Below are positions 1 to 64,000 of a stretch of 64,000 bases of DNA, piece after piece. This DNA comes from an uncultured Cellulophaga sp. GTDB lineage: Bacteria > Bacteroidota > Bacteroidia > Flavobacteriales > Flavobacteriaceae. Numbering within the stretch: position 1 is the first letter of the stretch; each line of letters begins with the position of its first letter. A program made the position numbers and the translations under genes. Under the pieces are notes generated by a model, which was not told where the DNA came from, did no database searches, and worked only from the letters and a program-made list of their open reading frames with translations. The DNA is taken from assembly GCA_947492955.1 (NCBI GenBank), contig CANLOV010000001.1, positions 434,001-498,000 on the forward strand. The letters are read 5' to 3'.

Positions 1-1252
1 AATGTGTAATAGATTTTTTTAGTTTTTCTTCGTTATTATTTAAGCGCATAGAAGCAGAAATATCTAAAAGCAATACCAAGTTATTATCTAAAGCTCCTTG
101 TAAAGAACTAATATCTTCTTTATTAAAATCAATAGTTTTTATGCCAGTATCTGCAACATCCTTAACGCTAGTTTTTAATTTAGTTTCTTGCCTTAAATAC
201 ATCATGTTTTTAGGTAAAAAAACCTTAAAGGGCTGTAATTCTTGTATTAAAAGTAATACAGGTGTTTTGGCTCTAATGGCATAAGAATTATAATTTCCAA
301 TGGTGTTTTTAGTATTATCATTAAATGTATTTATTTTATTTAACCAACAATAATAAGAACCATAACTTTCTAATTTTTCACTATCGCAAGGAGCTAACTC
401 GTTATTTAGGTAGCTGTTAATAAGCTTAATAGTTTCTTTTGCTTGTAATTCTATATTATCTCTTTCTAGTATTTGTTTACTATCGTTTATAGCGTAATTA
501 CCAAAATTGGCTAATGTTTTGTATTGTGTACTTGTATTCTTGGTGTCCGATATTCTTTTAAAATGAGCTAGTAATGTGGGTAAATTTTCTTTTTTTTCAC
601 TACGGAATTCTTGAATCATTTTCTTATATATAAAAGCAATGTGTTTACTTCTTTCTAAGGTTTCGGGAAGCTCTTCGTCTCCAAAGAGTTGTAATACCAC
701 ATTGAACATTAGATCATTTTCATGTGTTAATTTTTCAATGCTTTTTTCTATAGATAAAATTAATTTATAAGGGTCTTTAAAAGTATCGTCTTTGTAAAAT
801 TCATTAGTATTGTTCGTTAGTATTGTAAAATTCTCTATACTATTTAAGAGTTCTTTAAAGTGTTTTTGATATTTGTTTATGGCATGCTCTAGAATTTGTG
901 CACTTTGTTGATCTAATTGTGCTCTACTTGTTTTTAAAGAGCTATAATAATTTTTAAGATTAGGGGCTTGCCATTTTAAGGCTTCTGGGATTTCATTGTT
1001 TTCTATTTTAAACGGAATGTGTTGTTGTATACTAAGGGAGTTATTTTCGTTATTGTAATATGTATTTATTCTATTATTGTAATCTTCTAGCGAAACTTTA
1101 AGGACACTAATATAATCGGCACAATAGTTTAAGTAAGAAATGTGTTTATTAATGCATGCTCTGCTTTCAGTAGTTTTTTCTTTAGGCTGCCCTAAAAGGC
1201 TTGTTGTGCTTATAATACAAAGTATAAGAATTTGATTAACAGAACGAAACAT
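1..1252 (-). CDS. Secreted protein with C-terminal von Willebrand factor A-like domain (truncated by window edge)
   Basis: An open frame starts with ATG at 1252 and runs off the left edge, giving 417 residues with no stop. The first residues form a Sec-type signal peptide (MFRSVNQILILCIISTTSLLG). The body (about 25-385) is largely helical and charged, and I recognise no family in it. At residues 392-401 the sequence LVLLLDISAS appears; a hydrophobic strand followed by DxSxS is the metal-ion-dependent adhesion site of vWA domains (D397, S399, S401), so the domain should continue outside the window. Known vWA domains bind a divalent metal and mediate protein contacts; the partner here cannot be told. 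On the coding strand TACATTTA lies 12 bases before the ATG, close to the TAnnTTTG -7 box. A secreted location is inferred from the signal peptide. Confidence 0.8.
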   Translation of the reverse strand, partial: MFRSVNQILILCIISTTSLLGQPKEKTTESRACINKHISYLNYCADYISVLKVSLEDYNNRINTYYNNENNSLSIQQHIPFKIENNEIPEALKWQAPNLKNYYSSLKTSRAQLDQQSAQILEHAINKYQKHFKELLNSIENFTILTNNTNEFYKDDTFKDPYKLILSIEKSIEKLTHENDLMFNVVLQLFGDEELPETLERSKHIAFIYKKMIQEFRSEKKENLPTLLAHFKRISDTKNTSTQYKTLANFGNYAINDSKQILERDNIELQAKETIKLINSYLNNELAPCDSEKLESYGSYYCWLNKINTFNDNTKNTIGNYNSYAIRAKTPVLLLIQELQPFKVFLPKNMMYLRQETKLKTSVKDVADTGIKTIDFNKEDISSLQGALDNNLVLLLDISASMRLNNNEEKLKKSITH

Positions 1253-1356
1253 AATTAATTTTTTACATAAATGTAGGAAAAATATTTCATTTTGTTTCAA
1301 AAGTATTTTGATTTTTAAAAGTGTTATTTTTATTTAAAATAAAAACCAGATTTAAA

Positions 1357-2037
1357 ATGATTCGTTTTTTTATAGGCTCTATATTTTTACTTTTTCTTTC
1401 ATGTAAAATGAAAAATGAAAGTAGAAATGTTTCAGAAAAAGCGAGTATTGATAAAATTAAGGCAACCTCTATTTTAAACGATTCTGTAGAAAATAAACAG
1501 GTAATAAAAAAAGAAGTAATAGTTACCGTAAATAATGCATCTGACTACAGTGAAAATTTTATAAGTGGTTTAAAGGAGTTGCATAGCTATAGTGAGTTTA
1601 AGTTGATAACTAATTATATGGTTATTAATAAACAGGATACAGTTTATTTTCCGGCATATCCTAAAATAAACAAAAAAGTAGTTTTAACGGCTGTAAAAGA
1701 AGGCCTAGCTATAGCATTAACAGTTCAAAGAATTAATCAAACATCAATTAAGTATAAATTAGAAATGGTGGAATTTGGCAAGGCTAATTTTAAGAGTGAA
1801 GGAATTGCAGAAATATCACCAGCTTTCTTTTTAGAATCAAAAACAGCTGCAAATGCTTTAACAGGAAACTTGTATGTTTTCAATTCATTTCTAGACAATA
1901 ATAAAGACTGTAATACAGAAATTACATTAGGAAAAGAAACTAATGTAAATTATTTGTTAGCCAGAATAATAAAAAATTGTAATGGAAAAATAAAAGACAT
2001 TAATCTAGATAACTATACTTCTTTAATTGAAAAATAA
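1357..2037 (+). CDS. Predicted lipoprotein of unknown function
   Basis: The open frame begins at a GTG at 1321, but the ATG at 1357 is preferred because it starts a clean lipoprotein signal: MIRFFIGSIFLLFLSC with the lipobox cysteine at residue 16, giving 226 residues. The mature part begins with a charged linker (about 17-60), then mixed strand/helix sequence with no motif I recognise. It probably sits in the inner leaflet of the outer membrane, as most flavobacterial lipoproteins do; this is inferred from the lipobox only. It is transcribed divergently from the vWA-type gene and converges on the YpdA-like gene with 6 bases between the stops. Confidence 0.8.
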   Translation: MIRFFIGSIFLLFLSCKMKNESRNVSEKASIDKIKATSILNDSVENKQVIKKEVIVTVNNASDYSENFISGLKELHSYSEFKLITNYMVINKQDTVYFPAYPKINKKVVLTAVKEGLAIALTVQRINQTSIKYKLEMVEFGKANFKSEGIAEISPAFFLESKTAANALTGNLYVFNSFLDNNKDCNTEITLGKETNVNYLLARIIKNCNGKIKDINLDNYTSLIEK

Positions 2038-2043
2038 AAGGTA

Positions 2044-3009
2044 TTATTTTTTACTTAAAATACAATTTACAATCATACTTGCATGTACTCTAGAGTTTTC
2101 TATAAACCATTTGTGAGTTTCCATACCGCCACATATAACACCTGCTAAAAAGAGACCATTAATATTAGTTTCCATAGTATCTGGATTGTATTCAGGAATC
2201 TTTTTTTCGTCTTTAGAAAGTGTAACACCAATTTGTTCTAAAAAATTAAAATTAGGCATGTATCCTGTTAAGGCAAGAACATAATCGTTTTCTATGGTTT
2301 GCTCACCTTCTGGGCTGGTAATACAAATATTTTCTTTAGTTATTGCTGTTACATTAGTATTGTAATAAGCTTTAATGCTTCCTTCTTCAATCCTATTAAT
2401 AATATCTGGACGTACCCAATATTTTACACGTTGCCCAACTTCTGTACCTCTAATAATTAAAGAAACATCGGCTCCTTTTCTGTAACATTCTAAAGCTGCA
2501 TCTATAGCCGAGTTACTTGCGCCTATAATAGCTACTTTTTGACTGCTATAAAAATGTGGGTCTTTGTAATAATGGGCTACTTTAGGTAAATCTTCTCCAG
2601 GAACATTTAGAGTATTAGGTAAATCGTAAAAACCTGTGGCAATAATAACATTGGCAGCAGTATATCTATTTTTTTCAGAAGTAATTGTAAAAGTAGTATC
2701 AGATTTAGCGATAGCCGTAACCTTCTCGAAAAGCTGAATATTTAATTGGTTAGAAGTTACAATTCTACGGTAGTATTCCATAGCTTCGTTTCTTCTAGGT
2801 TTTACTTCTTTACTAATAAACGGAATTTCATCAATCTCTAATTTTTCCGAAGAGGAGAAAAATTGCATGTTTAAAGGGTAGTTGTAAAGCGAGTTTACAA
2901 TACATCCTTTTTCTAAAATAGTATAGCTTAATCCTTTCTTTTTAGCCTCTAATCCACAGGCAATACCAATGGGTCCGCCACCAATAATAACAAGGTCTAA
3001 ATGCTTCAT
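2044..3009 (-). CDS. ypdA: YpdA-family putative bacillithiol disulfide reductase
   Basis: A 321-residue FAD/NAD(P)-binding oxidoreductase. The N-terminal dinucleotide fold is LVIIGGGPIGIACGLEA (GxGxxG-type, residues 6-22). A second nucleotide-binding fold is at about 162-175 (VAIIGASNSAIDAALE), and LTGYMPNFNFL near 250 resembles the ATG-like FAD-binding segment. Unlike thioredoxin reductase, there is no CxxC redox pair, which fits the YpdA/Bdr group that reduces bacillithiol disulfide with NADPH. The length is normal for the family. The ATG overlaps the stop of the upstream rpe gene by one base (TAATG), so the two are probably translationally coupled. Bacillithiol use by this organism is inferred from family membership; the biosynthetic bsh genes are not in the window. 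Confidence 0.88.
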   Translation of the reverse strand: MKHLDLVIIGGGPIGIACGLEAKKKGLSYTILEKGCIVNSLYNYPLNMQFFSSSEKLEIDEIPFISKEVKPRRNEAMEYYRRIVTSNQLNIQLFEKVTAIAKSDTTFTITSEKNRYTAANVIIATGFYDLPNTLNVPGEDLPKVAHYYKDPHFYSSQKVAIIGASNSAIDAALECYRKGADVSLIIRGTEVGQRVKYWVRPDIINRIEEGSIKAYYNTNVTAITKENICITSPEGEQTIENDYVLALTGYMPNFNFLEQIGVTLSKDEKKIPEYNPDTMETNINGLFLAGVICGGMETHKWFIENSRVHASMIVNCILSKK

Positions 3010-3668
3010 TAATTAATAATATCTTTTAATTCGGCAATTGTTTTAATGGAGTCTTTACTATTAAAAACAAAACTACCAGCGACTAAAACATCGGCACCAG
3101 CATCTGTTAATTGTTTGGCATTTTTATCGCTTACACCACCATCTATTTCTATAAGTGTATGTGCATTTTTTCTATTGATAAGTTCTTTTAAAGCCTTTAC
3201 TTTATCATAGGTGTTTTCTATAAAAGATTGTCCTCCAAACCCAGGGTTTACACTCATGATACAAACTAAATCAATATCATTAATAACATCTTCTAATAAG
3301 TTTATATTGGTGTGTGGATTTAAAGCAACACCAGCTGCCATACCTTCTGCCTTTATGGCTTGTAAGGTTCTATGTAAATGCGTGCATGCTTCTAAATGTA
3401 CGGTTAGGTTATTGGCACCTAAATCTGCAAATGCTTTTATATAGCGGTCTGGATCTACAATCATTAAATGCACATCTAAAGTTTTTTCTGCATGTGCCGC
3501 TATTGCTTTTACAACAGGCATGCCGAAAGAAATATTAGGAACAAAAACACCATCCATTACATCTATATGAAACCAATCTGCATTACTTTGGTTTACCATT
3601 TCTATATCTCGTTGTAAGTTAGCGAAATCTGCTGCTAATAGGGAAGGGGCTACACGTTTTTTATCCAT
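3009..3668 (-). CDS. rpe: Ribulose-phosphate 3-epimerase
   Basis: A 219-residue TIM-barrel enzyme that interconverts D-ribulose 5-phosphate and D-xylulose 5-phosphate in the pentose phosphate pathway. Family signatures are complete: APSLLAADF at 7-15, FHIDVMDGVFVPN at 33-45 with metal-ligand H34 and catalytic D36, DVHLMI at 65-70, SVNPGFGGQSF at about 140-150, and EIDGGV with the second catalytic Asp near 175. The ATG at 3668 is the only sensible start. It is first in a two-gene unit with the YpdA-like gene (one-base overlap). A candidate -7 box and a dyad lie just upstream. Confidence 0.97.
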   Translation of the reverse strand: MDKKRVAPSLLAADFANLQRDIEMVNQSNADWFHIDVMDGVFVPNISFGMPVVKAIAAHAEKTLDVHLMIVDPDRYIKAFADLGANNLTVHLEACTHLHRTLQAIKAEGMAAGVALNPHTNINLLEDVINDIDLVCIMSVNPGFGGQSFIENTYDKVKALKELINRKNAHTLIEIDGGVSDKNAKQLTDAGADVLVAGSFVFNSKDSIKTIAELKDIIN

Positions 3669-3706
3669 ATGAAAAGTGAATATTTATTATAATAAAAATC
3701 TAATGG

Positions 3707-3741
3707 TAAAGGTACTAAATTGATGCAATTGATTTGCATCA
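3707..3741 (-). promoter_or_regulatory. Candidate rpe promoter with an adjacent dyad
   Basis: On the minus strand TACCTTTA at 3714-3707 differs from TAnnTTTG by one base and lies 39 bases before the rpe ATG. Directly upstream, at 3721-3741, is a perfect dyad with 8-base arms (TGATGCAA and TTGCATCA) and a 5-base centre. A dyad here could be an operator overlapping RNA-polymerase contacts; this is inference. No clear -33 TTG is seen at the usual spacing. Confidence 0.35.
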
Positions 3742-3751
3742 TTACTGTTGG

Positions 3752-3968
3752 TTAATTGTTGATGATAAATTCGTTAAATAGTTTTTGTTCGTATTGCGCT
3801 TCTTTAGACATTTTTGATAATTCTAAATAGCTCATTCCACGAGGAGAGTAGAAATGGGTTTTCCATATGGCTCTATTGCTTTATAAAAAGTCTTTTTTCT
3901 CCAAATTCATCGTCAGTATATATCCCAATCCAAAATTTTAAAAAGAGCAGACAGCCAATTATTACCAT
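3752..3968 (-). pseudogene. Frameshifted small membrane-anchored protein gene
   Basis: Reading the minus strand from ATG 3968 gives MVIIGCLLFLKFWIGIYTDD, a membrane anchor, and continues for a few codons to a TAG at about 3872. Coding-like sequence then resumes in other frames: FYKAIEPYGKPIS, then SPRGMSYLELSKMSKEAQY and onward to a TAA at 3752. The pieces join into one plausible protein of about 70 residues if one or two frameshifts are restored. It follows the helicase gene on the same strand. I do not recognise the family. A TTG at 3992 is another possible start. A sequencing or assembly error is possible. Confidence 0.45.
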
Positions 3969-4004
3969 TAATACTCGTATTTTTTTACTCAAAATAAAAG
4001 TATG

Positions 4005-5243
4005 TTAATACCAACGCTTTTTCTTTTTCTTAGAGGCTTCAGACTTTCTGCCTTTTTTGTATTTGCTGCCACTTTTCTTTTTATGTACTTCTGGTTTTGC
4101 TTTTGGGTCTAGGGGGTAAGGGTGGTCTTCAATAACATCAATCTGTAATAACATTAATTTTTGAATGCTTACCACATAGGCTTTTTCATCTGCAGAGCAT
4201 AAAGAATAGGAATTTCCACTTTTCCCAGCTCGCCCAGTTCTACCAATTCGATGCACATAAGTTTCAGGGATATTGGGGAGGTCAAAATTTAAAACGGCAT
4301 CTAAATCATCTATATCTATACCACGAGCCGCTACATCGGTAGCAATTAAAATAGTGGTTTTATTATTTTTAAATTCGTTGAAAGCATTTTGGCGTTCACT
4401 TTGCGTTTTATCGCCATGTAAACTACTTACTTTGTAGTTGTTTTTAAGGAGTGTTTTTTCTAATTTATCTACCCCAAATTTGGTGCGTCTAAAAATAATT
4501 GTTTTTCCTTTTATGGTATTTCTTAAGAGGTGTAAGCAGAGTTCTATTTTGTTGCGTTTAGGAACATAATATAAAACTTGATGCACATTTTTTGCCGCCG
4601 ATGAGGTTGGGCTAATTTCTATTCTTTCTGGGTTTTTTAAAATAACATTGGCTAATTGTTCTACCTTATAAGGCATGGTAGCAGAGCATAATAATAATTG
4701 CTTATTATCTGGACATAGACGTTCTATTTTTTTTACATCGTCTATAAAACCCATATCTAGCATTAAATCTGCTTCATCTAAAACCAAGGTTTCTATATAG
4801 TCTAAATTTAAAACATCTTGTTTGTGTAAATCTAAAAGTCTACCTGGGGTAGCTACCAGAATATCAATTCCTTTTTTTAGAATATCTATTTGTGGTTCTT
4901 TAGAAGTACCACCAAAAATAACCGATGTTCTTAAATTAGTATAGGAGCTATAGGCTTTAAAATTTTCTCCTATTTGTACGGCTAGTTCTCTGGTAGGGCT
5001 TACCACTAAAGCTTTTATTTTTTTTCCTTTTTTTACAGCATCTTGCCTATCGAATAACTGTTGCAAAATAGGTAAAGCAAAAGCCGCAGTTTTTCCGGTA
5101 CCTGTTTGCGCAGAAATTAATAAGTCCTTTTTTTCTAGTACTAATGGTATTACCATTTCTTGCACTGGTGTTGGCGCATCGTAGTTGTTATCTGCAACGG
5201 CCCTAAGTAAGGGTTTTATAAGTTTTAATGCTTTAAAGGACAT
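4005..5243 (-). CDS. DEAD-box ATP-dependent RNA helicase (RhlE-like)
   Basis: A 412-residue superfamily 2 helicase that unwinds or remodels RNA using ATP. Motifs in order: Q motif region YDAPTPVQ (21-28), Walker A AQTGTGKT (45-52), PTRELA (83-88), GG (111-112), TPGR (132-135), DEAD (156-159), SAT (about 190), and the C-terminal motifs DVAARGID and HRIGRTGRAG in domain 2. The tail after about residue 375 is very rich in Lys (GSKYKKGRKSEASKKKKKRW), typical of RNA-binding extensions in RhlE/DeaD-type proteins. Likely roles are ribosome assembly or mRNA turnover in the cytoplasm; the exact target cannot be read from sequence. It is transcribed alone, or with the small broken gene downstream. Confidence 0.95.
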   Translation of the reverse strand: MSFKALKLIKPLLRAVADNNYDAPTPVQEMVIPLVLEKKDLLISAQTGTGKTAAFALPILQQLFDRQDAVKKGKKIKALVVSPTRELAVQIGENFKAYSSYTNLRTSVIFGGTSKEPQIDILKKGIDILVATPGRLLDLHKQDVLNLDYIETLVLDEADLMLDMGFIDDVKKIERLCPDNKQLLLCSATMPYKVEQLANVILKNPERIEISPTSSAAKNVHQVLYYVPKRNKIELCLHLLRNTIKGKTIIFRRTKFGVDKLEKTLLKNNYKVSSLHGDKTQSERQNAFNEFKNNKTTILIATDVAARGIDIDDLDAVLNFDLPNIPETYVHRIGRTGRAGKSGNSYSLCSADEKAYVVSIQKLMLLQIDVIEDHPYPLDPKAKPEVHKKKSGSKYKKGRKSEASKKKKKRWY

Positions 5244-5285
5244 ATATAGCTTTATAAGTAAGCTACAAAGGTAGGTTAAAGGGAG

Positions 5286-7481
5286 TTATAACACCAATAA
5301 GCCGTTGTCTTTTAAGGTATTTAAAGGTTTGGAGTACCAGAAAAGTTCAAAATCTGGAAAAAGGACCTCAAAATCGGTTTTAACTTTTGCGTAGGTGTAT
5401 GTATCTTCGGTTGTAGCAGCAATTTTTTCTAAAATAGTAGCCAACCAATCTCCTTTTTCTTTTTCTACTGTAATACTAAAACTAGTAGCGGTATTATGAA
5501 AAGTCATTTTTAAATTTTCCCAAGTACGTCCTTTTTTAGATTTTGTAATAGTTTCTAAAATAGGGGTGTTCCCTAGCCATACTATTTTAGCATTGGATTT
5601 GGTAGAAAAACTAGGAGTTATTTCCAATGCTTTTTCAATAAAATTAGGCGGGATAGTAGTTTTAGGAATTTTAAAGTTGAACCATTTTTGTAAGGGATAT
5701 TCGAAACAAATACCATGCATATAATTAAAGAGCGATTTTTTTAATCCATAACTAAATTGTTCGTGGTCTACGCCTGTGGTATCTGTAAATTGAATATCGT
5801 TATTGGCAAATGTAATTTCTTCGTATTTTGGAATAATATTATAGTCAGATGGATTTAAGCCAACAGGACTATGAGCTGTTAATGCAAATTGATGCCAGAA
5901 ACCAGATTGTAATACATTCATTTGAAATAACTGGCGTACCATTTCTAAACTATCTACTGTTTCTTGTACAGTTTGTGTAGGATAGCCATACATTAGATAG
6001 GCGTGTACCATAATGCCAGATTCCGTAAAATTACGGGTAACCTGTGCCACTTGTTCTACTGTAACACCTTTGTCTATTAAGGCTAATAAACGGTCCGATG
6101 CTACTTCTAACCCGCCAGATACTGCAATACAACCCGATGTTTTTAGTAAAACGCAAAGGTTGGCACTAAAGCTTTTTTCAAACCTAATATTTGTCCACCA
6201 AGTAACTGTGAGTTTTCGTTTTATAATTTCTAAAGCTAAAGCACGCATTAAAGCGGGTGGTGCTGCTTCGTCTACAAAATGAAAACCTCTTTCGTTAGTT
6301 TGTTTAATAAGTGTTTCCATACGGTCTACCAATAGTTTGGCAGCAATGGGCTCGTATATTTTTATATAGTCTAAAGAAATATCGCAAAAAGTACATTTGC
6401 CCCAGTAACAACCATGAGCCATGGTTAATTTATTCCATCTGCCATCACTCCAAAGACTATGCATAGGATTAGCGATTTCAATAACTGAAATATATTTATC
6501 TAAGCATAAATCGGAATAATCTGGTGTGCCAATTTCACTCTGTTTATAATCGTTTTGTGTAGACGTGTTGTTATAAAAAACTGCTCCGTCTTTTAAATGG
6601 AAAGTGCGTTTTAAAACAGGTGTTTTACTATTGTTAGGTGCTACTATATGTTTGCTTAGTAAATCTAAAGGCAATTCACCATCGTCTAAAGTAATATAAT
6701 CGAAAAACTGAAAAACACGAGTATCAGACACCGACCGTAGTTCGGTGTTAGGAAAGCCACCGCCCATAGCTATTTGTATGCTTGGGTAGTGTTGTTTTAT
6801 GTACTGAGCGCACCTAAAAGCACTATATAGGTTTCCAGGAAAAGGAACAGAAAAGCAGACTAGTTTTGGTTGTACTTTTTGCAAACGCTCCTCTAAAATT
6901 TTAAGCGTAATACGATCTATATAAGTAGCTTCTTTTTGTAAATAGCCATAGAGTTCATCAAAAGAATTGGCACTTCTGCCCAAACGTTCTGCATACCTGC
7001 TAAACCCAAAATTCTCATCTATACATTCTATTATAAAATCTGATAAATCTTCTAAGTATAGGGTTGCCAAATGCTTTGCCTTGTCTTGCAATCCCATAGA
7101 GCCAAAGGCCCAATCCATATCATCTAATTGCTGAAACCTTGATGCTTCAGGCAAAAAATTAGGGGTGCATATTTGCCTGGCAAATGTAGCATTATGTCCT
7201 TGTAGAAATGAAATTATGGGTGCAATGGTTTTTAAATAGTCGTCTTGTAAGCTATAAATACGTTGACTATTCTCAGAAACAATACTATTATTAGTTGCAG
7301 CAAGTTCAAAAATAGTAGATAGGCCTTTTTTAGAAAAGAGTGCTAGAATAACTTCTATACCTAAATCTATCTGAAAGGCACTAACTTTTTTAGTATTTAA
7401 AAAGCCTTTTATATATGCTGTAGCCGGATACGGAGTATTTAGTTGTGTAAAAGGTGGAGTTATAAGTAAAAGGTCTTTCAA
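5286..7481 (-). CDS. B12-binding-like domain radical SAM protein
   Basis: A 731-residue protein. Residues 1-300 resemble the cobalamin-binding-type Rossmann domain (LLLITPPFTQLNTPYPA at the start; FSVPFPGN and a glycine-rich MGGGFPN near 240-245). The radical SAM core follows. Its cluster motif is C358-YWGK-C363-TF-C366, so the first spacing is four residues rather than the usual three (CX4CX2C). GGLEVASDRLL and HAYLMYGYPTQT are further typical barrel segments. The C-terminal 140 residues are unassigned. Such proteins use S-adenosylmethionine and an iron-sulfur cluster for radical chemistry, often methylation or RiPP modification; no precursor peptide or partner is seen nearby, so the substrate is unknown. 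The start is TTG at 7481; no upstream ATG is in frame. Confidence 0.85.
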   Translation of the reverse strand: MKDLLLITPPFTQLNTPYPATAYIKGFLNTKKVSAFQIDLGIEVILALFSKKGLSTIFELAATNNSIVSENSQRIYSLQDDYLKTIAPIISFLQGHNATFARQICTPNFLPEASRFQQLDDMDWAFGSMGLQDKAKHLATLYLEDLSDFIIECIDENFGFSRYAERLGRSANSFDELYGYLQKEATYIDRITLKILEERLQKVQPKLVCFSVPFPGNLYSAFRCAQYIKQHYPSIQIAMGGGFPNTELRSVSDTRVFQFFDYITLDDGELPLDLLSKHIVAPNNSKTPVLKRTFHLKDGAVFYNNTSTQNDYKQSEIGTPDYSDLCLDKYISVIEIANPMHSLWSDGRWNKLTMAHGCYWGKCTFCDISLDYIKIYEPIAAKLLVDRMETLIKQTNERGFHFVDEAAPPALMRALALEIIKRKLTVTWWTNIRFEKSFSANLCVLLKTSGCIAVSGGLEVASDRLLALIDKGVTVEQVAQVTRNFTESGIMVHAYLMYGYPTQTVQETVDSLEMVRQLFQMNVLQSGFWHQFALTAHSPVGLNPSDYNIIPKYEEITFANNDIQFTDTTGVDHEQFSYGLKKSLFNYMHGICFEYPLQKWFNFKIPKTTIPPNFIEKALEITPSFSTKSNAKIVWLGNTPILETITKSKKGRTWENLKMTFHNTATSFSITVEKEKGDWLATILEKIAATTEDTYTYAKVKTDFEVLFPDFELFWYSKPLNTLKDNGLLVL

Positions 7482-7533
7482 ACGGCTATTTTCTGCAAAA
7501 ATAGGTGAAATTTAGAAATGTTAATCTACCAGA

Positions 7534-8220
7534 TTAGTTTAATACATAGTCTTTGTTATCTGTTGGTATAAGTATATAGTGTACCATAAAAAATAACGCA
7601 AATAAATATATAATTCTATCAACATAATATAATTCATAAAAATCAAGATAATATGCTATTACAGCACAGAAATCTGATAAAGCAAATGCAAAAACAGAAA
7701 ATATAAAATACATTGATTTTGTTATCCCTTTTTTGTGATTAGCAGCTGTTATACATACTGTTATTATAGTTAAACCATAGATGTATAATATAATTTTTTG
7801 AAAAAAATCATCCAGTTTAACTTCTATACTATTTATTATTTTAAATAATGTGTAAAAGCATAATAGAATAAGAAAAGCATAAAAATATAATTTTTTGGTG
7901 TTTGTTTTATGCTTGATTTTTCTTTTTAAAACATGATATATTAAAGAAAAGTAGCCAAAAATTGTTAGCACGGATGTTAGCTTATTACAAAACGGTATTT
8001 CGTACAGAATCATTAAATAATCTGAAATTAAAAAACAGATAAAAGCAATAAAAACCCATGTTTCTTTATAGCCTTTATAATAAATGAATAAAGTAAAGAA
8101 AGTAAGTGTAGATGCTACTCTAATAATTCTACTTTCATGCAGCGTAAATAAATTAATAATAAATAAGTTAATTACAAGTAATGTAAATACAGTAATCAAT
8201 AAAATTGATTTTGAGCTCAT
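7534..8220 (-). CDS. Polytopic membrane protein, YhhN/TMEM86-like (tandem copy 1)
   Basis: A 228-residue protein that is almost wholly hydrophobic, with about seven or eight predicted membrane helices. Two Ser-Asp pairs inside helices (LISDYLMI near 67 and ALSDFCAV near 178) and the overall layout resemble the YhhN/TMEM86 family, whose animal members hydrolyse lysoplasmalogens. The match is weak and the assignment is tentative. The adjacent gene at 8577-9263 is a clear paralogue of the same length, ending in nearly the same residues (DNKDYVLN here, DNKDYLLN there). The ATG at 8220 is used. Confidence 0.75.
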   Translation of the reverse strand: MSSKSILLITVFTLLVINLFIINLFTLHESRIIRVASTLTFFTLFIYYKGYKETWVFIAFICFLISDYLMILYEIPFCNKLTSVLTIFGYFSLIYHVLKRKIKHKTNTKKLYFYAFLILLCFYTLFKIINSIEVKLDDFFQKIILYIYGLTIITVCITAANHKKGITKSMYFIFSVFAFALSDFCAVIAYYLDFYELYYVDRIIYLFALFFMVHYILIPTDNKDYVLN

Positions 8221-8576
8221 TAAATTTTGATGAAAAATTAATTAGAAGATTCTAAATATAGAACAAAAGAAATATAAATAAAATCATAAAAACATTATAA
8301 GGCATAGCTTGTGTACAAGAAGAGTGAAAAAAGATTAATATTTTATGTACAGGATAGTGTATTTTAAATAATAGAAATTTGAACAATGATGAGTCTAATT
8401 ACAATGTTTAAAATTATGAATGCAACATGTGTATCTATTTAAATGGATATACATGCTTTCTTTTTTATAAGTTTATCGTTTGTATATCAGTATCTCCAAA
8501 AATGTATTTTATTACAATATTAATTTATATGAAAACACAGAAAAACGCTATCCAGTCTATAGCAAAATTTTGCCCT
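8221..8576. other. Non-coding spacer between the tandem paralogues
   Basis: This 356-base spacer has no credible reading frame. The only notable structure is a near-perfect 30-bp palindrome at 8426-8455, reported separately. No promoter matching both Bacteroidota boxes was found upstream of the 8220 start. Confidence 0.6.
8426..8455. repeat. Near-perfect 30-bp palindrome
   Basis: The two 15-base arms (starting CATGTGTATC and ending GATATACATG) pair throughout, with two positions as G-U in RNA. The plus strand then reads CTTTCTTTTTTAT, so the plus strand looks terminator-like although no plus-strand gene ends nearby. On the minus strand it lies about 120 bases after the 8577 stop and could end or process that mRNA, or be a protein-binding dyad. 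Confidence 0.45.
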
Positions 8577-9263
8577 TTAGTTTAATAAATAATCTTTGTT
8601 ATCTGGTACAGTAAGTATATAATGGATCATAAAAAATAACGCAAATAGGTATGCAGCTCTACTGGAGTAATAAAGTACAGAATAATGATAATAATACCCT
8701 AATACTGCGCAAAAATCTGAAAAAGAGAATGCGAAAATAAAAAATAGAAAATACATAGATTTTTTTATTCCTCTCTTATAATTAGTTGCAAGCACGCATG
8801 CTATAATTATAGTTGAACCGTATAGATACATAATTAACTTTTGTACAGAATCATCTAGCTTAGTATCTATATTAGTCATTATTTGGTATAAACCATAAAA
8901 ATTTAATAATACCATAAAAGCGTAAAAAATAAATAAATTAGTACTTGTTATGCTTTTATTTATTTTACTATAAATATGATATATTAAAGAAGAGTAACCG
9001 CAAATGGCAAGTATGGATGTTAGTTTATTACAAAAAGGAATTTCGTAAAAAAGCATTATAAAGTTTGAAATTAGAAAACATAAAAAAGTTGTAAAAACCC
9101 AGATTTCTTTATAGCCTTTGTAAAATATAAAAAGCAGAAAAAAAACAAATGTAGATAAGAGTCTCATAATTCTACTTTCCATTAAATCATACGAGCTAAT
9201 AACATATACATTAATTAACAGCAAAATAAAAAAAGTAGTTATTAATGTTAATTTTGAATTCAT
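8577..9263 (-). CDS. Polytopic membrane protein, YhhN/TMEM86-like (tandem copy 2)
   Basis: A 228-residue integral membrane protein, paralogous along its whole length to the gene at 7534-8220. Shared blocks include KGYKE(I/T)WVF near 49, YEIPFCNKLTS near 73, KSMYF near 168, FSDFCAV near 181 and YLFALFFM(I/V)HYIL near 208. The first membrane Ser-Asp is Ser-Asn here (LISNFIML), while the second Ser-Asp is kept, so the copies may have diverged in function if that residue is catalytic. Family assignment to YhhN/TMEM86 is tentative. The ATG at 9263 starts a hydrophobic N-terminus. Confidence 0.75.
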   Translation of the reverse strand: MNSKLTLITTFFILLLINVYVISSYDLMESRIMRLLSTFVFFLLFIFYKGYKEIWVFTTFLCFLISNFIMLFYEIPFCNKLTSILAICGYSSLIYHIYSKINKSITSTNLFIFYAFMVLLNFYGLYQIMTNIDTKLDDSVQKLIMYLYGSTIIIACVLATNYKRGIKKSMYFLFFIFAFSFSDFCAVLGYYYHYSVLYYSSRAAYLFALFFMIHYILTVPDNKDYLLN

Positions 9264-9435
9264 TGTTATTTATCAAAAAAATGGTTAGAAAAACTTTTAA
9301 TGCAGTTTAAGGATAATAGAATTAGTTTAAATTTTATTTGCCCCTCTCGTTTTTGTTAATGTAATATAAATAAGAAAACATAACAGAAATGTAATTTATA
9401 TATTTCCATTATGTTTTGTAGTAATGTTAAAAAGA

Positions 9436-9699
9436 CTAGTCTCTCATAAATCTGATTATGATTTTTAAAATTAGTAGAGCAGCACCTATATACACCCAAA
9501 CAGATGTAGTACTTTCTTCTTTTTCTTTATATTCTATACGTGCTTTAGCTTTTTGAGCCTCTTTTGGATCTATTATGAAATCTCTGCATTCGTTTAAAAA
9601 ATCTGGTTTTCTAAGTGTTAAAGAACAAACGATTCCTGTATCACTAGATTTTCTCTTTGTGCATTTTTTGCAAGATTCTAAACGTTGTAATAAGTCCAT
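9436..9699 (-). CDS. Small four-cysteine single-pass membrane protein
   Basis: An 87-residue protein. The N-terminal 40 residues carry four cysteines: C10 and C13 (SCKKC), C25 (GIVCSLT) and C38 (NECRDF), a spacing that suggests a small metal-binding knuckle. A charged segment (45-63) leads into one C-terminal membrane helix (VWVYIGAALLILKIIIRF, about 67-84). Similar short proteins with this cysteine layout are common in flavobacteria, but I know of no function. The start codon lies inside one arm of a perfect 15-bp inverted repeat (9697-9770), so translation may be controlled by leader folding. Confidence 0.75.
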   Translation of the reverse strand: MDLLQRLESCKKCTKRKSSDTGIVCSLTLRKPDFLNECRDFIIDPKEAQKAKARIEYKEKEESTTSVWVYIGAALLILKIIIRFMRD

Positions 9700-9770
9700 A
9701 TTTTAAGTTTTGTAGGTTGCTATTTGGGGTCTGATAGTAATTATAAACAACTTATAAAACTTAAAATATG
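9697..9770 (-). promoter_or_regulatory. Inverted repeat sequestering the start codon of the four-cysteine protein
   Basis: Positions 9697-9711 and 9756-9770 form perfect 15-base complementary arms (CATATTTTAAGTTTT on the plus strand, and its exact reverse complement), separated by 44 bases. In minus-strand RNA the 3' arm ends with the AUG at 9699-9697, so the start codon would be paired in a long hairpin. This is seen directly; a regulatory role is inference. The stem is all A-U except one G-C pair near the middle and one at the end. Confidence 0.5.
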
Positions 9771-9835
9771 AGTTTTTATTATCTTAATTTGTTGTAATAG
9801 TGTGTTTTATTAGAAAATAGTTATGTCTAAAGTAT

Positions 9836-11947
9836 TTATTCCTTTTTAGAATTACTTGTGTTTCTATATTCGTACAAAGTATAATTAGTTTCCTTAATTT
9901 TAGCAATAAGCTCTTCATAAGGATTGTCGCAGATATCTACTAAGCCTATATTGTAATTTTCACCATCGAACCTACCTGTTAATGGTTCGTCTACATATTG
10001 GAACCAATGAGCTCCAACTATTAGTGGGTTTTTTAAGGCGCTTTCTATATATTTTTGATATAAGTAACCACGGTCTTCTTGGCTTTTAGCTTCTTTTACG
10101 CCTACATGGTAGCTACCTCTGTCTAATGCTCCAAAGTGAAATTCACCAATCATAATTGGTTTGTCTATGCCTTTAGGTAGTCCTATATTTTCTACACTAT
10201 ACTCGTATTTATTAAAGCTAATAATATCCATATATTTACTTGCCTCTTTAAGTACTACGCTGTTATTTGCCCATGCAAATCTGCATCCTAAATAATTTTG
10301 ATTTGGAGCTATTTGGTTAAGTTCCTCTTTAATAGTTTTAAAATACGTATGTGCTATTTTTTCGTAGAAGTTTGCTAAATCAGTATATGCTTTTTCTTCA
10401 TTAGGAGGAGTAGTGCTTTTTAATAAGGCTTCCCAACTTTTATGGTTAGTAGCCCAAACTTTATTTAAAGCTTTAATGTTTTTATACTTAGCTTTTAAAT
10501 CATTTACAAATACAATTTTAGCACTTTGGTTTTCAGGACTTTTTAAGGTGCTTATAGCTAATGAGCCTAAGTTGCCCCAAGCCATTTCGTTGTCTACAAA
10601 ATAACCAATACACCAGGGGTCTCCTGCTCCTTCTTTTTGCGAAGCCATAGACTTTTTAACTGCAATTTTAAATTTTGGGTCAAAAACATCATGGAATTTA
10701 CCCCAAAAACCTTTTGAGCCTTCAATTTTTGGAGTATTTCTAATCCATATAGAACCAACATAAGGTGTTTTTTGTTGTTTAATAGTACTATTTTCAGATA
10801 CAAAACCAATGGTATTTAAGCCCCAACTTTTAAAACGCATATGGGTTAAATCGCTAAAAGTACTTAGCCAATCTTTTCCGTATTTTGTATGTAGATTTTG
10901 CTTGTAAAAATTATACATGGTATAGTTTTTCTTGTTTTTGTAGTATCCGTGAGAACTTCCACTTCTTTTACTATAAAAAGCTTTGTGTAGATTTTTGTTT
11001 TCGGGTAAATCCTCAAAATAATGCTCTCTACCTGTAATTCCTGTGCGAGAGCCATCGGGAGAAACACAATTTACACCACTGGTCCAAAAAAGGTAGCCTT
11101 CGGGGTCTACCATCCACCATTTATCGTTATATTTTTCAGTTCTAAAAAAGCCAGTGGCTTTTAATTTTGGCCCAGCTGTCCATCCGCCATAAATATTTCT
11201 GTTTTTTGGCCCAGATTCGTTTACAAGACTATTATAATTTATTTTTCCTTGTTCTTTAAGTTCAGTAGCAGAGTGTATTTTTCCTTTCCAATCTTTATGC
11301 TTGTATTGTCCAAAAGTGTCTACAAATGGGAAAAAGTTGTTAGGTTCTTTTACTTTTAATTTACCTACAGCTCTGATATTATCTAGTGTAAAATTGCTTT
11401 CTGCATTAGAATATCTAGATCTAAATAGCAATTGGTCTATGGCCTTTATATCTGTTTTTATTTTCCCTGGTGTACCACGCATGCCAACTATATCTAATTG
11501 AGGTGAAAATACCCAAGGAGTCCATGCTAAATTAACAGTAATGGTTTTTGTTTCTCCAGGGTTTAAATCTACATAGTTAGAGCAGTACCATCTTACCAAT
11601 TCATCCGGGTCATTCCCTACAAATAACTCTACCTGTATATATTTATCTCCGGTATTTTTGGCGTCTACTTTTATTTGATAATACCCGTTTAAATTCCAAG
11701 GTTTATCTTTTGATTCTTTTAATATGATATTAGATACCTTGCCGTTAATATTGCTATTAACTTTTAGATAAGAGTTATTGCCTATTCTAGCAATTTTAGC
11801 AATGGCATTTTTAAGGACTAATTGAGATTGATTTAAGTCGTTTTCAAAATCGAATAATAGGTTTGTTTCACTGGTATTTTGACTATTTCCAAGGTGAAAT
11901 TGTAGTGCGAAAATTAATAGTACTAGATTTAAAGTTGTTTTGGTCAT
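9836..11947 (-). CDS. GH50-like beta-agarase, secreted
   Basis: A 703-residue protein with a Sec signal peptide (about 1-22, ending GNSQ). Residues 30-195 form a beta-sandwich resembling the carbohydrate-binding domain of GH50 agarases. The catalytic barrel starts near 255 with GFFRTEKYNDKWWMVDPEGY, matching the GH50 pattern of a WW(L/M)VDPEG block. Candidate catalytic residues are E454 in YFVDNEMAWG (acid/base) and E602 in IGEFHFGALDRG (nucleophile). GH50 enzymes cleave beta-1,4 bonds of agarose to release neoagaro-oligosaccharides. No type IX sorting domain is seen at the C-terminus, so periplasmic or outer-membrane-associated action is more likely than export by that route. It is transcribed alone; no SusC/SusD pair is near. 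Family assignment rests on recalled motifs. Confidence 0.85.
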   Translation of the reverse strand: MTKTTLNLVLLIFALQFHLGNSQNTSETNLLFDFENDLNQSQLVLKNAIAKIARIGNNSYLKVNSNINGKVSNIILKESKDKPWNLNGYYQIKVDAKNTGDKYIQVELFVGNDPDELVRWYCSNYVDLNPGETKTITVNLAWTPWVFSPQLDIVGMRGTPGKIKTDIKAIDQLLFRSRYSNAESNFTLDNIRAVGKLKVKEPNNFFPFVDTFGQYKHKDWKGKIHSATELKEQGKINYNSLVNESGPKNRNIYGGWTAGPKLKATGFFRTEKYNDKWWMVDPEGYLFWTSGVNCVSPDGSRTGITGREHYFEDLPENKNLHKAFYSKRSGSSHGYYKNKKNYTMYNFYKQNLHTKYGKDWLSTFSDLTHMRFKSWGLNTIGFVSENSTIKQQKTPYVGSIWIRNTPKIEGSKGFWGKFHDVFDPKFKIAVKKSMASQKEGAGDPWCIGYFVDNEMAWGNLGSLAISTLKSPENQSAKIVFVNDLKAKYKNIKALNKVWATNHKSWEALLKSTTPPNEEKAYTDLANFYEKIAHTYFKTIKEELNQIAPNQNYLGCRFAWANNSVVLKEASKYMDIISFNKYEYSVENIGLPKGIDKPIMIGEFHFGALDRGSYHVGVKEAKSQEDRGYLYQKYIESALKNPLIVGAHWFQYVDEPLTGRFDGENYNIGLVDICDNPYEELIAKIKETNYTLYEYRNTSNSKKE

Positions 11948-12040
11948 GATTGTGGTTAAATTGGTTTTCTTAAATTTAGTTTAATAAGTTTATTATTTAA
12001 ATTTATTACACTCAATAAAAACTAGACATGGTATAAATAT

Positions 12041-12076
12041 AAAAAAGCATCAACTTATTAAGTTGATGCTTTTTTT
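12041..12076 (-). terminator. Rho-independent terminator after the coiled-coil lipoprotein gene
   Basis: A perfect inverted repeat (AGCATCAACTTA and its complement) flanked by A and T runs lies 57 bases past the stop at 12133. On the minus strand the stem is followed by a T tract. It separates this gene from the GH50-like gene downstream. Confidence 0.85.
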
Positions 12077-12132
12077 AGTGCGTATCGAATTTATAATGCC
12101 TTACAGATACATTTTGTAAAAATATAAGATGT

Positions 12133-12783
12133 TTATTCTCCTAGCTCTGTAATTTTTTTCTCGTATAGTTTTTTACTTTCTACAACGGCAACATTAAGTT
12201 CTGCCATAATACCCTCTACACGGCCTTCAATACTTTTCATTTGGTCGTTTATATTGTCAAATGAATTTAGAGCGGCAGCAACTTCCAATGCTTTTACTAC
12301 TTCTACAGCATCTCCATGTAATATTCTAAGTTTACTAATAGCTTTAGCCGTATTGCTTAAAGTGCCATTGTATTTAGTTTTAGCCTTTGTTATTGCACTT
12401 AATAAGGTTTTTTTAGCAGTAGCATCGCTTAAGCTATTGGTTTGCTTTTCCATAGCAGTAAATAGGTTGCTAGCTTTTAATTTTAGGTCTTCGTATTCTT
12501 TATTTAGGTTTTCTACGCGTTTATTTACTTTTTCCCAATCGCCATAAACCTTAGCAAATTCTTTATCTTCATTTTTAGTGTCTTCCAAGGCACTTTTTAA
12601 TGCATTTAAAGAAGTTAAACCTTTGGTAACATTTTTATTAGCATTCTTTTTCTTGTTTTCGAAAGTAGATACTTGTGATTTAAATTTTTCTTTTAAACGT
12701 ATTAAATCCTCAGGGCTTTTGTTTTTCCAACAAGAAACAAACAATAAGGATAGTAATGTAATAGATAGTGTTCTTTTAAACAT
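12133..12783 (-). CDS. Coiled-coil lipoprotein of unknown function
   Basis: A 216-residue protein with a lipoprotein signal (MFKRTLSITLLSLLFVSC, lipobox Cys18). The mature protein is predicted to be nearly all alpha-helical, with heptad-like Leu/Ile/Val spacing and many Lys/Glu over residues 28-215, consistent with a long coiled coil. No enzymatic motif is visible. It is likely tethered to the outer membrane on the periplasmic side. A -7 box TATTTTTG lies at 12816-12809, about 26 bases before the ATG, so the gene appears to have its own promoter after the rpoD-region terminator. Confidence 0.8.
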   Translation of the reverse strand: MFKRTLSITLLSLLFVSCWKNKSPEDLIRLKEKFKSQVSTFENKKKNANKNVTKGLTSLNALKSALEDTKNEDKEFAKVYGDWEKVNKRVENLNKEYEDLKLKASNLFTAMEKQTNSLSDATAKKTLLSAITKAKTKYNGTLSNTAKAISKLRILHGDAVEVVKALEVAAALNSFDNINDQMKSIEGRVEGIMAELNVAVVESKKLYEKKITELGE

Positions 12784-12808
12784 GTATTTTAAAAATTAAT
12801 GGTTGCAG

Positions 12809-12816
12809 CAAAAATA
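12809..12816 (-). promoter_or_regulatory. -7 box of the coiled-coil lipoprotein promoter
   Basis: TATTTTTG on the minus strand exactly matches the Bacteroidota -7 consensus TAnnTTTG. It lies between the terminator at 12858-12882 and the start at 12783. No good -33 TTG is visible at 17-23 bases, so this is a partial match. Confidence 0.45.
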
Positions 12817-12857
12817 ACCATTTAGAAAATAATCTTTGGAGAAGTATATAAATTGAA

Positions 12858-12882
12858 AAACTCCGGTAATCAGCCGGAGTTT
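12858..12882 (-). terminator. Rho-independent terminator downstream of rpoD and the RNA candidate
   Basis: The arms AAACTCCGG and CCGGAGTTT form a 9-bp stem around a 7-base loop. On the minus strand the stem is followed by TT before a C, giving five T in all counting the stem end. It is the only GC-rich hairpin between rpoD and the lipoprotein gene. Confidence 0.8.
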
Positions 12883-12961
12883 ATTCATCAATCAAAAAAC
12901 GAACAGTCATGATAAACTGTTGTTATTTTTACTAAGGGAATAAATTCCCTCAACAAACATA
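12858..12961 (-). ncRNA. Candidate small RNA or attenuator with a 9-residue mini-ORF
   Basis: On the minus strand a -7 box TATGTTTG lies at 12961-12954. It is followed by a hairpin with loop UUUA (12935-12950), a second hairpin with 6-bp arms AACAGT/ACTGTT (12902-12921) and the terminator at 12858-12882. The loop of the second hairpin holds an ATG (12910) opening a tiny frame, MTVRFLIDE, whose stop (12881-12883) touches the terminator stem. This could be an independent small RNA of about 90 bases, a structured rpoD 3' end, or a leader for the lipoprotein gene. All hairpins are seen in the sequence; transcription is inference. Confidence 0.45.
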
Positions 12962-13004
12962 AAAACTAATAATTAATTTCTTAGTCGTTAAGGAAAATAA
13001 AAAC

Positions 13005-13868
13005 TTACCCTAAGTATGTTTTTAATATTTTACTTCTAGATGTGTGTTTTAAACGTCTAATTGCTTTTTCTTTAATTTGACGAACACGTTCTCTAGTTAA
13101 ATCAAATGTTTCTCCTATTTCCTCTAGGGTCATAGAATGTTGTCCTGCTAAACCAAAGTACAAACGAATAACATCTGCTTCTCTAGGTGTTAATGTTTCT
13201 AGAGCTCTTTCTATTTCTGTACGTAGAGATTCGTGTAATAAATCTCTATCTGGATTTGGAGATTCGCCACTACGTAATACATCGTAAAGGTTAGAATCTT
13301 CTCCGTCTATTAGAGGAGCATCCATAGATACGTGTCTTCCAGAGTTTTTTAAAGATTGCTTTACATCATCAATCGTCATATCTAACTCTTTCGCAATTTC
13401 TTCAGCAGATGGCTGGCGCTCATGTGCTTGCTCTAAGAATGCAAATGTTTTATTAATCTTATTAATAGATCCAATTTTGTTTAGTGGTAAACGTACAATA
13501 CGAGATTGTTCTGCTAATGCTTGTAGTATAGACTGACGAATCCACCATACAGCGTATGATATAAACTTAAAACCTCTAGTTTCATCAAAACGTTGTGCTG
13601 CTTTTATTAAACCTAAGTTACCTTCGTTAATTAAATCTGGTAAGGTAAGTCCTTGGTTTTGGTATTGCTTTGCAACAGAAACAACGAATCTTAAATTAGC
13701 TTTCGTTAGTTTTTCTAATGCTACTTGATCACCAGCTTTAATACGCTGTGCTAATTCTACCTCTTCATCTGCTGTTATAAGGTCTACTTTACCAATTTCC
13801 TGTAAATACTTATCTAAGGATGCGGTTTCCCTGTTGGTAACCTGTTTTGTAATTTTAAGCTGTCTCAT
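13005..13868 (-). CDS. rpoD: Primary RNA polymerase sigma factor
   Basis: A 287-residue sigma-70 factor of the short Bacteroidota type, which lacks region 1.1. Region 1.2 starts at [14 protein letters not shown] (14-27). Region 2 has [18 protein letters not shown] and [16 protein letters not shown] (about 99-114), the -10-box-binding and melting segment. Region 3 covers about 125-185. Region 4 ends with the helix-turn-helix [26 protein letters not shown] (about 249-274). It directs most transcription in these bacteria, where -7/-33 boxes of the TAnnTTTG/TTTG type are used. It is transcribed alone, divergent from the OmpA-like gene at 14151. Confidence 0.96.
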
Positions 13869-14150
13869 CTCAGTTTCCTTTTCCTAAATTTTAAGTACGC
13901 AATGTGCGGACTGCATATAGTTATACGTTAAAAAGTAAAAAATGTTACAATTCCGTTATTTTTTTTTCATTTTTTAGTTAAACTGCATAAAAAAGCCTTT
14001 TAAATAAGAAAAAAATAATTTTTAAATATCTTTAAAATTATCTTTAATTAAGATTTTTCTTCATTTTTAATAAGTTATTAGCGTTGTTTATTAAGGTTAT
14101 TTAAAGTTAGAATAGTATTTTTAGCTCAGAATATTAAACCATTGTAGAAA

Positions 14151-16034
14151 ATGACCAAGCAACAACTTATTTTACTTTTAGTATTTATCTTTAGTGTTAT
14201 ACACCTTAATGCGCAATACGATATTGTTTATCCAACTTCAGAATCAATAAGAAATCAGAATTGTCAAAAATGTTTTAGTGCTTTTCAACAAAAACCAAAA
14301 GAGGTTGGTTTTTCTATAAAAAGAGATGGTAATAATCTTTATTTTGTTATTAATGATAAAAAATGGTTTCAGTTATTATTTAAAAATAATACAGATGGTA
14401 TTGCTATAGATATTGTAGATAAAGAACGTTACGATTGTGATATGATATTTTCTTCTGGTGGGCAGATACGAGGTAAAGTTTTAAAACCTATATATGCGCC
14501 TAGACTAAAAAGTACATTAAAACCTTATGAAGGGGATAGGTTTAGAACATTGGTTGGTAAGTTGCCAGCAGAACTTATAGGGAAAGAATTGGAGTATAAT
14601 ATTCTGTTTTTAGGAAATAAAAACCTTTGTAATTATTATACCATTTTTAACTTACCATCGTATGGTTTTGATTTGTTAGATATGGGAATGTATCTAGATT
14701 CTATACAGTACAGCAATAAAAAAGTAGCATCAGTAGAAGAAGGTTTTAAAATAAAATACAAAACTTTAAAATTTGAAATTCCTTTTCAGAAAAATAAATC
14801 GGAATACCAGCCTAAAGATATAAAGCCGCTCTATGATTCTTTGAATTTAACCGATTTTAATATTAAAACTATTGATATAAAAGCATATTCTTCTATAGAA
14901 GGTAGTTTAGAACGTAATCTAGAATTGCAAAGACAGCGAGCTAACAGTATAGCTAAAGCTATGCAGAGTTACCAAACCCCTGTAATAAAAACACAAATAT
15001 CCTCTTCTGAGAATTGGGTAGAATTTTTAAATGATATAGAAGGAACAAAATACAATGATTTAAAAGCGCTTAATAAATCAGAATTAAAAAGTAAGCTAGT
15101 CGGGGCTTTTTCTCAAGAAATGGAACCTATACTTAAAAATCATAGAAAAGCGATAATAACCTTAGCTTTAGAAAAGAAAGATAAGTATAAAAAAATGAAG
15201 CTAGGAGAATTGGTAAATACGTTTAATACAGAATTAAAGGCAGGGAATTTAGAGGAAGCTTCTACGATACAAAACTCCTTATTTAATAGATTAAAGTATT
15301 TAGAAAATTCTCCTGATTTGTTGCAGAAGATGGAAATTCCAGAGCAATTAACGTATGCTAGGTATCTTAATAATAGGAGTATGTTTAAATACGAACTAGA
15401 TGATAGGCAGTTGTTAATTGTAAATAATGAATTGGAAAGCTTATTAAAATTAGACCCTAAAAATAAACGAGTTAAATATAATCTTGTCGTTTTAAAATTT
15501 AAAATATGGAGGTATAATGCGCAGCCTATAGATGAGCATAAATTTAAGAGTGAAATATTGGAGCTTAAAAAATATGGTATTTCTCAGCCTTTAATTAACA
15601 GAATGCTAGTAAATTATCATATTATAAAGAGTGAGCGTTATATGAGAAAGAGAGATTATGTAAATAAAGATAAATCTGTTGCCTATATAAATGATAATTA
15701 TAAGAATGTGCCTTTAAGAGATATTGATTATTTTAATTTAGCTCAGTTTTTAGCGTATTATGCAAATGTGGATAAGGCTGCAGCACTATTGACCAATAAA
15801 GTAAGAAGTATAGTTATTAATGAAGATTTGTTGTTTTACTATTTAAATTTAACACTGATAAATAAAGAGCTTACCCAAACAGATGATTACCGCGCTGTTA
15901 TGTTAAATGCTATTAATTTAAACAAAACTAAGTATTGTAATTTGTTTGATTCTCCGGAGAAAAATGGAGTAACTTTTCAGTTGTTAGAAGACGAATATCT
16001 TAGAGATACTTATTGTGAGAATTGTGTAGAGTAA
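14151..16034 (+). CDS. Secreted OmpA-like protein with C-terminal helical repeats
   Basis: A 627-residue protein with a Sec signal peptide (1-21, ending LNAQ). Residues about 205-345 contain an OmpA-C-like segment: IDIKAYSSIEGSLERNLELQ followed by RQRANSIAKAM resembles the peptidoglycan-binding (G-S-x-E-x-N...LSxxRA) pattern, though the canonical NxxLSxxRA is altered. The C-terminal part (about 350-610) is helical and resembles tetratricopeptide-type repeats. There is a CxxC pair at each end: C38/C41 right after the mature N-terminus and C622/C625 in the last six residues. The protein is likely periplasmic and may bind the cell wall. I know of no characterised homologue. It converges on the histidine kinase gene with 13 bases between. 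Confidence 0.75.
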   Translation: MTKQQLILLLVFIFSVIHLNAQYDIVYPTSESIRNQNCQKCFSAFQQKPKEVGFSIKRDGNNLYFVINDKKWFQLLFKNNTDGIAIDIVDKERYDCDMIFSSGGQIRGKVLKPIYAPRLKSTLKPYEGDRFRTLVGKLPAELIGKELEYNILFLGNKNLCNYYTIFNLPSYGFDLLDMGMYLDSIQYSNKKVASVEEGFKIKYKTLKFEIPFQKNKSEYQPKDIKPLYDSLNLTDFNIKTIDIKAYSSIEGSLERNLELQRQRANSIAKAMQSYQTPVIKTQISSSENWVEFLNDIEGTKYNDLKALNKSELKSKLVGAFSQEMEPILKNHRKAIITLALEKKDKYKKMKLGELVNTFNTELKAGNLEEASTIQNSLFNRLKYLENSPDLLQKMEIPEQLTYARYLNNRSMFKYELDDRQLLIVNNELESLLKLDPKNKRVKYNLVVLKFKIWRYNAQPIDEHKFKSEILELKKYGISQPLINRMLVNYHIIKSERYMRKRDYVNKDKSVAYINDNYKNVPLRDIDYFNLAQFLAYYANVDKAAALLTNKVRSIVINEDLLFYYLNLTLINKELTQTDDYRAVMLNAINLNKTKYCNLFDSPEKNGVTFQLLEDEYLRDTYCENCVE

Positions 16035-16047
16035 TTATAATTAGAGC

Positions 16048-18108
16048 TTAATTTATGTTTTCTTTCTTGGAAAGAAAATAATTAATTTTTTTAGCTAAAA
16101 TAGAAGGGTTTATAGGTTTAGAAATAAAATCGTCGCAACCTATTTTAAGTGCCTTATCTACATCTGTAGAAGAAGAATAAGCTGTATGGGCTATTATAGG
16201 AATATTTGGTTTTGTTTTTTTTATGATTTTAGTCGCTTCATAACCATCCATTACGGGCATTCTAATATCCATAAAAATTAAATCTATATTTATATTTTGC
16301 GAACAAGTAATAGTTCCTTCTTTGCCATTTTTAGCATGAAGTATATTAAAATTATATCCTTTTATTTTTTCTAAAAGTGTTTTTAAAAGAAGAAAATTTA
16401 TATCTGTGTCATCAACTATTAAAATAGAATACGTATCATTTTTTAAGTTTATAGTTGACTTTTCTATGTTTGTAGGAGTATCAACAGGCTTGTGCGGAAT
16501 GGTAATAGTAAAGGTTGTGCCTTCTCCTACCTCAGAAACAAAATCTATATAACCATTTATTAGTGTAATATTTTCTTTTGCCAAAGTTAGTCCTAGCCCT
16601 AATCCATTATATTTTTTAGAAATTTCACGTTCTAATTGTGAAAAACTTTTAAATACATCTGTTTCAAAATCTTTTTTAATACCAATACCAGTATCTTTTA
16701 TTTTTATAATAATAGTATTGTCTTTTACAGTGTAGGAGACTTCTATATGTCCTTTCTCTGTAAACTTTATAGCGTTATCTATTAAATTACTAAGCGCCTT
16801 AGTTAATTTAGGTTCATCTATAAAAATATGTTTGTTATCATAATCTGTGTTTCTTTTAATAAAAAGCTTTAAATTTTTTCTTAAAGCTTCAGTTTTAAAG
16901 CTATCCTCCAAATTTTTAAAAAGCAGATTAAGGTTTGTAGGAGTTAATTTTAGTTCTGCTTTGTTTGTTTGTAGGGTAGATAATTCCAGAATGTCATCTA
17001 CCACATGCAAGAGTTGGTGGCTGTTGCCAATAATAATATCGGAATAATTTGTTATTTCTTCCTTATTTAAATTAGGAGTCTTTAAAAGTTCAGAAAATCC
17101 TATAATACCATTCATAGGTGTTCTAATTTCATGGGAAATATTATGAATAAAATTGGTTTTAAATTGATTGCTTTTTTCGGCAGTTTCTTTAGCAATAAAT
17201 AACTCTTGAGTTTTCTTTTTTACTTTATATTTTAAAAGTCGATTAAAAATAACAACAATTAATAGTAATAAGCTGATGCCTAAAAATAATAAAATCCAAA
17301 ATTTAGATTTTAAATAGTAAGGTGTTATAGGTCTAAAAAACCATTTGTTAAAAATGGCTTGCTTTTCTTCATTTGTAATACTAGCAGTTGCTTTTTTTAA
17401 GATAGAACTCAATACCTCGTTATCTTTTAAAACGCCTATAGATGGAGAATAAACTAAATCTAACTTTGAAGTAATTCTTATGTTTTCTAAATTTTTAACT
17501 TTTGTAAAAAAATTAACAACAGACTCGGGGCCAACATAGGCATCGTATTTACCGTTATTTAGTTGCTTTAAACATTCATAATCATCTTTTAGGTGTATAA
17601 TGTTTAAGTCTGGATACTGACTTAAAAGTATTTCGTTTATGGCGTAGCCATTTGGTAATACAATTGTTTTTCCTTGGTAGTCTTTTATTTCTTTACTGTA
17701 AAAACCATCTTTTCTAGTAGTAAGAACAAAGTTAGATTCAAAGTTTAACGAATAAAAATCTAAATAAGAATTTCTGTATTCTGTTTCTTGTACTTCTAGA
17801 ATAACATCACTTTTTCGTTTTTTTATATCGTCTAATAACTGAGGCCAATTATCATATTCAATTCTTTTAAATTCATAATCTATTTTTTTTTCGATTAACT
17901 CTAAATAATCAATAAATAACCCAAATGTTTTATTATCTTTTTTTTTGAATTGATAAGGAGGATAATAAGCATATAATGATACTTTAATATCATTATTTTC
18001 TTGTAACCATTTTTTTTCTACATCGTTTAATTCTACAGATTTAGAACAAGATATAAATGTTATAGTGCTGAAAATAAATAGTATAAAATGGATTTGTTTT
18101 TTAAGCAT
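16048..18108 (-). CDS. Hybrid sensor histidine kinase with periplasmic solute-binding domain
   Basis: A 686-residue BvgS-like kinase. The N-terminus is hydrophobic with a lipobox-like FISC (Cys21). Residues 35-260 form a family-3 solute-binding domain ([38 protein letters not shown]). A membrane helix covers about 268-290. The HisKA box is [13 protein letters not shown] with phospho-acceptor H326. ATPase motifs include [13 protein letters not shown] and DTGIGI and GLGLGLT. A C-terminal receiver domain has acidic VDDTD near 562-566, phospho-acceptor D614 (FMDIRMP) and K664 or nearby (ISKP). It probably senses a periplasmic ligand, amino-acid-like by family, and passes phosphate through its own receiver. 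No cognate regulator is adjacent. Confidence 0.92.
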
Positions 18109-18440
18109 ATTGACAGTTGAAAACTAAATATAGTTAAACTTAATTAATAAGAAAATTATTATGTGTCAATTATAGAAATCTTATTTGTATGATTTTTAAA
18201 AATATAAACATCTAATATTAAGTGTGTTGTGTTTTTTTTGAGGGGTAGTTCTTTCTGTTTTATATAATTTTTGAGGTTAATATATTAATTAAAAAAAAAG
18301 CTAGTACTTAGTTGTTTAATTGGTAAAATTAAATTGTATAAAAGCTATGGAAAGAGCAATTAAAACCTAAACGAATAATTGTTTAACTAAGAGTTTATGG
18401 TTGTTTTAATTCTTAATTATACCCAAGAGAAAACAAAATA
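18109..18440. other. Non-coding AT-rich spacer
   Basis: This 332-base region between the histidine kinase gene and the pnp terminator has no credible open frame. It contains poly-T and poly-A tracts and no strong dyad. It must hold the kinase promoter, but I find no clear TAnnTTTG site. Confidence 0.5.
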
Positions 18441-18473
18441 AAAAAGGTAGCAATTTTAAATTGCTACCTTTTT
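18441..18473 (-). terminator. Rho-independent terminator after pnp
   Basis: The arms AAAAAGGTAGCAATTT and its complement are perfect around a single central base, and the minus strand ends in a T run. It lies 25 bases past the pnp stop. The A/T flanks are symmetrical, so it could work in both directions. Confidence 0.88.
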
Positions 18474-18497
18474 GTTTTATTAATTTAAAAAGTAAAC

Positions 18498-20705
18498 TTA
18501 ATCTCTTTTTGGTTTACGATCTCTATTATTGTTTCTGTCGTTTTTAGGACGATCAGTTCTAGGTGGTCTTTCTACGTAACCTTCTGGTTTTGGTAGTAAA
18601 GCTTTTCTAGAAACTTTCTCCTTACGTGTACGTTTGTCTATACCAAAGTATTTAACATCAAAAACATCACCCATATTTACTACATCAGTAACATTTTCTG
18701 TACGTTCCCATGCTAATTCAGATACATGTAATAAAACTTCGTTTCCTGGAGCTTCGTTGTATTCAACAACAGCACCAAAATCTAACATTTTAATTACTTT
18801 TACTTCGTAAACACTACCAACTTCTGGTTTAAATAATAAAGAATCTATTTTAGCTAAAACAGCATCAATACCTTTGTTACCAACACCTAAAACCTCTACA
18901 ACACCTTCTTCTGTTACAGGGTCCTCGTTAATAACAATGGTAGTTTCTGTTTCTTTTTGTAATTCTTGAATTACTTTTCCGCCAGGTCCAATTAACGCAC
19001 CAATAAATTCATTAGGAATACGTCTTGTAATCATTGTAGGTGCGTGGTCTTTAACTGCTGTATTTGGCGTTTCAATAGTTTCGGTAATTTTACCTAAAAT
19101 ATGTAAACGACCATCGCGAGCTTGTTTTAAGGCATTTACAAGAATTTCATAAGAAAGTCCTTTTACCTTAATATCCATTTGGCAAGCAGTAATACCATCT
19201 GCAGTACCAGTTACTTTAAAGTCCATATCTCCTAAGTGATCTTCATCACCTAAGATATCAGATAAAACGGCATATTTTCCAGACTCAGTATCTGTAATTA
19301 ATCCCATTGCAATACCAGAAACAGGTTTCTTTAATTGTACACCAGCATCCATCATCGCCATTGTACCTGCACAAACTGTTGCCATAGAAGAAGAACCATT
19401 AGATTCTAAAATCTCTGAAACTACACGTACAGTATAAGGACAATCATTAGGAACCATTCCTTTTAAGGCACGTTGCGCTAAGTTACCATGTCCTACTTCT
19501 CTACGAGATGTTCCACGAATAGGTCTTGCTTCACCAGTTGAAAAAGGAGGGAAGTTATAGTGTAAATAAAAACGCTCTTCTCCTTTATAAGATGGCATAT
19601 CTATTTGGTTTGCTTCTCTACTTGTACCTAAAGTAACTGTAGCTAATGCTTGCGTTTCTCCACGTGTAAATATAGAAGAACCATGTGTAGAAGGTAAATA
19701 ATCTACCTCACACCAAATAGGTCTAATCTCGTCAGTTTTACGTCCATCTAAACGTAAACCTTCGTTTAAAGTTAAATCTCTAACCGCGGCTTTTTCTGCT
19801 TTAGAATAATATTTAGAAATTAATCCGCCGAAATCTTCTTGTTCTTCTTCAGAAAAAGAGGCTATTATTTCTTCTTTAATTTCACCAAAAGCAGCGCTAC
19901 GTTCGTGTTTAGCAGAACCTGCTTGTGCTACAGCATATACTTTATCATATGCCATATCGTGAATCTTTTGAGCTAAATCTTCATCTGCTCTTTCTGGTTC
20001 GTACTCACGTGTTTCTTTTTTACCAAAAGCTTCAGCTAAAGCTACCTGAGCAGCACATTGTACTTTAATAGCTTCGTGTGCAAACTTAATAGCTTCCGTC
20101 ATTTCTTCTTCAGAAATTTCGTCCATTTCACCTTCAACCATCATTACAGAATCAGCAGAAGCACCAATCATCATATCGATGTCTGACTCCTCTAATTGTG
20201 CACGAGTTGGGTTAATAATGAATTCTCCATTTACACGACCAACTCTAGCTTCAGAAATTGGACATTCAAAAGGGAAATCTGATAATTGAATAGCTGCAGA
20301 GGCTGCTAAACCTGCCATTGCATCTGGCATAACTTCTGGGTCATGAGACATTAACTGTATCATAACTTGAGTTTCTGAGTGGTAATCTTTTGGGAATAAC
20401 GGACGTAATACACGATCCACTAAACGCATGGTTAATACCTCACCATCACTAGGTCTTGCTTCTCTTTTAAAGAAACCTCCAGGGTAACGACCTGCAGCAG
20501 CAAATTTTTCTCTGTAATCTACCGTTAATGGTAAAAAGTCTACATCTGCTTGTTTGTAATTGGAAACAACTGTACATAATAACATACATTTTCCTGATTG
20601 CACTACAACGCTACCATGAGCTTGTTTTGCTAATTTTCCGGTTTCGATAGAAATTTCTCTACCATCACCAAGGTCAATGACCTCTTTAAATACTTTTGGA
20701 ATCAT
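18498..20705 (-). CDS. pnp: Polyribonucleotide nucleotidyltransferase (PNPase)
   Basis: A 735-residue enzyme that degrades RNA 3' to 5' by phosphorolysis and forms a trimer. The layout is standard: first RNase PH domain (about 1-230, with [26 protein letters not shown] split over 63-85), an alpha-helical linker, second RNase PH domain (about 320-555, with [12 protein letters not shown] and the catalytic aspartate segment [14 protein letters not shown]), a KH domain ([16 protein letters not shown] near 575) and an S1 domain (about 630-700). The C-terminal tail is rich in Arg, Asn and Pro. It lies downstream of rpsO, the common bacterial order. A terminator separates the two, so pnp may rely partly on readthrough or on its own promoter. 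Confidence 0.98.
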
Positions 20706-20892
20706 AAATACGATTTGTAGCTTATATTATTTAAGCTAGTTAAACAATGATCTTTTCGTCTTACTTAGACGCGCTGTTGTTGTGTTGTTGTAGTTGTGTG
20801 CGACCAATGAAAAACTATAAATAAGCTTTTTGTACTCTGTTCTGAATTTTTTTTCAGAAATTGTAATTGTGTTGCTAAAATAAATTAGCGTA

Positions 20893-20929
20893 AATACAAA
20901 AAGGGAAGCTAAGCTTCCCTTTTTGTATT
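20893..20929 (-). terminator. Terminator between rpsO and pnp that overlaps the rpsO stop
   Basis: A perfect inverted repeat with 18-base arms (core GGGAAGCT/AGCTTCCC, flanked by AATACAAAAA and its complement) covers 20893-20929. The rpsO stop codon (20930-20928) starts inside the upstream arm. In minus-strand RNA the core is followed by UUUUUG. The symmetry means it could act in either direction. Confidence 0.88.
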
Positions 20930-21197
20930 ATTTTCTAATATTTAATTCCTTAATTATCTCACGATATCTTACAATATCTGTTTTAATTAAGTAATCTAAT
21001 AAGCTTCTTCTTTTACCTACTAATTTTACTAGAGAACGCTCAGTGTTAAAATCTTTACGATTGTTTTTTAAGTGTTCTGTTAAGTGGTTAATACGAAAAG
21101 TAAATAATGCTATTTGTCCTTCCGTTGTACCTGTGTCTTTCTCAGACTTACCGTGTTTCTTAAAGATTTCGGCTTTTGCTTCTTTTGTTAAATACAT
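20928..21197 (-). CDS. rpsO: 30S ribosomal protein S15
   Basis: An 89-residue protein of normal length. It binds 16S rRNA at the central-domain three-way junction and helps assemble the small subunit platform. Recognisable segments are FKKHGKSEKDTGTTEGQIAL, FRINHLTEHLKNNRKDF and LVKLVGKRRSLLDYLIKTD. The ATG at 21197 is the family start. A -7 box and a 5'-leader hairpin lie upstream. In E. coli S15 represses its own translation by binding its leader; whether that occurs here is unknown. Confidence 0.98.
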   Translation of the reverse strand: MYLTKEAKAEIFKKHGKSEKDTGTTEGQIALFTFRINHLTEHLKNNRKDFNTERSLVKLVGKRRSLLDYLIKTDIVRYREIIKELNIRK

Positions 21198-21230
21198 TCC
21201 AATATTTTATTTAATGATTTTTATGTATGT

Positions 21231-21261
21231 GATTGATTTTTTCAATCAGGCTGCAAATATA
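21231..21261 (-). promoter_or_regulatory. rpsO promoter -7 box and 5' leader hairpin
   Basis: TATATTTG at 21261-21254 matches TAnnTTTG exactly and lies 57 bases before the ATG. Immediately downstream, at 21247-21231, the leader can fold into a hairpin with arms GATTGA/TCAATC and a 5-base A loop. It is a possible site for S15 autoregulation, but that role is inferred from other bacteria. Confidence 0.5.
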
Positions 21262-21344
21262 ATAATATTATTTTATGTAAGTATATGTTTGGTGTAAATA
21301 CTTGTTTTTGAACTAAAATAATAGTAGTAGAATAAAGATTTTAA

Positions 21345-21824
21345 TTAAAAAGCACAGTTGTTAGGTAATGGAGCTACATTTTCTAGTTTAGCTGCAAAAC
21401 TTGTTTTTAGTTCTTCTTTTATAAATCCACTTTCAACAGAGCCTTTTAAAACATTACTGCCATAACCAGTATTGTTCATGTGTGCTCTTATGTAAACTTC
21501 TTGATTTTTAAGGATGTTTATTGTGCCACCAGAACGAGAGAAAGGTTGTTCGTTTACATGGCTATGTGCTAAAACTCTACGGTAAATAAGATTTTCTTCT
21601 AAATCTATGACTTCCCACCAATCGGCATATTGTTGGCATCCTGTATCTGGGCTTTTTATAGTTACATTAAAAGTGTAACTCTGTTCATTGCCAGAAATAG
21701 AAACTTTGCTTACTTCTGCGGTAAGTTTTTTAGTTGTGGTATCTTCTTTAGTGGTGCCAGAATTAGAACAACAAACGAACCATGAGATTACAAGTATAAA
21801 AAATGTTTTTATGTGTAATCTCAT
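21345..21824 (-). CDS. Predicted lipoprotein of unknown function
   Basis: A 159-residue protein with a lipoprotein signal ending FVCC (lipobox Cys18 or Cys19). The mature part begins with a Thr/Ser/Lys-rich linker (20-36), then a beta-rich domain with the segments SYTFNVTIKSPDTGCQQYADWWEV and RSGGTINILKNQEVYIRAHMNN. Two further cysteines (C62 and C157) may form a disulfide. I do not recognise the family. It starts 15 bases after the accD stop, so it is likely cotranscribed with accD, though no functional link is evident. Confidence 0.8.
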   Translation of the reverse strand: MRLHIKTFFILVISWFVCCSNSGTTKEDTTTKKLTAEVSKVSISGNEQSYTFNVTIKSPDTGCQQYADWWEVIDLEENLIYRRVLAHSHVNEQPFSRSGGTINILKNQEVYIRAHMNNTGYGSNVLKGSVESGFIKEELKTSFAAKLENVAPLPNNCAF

Positions 21825-21839
21825 GGAGGTTGTTTATTT

Positions 21840-22706
21840 TTATGATACTGCTCTAACTTTATTGTTTTGAATTAAATCTAGATATAGATTTATATTCTTT
21901 TTAAGGTCTCTACGATGAGATATAAAATCTAAAAATCCGTGATCTAATAAAAATTCTGCTGTTTGGAAACCTTCTGGAAGGTCTTTTCCTGTAAAATCTT
22001 TTACAATTCTAGGTCCTGCAAAACCAATTAATGCTCCTGGTTCAGAGATATTAATATCTCCTAACATAGCATAAGATGCTGTAGTACCACCAGTAGTTGG
22101 GTCTGTGCATAAAGATATATATGGAATTCCTTTTTCTGCTAATTGCGCTAATTTGGCAGATGTTTTTGCCAATTGCATTAAAGATATAGCAGCCTCCATC
22201 ATACGTGCTCCACCAGATTTTGAAATCATCATGAATGGAATTTTTTTCTTTATAGCATAATCTACGGCTCTGGCTATTTTTTCTCCAACAACACTACCCA
22301 TAGATCCACCAATAAAACTGAAATCCATACAAGCGATTACAATATCTTTTCCTAAAGATTTACCAACAGCTGTTCTAATAGCGTCTTTTAAACCAGTTTT
22401 GCTTTGAGCAGCCTTTATACGGTCTACATATTTTTTTGTATCCTCGAATTTTAAAGGATCTTTAGAAGATAATTTAACATCTAATTCTGTAAATTTATTA
22501 TCGTCAAAAAGAATTTCAAAATATTCTTTACTCCCTATTCTAACATGGTAGTCGTCTTCTGGACTTACATAGAAATTTTTAGCTAATTCTTCTGATTCTA
22601 CAATTTTTCCAGTAGGAGATTTGTACCATAAACCTTTAGGGGTATCTTTTTTCTCTTCTGTTGAGGTTTGTATTCCTTTTGCTGTTCTTTTAAACCAAGA
22701 TGACAT
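21840..22706 (-). CDS. accD: Acetyl-CoA carboxylase carboxyltransferase subunit beta lacking the zinc ribbon cysteines
   Basis: A 288-residue subunit that, with AccA, transfers the carboxyl group from biotin to acetyl-CoA, making malonyl-CoA for fatty acids. The crotonase-like core is intact ([49 protein letters not shown]). The N-terminal region that in E. coli holds four zinc-ligand cysteines is present but rewritten: WYKSPTGKI at 27-35 replaces WxKCxxCG, and YVSPEDDYH at 46-54 replaces VCPKCxxH. All four cysteines are missing. From memory this is shared with other Flavobacteriaceae AccD proteins. It lies 28 bases after the fba stop and probably shares its transcript. Confidence 0.95.
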
Positions 22707-22734
22707 AGGCTAAATCTTAAGTTAAGAATATTTA

Positions 22735-23802
22735 TTATAATGTGTTAACGTTGTTTAAGTCTTCGAAAGCTTTTTTAAGACGCTCTACAAATGACTTTTC
22801 TCCTTCTCTTAACCAAACTCTAGGGTCGTAATATTTTTTGTTTGGCTCATCGCTACCATTTGGGTTTCCTATTTGCCCTTGTAAGTAGTCTTTTTTATCT
22901 TGAACATAGTCTCTTACACCAGCTAAATAAGCATACTGTAAATCTGTATCTATATTCATTTTAATTACACCATAACTAATTCCTTCGCGAATTTCTTCTA
23001 CAGTAGAACCAGACCCTCCGTGAAAAACAAAATCAATATGGTTGTGTTCTACACCATATTTTTCTGAAATGTATTCTTGAGAGTTTTTAAGAATTTTTGG
23101 TGTTAATTTTACATTTCCTGGCTTGTATACTCCATGTACATTACCAAAAGCTGCTGCAATTGTAAATTTAGGACTTACTTTAGAAAGCTCTTCGTATGCA
23201 TAAGCTACTTCTTCTGGTTGCGTGTATAATTTAGAATCATCTACATCAGAATTATCAACACCATCTTCTTCACCACCAGTAATACCTAATTCTATTTCTA
23301 GTGTCATGTTCATTTTGCTCATTCTTTCTAAATAACCTTTACATATTTCTATGTTTTCTTCAATAGGCTCTTCAGATAAATCAATCATATGAGAACTGAA
23401 TAGTGATTTTCCTGTTTCTGCAAAATGCTTTTCACTAGCATCTAATAAACCATCTATCCAAGGTAATAATTTTTTAGCACAGTGGTCAGTATGTAAGATA
23501 ACCGTTGCACCATATGCTTCTGCTAATTCGTGTACATGTTTTGCACCAGCAACAGCACCTAAAATAGCTGCTTTTTGACCATCGTTAGATAAACCTTTTC
23601 CGGCATTAAATTGGGCTCCACCATTAGAGAATTGTATAATCACAGGAGCATTTAAACTAGCCGCAGTTTCTAAAACGCCATTAATAGAGTTAGATCCTAT
23701 TGCATTTACTGCAGGTAAAGCAAATCCTTTTTCTTTTGCGTAGTTAAAAATTTCTTGAACTTGATCTCCTGTAGCAACTCCAGGTTTAATATTGTGAGCC
23801 AT
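22735..23802 (-). CDS. fbaA: Fructose-bisphosphate aldolase, class II
   Basis: A 355-residue zinc-dependent aldolase, close to the 359 residues of E. coli FbaA (class IIA). It cleaves fructose 1,6-bisphosphate to glyceraldehyde 3-phosphate and dihydroxyacetone phosphate in glycolysis, and works in reverse in gluconeogenesis. Key residues visible: catalytic D106 and zinc ligand H107 in HTDHC, the EIELGITGGEEDG block, the zinc histidine in AFGNVHGVYKPG near 225, and HGGSGS near 262. The ATG at 23802 gives the normal N-terminus. A -7 box is present upstream. Confidence 0.97.
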   Translation of the reverse strand: MAHNIKPGVATGDQVQEIFNYAKEKGFALPAVNAIGSNSINGVLETAASLNAPVIIQFSNGGAQFNAGKGLSNDGQKAAILGAVAGAKHVHELAEAYGATVILHTDHCAKKLLPWIDGLLDASEKHFAETGKSLFSSHMIDLSEEPIEENIEICKGYLERMSKMNMTLEIELGITGGEEDGVDNSDVDDSKLYTQPEEVAYAYEELSKVSPKFTIAAAFGNVHGVYKPGNVKLTPKILKNSQEYISEKYGVEHNHIDFVFHGGSGSTVEEIREGISYGVIKMNIDTDLQYAYLAGVRDYVQDKKDYLQGQIGNPNGSDEPNKKYYDPRVWLREGEKSFVERLKKAFEDLNNVNTL

Positions 23803-23845
23803 AATTTTGGTTTAATTTAAAATGATTAATTAATTATAGAGTCCA

Positions 23846-23853
23846 CAAAAGTA
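23846..23853 (-). promoter_or_regulatory. Candidate fbaA -7 box
   Basis: TACTTTTG on the minus strand matches TAnnTTTG exactly, 44 bases before the fbaA ATG and just past the Omp85 stop. No TTG is found at the expected -33 spacing. It suggests fbaA-accD are transcribed separately from the Omp85 gene. Confidence 0.45.
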
Positions 23854-23868
23854 ATAAAATTATTAGGT

Positions 23869-26484
23869 CTAAAAGGGATAATTTATGCCTATTTGAACTA
23901 CACCGTTTGCGAAGTAGTCGTTAAACCATTTTTTAGAAGCTTCTTCTGCAGGGTTATAGGTTTTAAACCCGTAATCTAGTCTAAAGACGAAGTATGTAAA
24001 ATCGTATCGCAAACCAAGGCCTGTTCCTAGGGCTAAATCTGCTAAAGAACCAATACCTTTAAAAATAGCATCGGGGTCATCTGTATCATCATAAACGTTC
24101 CATATGTTTCCTGCATCGGCAAATAATGCTCCTTTAAAATTACCAACAATAGGAAATCTATATTCTAAATTTAGGGCTATTTTAAGGTTAGCTTCATTAA
24201 AATCATTTACAGCATTTGTGGTTCCAGGGCCTAAAGAATAGGGGTTCCAAGCTCTATTGTCATTTGATCCACCTGCAAAGTAACTTCGTGTAAAAGGAAT
24301 GTTTTCTGAATTTCCATAAGGAATGGCAATGCCTAAAAAACTTCTAAAAGCTAAAACATTTGAATTGGAAAGATTCCAGTGTTTTATATAATCGAATTCT
24401 GTTTTTATATATTGAGAATAAGGAACACCAAAAATTAAAGCATTATCGTTATCGTTTTTTTCTAGTGTTGCAATTTTAGAAACAGCAGATAATAAATTAC
24501 CAGCACTCTCTACTTTAAATCTAAACTGATAGAAATCATTATCATTTATATCTTTTTTGTTATTAATAGAAAAAGTATAGTTACTAGTAAAGATTAAATT
24601 GTTCTCTGTAAGCCTATTTTTACGTTCGTTAATGCTTCTGGTATTATTATAGATTTCAGAATTTGCAAGAACTAAGTTGTTATTTAATATTTCATTAATA
24701 AAACCATCTGCTCCATCTGGAATAATTAAATTAGGATCATCCGGGTTATCGGTGTTGTTGAAAAAATTAACAACTCTGTTGTATTGGTCTGGATCAGAAA
24801 AATCACTTTCTTGATCAAAGTCGTTTGCTATAGCATCTAGCCTGTTGTAGGTATTTTTGTACACATTGAAAAAACGATTAACATTAACATTGCGTACAAA
24901 TTGAATGTTTAAAAGTTCTAAAGAGTGCTTTTTACGATTCGATGGCGACCAATTGTACCCAAAAGTGGTATTAAAAGTTTGCTTGTCTAATCCAATATTT
25001 TTCTGAAAACTAGTACCCATAGCTATTCTAGTTTCTGGTAGCATATAGTAGGGTATAATTTTTTTTGTATTAATAAGAGGTAGCCATATCCTTGGAAAAG
25101 TTAAATTAACATCGGCTCCAACTTCAGAAATGTTTTTGTCATTTGCTTCTCCTCCAAAAATACCGAAAGAGCCCCTTGCAGAAATACTTAGTGTTTCTGC
25201 ACCTCCAAAAACATTTCTTGTTATTAAAGAGGAGCTAAATGCAAGTCCAACATTTTGTATGCTAGAGTGTGTTACATCTGTATCAATAGCAAAAGAATAT
25301 TTAGGACGGGCAGCCAAGAAAATATCAGTAGTTAATTGTGTGTCTGTACTATCTGGTGTAAATTGTATACTTGGGTATTTAAATGTATTTAAATTGGTAA
25401 TTTGTCTATTGGTACGTATTCTGTCTATATCTCTATAAATACTATCTTTTTCTAAAAAAATAGCATTTGTTAATGCCTTAGGTTTGTAGCGTAGTTTGTT
25501 TTTGTAATATATCGTATAATTTTTATAATCTACCGATTTTAAGGAGTCTTTAGAATTTGTAAAAAGGTGATCAGCATAAATGTTTATTTTTTTAAAACGA
25601 TGTACTTTGTATGCTACAGAAGAGGCTTGTGTGGTAGTGTCTCCTCTCTTCTTTAGATTATCTATTTTAAGTTCAACGTCCATTTTTTGGTCGTTTTTTG
25701 CTTTACTAGTATCTCTTAAAATATTATAAGTAATAGAGCTTTCTTGGAAATTATAGATTCCAGAATTTCTATAGATATTAGTAAGTCTTTCTCTTTCATT
25801 ATTAAAGTCAGATAAATCGAACTGATTTTTTGCTTTTATATAAGAATCGTCTTTATGTATATTGTAAATAGAATCTATAGCTTTAGAGCTTATTTTTTTA
25901 GATAAGGTATCTATTGTATAGGGTTTTTCTAAAGTTATTTTATAATCTATAGCAGCTCTTTTTTTACGTTTACTAGGAGTAATAGTATAGGTGCCGCTAT
26001 TATTAAAATAGCCTTTACTTGCATAGTAAGCTTTTAAGCGATCTAAGGTTTTTTTTGTTTTAGAAGTATCTATAATAGCGGGGGCTTCTCCAATTTTTTT
26101 TAACCACTCGCTAGAGCCTTTTACAAGAAAAGATTCGCCAAGCTTATCTACTTGTTTTTTTGATAAAAAATTAATGAGCCTTTGTTCTCTTTTTTCTTTT
26201 TTGTGTAACCAATTTTGATAAGAGGAGTCTGGATTTTTTTTGGCAAGATTATACAGATTTAATCGTAGTGGGTATCCTAGAATGTTACTATTGGGTTTCT
26301 GAATTATTAAACTATAAATATCTTCATTCGATACTTTTTTTTCGTCTGCAAGAATTTGATTTTTTGTAAGTAATAACTCATCGTCTTCTACCCTTTTTAA
26401 CGTATTGCAAGAACTTATTACTATAGCTAGCAATAATAAGCTTATTTTTATGCGATATTTAGTTAGAAAAAAAGGGGTTCTCAT
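23869..26484 (-). CDS. Lipidated Omp85-family outer-membrane assembly protein (TamL-like)
   Basis: The frame opens further upstream, but the ATG at 26484 is chosen because it begins a lipoprotein signal (FLTKYRIKISLLLLAIVISSC, lipobox Cys26), giving 871 residues. The N-terminal half holds POTRA-like repeats (for example RLKAYYASKGYFNN and ERERLTNIYRNSGIYNF). The C-terminal half is a 16-strand-type barrel ending in an aromatic residue (INYPF), with the family segment LNLEYRFPIVGNFKGALFAD and an FTRSYFAGG block. Omp85 proteins insert outer-membrane proteins. A lipid-anchored TamA relative, TamL, is known in Bacteroidota, and the lipobox fits that group. It is divergent from the SpoU gene with only 25 bases between the starts. 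Confidence 0.88.
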   Translation of the reverse strand: MRTPFFLTKYRIKISLLLLAIVISSCNTLKRVEDDELLLTKNQILADEKKVSNEDIYSLIIQKPNSNILGYPLRLNLYNLAKKNPDSSYQNWLHKKEKREQRLINFLSKKQVDKLGESFLVKGSSEWLKKIGEAPAIIDTSKTKKTLDRLKAYYASKGYFNNSGTYTITPSKRKKRAAIDYKITLEKPYTIDTLSKKISSKAIDSIYNIHKDDSYIKAKNQFDLSDFNNERERLTNIYRNSGIYNFQESSITYNILRDTSKAKNDQKMDVELKIDNLKKRGDTTTQASSVAYKVHRFKKINIYADHLFTNSKDSLKSVDYKNYTIYYKNKLRYKPKALTNAIFLEKDSIYRDIDRIRTNRQITNLNTFKYPSIQFTPDSTDTQLTTDIFLAARPKYSFAIDTDVTHSSIQNVGLAFSSSLITRNVFGGAETLSISARGSFGIFGGEANDKNISEVGADVNLTFPRIWLPLINTKKIIPYYMLPETRIAMGTSFQKNIGLDKQTFNTTFGYNWSPSNRKKHSLELLNIQFVRNVNVNRFFNVYKNTYNRLDAIANDFDQESDFSDPDQYNRVVNFFNNTDNPDDPNLIIPDGADGFINEILNNNLVLANSEIYNNTRSINERKNRLTENNLIFTSNYTFSINNKKDINDNDFYQFRFKVESAGNLLSAVSKIATLEKNDNDNALIFGVPYSQYIKTEFDYIKHWNLSNSNVLAFRSFLGIAIPYGNSENIPFTRSYFAGGSNDNRAWNPYSLGPGTTNAVNDFNEANLKIALNLEYRFPIVGNFKGALFADAGNIWNVYDDTDDPDAIFKGIGSLADLALGTGLGLRYDFTYFVFRLDYGFKTYNPAEEASKKWFNDYFANGVVQIGINYPF

Positions 26485-26509
26485 TAGAAGCCAAAAATAC
26501 ATTATTTGT

Positions 26510-27232
26510 ATGGTTGTTAAAAACCAAATAAAATTTATAAAAAACCTACAGCAAAAAAAGTACCGAAATTTGCATGGGCTATTTGTTGTAGAAGGATACA
26601 AAACAGTAAATGAACTTTTAGACTCTGATTTTAAAGCAGAAATTATTTATACTACAGATTTAGATCTTTTTAAAAATGAAGTAGCTAGTATTGAGTTAAT
26701 TTCTGAGGCAGATTTAAAAAGAATGAGTGGTTTAAAAGCTCCCAATAAGGTTTTGGGTGTTTTTTATATGCCTAAATCTAAACCGATAGATTATAATAAT
26801 TGGGTTGTAGCTTTAGACGATATTCGAGATCCTGGTAATTTAGGAACTATTATTCGTTTATGCGATTGGTTTGGGATACCCAATTTAGTATGTTCTTTAC
26901 ATACTGTAGATTGTTATAACCCAAAAGTATTGCAAGCAACTATGGGTTCTATAACAAGAGTAAATATTAGTTATGTTGATATATTACCATTTATGAAAAC
27001 CGTAAAAGCACCTATTTATGGTGCATTTATGGAAGGCTCTGTTGTTTATGGTGAAAAATTTTCTGAAAAAGGAATTTTAGTAATGGGAAATGAAGCTAAT
27101 GGGGTTTCTAAAGAGATGGAAGCCTTAGTTGAAAAAAAAATAAGTATTCCTCAGTTTGGAGCACAAACGGCAGAAAGTTTAAATGTAGCAACCGCTACAG
27201 CTATTTTGTTAAATGAAATTAAGCGTAGTTAG
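26510..27232 (+). CDS. SpoU/TrmH-family RNA 2'-O-methyltransferase
   Basis: A 240-residue SPOUT methyltransferase that would methylate a ribose 2'-hydroxyl in rRNA or tRNA. The frame extends upstream, but the ATG at 26510 (MVVKNQIKFIKNLQQKKYR) is chosen because it gives the usual N-terminal L30e-like substrate domain and avoids running into the Omp85 gene. The three SPOUT motifs are present: LDDIRDPGNLGTIIRLCDWFG, VMGNEANGVSKEM and ISIPQFGAQTAESLNVATATAILLNE, the last forming the trefoil knot. The exact RNA target cannot be told. It converges on porT with 3 bases between stops. Confidence 0.93.
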   Translation: MVVKNQIKFIKNLQQKKYRNLHGLFVVEGYKTVNELLDSDFKAEIIYTTDLDLFKNEVASIELISEADLKRMSGLKAPNKVLGVFYMPKSKPIDYNNWVVALDDIRDPGNLGTIIRLCDWFGIPNLVCSLHTVDCYNPKVLQATMGSITRVNISYVDILPFMKTVKAPIYGAFMEGSVVYGEKFSEKGILVMGNEANGVSKEMEALVEKKISIPQFGAQTAESLNVATATAILLNEIKRS

Positions 27233-27235
27233 GGC

Positions 27236-27943
27236 TTATTCAAAAGTGAAATTAACAAAAATACCTCTAGTGCGTAAAGCATCAATATTTCCTGTCCAAG
27301 GGCTGGCATCTCCTGCGGCATCTGGAACTAGTTCATCAGAAATAGCAAATACGCCTCTAATAGATGGAGAAAATTTAAAATATTCTAAATAAAAATCTAT
27401 GCCGAAACCTAATTCATAAGAGTATAGCTTTTTTTGCATTCTAAAAGAATCGGGTCTTCTGCTAGAATTATCGTCCATACTATCTTGGTTACTTCCTAAA
27501 TTTAAAGAAGTAGAAACACCACCAATAATAAAAGGTTTCCAGTTTCCAATTCTCCTAGTGCTAGCTTTTAATAGTAAAGGAAAATTTATATAGGTAGATT
27601 TTACTTCTCTTATAGCATCTCTTTTATCAGTAAAACCTGGGAACCCTAATGTTCGTATACCGTAATGTAAACCAGGCTCAAAACGTAAATCTAAAAACTC
27701 ATTAATACGCATTTCTCCAATAAGTCCAACATTAAACCCTAGGCCTTTGTTAACAAGGATATCGTTAATGTCATCTTTGTAGTCAAATTTAAAATCGTAT
27801 TGGTTAAAACCTAAGAAATAACCCCAGTTAAGAAAGTGGTCGTCTATAGTTTCAAGATTCATAATAGGCCTTTCATTAAACTGCGCTTTTACAGAATTAC
27901 AAAGCAATACAATGCTTGCTAAAAGGAAAATACTATTTTTCAT
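27236..27943 (-). CDS. porT: PorT-family outer-membrane beta-barrel protein (type IX secretion)
   Basis: A 235-residue protein with a Sec signal (1-20, ending VKAQ). Predicted beta-barrel sequence follows, with alternating hydrophobic strands and an aromatic terminus (FVNFTFE). Recognisable PorT segments are NWGYFLGFNQYDFKF, FDLRFEPGLHYG-like FLDLRFEPGLHYGIRTLGF, FINFPLLLKAST-like YINFPLLLKASTRR and YSYELGFGIDFYLEYFKFSPSI. PorT is required for type IX secretion and gliding in flavobacteria. The gene directly follows menG/ubiE with a 3-base gap, an order I recall from Flavobacterium, which supports the call. Confidence 0.88.
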   Translation of the reverse strand: MKNSIFLLASIVLLCNSVKAQFNERPIMNLETIDDHFLNWGYFLGFNQYDFKFDYKDDINDILVNKGLGFNVGLIGEMRINEFLDLRFEPGLHYGIRTLGFPGFTDKRDAIREVKSTYINFPLLLKASTRRIGNWKPFIIGGVSTSLNLGSNQDSMDDNSSRRPDSFRMQKKLYSYELGFGIDFYLEYFKFSPSIRGVFAISDELVPDAAGDASPWTGNIDALRTRGIFVNFTFE

Positions 27944-27946
27944 ATT

Positions 27947-28675
27947 TTATTTTGTAGCTACATAAATAGATGCCACTCCAAATGTTTGTGGCTTGTTCTC
28001 TATAGCTATAAACCCAATTTTTTGTAAAATATTGTTGAAAGCTTCGCCATGAGGAAAAACAGCGGCAGATTCCGATAGGTATTCATAAGCAACATCATCC
28101 TTAGAAAAAAGCTTTCCTATTGCTGGTAATATGTTTTTAGTGTAAAAATGATAACCTTGCTTAAAAGGAGTTTTTGTAGGTACAGAGGTTTCTAGCACTA
28201 CAAATGTTCCTGTAGGTTTTAAAACTCTATAAATTTCGGCTAGTCCTTTTTCTAAATTTTCAAAATTACGAACACCAAAGGCAACGGTAATAGCATCAAA
28301 AGTATTTTCTTCGAAAGGAAGATTTTCGCTGTCACCAACAATCATATTAATAGTATTGGCTAGATTTTTTTCGGCAATTTTTTCTTTACCAATTTCTAAC
28401 ATCCCTGGAGATATATCTAGTCCGGTTATTTTTTCTGCACCAGTTTGTACAAGGTTAATAGCTAAATCACCCGTTCCTGTAGCAATATCTAAGATGTTTT
28501 TTGGTTGTTTTTTCTTTAGAAGATTAACAACGCGTTTTCTCCATTTAATGTCTATTCCAAAAGAAATTACCCTGTTTAAACTATCGTAGTTTTTAGAGAT
28601 AGTATCGAACATTTGAGTAACCTGTTCTTTTTTTCCAAGCGAAGAATCTTTATAAGGAATAACTTTTTTTGCCAT
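27947..28675 (-). CDS. ubiE: Demethylmenaquinone methyltransferase (MenG/UbiE)
   Basis: A 242-residue class I SAM-dependent methyltransferase that performs the last methylation in menaquinone synthesis. SAM-binding motif I is [13 protein letters not shown] (about 61-73). The family signatures [24 protein letters not shown] (23-46) and [12 protein letters not shown]-like [17 protein letters not shown] (about 128-145) are present. Bacteroidota use menaquinone, so MenG is the likely role. An exact -7 box lies 16-23 bases upstream, and porT is probably cotranscribed. Confidence 0.95.
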
Positions 28676-28690
28676 CTAAATAATTTTGCG

Positions 28691-28698
28691 CAAAGATA
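28691..28698 (-). promoter_or_regulatory. ubiE-porT -7 box
   Basis: TATCTTTG on the minus strand matches TAnnTTTG exactly, 15 bases before the ubiE ATG. That is close to the start codon, so the leader would be very short. No clear -33 TTG is seen. Confidence 0.5.
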
Positions 28699-28802
28699 CA
28701 ATATAGCGTTTATCTAGTGCTGTTTATTTAAAGAATACAATAAAAGAGACTTCTTGGTAGTTTTACTTTAGAGTAAATAAATGTATACAAAATAAATTTA
28801 TG

Positions 28803-28829
28803 TAATTTTGCATTGTAAAATTTTACAAT
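28803..28829 (+). promoter_or_regulatory. trkA -7 box followed by an 18-bp perfect palindrome
   Basis: TAATTTTG at 28803-28810 matches TAnnTTTG. One base later, at 28812-28829, is the perfect palindrome ATTGTAAAATTTTACAAT, which would cover the transcription start. This is the classic position for an operator. The trkA ATG is 115 bases downstream. The regulator is not known. Confidence 0.45.
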
Positions 28830-28944
28830 TTTCTATGGAGTAAACAGCTTGTAAAGCGTTTATGTTTTTAAAAAGATTCTTCTTAAAAATTACTGCCCAA
28901 TATATAGAATAGGGTATAGGTATGAAAAACAACGAGTATAAGGT

Positions 28945-30294
28945 ATGAAAATTATAATAGCAGGCGCAGGTGAAGTTGGTTTTCATTTGGCAAAATTACT
29001 TTCATACGAATCACAGGATATTACATTAATAGATACCAGAAAAGAAAGCCTTTCTTATGCGGATAGTCATTTAGATATTAGGGTTTTAAAAGGAGACGCA
29101 ATATCAATCTCTGTTTTAAAAGAAGCGCAAGTAGATAAGTCAGATTTGGTAATTGGCGTAACAGCATCAGAAACTACGAACCTTACAGTTTGTATGTTAG
29201 CAAAGCAATTAGGCTGTAAAAGAACTATTGCTAGGATATCTAATACAGAATTTGTAGATAATAAAGAGTCTATTAAATTTGATGAGTTAGGGATAGATGA
29301 GCTAATATCTCCAGAAGAATTAGCGGCAACGGAAATACAATTGTTACTTACACAATCTGCTTTTAATGATAGTTGTGAGTTCGAAGGAGGAGCTTTAATT
29401 ATGGTGGGGGTATCGTTACCTAAAAGTGCCCCTTTTGTGGGTAAAATGGTGAAAGATGCAGCAAAGATATTTCCCGAACTTCATTTTATGCCTATAGCTA
29501 TACAAAGGTCTGGTACACAATACTCTTTAATACCAAGAGGAGATACTATTTTTAGAGAAGGGGATCAAGTATATTTTATTACTTCTAAAGAGGGGGTAGA
29601 TGAGCTGTATAAGTTAAGTGGAAAAGAAAAGAAAGAAATTAAGAATGTAATGATTCTTGGCGGGAGTAAAGTAGGGTATAAAACGGCCAGAGATCTTTGT
29701 AATAATAAGTTTAATGTAAAACTTATAGAAAAGAATAAAGAGAAAGCATTTGATTTAGCAGAAGATTTACCTAATGCTTTAGTTATTAATGGTGATGGTA
29801 GAAATGTAGAATTGCTTTCAGAAGAAAGTTTAGAAGCTATGGATGCTTTTGTTGCTGTTACAGGAAATTCCGAAACAAATATAATGTCTTGCCTAGTAGC
29901 TAAGTCTAAAAATATAAAGAAGACTATTGCTATGGTAGAAAATATGGATTATTTTCAATTATCCCATTCTATAGGAATAGATACTTTAATTAATAAAAAA
30001 CTTTTAGCGGCCAACAACATATTTAGATATATTAGAAAAGGAGAAGTAGTAGCTTTAACAAGATTAAATAATTTAGACACAGAAATTTTAGAGTTTGTTG
30101 TAAAACCAACTTCTATTGTAAACGGAAAAATAATAAAAGAATTAGATTTTCCTAGGTCAGCTACTATTGGAGGTGTGGTTAGAGACGGAGAAGGAATAAT
30201 TGCTTTAGGAGATTTTAAAATTACTGAAGGAGATAGAGTAGTAGTATGTTGTTTGCCACGTGCTATTCCTAAAATAGAAAAGTTATTCTTGTAA
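28945..30294 (+). CDS. trkA: Trk potassium uptake regulatory subunit TrkA
   Basis: A 449-residue cytoplasmic NAD-binding gating subunit of the Trk channel. It has two RCK-N folds, each with a GxGxxG-type nucleotide site (IIIAGAGEVGFHLAKLL at 3-19; VMILGGSKVGYKTARDL near 233-249), and an RCK-C domain after each (about 140-220 and 370-449). The length matches duplicated TrkA proteins. The trkH gene follows one base after the stop, so the pair forms an operon. Confidence 0.96.
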   Translation: MKIIIAGAGEVGFHLAKLLSYESQDITLIDTRKESLSYADSHLDIRVLKGDAISISVLKEAQVDKSDLVIGVTASETTNLTVCMLAKQLGCKRTIARISNTEFVDNKESIKFDELGIDELISPEELAATEIQLLLTQSAFNDSCEFEGGALIMVGVSLPKSAPFVGKMVKDAAKIFPELHFMPIAIQRSGTQYSLIPRGDTIFREGDQVYFITSKEGVDELYKLSGKEKKEIKNVMILGGSKVGYKTARDLCNNKFNVKLIEKNKEKAFDLAEDLPNALVINGDGRNVELLSEESLEAMDAFVAVTGNSETNIMSCLVAKSKNIKKTIAMVENMDYFQLSHSIGIDTLINKKLLAANNIFRYIRKGEVVALTRLNNLDTEILEFVVKPTSIVNGKIIKELDFPRSATIGGVVRDGEGIIALGDFKITEGDRVVVCCLPRAIPKIEKLFL

Positions 30295-30295
30295 G

Positions 30296-31786
30296 ATGAG
30301 ATTAAATTCCAAAATAATTTTTCATATTATGGGCTTGCTATTACTGTGTAATGGCTTTTTTATGATATTGGCAGCAGCAGTAAGTGGTATATATAATGAT
30401 GGTGCTACACTGGATATTACACTTGCGGCAATTGTTACAATGATGATAGGGGTGCTTTCTATGTTCTATACCCGAGGTCATGTAAAAGAAGTAAAACCAA
30501 AGGAAGGATATCTTATTGTAACGTTTGGTTGGGTTGTAATGTCTATTTCTGGAACCTTTCCGTATCTTTTTTCAGGGGCTATACCAGATGTTACCAATGC
30601 TTTTTTTGAGACCATGTCTGGTTATACTACCACAGGAGCTTCAATTTTAGATGATATAGAATCTTTGCCAGAAGGAATTCTTTTTTGGCGAAGTTTAACG
30701 CATTGGATTGGCGGAATGGGTATTATTGTTTTGGCAATAGCCATATTGCCTTTGTTAGGTATAGGAGGCATGCAATTATTTGCAGCAGAAGCGCCAGGGC
30801 CTAGTGCAGATAAATTACATCCTAGAATTACAGATACCGCAAAAAGATTGTGGTTAATATATGTGGGATATACAGTTGCTGAGACTTTGTTGTTAAAATT
30901 AGCAGGGATGTCTTTTTTCGATGCTATTAATCATTCTTTAGCAACTTTATCTACAGGAGGTTTTTCAACAAAGAATGCAAGTATGGCTTATTGGAATGAT
31001 CAACCTTTAATACAATATATTGTTATCTTTTTTATGTTCTTAGCGGGAGCAAATTTTGTATTAAGTTATTTTGCTTTTAAAGGGAAAATTCAGAAAATAA
31101 TAAAGGACGAAGAATTTAAGTTTTATACAGGCTTTGTAGTGTTATTTACTGTAATTGTAGCTTTGGTGGTTTATTATAAAGCAAATGTTCCAGTTTCCGA
31201 TTATCATCCAATGGTTTTGGGAGCAGAGGAGAGTTCATTTAGACATGCGCTTTTTCAGATAATAGCAGTAATTACAACTACAGGTTTTGTAACAGCAGAT
31301 TTTACGGGTTGGACCCCTTTTTTAAGTATTTTCTTTTTTGGATTAATGTTTTTAGGAGGTTCCGCGGGGTCTACATCTGGAGGTATAAAGGTAATGCGCC
31401 ATTTATTAATTATAAAAAACGGCTTGTTAGAGTTTAAACGAACACTACACCCAAATGCTATAATACCAGTGAGGTATAATGATAAGACAGTAAAAGAACA
31501 TATTGTTTATAATATTATTGGCTTTTTTGTGCTATACATGTTGTTGTTTATTATTGGGGCTTTGGTATTAGGTTTTCTAGGTTTAGACTTTGAATCTGCT
31601 ATTGGCGGCGCAGCTACTTCTTTAGGTAATGTAGGGCCTGGTTTAGGAAGTTTAAATCCTCTAAGTAATTTTAATGACCTTCCTGTAATGGGTAAGTGGT
31701 GGTGCGGATTTTTAATGTTAGCAGGTAGGCTAGAACTTTTTACGGTACTAATTATTCTTACACCTTATTTCTGGAAGAAAATATAA
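30296..31786 (+). CDS. trkH: Trk potassium channel subunit TrkH
   Basis: A 496-residue inner-membrane protein of the TrkH/KtrB family with about ten membrane helices arranged as four pore-loop repeats. Selectivity-filter segments include TTGAS (near 113-117, MSGYTTTGAS), LSTGGFST, TTGFVT (near 333) and SLGNVGPG (near 445). With TrkA it imports potassium for osmotic balance. It lies directly downstream of trkA. A hairpin follows the stop. Confidence 0.96.
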   Translation: MRLNSKIIFHIMGLLLLCNGFFMILAAAVSGIYNDGATLDITLAAIVTMMIGVLSMFYTRGHVKEVKPKEGYLIVTFGWVVMSISGTFPYLFSGAIPDVTNAFFETMSGYTTTGASILDDIESLPEGILFWRSLTHWIGGMGIIVLAIAILPLLGIGGMQLFAAEAPGPSADKLHPRITDTAKRLWLIYVGYTVAETLLLKLAGMSFFDAINHSLATLSTGGFSTKNASMAYWNDQPLIQYIVIFFMFLAGANFVLSYFAFKGKIQKIIKDEEFKFYTGFVVLFTVIVALVVYYKANVPVSDYHPMVLGAEESSFRHALFQIIAVITTTGFVTADFTGWTPFLSIFFFGLMFLGGSAGSTSGGIKVMRHLLIIKNGLLEFKRTLHPNAIIPVRYNDKTVKEHIVYNIIGFFVLYMLLFIIGALVLGFLGLDFESAIGGAATSLGNVGPGLGSLNPLSNFNDLPVMGKWWCGFLMLAGRLELFTVLIILTPYFWKKI

Positions 31787-31794
31787 TAGTATAT

Positions 31795-31828
31795 CCAAAA
31801 CTCTTAAAAATACTTTCAAGAGTTTTGG
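31795..31828. terminator. Hairpin between convergent trkH and GH117-like genes
   Basis: The arms CCAAAACTCTT and AAGAGTTTTGG form an 11-bp perfect stem with a 12-base loop, sitting between the two convergent stops. T tracts on either side are weak, so termination in both directions is likely but not certain. Confidence 0.6.
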
Positions 31829-31838
31829 GAGGCTTATT

Positions 31839-33137
31839 TTATTTTTTAGCTTTTAAAAGCTTTTTGTTTTCAGATTTTATTCTTTCTTTTTGTTTGTTAC
31901 TTAAACCATGCTTGTAATGTTCAGCTGCCTTATGGTATACGTGGTGCTTTTTCATTTCTGGGTCATTTAAATCTAAACTCAAATCACAATCAAAACGAAC
32001 TAAAATAGAATGGTTTTTATCCCAAGTAGTAGCGTTTGTAAAATGAGAGATTCCCCAGGTTATTCCTCTACCATCTTTAGTGTTTGTGTAAGCATCAGGA
32101 ACAAAAGGCCCTGCTGCAATAGGCATTAAGTCAACCAAAGAGGCAATGTCAAAATTAACCCCATCTTCTGCATATTGTATAGTATTATGTTCGTTACCGT
32201 CTTTAATAACTAAAGCAGCAATACCTGTTTTAAAAGGAAACATAGTAGTTTCGTGCCCAGATGTTATAACAGGATTTAGTGGGTTTTTTTCAAAAGGACC
32301 TAAAGGGTTATCAGCAACAGTCAATCCTTGCATTCTTATCAATCTTGGGTCGCCATCAAAATCAGATTTGTAGTATAAATAGATTTTATCTTTATAAACT
32401 AATGGGTAAGGATCATGGATAGAATATTGGTCCCATTCTCCTTTTGCCCCGTTAGGGATAATAATTTTATTTGTGGCAGTCCAAGGACCATCTGGAGAAT
32501 CTGCATAAGAAAGTGTTACAGGGCAGTCGTCTCCACGTTTCCCACTTGCTTCCATAAACCCTTGGTAATATAAATAGTATTTACCCTTCCATTTTAAAAT
32601 ATCAGTGGTAGATACTGATCTCCATCCAACATTTGGTTTTGGAGGTCTAGGTACTGCAACTCCTTGTTCTTTCCATGTAAAACCATCTTCACTTGTGGCA
32701 TACCATATTTCGCATAAATCCCAATCGGAAGAAGGGATAGTTTCGCTACTGTTGGCAGCCCCTTTTGGTGGTGTTGGGGTATTCCTATAAGTATACCAAA
32801 CATAATATTTTCCGTTCTCGAAAATTACTTTAGAAGGGTCACGACGCGTAATGGTACCATCATGATCATTATAATCAAAACCTTTTAATTCGGTGTATTT
32901 AAATTGGGAGTATAATTCGTTGTCTTCAGGTCTTGGAGCTAGGTAATTGTCATAATTACGTTCCATGGCTCTACTTAAAGGGCGGTTAGGTTTTTCTTTG
33001 GGTAAGATAAAAGGGAAACCTTTTGTAGTGGTATTTGTTTGTGAATTAGCATCTTGCGATTTAGTAGAGCTACATGCTGTTAAGAATATTACAGCGCTTA
33101 AAGTGATGCTTAGTAAAGAGTTGATTTTGTATTTCAT
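31839..33137 (-). CDS. GH117-like alpha-1,3-(3,6-anhydro)-L-galactosidase, lipoprotein
   Basis: A 432-residue protein with a lipoprotein signal (SLLSITLSAVIFLTAC, lipobox Cys22). The mature protein is a five-bladed beta-propeller of the GH117 type. Candidate catalytic residues: D100 in TRRDPSKVI, D242 in YSIHDPYPLVYKD, and H295/E296 in ITSGHETTMFPF. GH117 enzymes remove the terminal 3,6-anhydro-L-galactose from neoagaro-oligosaccharides, the step after GH50/GH16 agarases. The N-terminal PNRPLSRAMERNYD and C-terminal LSLDLNDPEMKKHHVYHK match the domain-swapped arm and end that I recall for the Zobellia enzyme. It is monocistronic, 20 kb from the GH50-like gene. Confidence 0.87.
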   Translation of the reverse strand: MKYKINSLLSITLSAVIFLTACSSTKSQDANSQTNTTTKGFPFILPKEKPNRPLSRAMERNYDNYLAPRPEDNELYSQFKYTELKGFDYNDHDGTITRRDPSKVIFENGKYYVWYTYRNTPTPPKGAANSSETIPSSDWDLCEIWYATSEDGFTWKEQGVAVPRPPKPNVGWRSVSTTDILKWKGKYYLYYQGFMEASGKRGDDCPVTLSYADSPDGPWTATNKIIIPNGAKGEWDQYSIHDPYPLVYKDKIYLYYKSDFDGDPRLIRMQGLTVADNPLGPFEKNPLNPVITSGHETTMFPFKTGIAALVIKDGNEHNTIQYAEDGVNFDIASLVDLMPIAAGPFVPDAYTNTKDGRGITWGISHFTNATTWDKNHSILVRFDCDLSLDLNDPEMKKHHVYHKAAEHYKHGLSNKQKERIKSENKKLLKAKK

Positions 33138-33246
33138 GTTTTTTGCTAATTTTATGCAAAGGAGTTTGTTTGTTCCCGAAATTATGAAAATTATTTAAAT
33201 ATGTAGGGAGTCAGATATTTTATAGAGAAAACTATAATAAATAAAA

Positions 33247-33280
33247 AAACCCTTGAAAATCGTAAGATTAACAAGGGTTT
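33247..33280 (-). terminator. Terminator of the tRNA-Gly/tRNA-Leu transcript
   Basis: The arms AAACCCTTG and CAAGGGTTT pair around a 16-base loop. On the minus strand the stem is followed by a run of seven T counting the stem end. It lies 2 bases after the tRNA-Leu 3' end. Confidence 0.88.
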
Positions 33281-33282
33281 AG

Positions 33283-33366
33283 TACTCGAGATGGGACTTG
33301 AACCCATACGGACTAATGTCCATTGGATTTTAAGTCCAACGTGTCTACCAATTCCACCACTCGAGC
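33283..33366 (-). tRNA. tRNA-Leu (anticodon UAA)
   Basis: An 84-base class II tRNA. The acceptor stem is GCTCGAG with CTCGAGT (first pair G-U) and discriminator A. The anticodon loop reads CTTAAAA with anticodon TAA. The T-arm is ATGGG-TTCAAGT-CCCAT. A long variable arm (around GGACATTAGTCC) confirms the leucine class. The 3' CCA is not encoded. Confidence 0.96.
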
Positions 33367-33381
33367 GTGGATTTTTATATG

Positions 33382-33453
33382 AGCGAAAAAAGGGATTCGA
33401 ACCCTCGACCTCCACCTTGGCAAGGTGATGCTCTACCCCTGAGCTACTTTCGC
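33382..33453 (-). tRNA. tRNA-Gly (anticodon GCC)
   Basis: A 72-base tRNA. The acceptor stem is GCGAAAG with TTTTCGC and discriminator U, normal for glycine. The anticodon stem-loop is CACCTTGCCAAGGTG. The T-arm is GAGGG-TTCGAAT-CCCTT. CCA is not encoded. It is 15 bases upstream of tRNA-Leu and probably in the same precursor. Confidence 0.96.
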
Positions 33454-33561
33454 AAAAAGTTTAAGAACATTATCTTCTTTTCAGAAGAGGCATCTTATTT
33501 GCTGATGCGGGTGCAAATTTAATACAATTCTATAAATCACAAAGAAAAAAAGGAAAAAGAT

Positions 33562-36177
33562 TTAAGCTTTTTTTGTTTTTGTGAGTAAGCGCTTAATTTC
33601 ATTTAACTTCATTAAAGCTTCTACAGGAGTTAATGTATTGATATCTAAGTCTATAATTTCTTCTTTTATTTGTTCTAGTAATGGGTCGTCTAAATTAAAA
33701 AAACTTAGTTGCATTTCATTTTGTGCAGATTGTAGCTTGTCTGTTAGTTCTTCACTAGAATGCGATTTTTCTAATTTCTGCAATATTTTGTTGGCTTTTT
33801 GTATTACCTGTTGCGGCATCCCAGCCATTTTGGCTACGTGTATACCAAAACTATGCTCGCTACCACCAGGGGTAAGTTTTCGTAAGAATAAAACATTGTC
33901 TTTTAATTCTTTTACAGAAACATTATAATTTTTAATGCGTTCAAAAGTAGTTGCCATTTCATTAATCTCATGGTAATGGGTAGCAAATAATGTTTTTGCT
34001 TTGGCTGGGTGTTCGTGTAAATATTCAGAAATTGCCCAAGCAATAGAAATACCATCGTAAGTACTGGTACCTCGTCCAATTTCATCTAATAAAACTAAAC
34101 TACGTTCCGATAAATTATTTAAGATAGATGCTGTTTCGTTCATTTCTACCATAAAAGTAGATTCTCCCATAGAAATATTATCGCTAGCACCCACACGAGT
34201 AAATATTTTATCTACAAAGCCAATTTTAGCACTTTCTGCGGGTACAAAACTCCCCATTTGGGCTAAAAGAACAATTAAAGCGGTTTGCCTAAGTATAGCA
34301 GATTTACCACTCATGTTAGGCCCCGTAATCATAATAATTTGTTGTTCTTCTCTATTTAATACTACATCGTTGGCAATATAAGCCTCTCCAATAGGTAATT
34401 GTTTTTCTATTACAGGATGACGCCCGTTTTTTATATTAATATCTGTACTATCATCTATAATAGGAGCAACATAATTATTTTGTTTTGCCAGTTGCGTAAA
34501 ACCACAAAGACAATCTAATTGGGCAATTAGTTGTGCATTGTTTTGTACCGTAGTTATGTATTCTTGCATCCAAACAATAAGCTGAGAGAATAGTTGCTGT
34601 TCTAAAATACCAATACGTTCCTCGGCGCCTAAAATTTTACCTTCGTATTCTTTTAGTTCTTCTGTAATATAACGTTCAGCATTTACAAGTGTTTGTTTAC
34701 GAATCCACTCTTCAGGCACTTTATCTTTATGGGTATTTCTAACTTCTATATAATAACCAAATACATTGTTAGATGCTATTTTTAGAGAACTAATACCTGT
34801 ACGCTCGGTTTCTCTCTCTAACATTTTATTTAGATAGTCTTTTCCAGAAAAAGCTAAACCACGTAGTTCGTCTAACTCTTCGGAATAGCCTTCTGCAATG
34901 GTAGTCCCTTTTAAAATATTTACAGGGGCTTCCTCGTGTACCATCTCTTTAATTTTGGCGCGTAACAAATCGCAGGAATGCAATTGGTCTCCAATACCTT
35001 TTAAAGCTTCGTTAGGACTTTGCGATGTAAGTTGTTTTATAGGGACAACTGCTTCTAAAGAGTTTTTTAATTGAATAACTTCTTTAGGGCTTATTTTACC
35101 TGTAGCTATTTTAGAAATTAAACGTTCTAAATCTCCAATTTGTTTAATCCACTGCTGTAACTTTTGCAGGGTGGTATCCTCTTTAAATAAATGAGAAATA
35201 ACCTGATGTCTTCTTTTTATTTTTTCAACATTCTTTAGCGGAAGCGCTAACCATCTTTTTAGTAAACGTCCTCCCATAGGAGAAATAGTTTTATCTATAA
35301 CATCTAAAAGTGTAACGGCATTTAAATTGTTAGAATGGTATAGTTCTAGGTTTTTAATGGTAAACCTATCCATCCAAATATATTCTTCCTCAGCAATACG
35401 CTGTAAAGTATTTATATGTTGTAGTTGTTTGTGTTGCGTTTCGGATAAATAATGCAGTACAACACCAGAAGCAATAATACCATGTTGCAAATGGTCTACC
35501 CCAAAACCTTTTAAGGTATTTGTTTTAAAATGCTGGGTAAGTGTTTCTTGCGCGTAATCTTCTTGAAACACCCAATCTTCCATAAAAAAAGCATGAAACT
35601 GACTTCCGAAAGTCTGTATAAATTCTTTTTTATGCGATTTAGATACTAAAATTTCATTAGGCGCAAAGTTTTGTAGTAATTTATCTATCTGCTCTTCATT
35701 ACCTTCAGAAGTTAAAAACTCTCCAGTAGAAATATCAACAAAAGCAACACCCAAACGTTTTCTGCCAAAATGTACGGCACATAGAAAATTATTGGTTTTA
35801 GCACTAAGAATATCATCATTTAAAGCAACTCCAGGGGTTACTAATTCTGTAACGCCTCTTTTTACAATAGTTTTGGTTTGTTTTGGGTCTTCTAACTGGT
35901 CGCAAATGGCTACTCGCTGTCCTGCTTTTACTAATTTGGGTAAATACGTATTTAAAGAATGATGAGGAAAACCAGCCAATTCTGTTTTTTCGCCACCATT
36001 ATTTCGGTGGGTTAAAATTATACCAAGAATCTTAGAGGTTTTTATGGCATCGTCGCCAAAAGTTTCGTAAAAATCACCTACGCGAAACAGCAATAAGGCA
36101 TCAGGATATTTTGTCTTGATGGTATTGTACTGTTGCATTAAAGGCGTAACCTTTTTTGTTTTTTCTTTCTTTGCCAA
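33562..36177 (-). CDS. mutS: DNA mismatch repair protein MutS
   Basis: An 871-residue MutS of standard length. The mismatch-binding motif is F36-Y37-E38 in VGDFYETF. The connector, lever and clamp domains follow, and the C-terminal ABC-type ATPase has Walker [11 protein letters not shown] (near 620), [14 protein letters not shown] (Walker B/signature) and the ATHYHE segment. It recognises mismatches and recruits MutL. The start is TTG at 36177; a stop is in frame two codons upstream, and the next ATG (residue 14) would cut into the conserved N-terminus. The start region overlaps the -33 box of the divergent SpoU gene. Confidence 0.96.
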
Positions 36178-36233
36178 AAACTACTTATTTAACTTATTTT
36201 TGCATCAATCTTACTGAAAACGAATGTAAGATT
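36170..36233 (+). promoter_or_regulatory. SpoU gene promoter and 5' hairpin
   Basis: TTTG at 36170-36173 and TATTTTTG at 36195-36202, spaced 21 bases, match the full Bacteroidota -33/-7 consensus, the best two-box site seen in the window. A hairpin with 8-bp arms AATCTTAC/GTAAGATT and an 11-base loop follows at 36207-36233, at the start of the transcript. Confidence 0.6.
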
Positions 36234-36325
36234 TTCCTAAGGGGCTACAAACCATTGTTGATATTTTGGGGATAACTTTTAAAGCCTAAAAGCTCTTGTT
36301 CTATTAATTACTAGAATTTAAATTA

Positions 36326-36859
36326 ATGCGAAAATTAGAAAACAGCGAATTACCACGTTTAAATGTAGAAGAATTTAAAGAAGCCCATAAAACTCCTATT
36401 GTTATTGTGTTAGATAATATTAGAAGTCTTAATAATATTGGTTCGGTATTTAGAACGGCAGATGCTTTTTTAATAGAGAAAATATACCTCTGTGGTATAA
36501 CGGCAAAACCACCACATAAAGATATTCGTAAAACAGCTTTAGGAGCCACAGAAAGTGTAGCTTGGGAATATAAAGAGCATACTATAGAATTAATAGAAGA
36601 GTTAAAACAAGAAAATTATGAAATCTTAGCCGTAGAGCAAGCAGAAAATGCGGTTATGTTAAATAATTTAGAGGTTGATGTAGCTAAAAAATATGCTTTG
36701 GTATTTGGTAATGAGGTAAAAGGAGTTTCGCAAGAAGTGGTTTCTGGGGCCAATAAAGTAATAGAGATTCCGCAATACGGCACAAAACATTCTTTAAACA
36801 TATCGGTAAGTGCAGGTGTGGTAATTTGGGATGTATGGACTAAGTTAAAGGGGAATTGA
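36326..36859 (+). CDS. SpoU-family tRNA/rRNA methyltransferase
   Basis: A 177-residue minimal SPOUT methyltransferase. Motifs: IVLDNIRSLNNIGSVFRTADAF (motif 1, about 26-48), VFGNEVKGVS (motif 2, about 131-140) and EIPQYGTKHSLNISVSAGVVIWD (motif 3, knot, about 148-171). It lacks the N-terminal substrate domain of the larger SpoU protein at 26510, so it resembles the TrmH/TrmL-like short forms. Target unknown. The last 60 or so bases are duplicated at 38934-39002, beyond two inserted genes; the gene itself is complete. Confidence 0.93.
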   Translation: MRKLENSELPRLNVEEFKEAHKTPIVIVLDNIRSLNNIGSVFRTADAFLIEKIYLCGITAKPPHKDIRKTALGATESVAWEYKEHTIELIEELKQENYEILAVEQAENAVMLNNLEVDVAKKYALVFGNEVKGVSQEVVSGANKVIEIPQYGTKHSLNISVSAGVVIWDVWTKLKGN

Positions 36860-36864
36860 AAATA
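36796..36864 (+). repeat. Direct repeat copy 1: 3' end of the SpoU gene
   Basis: This 69-base segment matches 38934-39002 at 66 positions; the last 50 bases (36815-36864) are identical. Differences are at 36804, 36805 and 36814. It encodes the C-terminal residues of the methyltransferase and its stop codon. Confidence 0.95.
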
Positions 36865-36871
36865 TTATTTT

Positions 36872-38002
36872 TTGAAAGACTTTAATATATTTTTAGCTTA
36901 TTCGGGTATTAGTACTATTCTTTTTCTAATTGTACTATTGAGTAAAACTTGGAAAAAGCGAGAAGCAAATATAATTTTAGCAGGGATTCTTTTTAGTTTT
37001 TTAATTTTATTTCTCACATATGTTTCTTCCTATTTAAAATGGTCTTTATTAAAATTAGTGTCACCTGTAGGAGCAATAACACCTTTTGCATTAGTAGCTT
37101 TTATTTATCAATATATTCAAACGATCTATTCATCTGAAATTAAAGCTAAAAAGTTGGTAAAAAGTTTACTTCCTTTTGGAGTAGCTTTTATTGTTTATAG
37201 TATTCCCCAGTACATATTAGAGCAATCTTTATATAATAAACTTATTTTATTTAAAATCATATCACTCTTAATTCCTTTTTTGGGTATAGTGTATATGGCT
37301 TATTATCTTTTTTTGAGCAGTAAATTATTGAAACGGTATAGAAGGTTGATAAAAAACAATTATTCTAATATGAGTACATTAGATTTGCAATGGTTATCTA
37401 TATGGATTAAAGGTTTTTTGTTGTTTTTAATTATAGATATGATTAGTGGGTTTATAGTTGTTTTTTACCCTGTTTATTCTGATTTAGCTTATGTAAACCT
37501 TTTTTATTTAGTGTTGCTTATTTGGTATATAGGTTATTATGGGGTAAATCAGTCTCAAGTTTTTCTGGTTTCAGAAGTTGCCCCAGAAACCATTGATAAG
37601 GAAGAATCTCAGGAAAAAATAAAGAAGACTGTTTCATATTTTAATTGCGAATCAGAAGAGTTTATTGAGCTTAAAACTAAGTTAAAGTATGTGTTTCTAG
37701 AGAAAGAACTTTTTAAAAGACAACATCTTTCTTTGAAAGAAACTGCAGATATTTTGTGTGTTTCAGATAAAAAACTATCACATTTACTTAATATCTGTCT
37801 AGCTTCCAATTTTTATGAATATGTTAATACATATCGTGTAGATTATTTTAGAAAAAAAATGGAAGAAGGTGCTGCAGAAAAATTAACTTTATTAGCTATT
37901 GCTTTTGAATCAGGATTTAATTCTAAAGCTACTTTTAATAGAGTATTCAAACAACAAGTTGGTATCACACCTATAGAATTCAAAAAAAACTTAAATAAAT
38001 AG
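36872..38002 (+). CDS. AraC-family regulator with N-terminal membrane domain
   Basis: A 376-residue protein. Residues 1-225 form about seven membrane helices joined by short loops. A linker (about 230-275) leads to a cytoplasmic AraC-type DNA-binding domain (about 280-376): LSLKETADILCVSDKKLSHLLN is the first helix-turn-helix and LLAIAFESGFNSKATFNRVFKQQVGITPIEF the second, with the family signature. Such proteins sense an envelope signal and regulate nearby genes. The start is TTG at 36872, 12 bases after the SpoU stop, with no earlier ATG in frame. It lies inside the segment bounded by the 69-bp repeats, together with the CPBP gene. Confidence 0.88.
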   Translation: MKDFNIFLAYSGISTILFLIVLLSKTWKKREANIILAGILFSFLILFLTYVSSYLKWSLLKLVSPVGAITPFALVAFIYQYIQTIYSSEIKAKKLVKSLLPFGVAFIVYSIPQYILEQSLYNKLILFKIISLLIPFLGIVYMAYYLFLSSKLLKRYRRLIKNNYSNMSTLDLQWLSIWIKGFLLFLIIDMISGFIVVFYPVYSDLAYVNLFYLVLLIWYIGYYGVNQSQVFLVSEVAPETIDKEESQEKIKKTVSYFNCESEEFIELKTKLKYVFLEKELFKRQHLSLKETADILCVSDKKLSHLLNICLASNFYEYVNTYRVDYFRKKMEEGAAEKLTLLAIAFESGFNSKATFNRVFKQQVGITPIEFKKNLNK

Positions 38003-38034
38003 TCTCATAGAATCCAGTGAGTCGATTAAAGCAT

Positions 38035-38075
38035 TGTTTATGTATTCATTTGTCTAAAATATGAATCAATAAACA
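38035..38075. promoter_or_regulatory. Interrupted dyad between the AraC and CPBP genes
   Basis: TGTTTAT and ATTCAT on one side pair with ATGAAT and ATAAACA on the other, with a 2-base mismatch in each arm and an 11-base centre. It ends 7 bases before the CPBP ATG. A dyad upstream of the CPBP gene and downstream of the AraC gene could be that regulator's site; this is inference. Confidence 0.4.
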
Positions 38076-38082
38076 GTATTTT

Positions 38083-38910
38083 ATGAAGACATTAAAGAGC
38101 ACGGAATCTAGTGTAGTAAGTTCAATAGATTGTAGAAGAAAGGCAAATAGCTATATGCTATTAGTTTTGGGGATTTCATGGGGATTTGGATTTTTAACGA
38201 TAGCACTTTTAGATTATTCAAATCCTATTGTTAAATCAATCATTATGTTTGTTTTTGCGTTTATTCCTGCAATTATAGCATTTGCCCTTAATAAAAAAGA
38301 GGGGGGTAAATGGAAAAATTTAAATTTTTATAAACCATCTTTAAAAGGGGCTTTTAGTGCTTTTTTTATTCCTATTATTTATTTTGGAATAATTATTAGT
38401 GTCCAAATTTTATTTGATATAAGAACAATGCCAGATTGGTCAAAGATTGGCTCTCCTTTAATGGGTACTCTTTTTATTGTTCTTGGGTACCCTTTAACTG
38501 CATTACTTATTATGGGTGAAGAGATAGGATGGAGAGGTTATTTACAAGTGAAAATGATTAATGGTTTTGGAGCTTTTAAAGGAGTGTTATTTTTAGGCCT
38601 AATTTGGGGTATTTGGCATATGCCTATTGCTTTACAAGGGTATAATTTTCCAAATCACCCCTATATAGAAGCTTTTGTAACTTATCCTTTAGTGGGTGTA
38701 GCACTTTCTTTTATTATAGCATATCTCGGATATTCTAAATATTCTATTTTTATAGGAGTATTGCTGCATGCTAGTAATAACCATTTTGGTAGTATAATGT
38801 TAGCTATAACTGAAACCCAAGATGAGTTTGCACATGCTATGATTTTTAATGCTTTTTACATAATAATTATATTAATTTTTGGATATTTATGGAAGAAAAA
38901 GGTTGTGTAA
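38083..38910 (+). CDS. CPBP-family intramembrane glutamic endopeptidase-like protein
   Basis: A 275-residue protein with about eight membrane helices. The CPBP (Abi/CAAX) motifs are complete: E146-E147-xxx-R151 in GEEIGWRGYLQ, H179 in WGIWHMPIAL, and H229 in GVLLHASNNHFG. Family members include Rce1 prenyl proteases and bacterial proteins linked to bacteriocin self-immunity or maturation. No bacteriocin precursor is seen. It follows the AraC-type gene by 80 bases and is inside the repeat-bounded segment, so a regulator/target pair is plausible. Confidence 0.88.
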   Translation: MKTLKSTESSVVSSIDCRRKANSYMLLVLGISWGFGFLTIALLDYSNPIVKSIIMFVFAFIPAIIAFALNKKEGGKWKNLNFYKPSLKGAFSAFFIPIIYFGIIISVQILFDIRTMPDWSKIGSPLMGTLFIVLGYPLTALLIMGEEIGWRGYLQVKMINGFGAFKGVLFLGLIWGIWHMPIALQGYNFPNHPYIEAFVTYPLVGVALSFIIAYLGYSKYSIFIGVLLHASNNHFGSIMLAITETQDEFAHAMIFNAFYIIIILIFGYLWKKKVV

Positions 38911-38933
38911 TAGTAATTCAAGAATTGGTTGCA

Positions 38934-39002
38934 AAACATATTTGTAAGTGCTGGTGTGGTAATTTGGGATGTATGGACTAAGTTAAAGGGGAATTGAAAA
39001 TA
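38934..39002 (+). repeat. Direct repeat copy 2: duplicated SpoU gene end
   Basis: This is the second copy of 36796-36864 (66 of 69 bases identical). It still encodes the SpoU C-terminus in frame with a stop, but has no gene body before it. It begins 23 bases after the CPBP stop and ends 8 bases before the next gene. The distance between copies is 2138 bases. Confidence 0.95.
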
Positions 39003-39010
39003 GTTTTATA

Positions 39011-39469
39011 TTGAAACATTTAGTGTTAAAAATAGTATTGCCATTAACGATAATATCGTTTACAATAGTTACAAAATGGTGGTATGTTATTCCTGTGGAT
39101 GCACCAGGTACAATAATGGCTGGTTTTCCATTAATATGGGTAAGCGATGGATGGCATACATCTATGTCCTTGCAAATATTTTTAATGGAATTTACAATTA
39201 ACTTTTTAATTTATTTTGTATTCTGGTATTTGCTCATAGCATCGCTCAATAAATATTGGAGAAAAATAAAAGCTAAAAAAATAATTACAATACCTCTGTT
39301 TGTAATAAGTATGTTAATAATTGTTTTAACAATTTTTATAGGAAGTATGCCCAATCACGTCTACAAAACAAAAAGGGATTTTGATATACAAGTTTTAGAT
39401 ACGGGGTATAAATTCTTTTGGCAACAGCGCAAGCGCCCTAATTTTAGTGATTATGATGTGCAGCAGTGA
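39011..39469 (+). CDS. Small membrane protein of unknown function
   Basis: A 152-residue protein starting at TTG 39011. Three membrane helices are predicted (about 7-22, 52-77 and 93-112), and a hydrophilic C-terminus follows (YKFFWQQRKRPNFSDYDV). I recognise no family. It begins 13 bases after the stop encoded in the second repeat, the same type of spacing (and the same TTG-AAA start) as the AraC-type gene after the first repeat. It may originally have followed the SpoU gene directly. Confidence 0.65.
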   Translation: MKHLVLKIVLPLTIISFTIVTKWWYVIPVDAPGTIMAGFPLIWVSDGWHTSMSLQIFLMEFTINFLIYFVFWYLLIASLNKYWRKIKAKKIITIPLFVISMLIIVLTIFIGSMPNHVYKTKRDFDIQVLDTGYKFFWQQRKRPNFSDYDVQQ

Positions 39470-39507
39470 ATCGGTTTTGATAATAAGTTGATATACAATT
39501 AAAAAAC

Positions 39508-39540
39508 AAAGCACCCAACCGAGTGGTTGGGTGCTTTTAA
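39508..39540 (+). terminator. Rho-independent terminator after the small membrane protein gene
   Basis: A perfect 13-bp stem (arms AAAGCACCCAACC and its complement) closes a GAGT loop and is followed by TTTT counting the stem end. It lies 39 bases after the stop and before the convergent folK fusion gene. Confidence 0.9.
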
Positions 39541-39630
39541 ATATATAATTGAGTTTAGTTGGTTTTCTAATTACGGGTGCGCAAGAAAGTAAAATATTTT
39601 CTTATAGACAAGAAAAGTGTCTAAATTTTC

Positions 39631-40776
39631 TTAAAATGATAAAGAAATGATATATTTCTGTAGCTTGTTCATAATAAATTCATAGTCATTTTGTCGATTC
39701 ACGAAATCGAGCTCACTAATGTCTATTACTAAGTTATTACGCTCAGGAGAGCCCTTTATAAAGTCAAAATAACTTCTATTAATTTTTTCTAGATAATCGC
39801 CAGTAATATTTTTTTCAAATTCTCTTCCTCTTTTTTTAATATTTTCTAGTAATCGTTCTGTGTTTTGGTATAAATACACGTAAACATCGGGGTTTTTTGC
39901 TTCTTTGTACATTAGGTGGAACATTTTTCGGTACAATTTATATTCCTCTTCTTGTAATGTAGTTTTTGCAAAAATTAAAGATTTATAAATATCGTAATCG
40001 GCAACCATAAAATCTTTAAATAAATCGAATTGCGAAGTGTCATCGGTATATTGTTGGTAACGATCTGCTAAAAAAGCCATTTCTAACGGAAAGGCATATC
40101 GACTTTGGTCCTCGTAAAATTTTGGTAAAAACGGATTGTCATCAAAACGTTCTAAAACTAATTTAGCACTATAATCTTGGCCTATTCTTTTACAAAGCGA
40201 AGTTTTTCCGGCACCAATATTTCCTTCAAAAGCAATGAGGTCTATTTGAGATAAAAGTGTTTCGCGGTCTTTGCATAGCAATTGCGGAATTTGCGTTACC
40301 TTACTCTTATCTCTGCATTCTTGTAAAAGATTTCTAGTGTCTTTATTTAAAATAGGATGATAAAACTGAGGGGCAACTTCTGCTAAAGGTTTTAAAACAA
40401 ATCTTCGTTCTTGTAATTTAGGATGGGGAATAGTTAATTCCTCGGTATTTATTACCTCATATTCATAATATATAATATCTATATCTACAGACCTAGATTG
40501 GTATCCTTCTTGGTTAGATCGCGTTCTGCCGAGTTCTGTTTCAATTTGTAGTATAGTATCTAACAAGCGATTTGGGTTCATCTTAGTCTCAATACTAATA
40601 CATGCATTTAGAAAATCATCACCATCAAAACCTAGTGCAGGTGTCTGGTAAACATTAGAGATACTAGATATTTGGCCTACTCTTTTGTGCAATATAAATA
40701 ATGCATCTTGTAGGTTGTTAAATTTATCTCCAAGGTTACTTCCTAGAGAAAGATAGGTTGTTTTTGTCTTTGTCAT
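39631..40776 (-). CDS. folK: FolK-deoxynucleoside kinase fusion protein
   Basis: A 381-residue two-domain protein; the frame opens 36 codons earlier, but ATG 40776 (MTKTKTTYLSLGSNLGDK) is the natural HPPK start. Residues 1-155 are 6-hydroxymethyl-7,8-dihydropterin pyrophosphokinase: LGSNLGD at 11-17, magnesium ligands D98 and D100 in SVDIDII, and PHPKLQERRFVLKPL. Residues 178-381 are a deoxynucleoside kinase: P-loop GNIGAGKT (185-192), a DRY segment (FLADRYQQ) and an Arg-rich lid (IKKRGREFEKNI). The first domain works in folate synthesis; the second phosphorylates a deoxynucleoside, substrate unknown. Such a fusion is known in Bacteroidota. The two parts are joined without frameshift. Confidence 0.92.
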   Translation of the reverse strand: MTKTKTTYLSLGSNLGDKFNNLQDALFILHKRVGQISSISNVYQTPALGFDGDDFLNACISIETKMNPNRLLDTILQIETELGRTRSNQEGYQSRSVDIDIIYYEYEVINTEELTIPHPKLQERRFVLKPLAEVAPQFYHPILNKDTRNLLQECRDKSKVTQIPQLLCKDRETLLSQIDLIAFEGNIGAGKTSLCKRIGQDYSAKLVLERFDDNPFLPKFYEDQSRYAFPLEMAFLADRYQQYTDDTSQFDLFKDFMVADYDIYKSLIFAKTTLQEEEYKLYRKMFHLMYKEAKNPDVYVYLYQNTERLLENIKKRGREFEKNITGDYLEKINRSYFDFIKGSPERNNLVIDISELDFVNRQNDYEFIMNKLQKYIISLSF

Positions 40777-40913
40777 ATTTAAGTAGTAGCAAAATAAATA
40801 AAAGAAACCAATATCAATAAAAGAAATGCTAAATATATTTTTTTGTAGGTAAAATTCATTAGAGAGAGGGTATAAAGACATCATTGGTTATATTTGAAAA
40901 AAAAATGGTATTA

Positions 40914-42674
40914 ATGAAATTTTTAAGAAACTTACTTGCTGCAATAATTGGTTGTCTTGTGGCCTTTGGAATTATATTTATTATGTTTTTTGTTTTTGCT
41001 GCTTTGTTTGGTAATGCAGAAGATACCGTAACCATTGATAAAGATTCTGTTTTAGAATTGCAGCTAAAAAAACCAATTATGGATTATGTGGGTACTAATG
41101 AGGCGGACCCTTTTTCTGTTTTATTTCAAGAAAATCAGGGTTTAGATGAAATTATACATGCCATTAAAGTGGCTAAAACAGATGATAGAATACAAGGGAT
41201 AAGTATTAAGAATAATTTTGCATTGGCTGGTATGGCACAAATGAAAGCTATCCGTAATGCCTTAGAAGATTTTAAAACTAGTGGAAAGTTTATTTATGCC
41301 TTTGGCGATATTTATATGCAGAAAGATTATTATTTGGCAAGTGTAGCAGATAAAATGTATGTTAATATTGTAGGTGGCGTAGATTTTAAGGGGCTTGCTT
41401 CAGAAGTTTTATTTTTTAAAGATTTGCAAGAGAAAACGGGCGTAACTATGGAAGTTATTCGTCATGGTAAATATAAGAGTGCCGTAGAGCCATTTTTATC
41501 TAATACAATGAGTGATGCCAATAGAACTCAAATACAAGAACTTTTAGAATCTTTATGGGGTTCTGTGGTAGAAGATATTTCTGAAAGTAGAGGAATTAGT
41601 CCAGAGAATTTAAATATTATAGCAGATACATTAGGTGCAAGAACCACAAAATACGCAAGTGATATAGGTGTAATAGATGGAGCTTTGCATTTTGATGAGT
41701 ATGAAGCAAAATTAAAAGAAGTAGCGGGTGTATCTGAGGAAGATGACTTGTCTTATATAGATATAGACAAATACATACAATCTTCCAACAAAAAGAAAAT
41801 TAATTCTGGAAAAGATAAAATTGCTGTAATATATGCACAGGGAGAGATTATTTATGGTAAAGGCGGTCCCAATGTTATTGGTCAGGATATTATTATAGAA
41901 GCTCTTACGAAAGCAAGAGAGAAAGAGTCTGTTAAAGCAATTGTATTGCGTGTAGATTCTCCAGGGGGTAGTGCACTAACATCCGATATTATTTGGAGAG
42001 AAGTAGAGTTAACCAAAAAAATAAAACCAGTAATAGTTTCTATGGGTAATTTAGCAGCATCGGGAGGCTATTATATTTCTGCCGGAGCTAATAAAATTTT
42101 TGCAGAACCAACAACTATTACAGGTTCTATAGGTGTATTTGGGGTAATTCCTAATTTAACAGAACTATCTAAAGATATTGGAATTAATGCAGAGCAAGTA
42201 GGAACAAATAAAAACTCGGTAGATTATTCTGTTTTTGAACCTATGACCAACACGTTTAGAGGAAACATGCAAGAAGGGATAGAAGAGATTTATCGTACTT
42301 TTTTATCGAGAGTTTCTAACGGGCGAGGCATATCTATGGAAGAAGCAGATGCCATTGCACAAGGACGTGTTTGGAGTGGTATAGATGCTAAAAAAATAGG
42401 ATTGGTAGATGAACTAGGTGGTTTAGATGATGCCATTGCTGCTGCTGCGGAAATGGTAGATTTGGATACCTACGGAATAAAAAAATATCCTAAGTATAAA
42501 ACAGGTCTAGAAAAAATAATGGAAGACTTTGGAGGGGCAGCAACTCGTTTAAAAACTAAAGCTATAAAAGAGGAAATAGGAATAGAAGCTTATACAATAT
42601 TAAAAGAGGTGCAATCTGCTATGAAACAAAAAGGAGTACAAGCCAGAATGCCTTTTGCTTTGGATATTAAATAA
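40914..42674 (+). CDS. sppA: Signal peptide peptidase SppA, 67K type
   Basis: A 586-residue inner-membrane serine protease that digests cleaved signal peptides. The ATG at 40914 (MKFLRNLLAAIIGC) is preferred; the frame opens at a TTG ten codons earlier. One N-terminal membrane helix is followed by a tandem of two ClpP-like halves. The catalytic dyad is split as in E. coli SppA: general base K188 in GKYKSAVEPF and nucleophile S383 in MGNLAASGGYY. The length fits the long form. The next small gene starts 2 bases after the stop and is probably cotranslated. Confidence 0.95.
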   Translation: MKFLRNLLAAIIGCLVAFGIIFIMFFVFAALFGNAEDTVTIDKDSVLELQLKKPIMDYVGTNEADPFSVLFQENQGLDEIIHAIKVAKTDDRIQGISIKNNFALAGMAQMKAIRNALEDFKTSGKFIYAFGDIYMQKDYYLASVADKMYVNIVGGVDFKGLASEVLFFKDLQEKTGVTMEVIRHGKYKSAVEPFLSNTMSDANRTQIQELLESLWGSVVEDISESRGISPENLNIIADTLGARTTKYASDIGVIDGALHFDEYEAKLKEVAGVSEEDDLSYIDIDKYIQSSNKKKINSGKDKIAVIYAQGEIIYGKGGPNVIGQDIIIEALTKAREKESVKAIVLRVDSPGGSALTSDIIWREVELTKKIKPVIVSMGNLAASGGYYISAGANKIFAEPTTITGSIGVFGVIPNLTELSKDIGINAEQVGTNKNSVDYSVFEPMTNTFRGNMQEGIEEIYRTFLSRVSNGRGISMEEADAIAQGRVWSGIDAKKIGLVDELGGLDDAIAAAAEMVDLDTYGIKKYPKYKTGLEKIMEDFGGAATRLKTKAIKEEIGIEAYTILKEVQSAMKQKGVQARMPFALDIK

Positions 42675-42676
42675 AA

Positions 42677-42892
42677 ATGAACAATACTATAAAAGCAAAA
42701 ATTAGTGCTATTTGTGATGCTAAAATTGCTGCAAAAGGAGAAAATGTAGGCTTGTCTTTTTATGCATTTTTTGCTAATAAAAATGATAATCCAGAACTGT
42801 TAATGCAAGTAGCTCAATGGTGGATATTAGATCATAAATTAAACCATTTTGAAAAAGCAACTAAGATTAAAAAATTAATAAATAAACAATAA
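42677..42892 (+). CDS. Small conserved-type hypothetical protein
   Basis: A 71-residue, soluble, mostly helical protein with one cysteine and two tryptophans (AQWWILDHKL). No signal or membrane segment. It begins 2 bases after sppA and ends right before the shared terminator, so it is the second gene of the sppA unit. I do not recognise a function. Confidence 0.75.
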   Translation: MNNTIKAKISAICDAKIAAKGENVGLSFYAFFANKNDNPELLMQVAQWWILDHKLNHFEKATKIKKLINKQ

Positions 42893-42922
42893 AAAATGCC
42901 TCGTAATTACGAGGCATTTTTT
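42891..42922. terminator. Bidirectional terminator between the sppA unit and the OmpA/TSP3 gene
   Basis: A perfect inverted repeat (arms of 16 bases; core ATGCCTCGTAA with its complement) lies between the convergent genes and overlaps the last base pair of the upstream stop codon. A and T runs flank both sides, so it can serve both transcripts. Confidence 0.92.
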
Positions 42923-42942
42923 ATTGTTTTTATCCCGTTAAA

Positions 42943-45051
42943 TTATTTAACTAGATTAATTTCTACTCTTCTGTTTTTAGCTCTACCATCTTTGTACATG
43001 TTGGTAGCTATGGGTTTTGTTTCACCGTATCCTATAGAGGATAATCTGGCAGCATTAATACCCTTGTTAATTAAAAATTGTTTTACAGACTGGGCTCTGT
43101 TTTCTGAAAGTTTTAAGTTGTTTGCTGCTGAGCCAATACTATCTGTATGTCCTTCTATTATAAAATTAGCATTAGGATATTCTTTTAAGATGTTAATAAT
43201 ATCTACTAATACTGCTGTAGATTCTGCTTTAATAGAAGATTTTCCAGAGTTAAATAAAATGGTTTTTGCATACTCATTTAATGTTTTTTGAACTTCTTTG
43301 GTAACTACTTCTTCTATTTCGGGACACCCTTTATTAGCAACAGTACCTATTTCATTAATACAGTTATCATCTTTATCTAAAACACTATCACCATCAGTAT
43401 CTTTCCATGGACAACCATTATTGTCTATAGCACCAGCTTCTTCGGGACAATTATCTACATTATCTAATAAAGAATCACCATCTGTATCTTCCCAAGGGCA
43501 TCCATCGTTTTCTTTTTCTCCTGCTATTTCTGGGCATTTGTCTTCGTTGTCTAAAACACCATCTTCATCAGTATCTCCCCAAGGACATCCATTATTTTCT
43601 ACAGAGCCAGGTGTTTTAGGGCATTTATCTAATTTATTAATAATACCATCTCCGTCTTTATCTTTTGGTTTAGATTGGTATACAGGAATTTTTACACCAG
43701 CATAAACATCTGCACCATTAGATTTATCACTGAATAAAGAAATAAGAGAGCCAGAACCAATATATAATGGGCCAGCTCTTAAACCAGCTCCTACTTGAAA
43801 TCCATTGTATTGAACTAAACTCATTGGTACATAAAAACTAAACCATTTACTTTCAAAACGAGGGGTTAGTGAAGCAACATTAGCTATGCTGTTTACATTT
43901 TCTTTGTTTTTTGAAGTAATTGCTATATCACTATTTAGGTTTACATAAAAATGATTGTTAAGGCTCCAGTCTACATTTAAATGCAATGCAGTAGGTAAAA
44001 TAGCTTTTACACTATTTTGACTGTTAGTTCTAGAATATAAGTTGTTTAGTATATCTTCAAAACTATCTTCATTTTCAATATCTTCTTCGCTAATACCAGT
44101 TGGGTTATTAATATCAAAAGCCTCTTCTAGTCCGTCTTTGTAATTTATAGCACCTAAATCGGTTAAAGATAAACCTACTTTTATTTTGTATTTATTTTTA
44201 TCTTTTTGAGTGTAAGTTTCTCCATCTGCATTTGTAGAGGTGTAGTTTGCATAACCTGGTCTCCATTCATAAGTAAAACCTAAATCTAAGCCAAAACCAG
44301 TTGCATTTTTAGGAATTTCAAACTCATAATCATCATTATCAAAATCGGCACTACGACCATAAGAAATGTCTCCGCTAGATATAACATTTCCGGTAGTAAA
44401 TCCGCCACCTAAATCGGTGCCATCAGCATCATAATTTATAGTTGCATTTTTTCCGCGAGTATAAATGTTTCCTATTCCTTGTAGAAATTTTAATGACACT
44501 CCTCCTTTTAGAAAGTGTTTTTCTTTATCCATTAAAACTCTGGCATAAGTAAGCCCTATTTCTGTCCATCCATGTCCAGTAGCATAAAAATCACCTTCAT
44601 TTAAAACAAAATCATTATTCTCATCAAAATCATTATCTATTTTATCAATAGATTCACCATTTATTTCATGCACATTAACGAAGCTTCTAACTCTTGTAAA
44701 AACGGCAATAGAACTCTTTTTGCTAATATTAAACATAAAAGAGGGACCTAAAATATCTGTGTTTATAATAGCATTGTTATTAATAGTAGGTGTTTTTTTA
44801 GCGTCAAGATCAAAATCAAAATCGTCTTTAATGGCGTCAAAAGCTTTTAATCCATAGTAGTCATTACTAAAAAATACACTTGCGCCAACTAAGTTAATAT
44901 CTGTTTTAAAGCGCGAATCTACAATGTTTGATGGGTTAGCTATAACACTATTAACACCACTGTAATTGTCTGTAAGATAGCCCAGGTATGATTGTGCTTT
45001 TGCAGTTAAAGCGCTGGCTAATAACATTGTAGAGATAATAATTTTTTTCAT
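42943..45051 (-). CDS. Outer-membrane OmpA-family protein with TSP type-3 repeats (DUF5723-like N-terminus)
   Basis: A 702-residue protein. Sec signal at 1-19 (ALTAKAQ). Residues 20-460 look like a beta-barrel of the DUF5723 type ([20 protein letters not shown] at the mature start). Four 29-residue thrombospondin type-3-like repeats follow (about 464-579), each with DxDxDG(x)LD calcium-binding loops and a CP...GCPW pair of cysteines. The C-terminal OmpA domain (about 590-702) has [27 protein letters not shown] and GYGETKPI, which bind peptidoglycan. It likely anchors the outer membrane to the cell wall. It is monocistronic. Confidence 0.93.
43315..43662 (-). repeat. Four tandem 29-codon TSP3-type repeats
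   Basis: Within the OmpA-family gene the unit DTDGDxxLDxxDxCPxxxGxxxNxGCPW recurs four times, 87 bases each, with drift in the codons. The calcium-binding aspartates are kept in all four; the fourth copy has lost CP (NCINE). Confidence 0.85.
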
Positions 45052-45112
45052 AGAATTTGTGTTGAGTTTAATTTTGTACTTTATTTATTTATACTAAAAC
45101 GGAATAACGCGC

Positions 45113-45120
45113 TACATTTG
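45113..45120 (+). promoter_or_regulatory. Candidate -7 box of the queuosine transporter gene
   Basis: TACATTTG matches TAnnTTTG, 55 bases before the ATG. No TTG at the usual -33 spacing. Confidence 0.4.
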
Positions 45121-45175
45121 TTAATATTGCTTTAAAAAAGGAGTTTTGTAATATCGTGAACATAAAAAATAGGAT

Positions 45176-45886
45176 ATGAATTTTAAAGACAAAAAGCTAG
45201 CTTTTACAATTTATTTATACTTGGGAGCACTTTTTATAACTTCGTTAGTGGTGTGCAACCTTATTTTTCAGAAGTTTTTTTACTGGAAACCATTTGGAGA
45301 TGTAACCCTTTTTGGTGCGCCATTATTTGAGATTTCAGTAGGGCTGTTACCTTATCCTATTACATTTTTAATTACCGATTTAATATCAGAAATTTACGGT
45401 AGAAAAAAAGCAAACCAAGTAGTAACAGCTGGGATATTTGCTTCTGTTTTTTCTATGGGTATTATATTGTTAGCAAACAAGGTGCCAGCAATAAGTGCTT
45501 CACCTGTAAATAACAGTGATTTTAGTAAGGTATTTGCATTATCACCAATAGCAGTGTTGGCTTCTATGTTGGCTTATCTTTTAGCGCAATATGTAGATGT
45601 GGCTATTTATCATTTTTGGAAAAAGTTGACTAAAGGCAAACATTTATGGTTGCGTAATAATTTTTCTACTTTTCTTTCTCAATTTTTAGATACCCTTACC
45701 GTAGTATTGCTTTTGTGTGTTTTTAAGGTTTTGCCTTGGAATTTGTTCTATGGATTAGTTATTAGCAGTTTTATATTTAAGTTAATTATAGCATTTATAG
45801 ACACCCCTTTCTTGTATTTATTCGTATATATGTTCAGAAAACGATTCCGTTTAGCTGTAGGAGAAGAAATACAGTTAGAAATGTAG
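45176..45886 (+). CDS. yhhQ: Queuosine precursor transporter (YhhQ family)
   Basis: A 236-residue membrane protein with about six helices. Family segments: LVVCNLIFQKFF, LPYPITFLITDLISEIYGRKKANQVV (the conserved DLISE-YG block) and LRNNFSTFLSQFLDTLTVV (helix with conserved Ser-Gln-Asp). YhhQ proteins import the 7-deazaguanine precursors of the tRNA base queuosine. It is transcribed alone. Confidence 0.92.
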   Translation: MNFKDKKLAFTIYLYLGALFITSLVVCNLIFQKFFYWKPFGDVTLFGAPLFEISVGLLPYPITFLITDLISEIYGRKKANQVVTAGIFASVFSMGIILLANKVPAISASPVNNSDFSKVFALSPIAVLASMLAYLLAQYVDVAIYHFWKKLTKGKHLWLRNNFSTFLSQFLDTLTVVLLLCVFKVLPWNLFYGLVISSFIFKLIIAFIDTPFLYLFVYMFRKRFRLAVGEEIQLEM

Positions 45887-45919
45887 TTATTATACAACCC
45901 CGATTATAATTTATGTACT

Positions 45920-48655
45920 ATGAAAAAGAAAGTATTAAAAATAACAGGTATTATTTTATTACTATTTGTTGTTTTATTAATAGCAGCTCCCTTTTTTCTA
46001 AAAGGTAAAATAGCTGCCATAATTAAAAACAAGGTAAATAATAGTATTAATGCTGATTTTGATTTTGCAGAGGCAGATTTAAGTTTGTTTCGTAATTTCC
46101 CAAAAGCAACAGTTAGTTTAGAAGATATAGCAATTATAAATAACGCTCCATTTGCAGGAGATACTCTTTTTGCTTCTAAAGAAGTAGAATTAAGTATGTC
46201 TATTAAAGAATTGTTTAAAAAAGCAGATGACCCTATAGCAATAGATAAATTTAAGATAAATGGGGCTTTAGTACATATTATAGTAGATAAAGAAGGGAAT
46301 GCTAATTATGATATAGGAAAGGAAACTTCAGCAGAAACGAATACAGCATCAGAAGCAGATAGTAATTTTAAGCTCTCTATGCAATCTTATGAGATTTTAG
46401 ATACAGAAATAAGATATTACGATAGGTCTTCTGGAATGTTTTTAGATATTTTAAATATGAATCATTCTGGAACAGGAGATTTATCTTTAGAAACATCAGA
46501 ATTAGATACAAAAACAAGTGCATTGGTTTCTTTTGAGATAGATAGTACTAAGTATTTAAACGAGAATAAAATTAAATTAGATGCTTTAATAGCGGTAGAT
46601 TTAAAAGAAAATAAATATTCATTTTTAAAAAACGAAGCCATTATAAATCAGTTGCCATTAGTCTTTGATGGTTTTGTAAAAGTGAACGAAGAAAATCAGG
46701 AAGTGGCGGTTAATTTTAAAACACCATCCTCTGACTTTAAAAATTTCTTAGCGGTAATTCCAGAAGTATATTCTAAAAACATAGAAGATGTTACAACAAC
46801 AGGAAATTTTATATTGGCTGGTAATTTTAATGGTATTGTAGATGATACTCATATTCCAAAATTTGATATCAAAATAAACTCTAATAACGCCTCTTTTAAG
46901 TATCCAGATTTGCCAAAAGCAGTACGTAATGTATTTATAGATACAGAGATTATAAATAAAACGGGTATTGCAGAAGATACAGAAGTTGCTATTAGAAAAT
47001 TATCTTTTATGATAGATGAAGATAAATTTAATATGTCTTCTAATATTAAAGATTTAATGGGGAACCCTAAGGTAAAGGCGCATTTAGATGGTAAAATAAA
47101 TTTAGAGAATATACCTAAAGCCTACCCAGCGCCTAAAGATTTAAATTTAAAAGGAAAATTAGAGGCAGATGTTACCACTTCTTTTGATATGGCATCGATA
47201 GAAAAACATCAGTATGAAAATACAAATACTACCGGGAATTTAAATCTTAATGGATTTGAGTATAAATCAGAAGAAATTCCGAATGTGGTTAAGCTGCATA
47301 AAACAACAGTAACATTTAATCCTAAGACAGTTACTTTAAACGAATTGGATGGCGCAACAGGAAAAACCGATTTTAATGCCAAAGGAACTATAGATAATCT
47401 GTTAGGGTTTATGTTTAATGATGAGAAGGTAGAAGGTAACTTTAATTTAAAATCGGACACTTTTGCCGTAGACGATTTTATGGTAGCAGAAAGAACAGTG
47501 TCTGAAGGAGAAAATGAAACGCCTACAACAGAAGAGAAAATAAAAATACCATCTTTTTTAGATTGTACCATAAAAGCAACAGCAAATAAGGTGTTGTATG
47601 ATAATTTAATTTTAGAGAATGTTTCAGGAGATTTAAAAATTAAGGACGAAAAAGCAATATTATCTAATATGTCATCCGATATGTTCGATGGTAAACTAGC
47701 GTTTAGCGGGCAAGTATCCACAAAAAATGAAACGCCTACGTTTGCTATGAAATTAGGAATGGATAAATTTAAAATTAGCGAAACATTTAAATCCTTAGAA
47801 ATGCTAAGTGTTTTAGCTCCTATTGTAGGAGTGTTAAAAGGGAAATTAACCTCAGATATAGTAATAGCAGGTAATTTAAATGATGATTTTACCCCAGATT
47901 TAAAAAGTATATCTGGTAAAGTGTTGGCAGAAGTATTGGAAACAGAAATTAAACCAGAACAAACCCAATTATTAGCAGGTTTAACAAGTAAGTTAAATTT
48001 TTTAAATACAAAAAATTTAAACCTTAAAGGCTTAAAAACAGTGCTTTTGTTTGAAGATGGTTTGGTGAAAGTAAAACCATTTAAAGTAAATTATAAAGAT
48101 ATTGCGGTAAATGTAGATGGGAGTCATACGTTTGATCAAAAACTAAACTATAAAGCTACTTTAGATGTGCCTGCTAAGTATTTAGGAACAGAAGTAACAT
48201 CTCTTATTGCTAAAATAAATGATAGTTCTCTAGAAGGTTTAACCATACCTGTAACGGCTAATATTGGAGGTAATTACAAAACACCTGAGGTAAAAACAGA
48301 TTTAACTTCTGGAGTAAAAAGCCTTACCACAAAATTAATTGATATTCAAAAGCAAAAACTAGTAAACAAAGGAAAAGAAAAAGCAACAGAGTTAATAGGA
48401 GGATTGCTTGGTGGCGACAAAAAAGAAAAAGATACTACAGCAACTAAAAATAACACAGAAGAAGCTGTGAAAGATGTTTTAGGAGGCTTTCTAGGAGGTA
48501 AAAAGAAAGAGGAATTATCAACAGAAAACGAAATGCCACAAGATACTACCGCAACAAAACCTGAACCAAAAAAGGATGAGTTGAAAGAAGCTGCAACAAA
48601 TATTTTAGGCGGACTTTTAGGAGGTAAAAAGAAGAAAAAAGATAGTGTGGAGTAA
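45920..48655 (+). CDS. AsmA-family protein with repetitive C-terminal tail
   Basis: A 911-residue protein with one N-terminal membrane helix (about 5-25), followed by a long beta-rich AsmA/TamB-like domain: FFLKGKIAAIIKNKVNNSINADF and DLSLFRNFPKATVSLEDI are typical of the N-terminal repeat, and LKGKLTSDIVIAGNLND of the AsmA C-terminal region. Family members form periplasmic bridges for phospholipid transport between membranes. The tail (about 826-911) has three copies of a motif like LIGGLLGGDKKEKD, each separated by polar, Thr/Glu-rich linkers, which I have not seen described as part of AsmA. The ATG at 45920 is 33 bases after the previous stop. Confidence 0.85.
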   Translation: MKKKVLKITGIILLLFVVLLIAAPFFLKGKIAAIIKNKVNNSINADFDFAEADLSLFRNFPKATVSLEDIAIINNAPFAGDTLFASKEVELSMSIKELFKKADDPIAIDKFKINGALVHIIVDKEGNANYDIGKETSAETNTASEADSNFKLSMQSYEILDTEIRYYDRSSGMFLDILNMNHSGTGDLSLETSELDTKTSALVSFEIDSTKYLNENKIKLDALIAVDLKENKYSFLKNEAIINQLPLVFDGFVKVNEENQEVAVNFKTPSSDFKNFLAVIPEVYSKNIEDVTTTGNFILAGNFNGIVDDTHIPKFDIKINSNNASFKYPDLPKAVRNVFIDTEIINKTGIAEDTEVAIRKLSFMIDEDKFNMSSNIKDLMGNPKVKAHLDGKINLENIPKAYPAPKDLNLKGKLEADVTTSFDMASIEKHQYENTNTTGNLNLNGFEYKSEEIPNVVKLHKTTVTFNPKTVTLNELDGATGKTDFNAKGTIDNLLGFMFNDEKVEGNFNLKSDTFAVDDFMVAERTVSEGENETPTTEEKIKIPSFLDCTIKATANKVLYDNLILENVSGDLKIKDEKAILSNMSSDMFDGKLAFSGQVSTKNETPTFAMKLGMDKFKISETFKSLEMLSVLAPIVGVLKGKLTSDIVIAGNLNDDFTPDLKSISGKVLAEVLETEIKPEQTQLLAGLTSKLNFLNTKNLNLKGLKTVLLFEDGLVKVKPFKVNYKDIAVNVDGSHTFDQKLNYKATLDVPAKYLGTEVTSLIAKINDSSLEGLTIPVTANIGGNYKTPEVKTDLTSGVKSLTTKLIDIQKQKLVNKGKEKATELIGGLLGGDKKEKDTTATKNNTEEAVKDVLGGFLGGKKKEELSTENEMPQDTTATKPEPKKDELKEAATNILGGLLGGKKKKKDSVE

Positions 48656-48786
48656 TTTTATATAATAATTTATGAGCTAATCTGTCTCTTAAGAATTATG
48701 ATTCTTAATCATTTTAGTAGAAATAGCACATACTAACATCATCTCTTTTATTAATTACCCAGTATTTGTAAACTAATTTTAATTTA

Positions 48787-48822
48787 TATGCGTTGTAGCT
48801 TACAATTAGCTATTTACGCATA
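48787..48822. repeat. Imperfect palindrome in the spacer after the AsmA gene
   Basis: Arms TATGCGT and ACGCATA, with an inner TAGC/GCTA pair, form an interrupted dyad. It lies in the 277-base spacer before the gene at 48933, which otherwise has no readable gene. Function unknown. Confidence 0.3.
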
Positions 48823-48932
48823 AATGGTTATTGGTTGCGAATACTAATTATATTACAACGAATATTAAAAGTGAAATTATCTATTATTGCATATGCTATA
48901 CATTTACTTATGTTACGTAAAAAGATAATTAG

Positions 48933-49334
48933 ATGAAGCTTAATATTATTGTAAAAGAAAATAGTAACCAAAATATCACTTTGTTTTTAGACGATGTTGC
49001 GTTAGGAGATATTGAGGGGGATTTTAACCAAGAAATTGAATTAGATAAAAAAACGAGTGATTTATATTTCAAATCGGGAGATAAAAAGAGTAATGTTTTT
49101 AAGTTAGAAAGTGAAAATGAAGAGTATGAACTTGAGATAGACAAAGCTTTTAAAATTAAACAAATGCCTCCAATGATGATATTACGTGTGTTAATACCGT
49201 TGTTTATGATGTGTTTTTGTGCTCATATGGCTATAGGCATAGGGTATTATCTTTTTGGAGTAGTGTCTTTATTGTTTGTTACCATGCTTATTGTAAATAA
49301 AAATAAATTGGTGATTAGAAAAGAGCAGAAATAA
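48933..49334 (+). CDS. Small membrane protein with N-terminal soluble domain
   Basis: A 133-residue protein. Residues 1-75 are a soluble, beta-rich domain with acidic residues (DDVALGDIEGDFNQEIELD). Two membrane helices follow (about 82-102 and 104-121), then a short basic tail (KNKLVIRKEQK). I recognise no family. It is flanked by non-coding spacers and a hairpin after the stop. Confidence 0.7.
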   Translation: MKLNIIVKENSNQNITLFLDDVALGDIEGDFNQEIELDKKTSDLYFKSGDKKSNVFKLESENEEYELEIDKAFKIKQMPPMMILRVLIPLFMMCFCAHMAIGIGYYLFGVVSLLFVTMLIVNKNKLVIRKEQK

Positions 49335-49408
49335 TATTTATATAATAGTAAAGGTGTAAAATATAGTTATAAATATTCGTTTATAAAGAGGAGTTATTTA
49401 TTAAAATC

Positions 49409-49432
49409 GTCAGCTTTTTAAAGTTGACTTTT
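49409..49432 (+). terminator. Hairpin with T run after the small membrane protein gene
   Basis: GTCAGCTTT pairs with AAAGTTGAC (one G-U) around a TT loop and is followed by TTTT. It lies 75 bases past the stop at 49334. Confidence 0.5.
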
Positions 49433-49534
49433 AAGATTAATGAATTAAGAAACAAAATATAAAAATCAGGTATTATGTTTAATGTATAGCTTTTACAAGC
49501 CTTATCTTAAATATAATACTGTAAAAATTATTCC

Positions 49535-52500
49535 ATGAAAACCAGATTGTTATTTGTTGCATTATTAATTTTGTTTATTGGTTGTAAAGAAAAAAAAGCA
49601 ACTATAGAAAGTCAGTCAGATAATTTAAATAAATATCAAGACTATATAACCGAGGTTAGTCATGGAATTATTTCTTCAAAAAATAATGTTCAGGTTGTTT
49701 TTAAAACACCAATAGAAGCCTGGGATAATGGAGATGTTTTAGATGATAATCTTTTTAAAGTTTCTCCAAAAGTAAGTGGTAAAGTTGTAGCCTTAGATAA
49801 TAGAACTATAGCGTTTGTACCAGAAAAAGGGTTTAAACAAAATACGGAGTACGAGTTTACTTTAAAGTTAAAAGATATCGTAAAAGACATTCCAGAAGAT
49901 ATAGAAACACTTACTTTTTTTGTAAAAACGAAAGAACAGCTTTTTAATATTTATACCAATGAATTACAATCTTATTCTAAAGAGAAGCAATACATAAACG
50001 GGCAATTAAGTAGTTCGGATATAATTTCTTTAGATGTTGTTAAGCAGCTGGTAAGTGTAAAACGAGGAAAAGAAAATATAAAAGTAAAGTTTGATGCTAC
50101 TCCTACAGAGGGAACCTTTTTTAACTTTAAAATAGATAGTATTCAGCGTTTTAAAGAAGATTCTGAATTAGAAATTTCTTGGGATGGTTCTAAATTTGAT
50201 ATTGAAAGTAAAGGAGAAAATAAAATTACTATTCCAGGGAAAAGTAACTTTACGGTATTAAATACGGTAGTAAAAAACAATAACAAACCTATTATTGAAA
50301 TTAATTTTTCGGATCCTATAGAAAGAGGGCAAAACTTTAAAGGCCTTGTTGTTTTAGAAGGAGATAATAATTTAAAATATGCAGTAGTAGGAAATTCTTT
50401 AAAAGTATACCCTTCTATAGACATTAGAGGAGAAGCTTTATTAGAGATTTTTCAGGGTATTAAAAGTGTAGATGGGCATAAATTAAAAAGTAAAATAGAA
50501 GAACGTATTGCTTTTGAGCAAATTAAACCAGAAATTAAAATGCTTTCTAATGGTACAATCTTACCTTCTTCTAGTAATCTAAAAATAAATTTTGAAACCG
50601 TAAATCTTAAATATGTAGATGTTTCTGTATTGCGTATTTATGAGAGTAATGTATTGCAATTTCTTCAAAATAATAATTTAGGTGGGTCTTCTAGTTTAAA
50701 ACAAGTAGCAAGACCAATAGCAACTAAAAAATTAAAACTAGAAAATAGTTCGGCAACCAATAATGGTAAATGGGTAGCAGGAGCCTTAGATTTAAAATCG
50801 CTAATTACTCCAGAGCAAGGAGCTATTTATAGGGTAGAATTTTCTTTTAAACCGTCTTATAGTTCTTATACTTGTGAGTCTACAAATTTTGACGAAGAAG
50901 AAGAAACAGAAGAAAATTATGATGAAGAAACAGAAGATAGTTCTTGGGACGGAATAGAGAGCTATCAAGACGATTATTACTATAGCTATAGTTGGAGTGA
51001 GAGAGATAACCCTTGTCATACTTCATATTACTATAACAAAAAAATAGGAGTTAATGTTTTAGCTACGGATATAGGTGTAACAGTAAAGAAAGGTATAAAT
51101 AAAAGTTACTTTGTAGCGGTTAGTAACCTTATAAATACAACTCCAATATCAGGGGCAAAAGTTACATTTTATAATTACCAACAGCAACCCGTAGGTACAG
51201 TAACAACCAATGAAAAAGGAGTGTCTTTTTTCGATGCAACTAACAACCAAGCTTATTTTGCGGTTGTAGAAAATAATAAACAAAAAACCTATTTAAAATT
51301 AAATGATGGTAATGTACTTTCTGTAAGTAAGTTTAATGTTTCAGGAGTAAAATTACAAAAGGGAATTAAAGGATATATTTTTGCAGAACGTGGCGTATGG
51401 AGACCTGGAGATAAAATATTTTTATCATTTATATTAAATGATAATGCCAATAAATTACCAGCCAATCACCCTGTAAAATTAGAGTTAATAGATCCATATA
51501 ATAAAGTTGTAGATAGCAAGGTGATGACTAATGGGTTAGATAATTTTTATCATTTTAACTTAAAAACAGATGAAGATGCAATTACAGGAAACTGGTTAGC
51601 AAAAGTAACTGTAGGCGGTGCATCTTTTACAAAAACCTTAAAAATTGAAACCATAAAACCTAATAGGTTAAAAATAAAGGCCGATTTTGAAGGCGATATT
51701 CTTACAGATGCTAAACCAATTAAAGGGCAAATGGAAGTAAAGTGGTTGCATGGAGCAATAGCTAAGAATTTAAAAGCTGATATTTCGGCAAAATTCAATG
51801 CTAAAAAAACCACTTTTAAAAGTTTTCCTGGTTATATTTTTGATGATCCAACACGTACCTTTTCTACAGAAGAGCAAGTGGTTTATGATGGAAGTATAGA
51901 TGCAGAAGGAAAAGCAGATTTTAGTATAAATCCGCAATTAAGAGGTAATGCACCAGGTATGCTTTCTGCTGCTTTTGTTAGTAAAGTGTATGAAAACGGA
52001 GGAGATTTTAGTACCGATGTTTTTACCAAACCATATTCTCCGTATACTACTTATGTTGGTTTAAATGCACCAAAAGGAGATAAAACAAGAGGAATGCTGT
52101 TAACAGATGTTAAACATAAGTTTGAGGTGGTTACGGTAGACGAAACAGGAAAACCTAAAGCCACTAAAAATTTAAAAGTATCTGTACATAAAATAAGCTG
52201 GAGATGGTGGTGGGATACTTCTGCGGATAATATATCTTCTTTTAGTAGTAGTAAGTATAGAGAAATGGTTTTCGAGGAAACTATTAGTACCAATACAAAA
52301 GGGAAAGGAACTTTTAATTTTGAATTAAAGTACCCAGAATGGGGTAGGTATTTAGTACGTGTAGAAGATGCTAATGGCGGACATTCTACAGGTAAAACAA
52401 TGTATATAGATTGGCCAGGCTGGGCAGGAAAATCTCGTAAAAACGACCCGTCTGCAGCAACAATGTTATTATTTTCAACAGACAAAGAAAAATATAATGT

Positions 52501-55051
52501 AGGAGAAAAAGCAATTGTTACTTTCCCAAGTTCAGCGGGTGGTAGAGCATTAGTTACTGTAGAGAATGGAGTAGAAGTACTAGAGTCTTTATGGGTAGAG
52601 ACTACAAAAGGAGAAACTAAATTTGAATTGCCTTTAAATGAGATGTATACCCCAAATGTATATATTAATATTGCATTGCTACAACCACACGCATCTGTTT
52701 TAAACGATTCACCAATACGATTATACGGAGTAGTAGGTATTGCGGTAGAAAATCCAGAGACAAAATTAGAGCCAGAGATTGTAATGCCAGATGTTTTAAA
52801 GCCAGAAGAAAGTATTACACTGAAAGTAAGCGAAAAAAATGATAAGGCAATGACCTATACAATTGCTATTGTAGATGATGGGCTGTTGGATCTTACACGT
52901 TTTAAAACTCCTAACGGATGGAGTACTTTTTATGCACAACAAGCATTGGGTGTAAAAACTTGGGATATGTACGATGATGTTATTGGAGCTTATGGTGGTC
53001 GTATAAATCAAGTATTTGCTATTGGTGGAGATGATGAGTTGGCAGGAGCTAAAAATAAAAAGGCAAATAGGTTTGAGCCTATGGTATTACATTTAGGACC
53101 GTTTACCTTAAAAAAAGGACAAACAAAATCACATGCTATAAAAATTCCTAAATATGTAGGTTCTGTACGTACTATGGTAGTTGCTGGTGATGCAGCGAAA
53201 GAAGCATACGGAATGGCAGAGAAAACTACACCAGTTCGCAAACCATTAATGATTTTAGCATCCTTACCACGTAAAATTACGCCAGGAGAAAAAGTTACCC
53301 TGCCAGTAACAGTATTTGCAATGGAAAAACAAGTTAAAAATGTTACGGTAAAAATAAAAAAAGACAAGGCATTTACAGTAGTTGGTGGAGGAACAAAAAC
53401 AATAACATTTAATCAGCCAGATGAAAAAATGGTGTATTTTGATTTAGATGTATCAGATTTTAAAGGAATAGGGAAAGTTATTGTAGAAGCGTCTGGTGGA
53501 GGAGAAAAAGCGTCTTTTGAGATTCCTATCGATGTGGTGAACCCTAATCCAGTAACATCAGAAATTAAAGATATTGTATTAAATGCTAATGCAACACAAA
53601 CAATTAATTTGGAAACTTTTGGAGTATTGGGTAGTAATACCGCACAAATAGAATTTTCTACATTGCCTCCAATGAGTTTTGATGGGAGAATGAAATATTT
53701 AATTAGATATCCACACGGATGTGTAGAACAAACAACTTCTGCTGCTTTTCCTCAATTATATTTAAATGATATTTTTGATTTAAACGGAACTAAGAAAAAA
53801 GAGGTACAACAAAATATAGAGAATGCAATAAAGCGTTTAGGTAAATATCAACGCCCTAATGGAGGATTTTCTTATTGGCAAGGCTTGCGTTATAGCAATG
53901 ATTGGGGAACTACCTATGCAGGTCATTTTTTATTAGAAGCAGAGAAAAAAGGCTATGTAATGCCAATAGGATTTAAAACTGGTTGGGTAAAATACCAAAA
54001 AAATATGGCTAAAAAATGGAGGTCAAGTACTAGTAATGCAGATTTAGCCCAAGCTTACCGTTTATACACTTTAGCGCTATCAGGAAATGCAGATATAGCT
54101 TCTATGAACCGTTTGCGAGAAACAAGTGAAATTTCTAATGAAGCAAAATTTAGATTGGCAGCGGCTTACGGACTTATAGGTCAGGAAAGTGTAGCTAAAC
54201 AAGTATTAGCAACAGCAAAAATAGATTTTAGCAACTCTAAATATCACTATTATACTTATGGATCTGTAGAGCGTAATAGGGCTATGGCTTTAGAAACGTA
54301 TATTACCTTAAAAGATAAGGTAAAAGCACAAGAATTAGCAAAAGTAATAGCTGCTAGCTTAAATGAAAAAAAGTGGATGAGTACACAAAGTACAGCTTAT
54401 AGTTTATTAGCCATGGGTAAATTTGCTAAAATGGTAGGAGGTAAAGGTGTTAAAGCATCTGTAATTGCTAACGGAGAAACTAAGCGTGTTAATACCAGTA
54501 AAACTTTAGCAAATAGGTCCTTAAAAATTAAAAAAGGAAGTAATACTGTAGAGATAAAAAATCTTGAAGGAAATACCTTGTATGTAAGTGTTATAAGTAA
54601 TGGAATATTGCCAGTAGGCGAAGAAAAAGAAATACAACGAAACTTAGCAGTACAAACAAAATTTAGAAGTAGAGATGGTTCTTCTATAGATCCGGCAGCA
54701 ATTAGTCAGGGTACAGATTTCGTAGCTGAGGTAACAATTACAAATACATCTGGAAGTAAAATAAGAAATATGGCACTTACAGAAATATACCCTAGCGGAT
54801 GGGAGATTGTAAATACTCGTTTTACAGATTTTGGAAATTTTGCCGAGAATAATGTTACCCATACAGATTTACGAGATGATAGAGTTCACTTTTATTTTAA
54901 TATGAAAAAGAACGAAACAAGAAAGTTTAGAATCTTGTTAAATGCATCTTATTTAGGTCAGTATTACTTACCAGGAGTACAAGTAGAAGCTATGTATGAT
55001 AATGATTATGCAGCAAGAACTAAAGGGCAATGGGTTAAAGTAACACAATAA
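49535..55051 (+). CDS. Bacterial alpha-2-macroglobulin lipoprotein with intact thioester
   Basis: An 1838-residue lipoprotein (lipobox FIGC, Cys17). It resembles YfhM-type bacterial alpha-2-macroglobulins: macroglobulin-like beta-sandwich domains fill the first 1100 residues (for example GVWRPGDKIFLSFI and FEAERG-like IFAERGVWRPG), then an alpha-2-macroglobulin domain and a helical thioester domain. The thioester motif is C1396-V-E-Q1399 in PHGCVEQTTSA, so it can trap attacking proteases covalently. Residues about 446-495 carry an unusual Asp/Glu/Tyr-rich stretch. The pbpC gene follows 13 bases later, the conserved pairing in many bacteria, where the two guard and repair the cell wall after damage. 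Confidence 0.94.
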   Translation: MKTRLLFVALLILFIGCKEKKATIESQSDNLNKYQDYITEVSHGIISSKNNVQVVFKTPIEAWDNGDVLDDNLFKVSPKVSGKVVALDNRTIAFVPEKGFKQNTEYEFTLKLKDIVKDIPEDIETLTFFVKTKEQLFNIYTNELQSYSKEKQYINGQLSSSDIISLDVVKQLVSVKRGKENIKVKFDATPTEGTFFNFKIDSIQRFKEDSELEISWDGSKFDIESKGENKITIPGKSNFTVLNTVVKNNNKPIIEINFSDPIERGQNFKGLVVLEGDNNLKYAVVGNSLKVYPSIDIRGEALLEIFQGIKSVDGHKLKSKIEERIAFEQIKPEIKMLSNGTILPSSSNLKINFETVNLKYVDVSVLRIYESNVLQFLQNNNLGGSSSLKQVARPIATKKLKLENSSATNNGKWVAGALDLKSLITPEQGAIYRVEFSFKPSYSSYTCESTNFDEEEETEENYDEETEDSSWDGIESYQDDYYYSYSWSERDNPCHTSYYYNKKIGVNVLATDIGVTVKKGINKSYFVAVSNLINTTPISGAKVTFYNYQQQPVGTVTTNEKGVSFFDATNNQAYFAVVENNKQKTYLKLNDGNVLSVSKFNVSGVKLQKGIKGYIFAERGVWRPGDKIFLSFILNDNANKLPANHPVKLELIDPYNKVVDSKVMTNGLDNFYHFNLKTDEDAITGNWLAKVTVGGASFTKTLKIETIKPNRLKIKADFEGDILTDAKPIKGQMEVKWLHGAIAKNLKADISAKFNAKKTTFKSFPGYIFDDPTRTFSTEEQVVYDGSIDAEGKADFSINPQLRGNAPGMLSAAFVSKVYENGGDFSTDVFTKPYSPYTTYVGLNAPKGDKTRGMLLTDVKHKFEVVTVDETGKPKATKNLKVSVHKISWRWWWDTSADNISSFSSSKYREMVFEETISTNTKGKGTFNFELKYPEWGRYLVRVEDANGGHSTGKTMYIDWPGWAGKSRKNDPSAATMLLFSTDKEKYNVGEKAIVTFPSSAGGRALVTVENGVEVLESLWVETTKGETKFELPLNEMYTPNVYINIALLQPHASVLNDSPIRLYGVVGIAVENPETKLEPEIVMPDVLKPEESITLKVSEKNDKAMTYTIAIVDDGLLDLTRFKTPNGWSTFYAQQALGVKTWDMYDDVIGAYGGRINQVFAIGGDDELAGAKNKKANRFEPMVLHLGPFTLKKGQTKSHAIKIPKYVGSVRTMVVAGDAAKEAYGMAEKTTPVRKPLMILASLPRKITPGEKVTLPVTVFAMEKQVKNVTVKIKKDKAFTVVGGGTKTITFNQPDEKMVYFDLDVSDFKGIGKVIVEASGGGEKASFEIPIDVVNPNPVTSEIKDIVLNANATQTINLETFGVLGSNTAQIEFSTLPPMSFDGRMKYLIRYPHGCVEQTTSAAFPQLYLNDIFDLNGTKKKEVQQNIENAIKRLGKYQRPNGGFSYWQGLRYSNDWGTTYAGHFLLEAEKKGYVMPIGFKTGWVKYQKNMAKKWRSSTSNADLAQAYRLYTLALSGNADIASMNRLRETSEISNEAKFRLAAAYGLIGQESVAKQVLATAKIDFSNSKYHYYTYGSVERNRAMALETYITLKDKVKAQELAKVIAASLNEKKWMSTQSTAYSLLAMGKFAKMVGGKGVKASVIANGETKRVNTSKTLANRSLKIKKGSNTVEIKNLEGNTLYVSVISNGILPVGEEKEIQRNLAVQTKFRSRDGSSIDPAAISQGTDFVAEVTITNTSGSKIRNMALTEIYPSGWEIVNTRFTDFGNFAENNVTHTDLRDDRVHFYFNMKKNETRKFRILLNASYLGQYYLPGVQVEAMYDNDYAARTKGQWVKVTQ

Positions 55052-55064
55052 CAGCTTTTTATGA

Positions 55065-57407
55065 ATGGCTTATTTTAAATTTATAAAAAGGAATCCAAAG
55101 AAGAGTATTGCTTTAGTAGTGCTTTTAACCTTGTATTACTTTTGTTTGCCTCGTAAACTTTTTAATGTACCAACTGCTACTGTAGTAGAAAGTAGTGAAG
55201 GTTTATTGTTGGGGGCAAAAATTGCAGATGACGGTCAGTGGAGGTTCCCAGCAGTAGATAGTGTTCCCTATAAGTTTAAGACATGTATTTTAAATTTTGA
55301 AGATGCTTATTTTTATAAGCATCCTGGTTTTAATCCTGTTTCAATGTCAAAAGCTATTAAGGCTAACCTTGTAGCAGGTAAAACGGTACGTGGAGGTAGT
55401 ACCATAACACAACAAGTTGTTAGGTTATCTCGAGGTCAGCAAAAAAGGTCGTATGCAGAAAAAGTTATAGAGTTAATTTTGGCTACACGTTTAGAGTTTA
55501 GACACTCAAAAGAAGAAATATTAGCATTATATGCAAGTTATGCTCCTTTTGGAGGTAATGTGGTTGGTTTAGAAGTAGCAGCATGGCGTTATTTTGGTTT
55601 ACTTCCCTATCAGCTTTCGTGGGCAGAGTCTGCAACCTTAGCAGTATTGCCTAATGCACCAAGTTTAATATACCCAGGGAAAAGTCAGACAAAGCTTTTA
55701 GAAAAACGAAATCGCCTATTAAAAAAATTGCATCAAAAAAAAATAATAGATAGTACTACTTATAAATTAGCTTTATTAGAAGAATTACCACAAAAACCCT
55801 ACGCATTACCTAAACATGCAAAGCACTTTGTACAATATGTATCTAATAGAAAAAAAGGAGAACGAGTTCGTAGTACAATCAACGATAATTTGCAACAGAA
55901 TGTAAATGCATTGGTAAAAAAGCATTACAATGAGTTAAAACAGAATCAAGTTTATAATGCAGCCGTTTTGGTTTTAGATGTTAAAACAAGAAAAGTTTTA
56001 TCATATGTAGGGAACACACCAACAGATGCTTTGCACGAAAAAGATGTGGATATGGTACATGCTAGCAGAAGTACAGGTAGTGTTTTAAAGCCATTATTAT
56101 ATGCTGCTATGTTAGATGCAGGAGAATTATTGCCTAATATGCTGGTAGCAGACATACCAACGCAAATTGCAGGGTACACGCCAGAAAATTTTAATGAGGA
56201 TTATAGCGGCGCTATCCAAGCAAAAAAAGCTTTGGCACGCTCTTTAAATATCCCGGCGGTTCGCTTATTACAATCTTATGGTTTGCAAAAATTTAGAGAC
56301 CAGTTAGATGCTTTTAAATTAAAAGGCTTAAATAAATCTGCAGACCATTACGGCTTAACATTAATATTAGGAGGAGCAGAAAGTAATTTATGGGATTTAT
56401 GTAAAACCTATGCTAATTTATCTTCTACAGTTAATCATTTTAACGAAACATCTAGTGAATTTTTTGAAAACGAATTTATGTCTCCTATATGGATAAAAGA
56501 GAAGGCTCCTAATTTCGGAAATAAAAAATTAGAAAAAAATGTATTTGATGCCGGGAGCATCTATTTAACTTTTGAAGCCATGAAAGAAGTAAATAGGCCA
56601 GAAGGTAGCGAGTCGTGGGAGTTTTATGATTCTAGTAAAGAAGTGGCATGGAAAACAGGGACTAGTTTCGGTAATAAAGATGCTTGGGCAATAGGTGTAA
56701 CTACAGATTATGTGGTAGGAGTATGGGTTGGCAATGCAGACGGAGAAGGTAGACCCAATGTTACAGGGGTTAGCAGTGCAGCGCCTATTTTGTTCGATGT
56801 TTTTGATGTGTTACCTAAATCTAGTTGGTTTTTAAAACCTTTAGATGAGTTTGTAGAAGTTGCAGTTTGTGCTAATAGTGGTTATTTAGCATCCGATATA
56901 TGTCCTAAACTAAATAATAGCATCCCTAATAAACGCAATTATGTAAAAGCCTGTGCCTACCATAAAACGATACATTTAAATAAAAACAAACAGTATAGAG
57001 TTAATTCCTCTTGTGAAGATGTGTCGTTGTTAGTATCGGAACCTTGGTTTGTATTGCCGCCTATTATGGAGTTCTATTATAAAAAAACTCACCCTACATA
57101 TAAAGTATTGCCTTCTTATCGTAAAGATTGTGACTATGTAAATGTACCAGCAATGGAATTTATTTATCCAAAAAATGGGACTAAAATAACATTAGCTAAA
57201 AATTTTGAAGGAGATAAAAATGAGCTTATTGTAAAATTAGCACATAACAAACCTGCAACTAGGGTGTTTTGGTATTTAGATAGTACTTTTATAAAAGAAA
57301 CTCAAAATTTTCATGAAATAGCAGTATTGCCTACACAAGGAACACATGTTATTTCTGCTGTAGATGCTATGGGTAATGAAAAAAGCATCGTTGTTACTAT
57401 TGATTAA
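55065..57407 (+). CDS. pbpC: Penicillin-binding protein 1C
   Basis: A 780-residue bifunctional enzyme. One N-terminal membrane helix (about 13-28). The GT51 transglycosylase domain has catalytic E79 in EDAYFYKHPGFNP and the RGGSTITQQ motif. The transpeptidase domain has S339-xx-K342 in STGSVLKP, SLN in LARSLNIPA, and K530-T-G in AWKTGTSFG. A C-terminal BiPBP-type domain (about 690-780) completes the family layout. It makes and cross-links peptidoglycan. It is cotranscribed with the alpha-2-macroglobulin gene upstream. Confidence 0.96.
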   Translation: MAYFKFIKRNPKKSIALVVLLTLYYFCLPRKLFNVPTATVVESSEGLLLGAKIADDGQWRFPAVDSVPYKFKTCILNFEDAYFYKHPGFNPVSMSKAIKANLVAGKTVRGGSTITQQVVRLSRGQQKRSYAEKVIELILATRLEFRHSKEEILALYASYAPFGGNVVGLEVAAWRYFGLLPYQLSWAESATLAVLPNAPSLIYPGKSQTKLLEKRNRLLKKLHQKKIIDSTTYKLALLEELPQKPYALPKHAKHFVQYVSNRKKGERVRSTINDNLQQNVNALVKKHYNELKQNQVYNAAVLVLDVKTRKVLSYVGNTPTDALHEKDVDMVHASRSTGSVLKPLLYAAMLDAGELLPNMLVADIPTQIAGYTPENFNEDYSGAIQAKKALARSLNIPAVRLLQSYGLQKFRDQLDAFKLKGLNKSADHYGLTLILGGAESNLWDLCKTYANLSSTVNHFNETSSEFFENEFMSPIWIKEKAPNFGNKKLEKNVFDAGSIYLTFEAMKEVNRPEGSESWEFYDSSKEVAWKTGTSFGNKDAWAIGVTTDYVVGVWVGNADGEGRPNVTGVSSAAPILFDVFDVLPKSSWFLKPLDEFVEVAVCANSGYLASDICPKLNNSIPNKRNYVKACAYHKTIHLNKNKQYRVNSSCEDVSLLVSEPWFVLPPIMEFYYKKTHPTYKVLPSYRKDCDYVNVPAMEFIYPKNGTKITLAKNFEGDKNELIVKLAHNKPATRVFWYLDSTFIKETQNFHEIAVLPTQGTHVISAVDAMGNEKSIVVTID

Positions 57408-57414
57408 AAAAATA

Positions 57415-58041
57415 CTTTTTTTGTAAAAGTAAATTAAAATATCATCAAATTGTTTTTCCCAAATAGACCAATCGTGATTGCCGCCTTTTATGCGTTCTAT
57501 TTTTAAATTATAGTTCTTTTTTTGTAAAATATCAATCATTGGTATATCTTGATTTTATGTATCTTTTCCCGTACCATAACTTAGGTATATTTTTAAGTCT
57601 TTTTTGGGTTCAGAATTAAAAGCAGGGGATTGCATGGCAATATTTTTGAAGGAAGTAGCAGCTTTGTCTCCTAGATATAGAGCAACCAAACCACCAAAAG
57701 AAACTCCTAAAATAGTTCTATCTTATCTTTTGTTACTTACGGGGTATAATTTTTCTACTTCAGGCATTAATTCATTAGTGAAAAAAGTAGTAAAATCAGA
57801 ATTACATAAAAATAATTCTTGTCTTAAATTCTTTTGTTTGTTATTAATATCCCATGGATTTAAAAATACAGCAGCTATAGGAGTAATAGTATTGTTGTAT
57901 ATTAAATTGAGGTAAATTATTTTTAATATAATTGTGACCGTCATTTATGTATATGATAGGAAGCTTTTTTATTATTTTATATGCTGGAGGTAAATAAATT
58001 CTATAAGGTAAGCTCTTATTTAGTACTTTGCTATTTATAAG
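57415..58041 (-). pseudogene. Decayed alpha/beta-hydrolase (esterase D/Fes-like)
   Basis: Reading the minus strand, esterase-type sequence is spread over three frames. It starts right after the ligase-like stop with SLPYRIYLPPAYKIIKK and LPIIYINDGHNY, continues in another frame as TPIAAVFLNPWDINNK and ELMPEVEKLYPVSNK, then in another as RTILGVSFGGLVALYLGD (GxSxG nucleophile elbow), and ends GGNHDWSIWEKQFDDILIYF, which carries the catalytic His. There are at least two frameshifts and an in-frame TAA at 57557-57555, and no start codon: the upstream TAA of the ligase-like gene is in frame. The gene is not functional. Its original substrate cannot be told. Confidence 0.88.
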
Positions 58042-59865
58042 TTATTCATTAGATAAACTACCATTAAGTTTATTATTGCTAATAGAATTATATTTCTTTA
58101 GATAATCACTAGCAGTTTTTTTATAAATATCTATCTGAGAGGAAGGAATTTTGACAGGGAAATTTATAATTTCATTAGATAATTTTATGATATCGTTGCG
58201 CCTGTTTAATTTTATATATAAGTTAAGTAAATCCATTCTGGCTTCATAACGATAAGGTTCTACATTAATATTAAACTTATATATTTCCTCAGCACTTTTA
58301 TACTTTTTATTTTCGGTATTAATTAAAGCCAAACGTTTGCCAATTCTTGGAGCGGCACTTTTTTTGAATGCCCTATGGATAAAATGAAATCCTTTTTCAG
58401 TAAACCCATTGTTGTATAATTTTGTACCTAAATAAGCATCGGAAAAACTATTGTCCTCAGTAAACTTAGACAAGTATATTAATTCTTTAATGTCCTGTTT
58501 GGTCTTAATACTAGTGTAGTGTTGGTATTTTTTTGTTTTAATTATTTTGTTAGAACATGAGTAAATACATAGTAATCCAACACTTACAATAAATACTTTC
58601 AATATTATGTCAAAATTTTTGGAGGCTCTAATTTTTTTTAAAGAGGTGTCTTTAAAAAGTAAAGCAAAGCTAAATATGCCAATTGTCATTATTGCCAAGC
58701 TCTCAGATGGGGAATTAAATAAGCCCCAAATGCATAGGTAAGTAAAAAGGCATAAACCCAATCTAGATTCATGTGTATACTTAATTCTTAAAATTACTAA
58801 TGCTATTAAAACAATTAGTATACTTAATATAATAAGACCTAATTCAAAAGAGATTAATACGTATTCATTAAAAGCAGAAAAAACATATGTAGCATGTTTT
58901 ATTTCTTCCCAAGACTTTGGGCTTTCAGAAAAATAAGTTGCTTTTGCTGCATTGTATTTTCTTGCAAATGAAAATAATCCGTGACCTTTAAGCGGGTGTT
59001 TTACGATTTCCTGTAACGATATTTTTGTAATTAAACTACGGCCATCAACAGAATCTGGCTTTAAATTGTAAAGTAATTTGCTGCTAATTATAATAGTGGA
59101 GATAAGCGTTAATAGAAGTAATGTAATTTTTATTAAAGAGATTTTTTTTAATAATTTTCTGCTATAATTAAATGAGCTAAGTAAAATTAGAGTACTACCA
59201 GTAATAGATAACCAGGTGCCTCTAGATTTAGATGCTATTATTAGTGTAGAAAATAGTAACAGGAGCAAACTTCCTATTATTTTTAAGGTGTTATTTTGTG
59301 TTTTTTTTACAAAAAAGAACCACATTAAAATAATGAACCCTAAACCAATAAAAGCAGCAAAAAAATTAGGAGAATTAAAACTTCCCAATAATTTAAAGTA
59401 GTTATTGCGAGAATTAATAACGTTTAAATATTGTAGGCTTGCTAATAGGGCTTCTATAAAGCAAATGCCAACTATTATAAAAAATACAAGATGTATTAAT
59501 TTTGTTTCCTCCTTTGTTTTTAAAACCCATCTAAAAATAAAAAATAGAAATATGTAACCTAGGTATAGCCATAATTTATAGTAGTATACTGTTGCTTCTG
59601 AAAGAAAATAAAAATTGCACAATGTATATATTGTAATTGTAAATATGCCTATATCAAATAGATTTAATTGTTCTAATTCTAATTTAGAATAGCCAACTTT
59701 TAAAATACCCCATAAGCCCCAAAACGCAATCATTATAGTTTTTACTGTAACGTCATTAAAATCAACTAAAAATTTTAAAATTAAAGGAATAATAAAAATG
59801 GAAGCAATAAAAAATAAGTCCAATTTCCATTCTTTTTTATTTATTATTGAAATTAGTTTTTTCAT
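58042..59865 (-). CDS. O-antigen-ligase-like membrane protein with C-terminal helical repeats
   Basis: A 607-residue protein from ATG 59865 (MKKLISIINKKEWKLD); the frame is open for 31 more codons upstream. About ten to twelve membrane helices cover residues 15-445, with the Wzy/WaaL-type periplasmic loop between them (YNLKPDSVDGRSLI near 300, HPLKGHGLFSF near 323). Residues 450-607 are helical and TPR-like. Such proteins polymerise or ligate surface sugars; here the substrate is unknown, and no other polysaccharide genes are adjacent. It is divergent from the transglutaminase-like gene. Confidence 0.75.
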   Translation of the reverse strand: MKKLISIINKKEWKLDLFFIASIFIIPLILKFLVDFNDVTVKTIMIAFWGLWGILKVGYSKLELEQLNLFDIGIFTITIYTLCNFYFLSEATVYYYKLWLYLGYIFLFFIFRWVLKTKEETKLIHLVFFIIVGICFIEALLASLQYLNVINSRNNYFKLLGSFNSPNFFAAFIGLGFIILMWFFFVKKTQNNTLKIIGSLLLLLFSTLIIASKSRGTWLSITGSTLILLSSFNYSRKLLKKISLIKITLLLLTLISTIIISSKLLYNLKPDSVDGRSLITKISLQEIVKHPLKGHGLFSFARKYNAAKATYFSESPKSWEEIKHATYVFSAFNEYVLISFELGLIILSILIVLIALVILRIKYTHESRLGLCLFTYLCIWGLFNSPSESLAIMTIGIFSFALLFKDTSLKKIRASKNFDIILKVFIVSVGLLCIYSCSNKIIKTKKYQHYTSIKTKQDIKELIYLSKFTEDNSFSDAYLGTKLYNNGFTEKGFHFIHRAFKKSAAPRIGKRLALINTENKKYKSAEEIYKFNINVEPYRYEARMDLLNLYIKLNRRNDIIKLSNEIINFPVKIPSSQIDIYKKTASDYLKKYNSISNNKLNGSLSNE

Positions 59866-59957
59866 TATTACAAAGTAGTATTTATCGGGCAATTTAGGTT
59901 TAAAAAGGTATATTAGCAAAACATTTATTTTCTTGTAATAAAATATGATATTGTACA

Positions 59958-61520
59958 ATGAATGACTTTTTTTTTAAGCTAAAGAAAGTAGCTTTTTTTT
60001 GTGTTTGCGTTGGAGTGTATGGACTAAAAGGCCAAACTATTGAAGAGGCTTTTTTAGCAGCAGGGGAAAATAAAAATAATTTAGAAAAAGTACTACATCA
60101 TTATAAAACACTTGGCGAAAAACAGAAGTATGAAGCGGCACTTTTTTTAATTAAAAATATGCCTGTTCACGAATCTCAAACTTATCAGTGGATTGATTCA
60201 GGAAATAATATAGTACTATTTTCGGAGTTTAATTATGAAGATTTTGATGTGGCATTACAGGTGTTTAATAAATTTAAGGATAGTATAGGAGTACAACCTA
60301 AAATGCTTAAGGAAAAAGATGTAAAATTTATATCATCAGAATTATTAATAAAAAATATAGATTTAGCTTTTAAGGCTTGGAAAAACAACCCATGGTCTGC
60401 ATCCTATTCTTTTAAAACATTTTGTGAGTATATTTTACCTTATCGTTCCTTAATAGAACCTTTGGAAGAGTGGCGAGAAGAATGTAATTTTTTAGTACAA
60501 CAAGCTAAATATAATTTACAAGACCAAACAAACCCTGTTGAGGTTTGTACAAATGTAATGACAGAATTACAAGGCTTTTCTTTTAGGTATACAAATAGTC
60601 CTATACCAGCTCCACTATTAAGTGCGCAACAATTATTATTTAGAAGAGAAGGAAGTTGCCCTGAGTTAGCAAATTTGGCGGTCTTAGCTTCTAGATCTAT
60701 TGGTATTGCTGTTACTTTTGATTTTACGCCACATTATGCAGCATCTTCTAACCGTCATTATTGGAACACTGTTATAGATAAGCAAGGAAAAGCTGTTCCT
60801 TTTAATGGTAGTTCTGCAAGTGACGGAAATGGTACACCATATAATTATGATGCTAATAATAAACGTATGGCAAAAGTAATTAGAAGTACATATGCTATTC
60901 AGGAAAATGCTTTAGCCACTCATGTAAAGCAACAATACATCCCTAATAGTTATTTAAGAAGTAAAAATATTAAAGATGTAACCCATGAATATGTCTCTGT
61001 AGGAGAGATTAAGTACAATTTTAGTAATAGTATTGACTCAATAGCTTATTTAAATGTATTTAACAATGGTAGATGGAATGTAATAGATTGGGCAAAGAAA
61101 GAAAACAAATATTTTAAGTTCGTAAACATAGGTAGAGACTTAGTGTACTTACCTAGTTATTATACCAAAGGGGAAACTAGATATGCAGAATATCCTATTC
61201 TGCTTAATGAAGAAGGAAAGTCAATAATTTTAAAACCTAAGCGTAATAAATTTTTTCGCTGTACAATAAGCAGGTATAATGAAGTTAAAAATAAATATGA
61301 AGAAAATAATTCGCTGCACATAGAAGCAGATGAAAATTATACTTTGTTTTATTGGGATGGCGAATGGCAAAAAATAGGAACATCAGTAGCAACCAGAGAA
61401 GGGCTGTATTTTAAAAAAATTCCATCAAACAGCTTACTTAAATTACTTCCGGTAAATTCGGATAATAGGGAGCGAATTTTTTTATTAAATCCTGAAAACA
61501 AGAAAATTACATGGTATTAA
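59958..61520 (+). CDS. Secreted transglutaminase-like protein
   Basis: A 520-residue protein with a Sec signal peptide (1-26, ending KGQ). A helical region (28-200) precedes a transglutaminase-like papain-fold core: C234 in GSCPELANLAVL, H267 in NRHYWNTVID and D274 form a plausible Cys-His-Asp triad. The C-terminal part (about 340-520) is beta-rich and may be a carbohydrate- or protein-binding domain. Whether it acts as a protease, a peptidoglycan hydrolase or a transamidase cannot be read. It is followed by other exported proteins. Confidence 0.8.
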   Translation: MNDFFFKLKKVAFFCVCVGVYGLKGQTIEEAFLAAGENKNNLEKVLHHYKTLGEKQKYEAALFLIKNMPVHESQTYQWIDSGNNIVLFSEFNYEDFDVALQVFNKFKDSIGVQPKMLKEKDVKFISSELLIKNIDLAFKAWKNNPWSASYSFKTFCEYILPYRSLIEPLEEWREECNFLVQQAKYNLQDQTNPVEVCTNVMTELQGFSFRYTNSPIPAPLLSAQQLLFRREGSCPELANLAVLASRSIGIAVTFDFTPHYAASSNRHYWNTVIDKQGKAVPFNGSSASDGNGTPYNYDANNKRMAKVIRSTYAIQENALATHVKQQYIPNSYLRSKNIKDVTHEYVSVGEIKYNFSNSIDSIAYLNVFNNGRWNVIDWAKKENKYFKFVNIGRDLVYLPSYYTKGETRYAEYPILLNEEGKSIILKPKRNKFFRCTISRYNEVKNKYEENNSLHIEADENYTLFYWDGEWQKIGTSVATREGLYFKKIPSNSLLKLLPVNSDNRERIFLLNPENKKITWY

Positions 61521-61672
61521 TGTAGGTTAAAACTTTGTTTTTAATTAAAGTTAAATTGTCCAAAATAATAAGAAAAGTAAGGTTTTTATTTTTTTTTTCA
61601 TAAAATTTTGTAAGTAAATATTTCGATTACGACTAATGCGATTTAATCAATTACAACCAATTTTATTAGCTT

Positions 61673-62794
61673 ATGAAAAAAAAGGTATTAATACTACTGT
61701 TGGTAGTATGTTCGACATTTATTGTAAATGCACAATCTGCAGAAAATTATTTGCATTATCCTAAACAAATCGATTCTATTGTAGGGGTTTCTCAAGATCA
61801 AAAAAAATTAATAGAAGAAGCTTTAAACAAAGCTAATTGGCTTTGGGATTATGCCAATACGCGGTATGGTAGTTTAGATCAGGATTTAAAAAACAATTTT
61901 ATAGCTTATCATTTTTATGTTTATGCCAAAGATGCTCAGCTTACATCTGTTTCAGAAATCAAAAATCTTGAGGTAGAATTAGCAAAAAAGGAAAGCCTAC
62001 GGCAGCTAATTAAAAAATTAGCTAGGCGTATGTCTCAGCAAAACTGTGAAAGTAATGCCTTAGTTGTTCAACAAGAAGAAGGGTTAATTAAAATTGTAAA
62101 GAGAATAGTAGCTAAAGAAATAGCTAAAGATTTAAGAGTTAAAAGAAAATCATATCAATCTTTTATAAATCTTAATGCACCAGAAAAAACCTATGAACAA
62201 ATACAAGCAATTGTAGAAGTAGAAAAAGAAAAATATTTAAATGATCAAAAGGAAGTATTCTACGCAAAATTAGTAAAGAAGGCGCAAAAACTAGGCTTAG
62301 ATAAACCAAGGATAGATGAACTAATTAGGTTAATTAAACAAAAAGAAGAAGATGTAGCCGAAATATACCGAAGAAAGAATGAAGTTTCTTCTGCCAGTCT
62401 TTTTGAAGTTACTACAGAGAAAACCCATTCAGAAATAAGTTTAGAATTTTCAAAAAATGTAGCTAAACTCATTACTAAAAAAGAATTTGCTAAGATATTA
62501 GGAGGAGATTTAAAACCTGCTTCTATAAAAAATGCGCAGAAAGATATAGAAGAAGTCTTTGCAATTTATGAGCTTAATGAAGAACAAAAAGAAGCAGTCT
62601 CTAAAAAAATTAAATCCTATTACTTTAAAGAAATTATTATAAAACATTATTACAGGTACAATTGGGAATTGCAGAATCAAAAATTAGGCGGTTTACGATA
62701 TAATTTTGAAAAAGATTTTAAAGAAATGATGGATAAATTTAATGTAGCTGTAAAACCTACTACCAAAGCCAATAATAATACTTTCCAATATTAA
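61673..62794 (+). CDS. Secreted helical protein of unknown function
   Basis: A 373-residue protein with a Sec signal (1-20, VNAQ). The mature part is nearly all helical and very rich in Lys and Glu (LLKKLARRMSQQ-like, EVEKEKYLNDQKEVFYAKL), with long heptad-like stretches. It has no catalytic motif I recognise. It lies in the same direction between the transglutaminase-like and Sel1 genes; the last starts 13 bases after its stop, so the two are probably one unit. Confidence 0.78.
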   Translation: MKKKVLILLLVVCSTFIVNAQSAENYLHYPKQIDSIVGVSQDQKKLIEEALNKANWLWDYANTRYGSLDQDLKNNFIAYHFYVYAKDAQLTSVSEIKNLEVELAKKESLRQLIKKLARRMSQQNCESNALVVQQEEGLIKIVKRIVAKEIAKDLRVKRKSYQSFINLNAPEKTYEQIQAIVEVEKEKYLNDQKEVFYAKLVKKAQKLGLDKPRIDELIRLIKQKEEDVAEIYRRKNEVSSASLFEVTTEKTHSEISLEFSKNVAKLITKKEFAKILGGDLKPASIKNAQKDIEEVFAIYELNEEQKEAVSKKIKSYYFKEIIIKHYYRYNWELQNQKLGGLRYNFEKDFKEMMDKFNVAVKPTTKANNNTFQY

Positions 62795-62807
62795 TATAAA
62801 TTAACAA

Positions 62808-64000
62808 ATGAAAAAGTACATTCTTTTATTCGGATTATATCTTTCCGTGTTGGGTTTAAATGCTCAAAATTCATGCGAAGAAACCTTAAAAAAAGCAGAA
62901 CATATATTATTTAAAGAATCTCCATTTATAGACCAATCTAACTTAGTTGCTTTGTTGGAACCTTGCGTGCTAAAAGGTAATGCAAAAGCAGAAAATTACC
63001 TGGGTCTAATGTATTTAAATGGTATAGGTGTAAAAAAAGATGTTAATAAGGCATATAGCTATATTTCTAGTTCGGCAGATAAAGGCTACGCCAATGCTCA
63101 ATATAATATGGGTAGGCTTTATAAATATGGTTTAGGTTGCGAACTTAGTTTTGCAAAAGCAATAGACTGGTTTAAAATAGCGGCAGCTAATGATAACCAA
63201 AGGGCAGCTTACAGTTTGGGGTATATGTTTTATAAAGGTTATGGAGTACCACAAGATTATAAAAAAGCTGTAGAATGGTTTGAGCGTAGTAGTGATCCCA
63301 TGGCAAAACATTTTTTAGGAGTATGTTGTTATTTAGGTTACGGTTTGCCTGTGGATGAGGATAGAGCAATAAAGGCGCTATTAGCAAACGAAACTGTTAA
63401 TAGTAAAACATTTTTAAAACACATACAAGAAAATAAAAAAGTAAGGAATGAGCGTAAAATTGCAAAAGTACTAAAGAAGAGTAATGATTCTACTTATATA
63501 AAACCAGAAGTATTAAAAAAAGTTAAAGTAGAAGAATACCCTAACCCTACGGCTGTTAATGAGCTAGAAGGCAATTGGAATGGTAAATTAGTACAGTACG
63601 ATTGGTCTGGTAAACATATTACACGTATTACACCAGTAGCCGTGGATATTACGGTAGTTAATAGTACAGTAAAAATAAAACTATTTATTGCAGAACAGCA
63701 TTTTGAGGTTTACGGAAAGTTTATAGATGGTACTATTTATATAGAAAACGATGTAATTTTTGCTTTGGATAAATTGTATTCTAATGATCCTAATGAGGAA
63801 ACATTAGATTATACCATATTTACTTTAGGTTTAGATAAGAAAGAAGTAAAAGGAGAAGTGTATTTAACAGGCTTAGTAGATACTTTTATAGCCTCTTGGG
63901 CAGAGTATGGAGAGCCTATGAGTTTAGTGTTAAAATCCAAAGAAAATAGAACAACTATAGACGAGGAAATGTTGTTAGCATTAGCTTCTCAGGAAGACCA
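62808..64000 (+). CDS. Secreted Sel1-repeat protein (truncated by window edge)
   Basis: A frame from ATG 62808 is open to the window end, 397 codons, with no stop. Sec signal at 1-19 (LGLNAQ). Four Sel1-type (TPR-like) repeats lie in about 60-185: AENYLGLMYLNGIGV, AQYNMGRLYKYGLGC, AAYSLGYMFYKGYGV and AKHFLGVCCYLGYGL. Then a Lys-rich linker and a beta-rich domain beginning near 245 (LEGNWNGKLVQYDWSGKHI). Sel1 repeats mediate protein contacts. It starts 13 bases after the helical secreted protein gene. Confidence 0.85.
   Translation, partial: MKKYILLFGLYLSVLGLNAQNSCEETLKKAEHILFKESPFIDQSNLVALLEPCVLKGNAKAENYLGLMYLNGIGVKKDVNKAYSYISSSADKGYANAQYNMGRLYKYGLGCELSFAKAIDWFKIAAANDNQRAAYSLGYMFYKGYGVPQDYKKAVEWFERSSDPMAKHFLGVCCYLGYGLPVDEDRAIKALLANETVNSKTFLKHIQENKKVRNERKIAKVLKKSNDSTYIKPEVLKKVKVEEYPNPTAVNELEGNWNGKLVQYDWSGKHITRITPVAVDITVVNSTVKIKLFIAEQHFEVYGKFIDGTIYIENDVIFALDKLYSNDPNEETLDYTIFTLGLDKKEVKGEVYLTGLVDTFIASWAEYGEPMSLVLKSKENRTTIDEEMLLALASQED

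Follow-up and report, generated by a model that had tools for sequence, protein, structure and literature searches.

An insertion behind spoU and a recurring footprint of orphan gene 3' ends in the genome of an uncultured Cellulophaga sp.

In the genome of an uncultured Cellulophaga sp., foreign DNA is inserted directly behind an intact spoU gene, and a short orphan copy of the end of this gene stands on the far side of the new DNA. The insertion is real and is part of a footprint which recurs in the same genome, where eight orphan copies of gene 3' ends lie downstream of the intact gene in 1.258 Mb. As to the mechanism, we infer that foreign DNA was captured additively and without an integrase, with the conserved 3' end of a core gene as the anchor; we give this proposal an even chance of being right. 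The entry of small accessory genes without mobility genes is hard to see afterwards; a natural genome with several footprints, which record the anchor gene, the repeat length and sometimes the native side, would make such capture testable.

Organization of the spoU locus

The window is the whole stretch of 64,000 nt that was analysed. Its features around spoU are the following; the gene names pbpC, leuB, tadA, aat, folK and trmH used in this text are ours and are based on Pfam families.

36326–36859, plus strand: spoU/trmH-family methyltransferase gene, 177 aa, intact (Pfam SpoU_methylase, 5.5e-35); orthologues in 17/17 congeners
36796–36864, plus strand: proximal repeat copy, the closing 64 nt of spoU including the stop codon, and 5 nt more
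36872–38002, plus strand: AraC-type regulator with a TTG start, 376 aa (Pfam HTH_18, 3.3e-14; N-terminal membrane part recognised by eye)
38083–38910, plus strand: CPBP (Rce1-like) intramembrane protease, 275 aa (Pfam Rce1-like, 2.8e-9)
38934–39002, plus strand: distal orphan copy of the spoU end, without gene body (repeat searches and tblastn)
39011–39469, plus strand: gene of a membrane-like protein, 152 aa, no Pfam family; missing at this site in the congeners
39511–39567, plus strand: terminator hairpin and TATATAATTGAGTTTAGTTGG stretch, native DNA by its likeness (by eye) to the post-spoU spacers of L004–L020
39631–40884, minus strand: folK fused to a deoxynucleoside kinase gene (Pfam HPPK and dNK), the native convergent neighbour, found behind spoU in 17/17 congeners

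The first-pass annotation, made from the letters alone, had described a 69-base repeat of the spoU end lying 2138 nt downstream, with 3 mismatches and identical final 50 bases. A repeat search and a scan of the whole genome both confirm it. The repeat search pairs a longer stretch (36796–36884 with 38934–39022, 87% identical), which the genome scan trims to the 69 nt of 36796–36864 and 38934–39002; the 50 identical bases consist of 45 through the stop codon and 5 past it. The 89-nt stretch matches just two places in the whole genome (BLAST; E 8e-27 for the distal one). As had been noticed, the distal copy has no gene body: a tblastn search of the insert and the copy matches the final 20 spoU codons alone. 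The regulator and the protease, both assigned by Pfam, are indeed the only genes between the copies, and the genes behind the two stop codons start with TTG-AAA after 12 and 13 nt. The architecture is like that of an island, with a restored gene 3' end and an orphan copy on the far side. Pfam finds no integrase in the AraC, CPBP or 39011–39469 proteins, as the annotation had stated.

Comparison with relatives identifies the empty site. Convergent folK stands 153–212 bp behind spoU in 17/17 congeners (G001–G017), and most of these spacers contain, by eye, a terminator-like hairpin and a stretch near TATATAGTTTGAGTTAGTTAGTT. A second spoU end is found in none of the 97 spoU–folK intervals searched among relatives (or up to 6 kb at the three loci where folK was not found), in which the best repeat scores 14 against 60 in the window with similar scoring; 80 of these 97 are loci from a second collection and the others are the 17 congeners, and at least 3 genomes are present twice under different identifiers. 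A near-identical SpoU C-terminal fragment occurs, among 18 whole genomes of the genus, in that of the window only. The arrangement is an insertion, since folK directly follows spoU in all 17 congeners and none of the 97 relatives has a second end.

In the window, the hairpin and a similar stretch sit behind the third gene (39011–39469) and not behind spoU. With the native terminator in this position, the third gene is therefore new to the site as well, and the segment from about 36860 to 39500 is, as judged from this comparison, entirely new. No third copy of the spoU end lies beside 39011–39469 (BLAST of the whole genome). The empty site and the native terminator on the far side support the view that the insertion took place behind spoU and kept the gene intact. 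The first-pass annotation had expected an empty site in which spoU would be directly followed by the 39011–39469 gene: the empty site exists in 17/17 congeners, but it is folK that stands directly behind spoU. The early reading missed two points, namely that 39011–39469 is also foreign to the site and that the footprint recurs at other genes.

Among relatives, the spoU–folK interval ranges from 0 to 5537 bp, and 37/80 loci (L033–L112, none of the same species) have ORFs of at least 90 aa in it. Of the 88 ORFs in these intervals, 27 belong to a single protein cluster. The interval of L093 encodes a 58% relative of the window gene 31839–33137.

Genes carried by the insert

The insert genes are rare among relatives. 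No close AraC orthologue exists in the 17 congeners (best identity 33%), and relatives of the protease at E ≤ 1e-20 occur in 3/397 genomes of the family, the present one included. In both other carriers (L142, 65% identity; L143, 51%), an AraC gene lies directly upstream of the protease gene and the pair stands behind different genes, not spoU, with no comparable flanking repeat. The AraC relatives also start with TTG (TTG-AAA in L142, TTG-CAA in L143), therefore this start was not created by the insertion. The region upstream of AraC is longer in both relatives, and this additional part is absent from the window. The pair may be a travelling regulator/protease unit, which would here be read from the spoU side.

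The suggestion of a self-moving cassette goes further than the data: the three proteins have no Pfam integrase, and BLAST finds the 69-nt end nowhere else in the genome, around other cassettes or otherwise. The same cassette with spoU ends was sought elsewhere and was not found, the pairs of L142 and L143 being behind other genes.

The 39011–39469 gene is also rare, with 2/18 genomes of the genus and 7/397 of the family, the present one included. In three loci with relatives of this gene (L135, L136 and L137), the gene is found among direct repeats of 80–215 nt that are 78–90% alike; the repeats bracket the 152-aa family gene in L135 and L136, and lie behind the gene and the following ORFs in L137. 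By eye, they resemble the recombination sites of a gene-cassette array. An integron-like origin of 39011–39469 was considered on the basis of L134–L137 and rejected, as no such site is seen by eye behind the window gene. In L138 (1420–1950), a relative of the 152-aa gene starts within about 10 nt of the stop codon of a carbonic-anhydrase-like gene, ahead of a convergent murI-like gene (names given by eye). Its placement is like that of the 39011–39469 gene at spoU, without a repeat.

A recurring footprint at gene 3' ends

The genome was scanned over 1.258 Mb (1113 ORFs of at least 80 aa) for direct repeats 200–20,000 nt apart. Of 217 repeats, 54 were kept as low-multiplicity and 163 were dropped, being overlapped by more than two repeat rows (arrays and tandem repeats; simple-sequence repeats had been filtered earlier); some of the dropped rows touch gene ends. 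The eight genes with the footprint are spoU, pbpC, a DUF2797 gene, aat, tadA, a sulfatase gene, the gene of a GH15 enzyme, and leuB. They represent seven independent regions and not eight, because the pbpC and DUF2797 events interleave. The inserts measure 1.4–13.1 kb and the repeats 30–134 nt.

The second event in the window concerns the pbpC-like gene.

55065–57407, plus strand: pbpC-like gene (penicillin-binding protein 1C; Pfam Transgly, Transpeptidase, BiPBP_C), with the same footprint
57348–57422, plus strand: repeat of 75 nt (92%) at the 3' end of the pbpC-like gene; the orphan copy is at C1:504557–504631, 13,209 nt further downstream and beyond the window

The scan labels this pair '3dn+5up', since an ORF start falls in the distal copy; it is counted as a gene-end copy. 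The 13-kb insert (57423–64000 of the window and L151:1–9500) encodes an O-antigen ligase, transglutaminase-like and Sel1 proteins and many unnamed proteins. A PoNi-type immunity protein (1.3e-30) adjoins this insert, which suggests a polymorphic-toxin region. Elsewhere in this genome (G000, C1:408000–428000 and C2:1–17000), dense repeats of about 25–290 nt lie between short ORFs, possibly cassette arrays.

Seven of the eight repeats end 0–5 nt past the stop codon and the pbpC repeat ends 15 nt past; exact identity past the stop extends over 5, 5, 1, 2, 0, 1, 2 and 0 nt in the eight pairs. The homologous stretch is thus on one side only: the copies have in common a short coding segment, with no likeness past the stop. 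This sharp end bears on the unequal exchange that had been suggested at spoU. A tandem duplication of the gene end and its neighbourhood, followed by the loss of most of one unit, would produce a direct repeat of the gene end, but the duplicated unit should share downstream DNA. At spoU the copies cease to be identical 5 nt after the stop codon, nothing is common beyond 0–5 nt in 8/8 pairs, no longer remnant is left, and the inserted genes are missing at the site in the congeners; this explanation is highly improbable. An assembly artefact is hardly credible: the assembly is a draft in 57 contigs, but the joins show no common k-mer that could have produced them, and the stated contamination is 0.03%. 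Nor do the distal copies have the remnant of a longer paralogue behind them.

No orphan gene-end copy on the upstream side was detected by the scan of this genome. One orphan gene-start copy lies in the pbpC/DUF2797 region, and the remaining end-touching rows are paralogues or within-gene repeats.

Repeats ending 0–5 nt past a stop codon amount to 7/54, compared to 0.56% by random placement (P ~2e-8), and the wider category of all gene-end copies to 8/54 (P 0.009), both tests having been picked after seeing the data. In the congener G005, 0.8 Mb gave no orphan gene-end copy by the same scan. In 0.4 Mb of G009, it returns one '3dn' row and two '3up' rows, and in none of these does the repeat end 0–5 nt past a stop. 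The '3dn' row (221742) has other repeat rows around it at a spacing of about 9.8 kb and is not counted, so that no case is counted in the 1.2 Mb of these two congeners. The 80 family loci around spoU (0.97 Mb) give one '3dn' candidate, of 38 nt and at the edge of locus L100, and a single '3up' row, in L037. If rates were equal, the probability that all seven regions fall in the sample of this genome would be 0.009. With two control genomes sampled, a footprint special to this genome is a lead.

The eight target gene ends are unrelated in sequence and define no single attachment sequence. An integrase supplied in trans and inserting DNA site-specifically at gene 3' ends, as with tRNA-gene islands or SCC at rlmH, would explain the restored gene end and the orphan copy on the far side. 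The genome has five tyrosine-recombinase matches, one of which (C7:85518–86012) lies about 3.8 kb beyond the distal leuB copy. One site-specific enzyme is nevertheless unlikely, because no two of the targets have the same sequence and Pfam finds no recombinase family in 22 insert proteins (AraC, CPBP and 20 others, two of them partial, the small ORFs being partly covered). This possibility is therefore regarded as very doubtful.

Divergence of the copies and direction of the insertions

The copies differ in 22 codons, a fraction of 13/22 being synonymous, compared to 0.18–0.23 expected (P 6e-5). This excess fits two once-functional alleles better than the decay of a single copy. The one non-synonymous difference in spoU and the two in leuB are close to the left repeat edge. 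In the DUF2797 pair, 6 of the 11 differing codons are non-synonymous, and this pair looks older.

Such divergence would also be expected if a cassette without integrase were already established, bearing an exact coding copy of its target's end and entering and leaving by homologous recombination of the repeats on either side. The lineage would then have a class of cassettes for which the 3' ends of many genes are generic landing sites: each would carry the final 30–134 nt of its target, enter by one homologous crossover that leaves the gene unharmed, and be released by another. Selection on the carried gene end would explain both why the repeats end abruptly at the stop codon and why they diverge synonymously, and the non-synonymous differences at the left edge of the distal spoU and leuB copies would be in the part that is untranslated after insertion. 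An older cassette that keeps a coding-exact end by selection explains the sharp end better than the crossover model presented below. Yet this genome has no second cassette with a spoU end, the 97 relatives have no second spoU end, and eight unrelated targets would need eight such cassettes, so that we consider this explanation quite unlikely.

The empty-site comparison covered spoU, tadA, aat and leuB in the 17 congeners, and the GH15 gene in G009 only. The gene located behind the distal copy of the tadA end stands 63–218 bp after tadA in 17/17 congeners, with a recognisable intergenic sequence. At aat, the corresponding gene is weakly matched (30–44%) near aat in 10/17 congeners and unmatched in 7. 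Neither neighbour is found beside leuB in the 17 congeners; the genus-like terminator is on the proximal side, and the direction of the leuB event is undecided. The first ORF behind the distal copy is convergent in 6/8 cases, and at spoU convergent folK stands behind the 39011–39469 gene. At spoU and tadA, no loss of recipient DNA is seen, the native terminator and neighbour being retained.

Proposed mechanism

Classic homology-facilitated illegitimate recombination (HFIR) follows the same anchor logic: on one side a linear strand finds its homologous partner in the gene end, and on the other side illegitimate joining returns it into the recipient gene; no circle is involved. It has been proposed for the effector–immunity modules of Vibrio cholerae, and a displaced effector 3' end is mentioned in that work (PMC5361080). 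HFIR products generally delete DNA of insert-like size, according to PMC3240628, whereas DNA is added here, and the join would have had to fall 30–134 nt before the stop codon every time. HFIR is for these reasons a fairly unlikely explanation.

In the preferred scenario, that of additive capture, the donor fragment would have contained the 3' terminus of a spoU allele that was related and functional, directly followed by the AraC–CPBP pair. This fragment would have circularised and a single homologous (RecA-type) crossover would have taken place within the short shared coding stretch. The outcome would be an intact, possibly hybrid spoU, followed by the new genes and by the orphan spoU end, ahead of the old downstream DNA. 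The same process would have hit the other genes, and short repeats would survive since longer ones recombine out. The model is favoured by the empty site, the native far side at spoU and tadA, the eight different gene ends, the surplus of repeats ending 0–5 nt past the stop, the synonymous excess, and the lack of a longer paralogue remnant behind the distal copies. The presence of comEC does not discriminate, as this gene occurs in 18/18 genomes of the genus. Ku-dependent joining was rejected: the genome has no Ku gene for end joining, which is found in 1/18 genomes of the genus.

The weak point of the model is the sharp end of the repeats at stop codons, which it explains only partly: near-identical alleles should share downstream DNA, yet identity ends 0–5 nt past the stop in 8/8 pairs. 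The donor state, with spoU directly followed by the pair and no second end, was not found, the relatives of the protease in L142 and L143 being behind other genes. The two congeners scanned have comEC and show no such case, which the model leaves unexplained. The direction at leuB and the non-synonymous share in the DUF2797 pair also count against it. An orphan copy of a gene's 3' end downstream of the same gene can serve as a search rule for recent captures elsewhere.

Comparison with known systems

SCC elements at the 3' end of rlmH (an rRNA methyltransferase gene) and islands at tRNA 3' ends depend on a recombinase and have the repeat on both sides. The present inserts resemble them in their position at a gene 3' end and in their flanking repeats, but no recombinase is found here and the targets differ. 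No spoU-targeting island was recognised in full-text searches.

Minimal mobile elements of Neisseria are small cassettes between conserved genes without mobility genes (PMC2649163), and in this the present inserts are like them. Their exchange uses both flanking genes, and they are not known to leave a gene-end duplication.

HFIR in naturally competent bacteria, as described in PMC5361080 and PMC2884548, shares the homologous anchor on one side and the arrival of new genes without mobility genes; it generally deletes recipient DNA, whereas no loss is seen at spoU or tadA. Direct repeats occur at 10–18% of small variable segments, according to PMC2884548. In the T6SS and Rhs clusters, with their orphan immunity arrays and displaced 3' ends, a module is likewise inserted and the old gene end pushed downstream (PMC5361080). 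In those clusters an effector gives way to toxin modules, whereas the present inserts leave core housekeeping genes intact and their cargo is mostly unrelated to toxins.

The nearest experimental parallel found is in E. coli, where re-circularised DNA with homology at one end integrates by a single crossover and gives lacZ duplications, as reported alongside HFIR (PMC3240628). Both situations have foreign DNA between direct repeats of part of a gene end, and no integrase. The E. coli case is a selected laboratory lacZ construct with repeats of 109–950 bp, whereas the Cellulophaga genome has natural inserts at eight genes, with repeats of 30–134 nt that end at stop codons.
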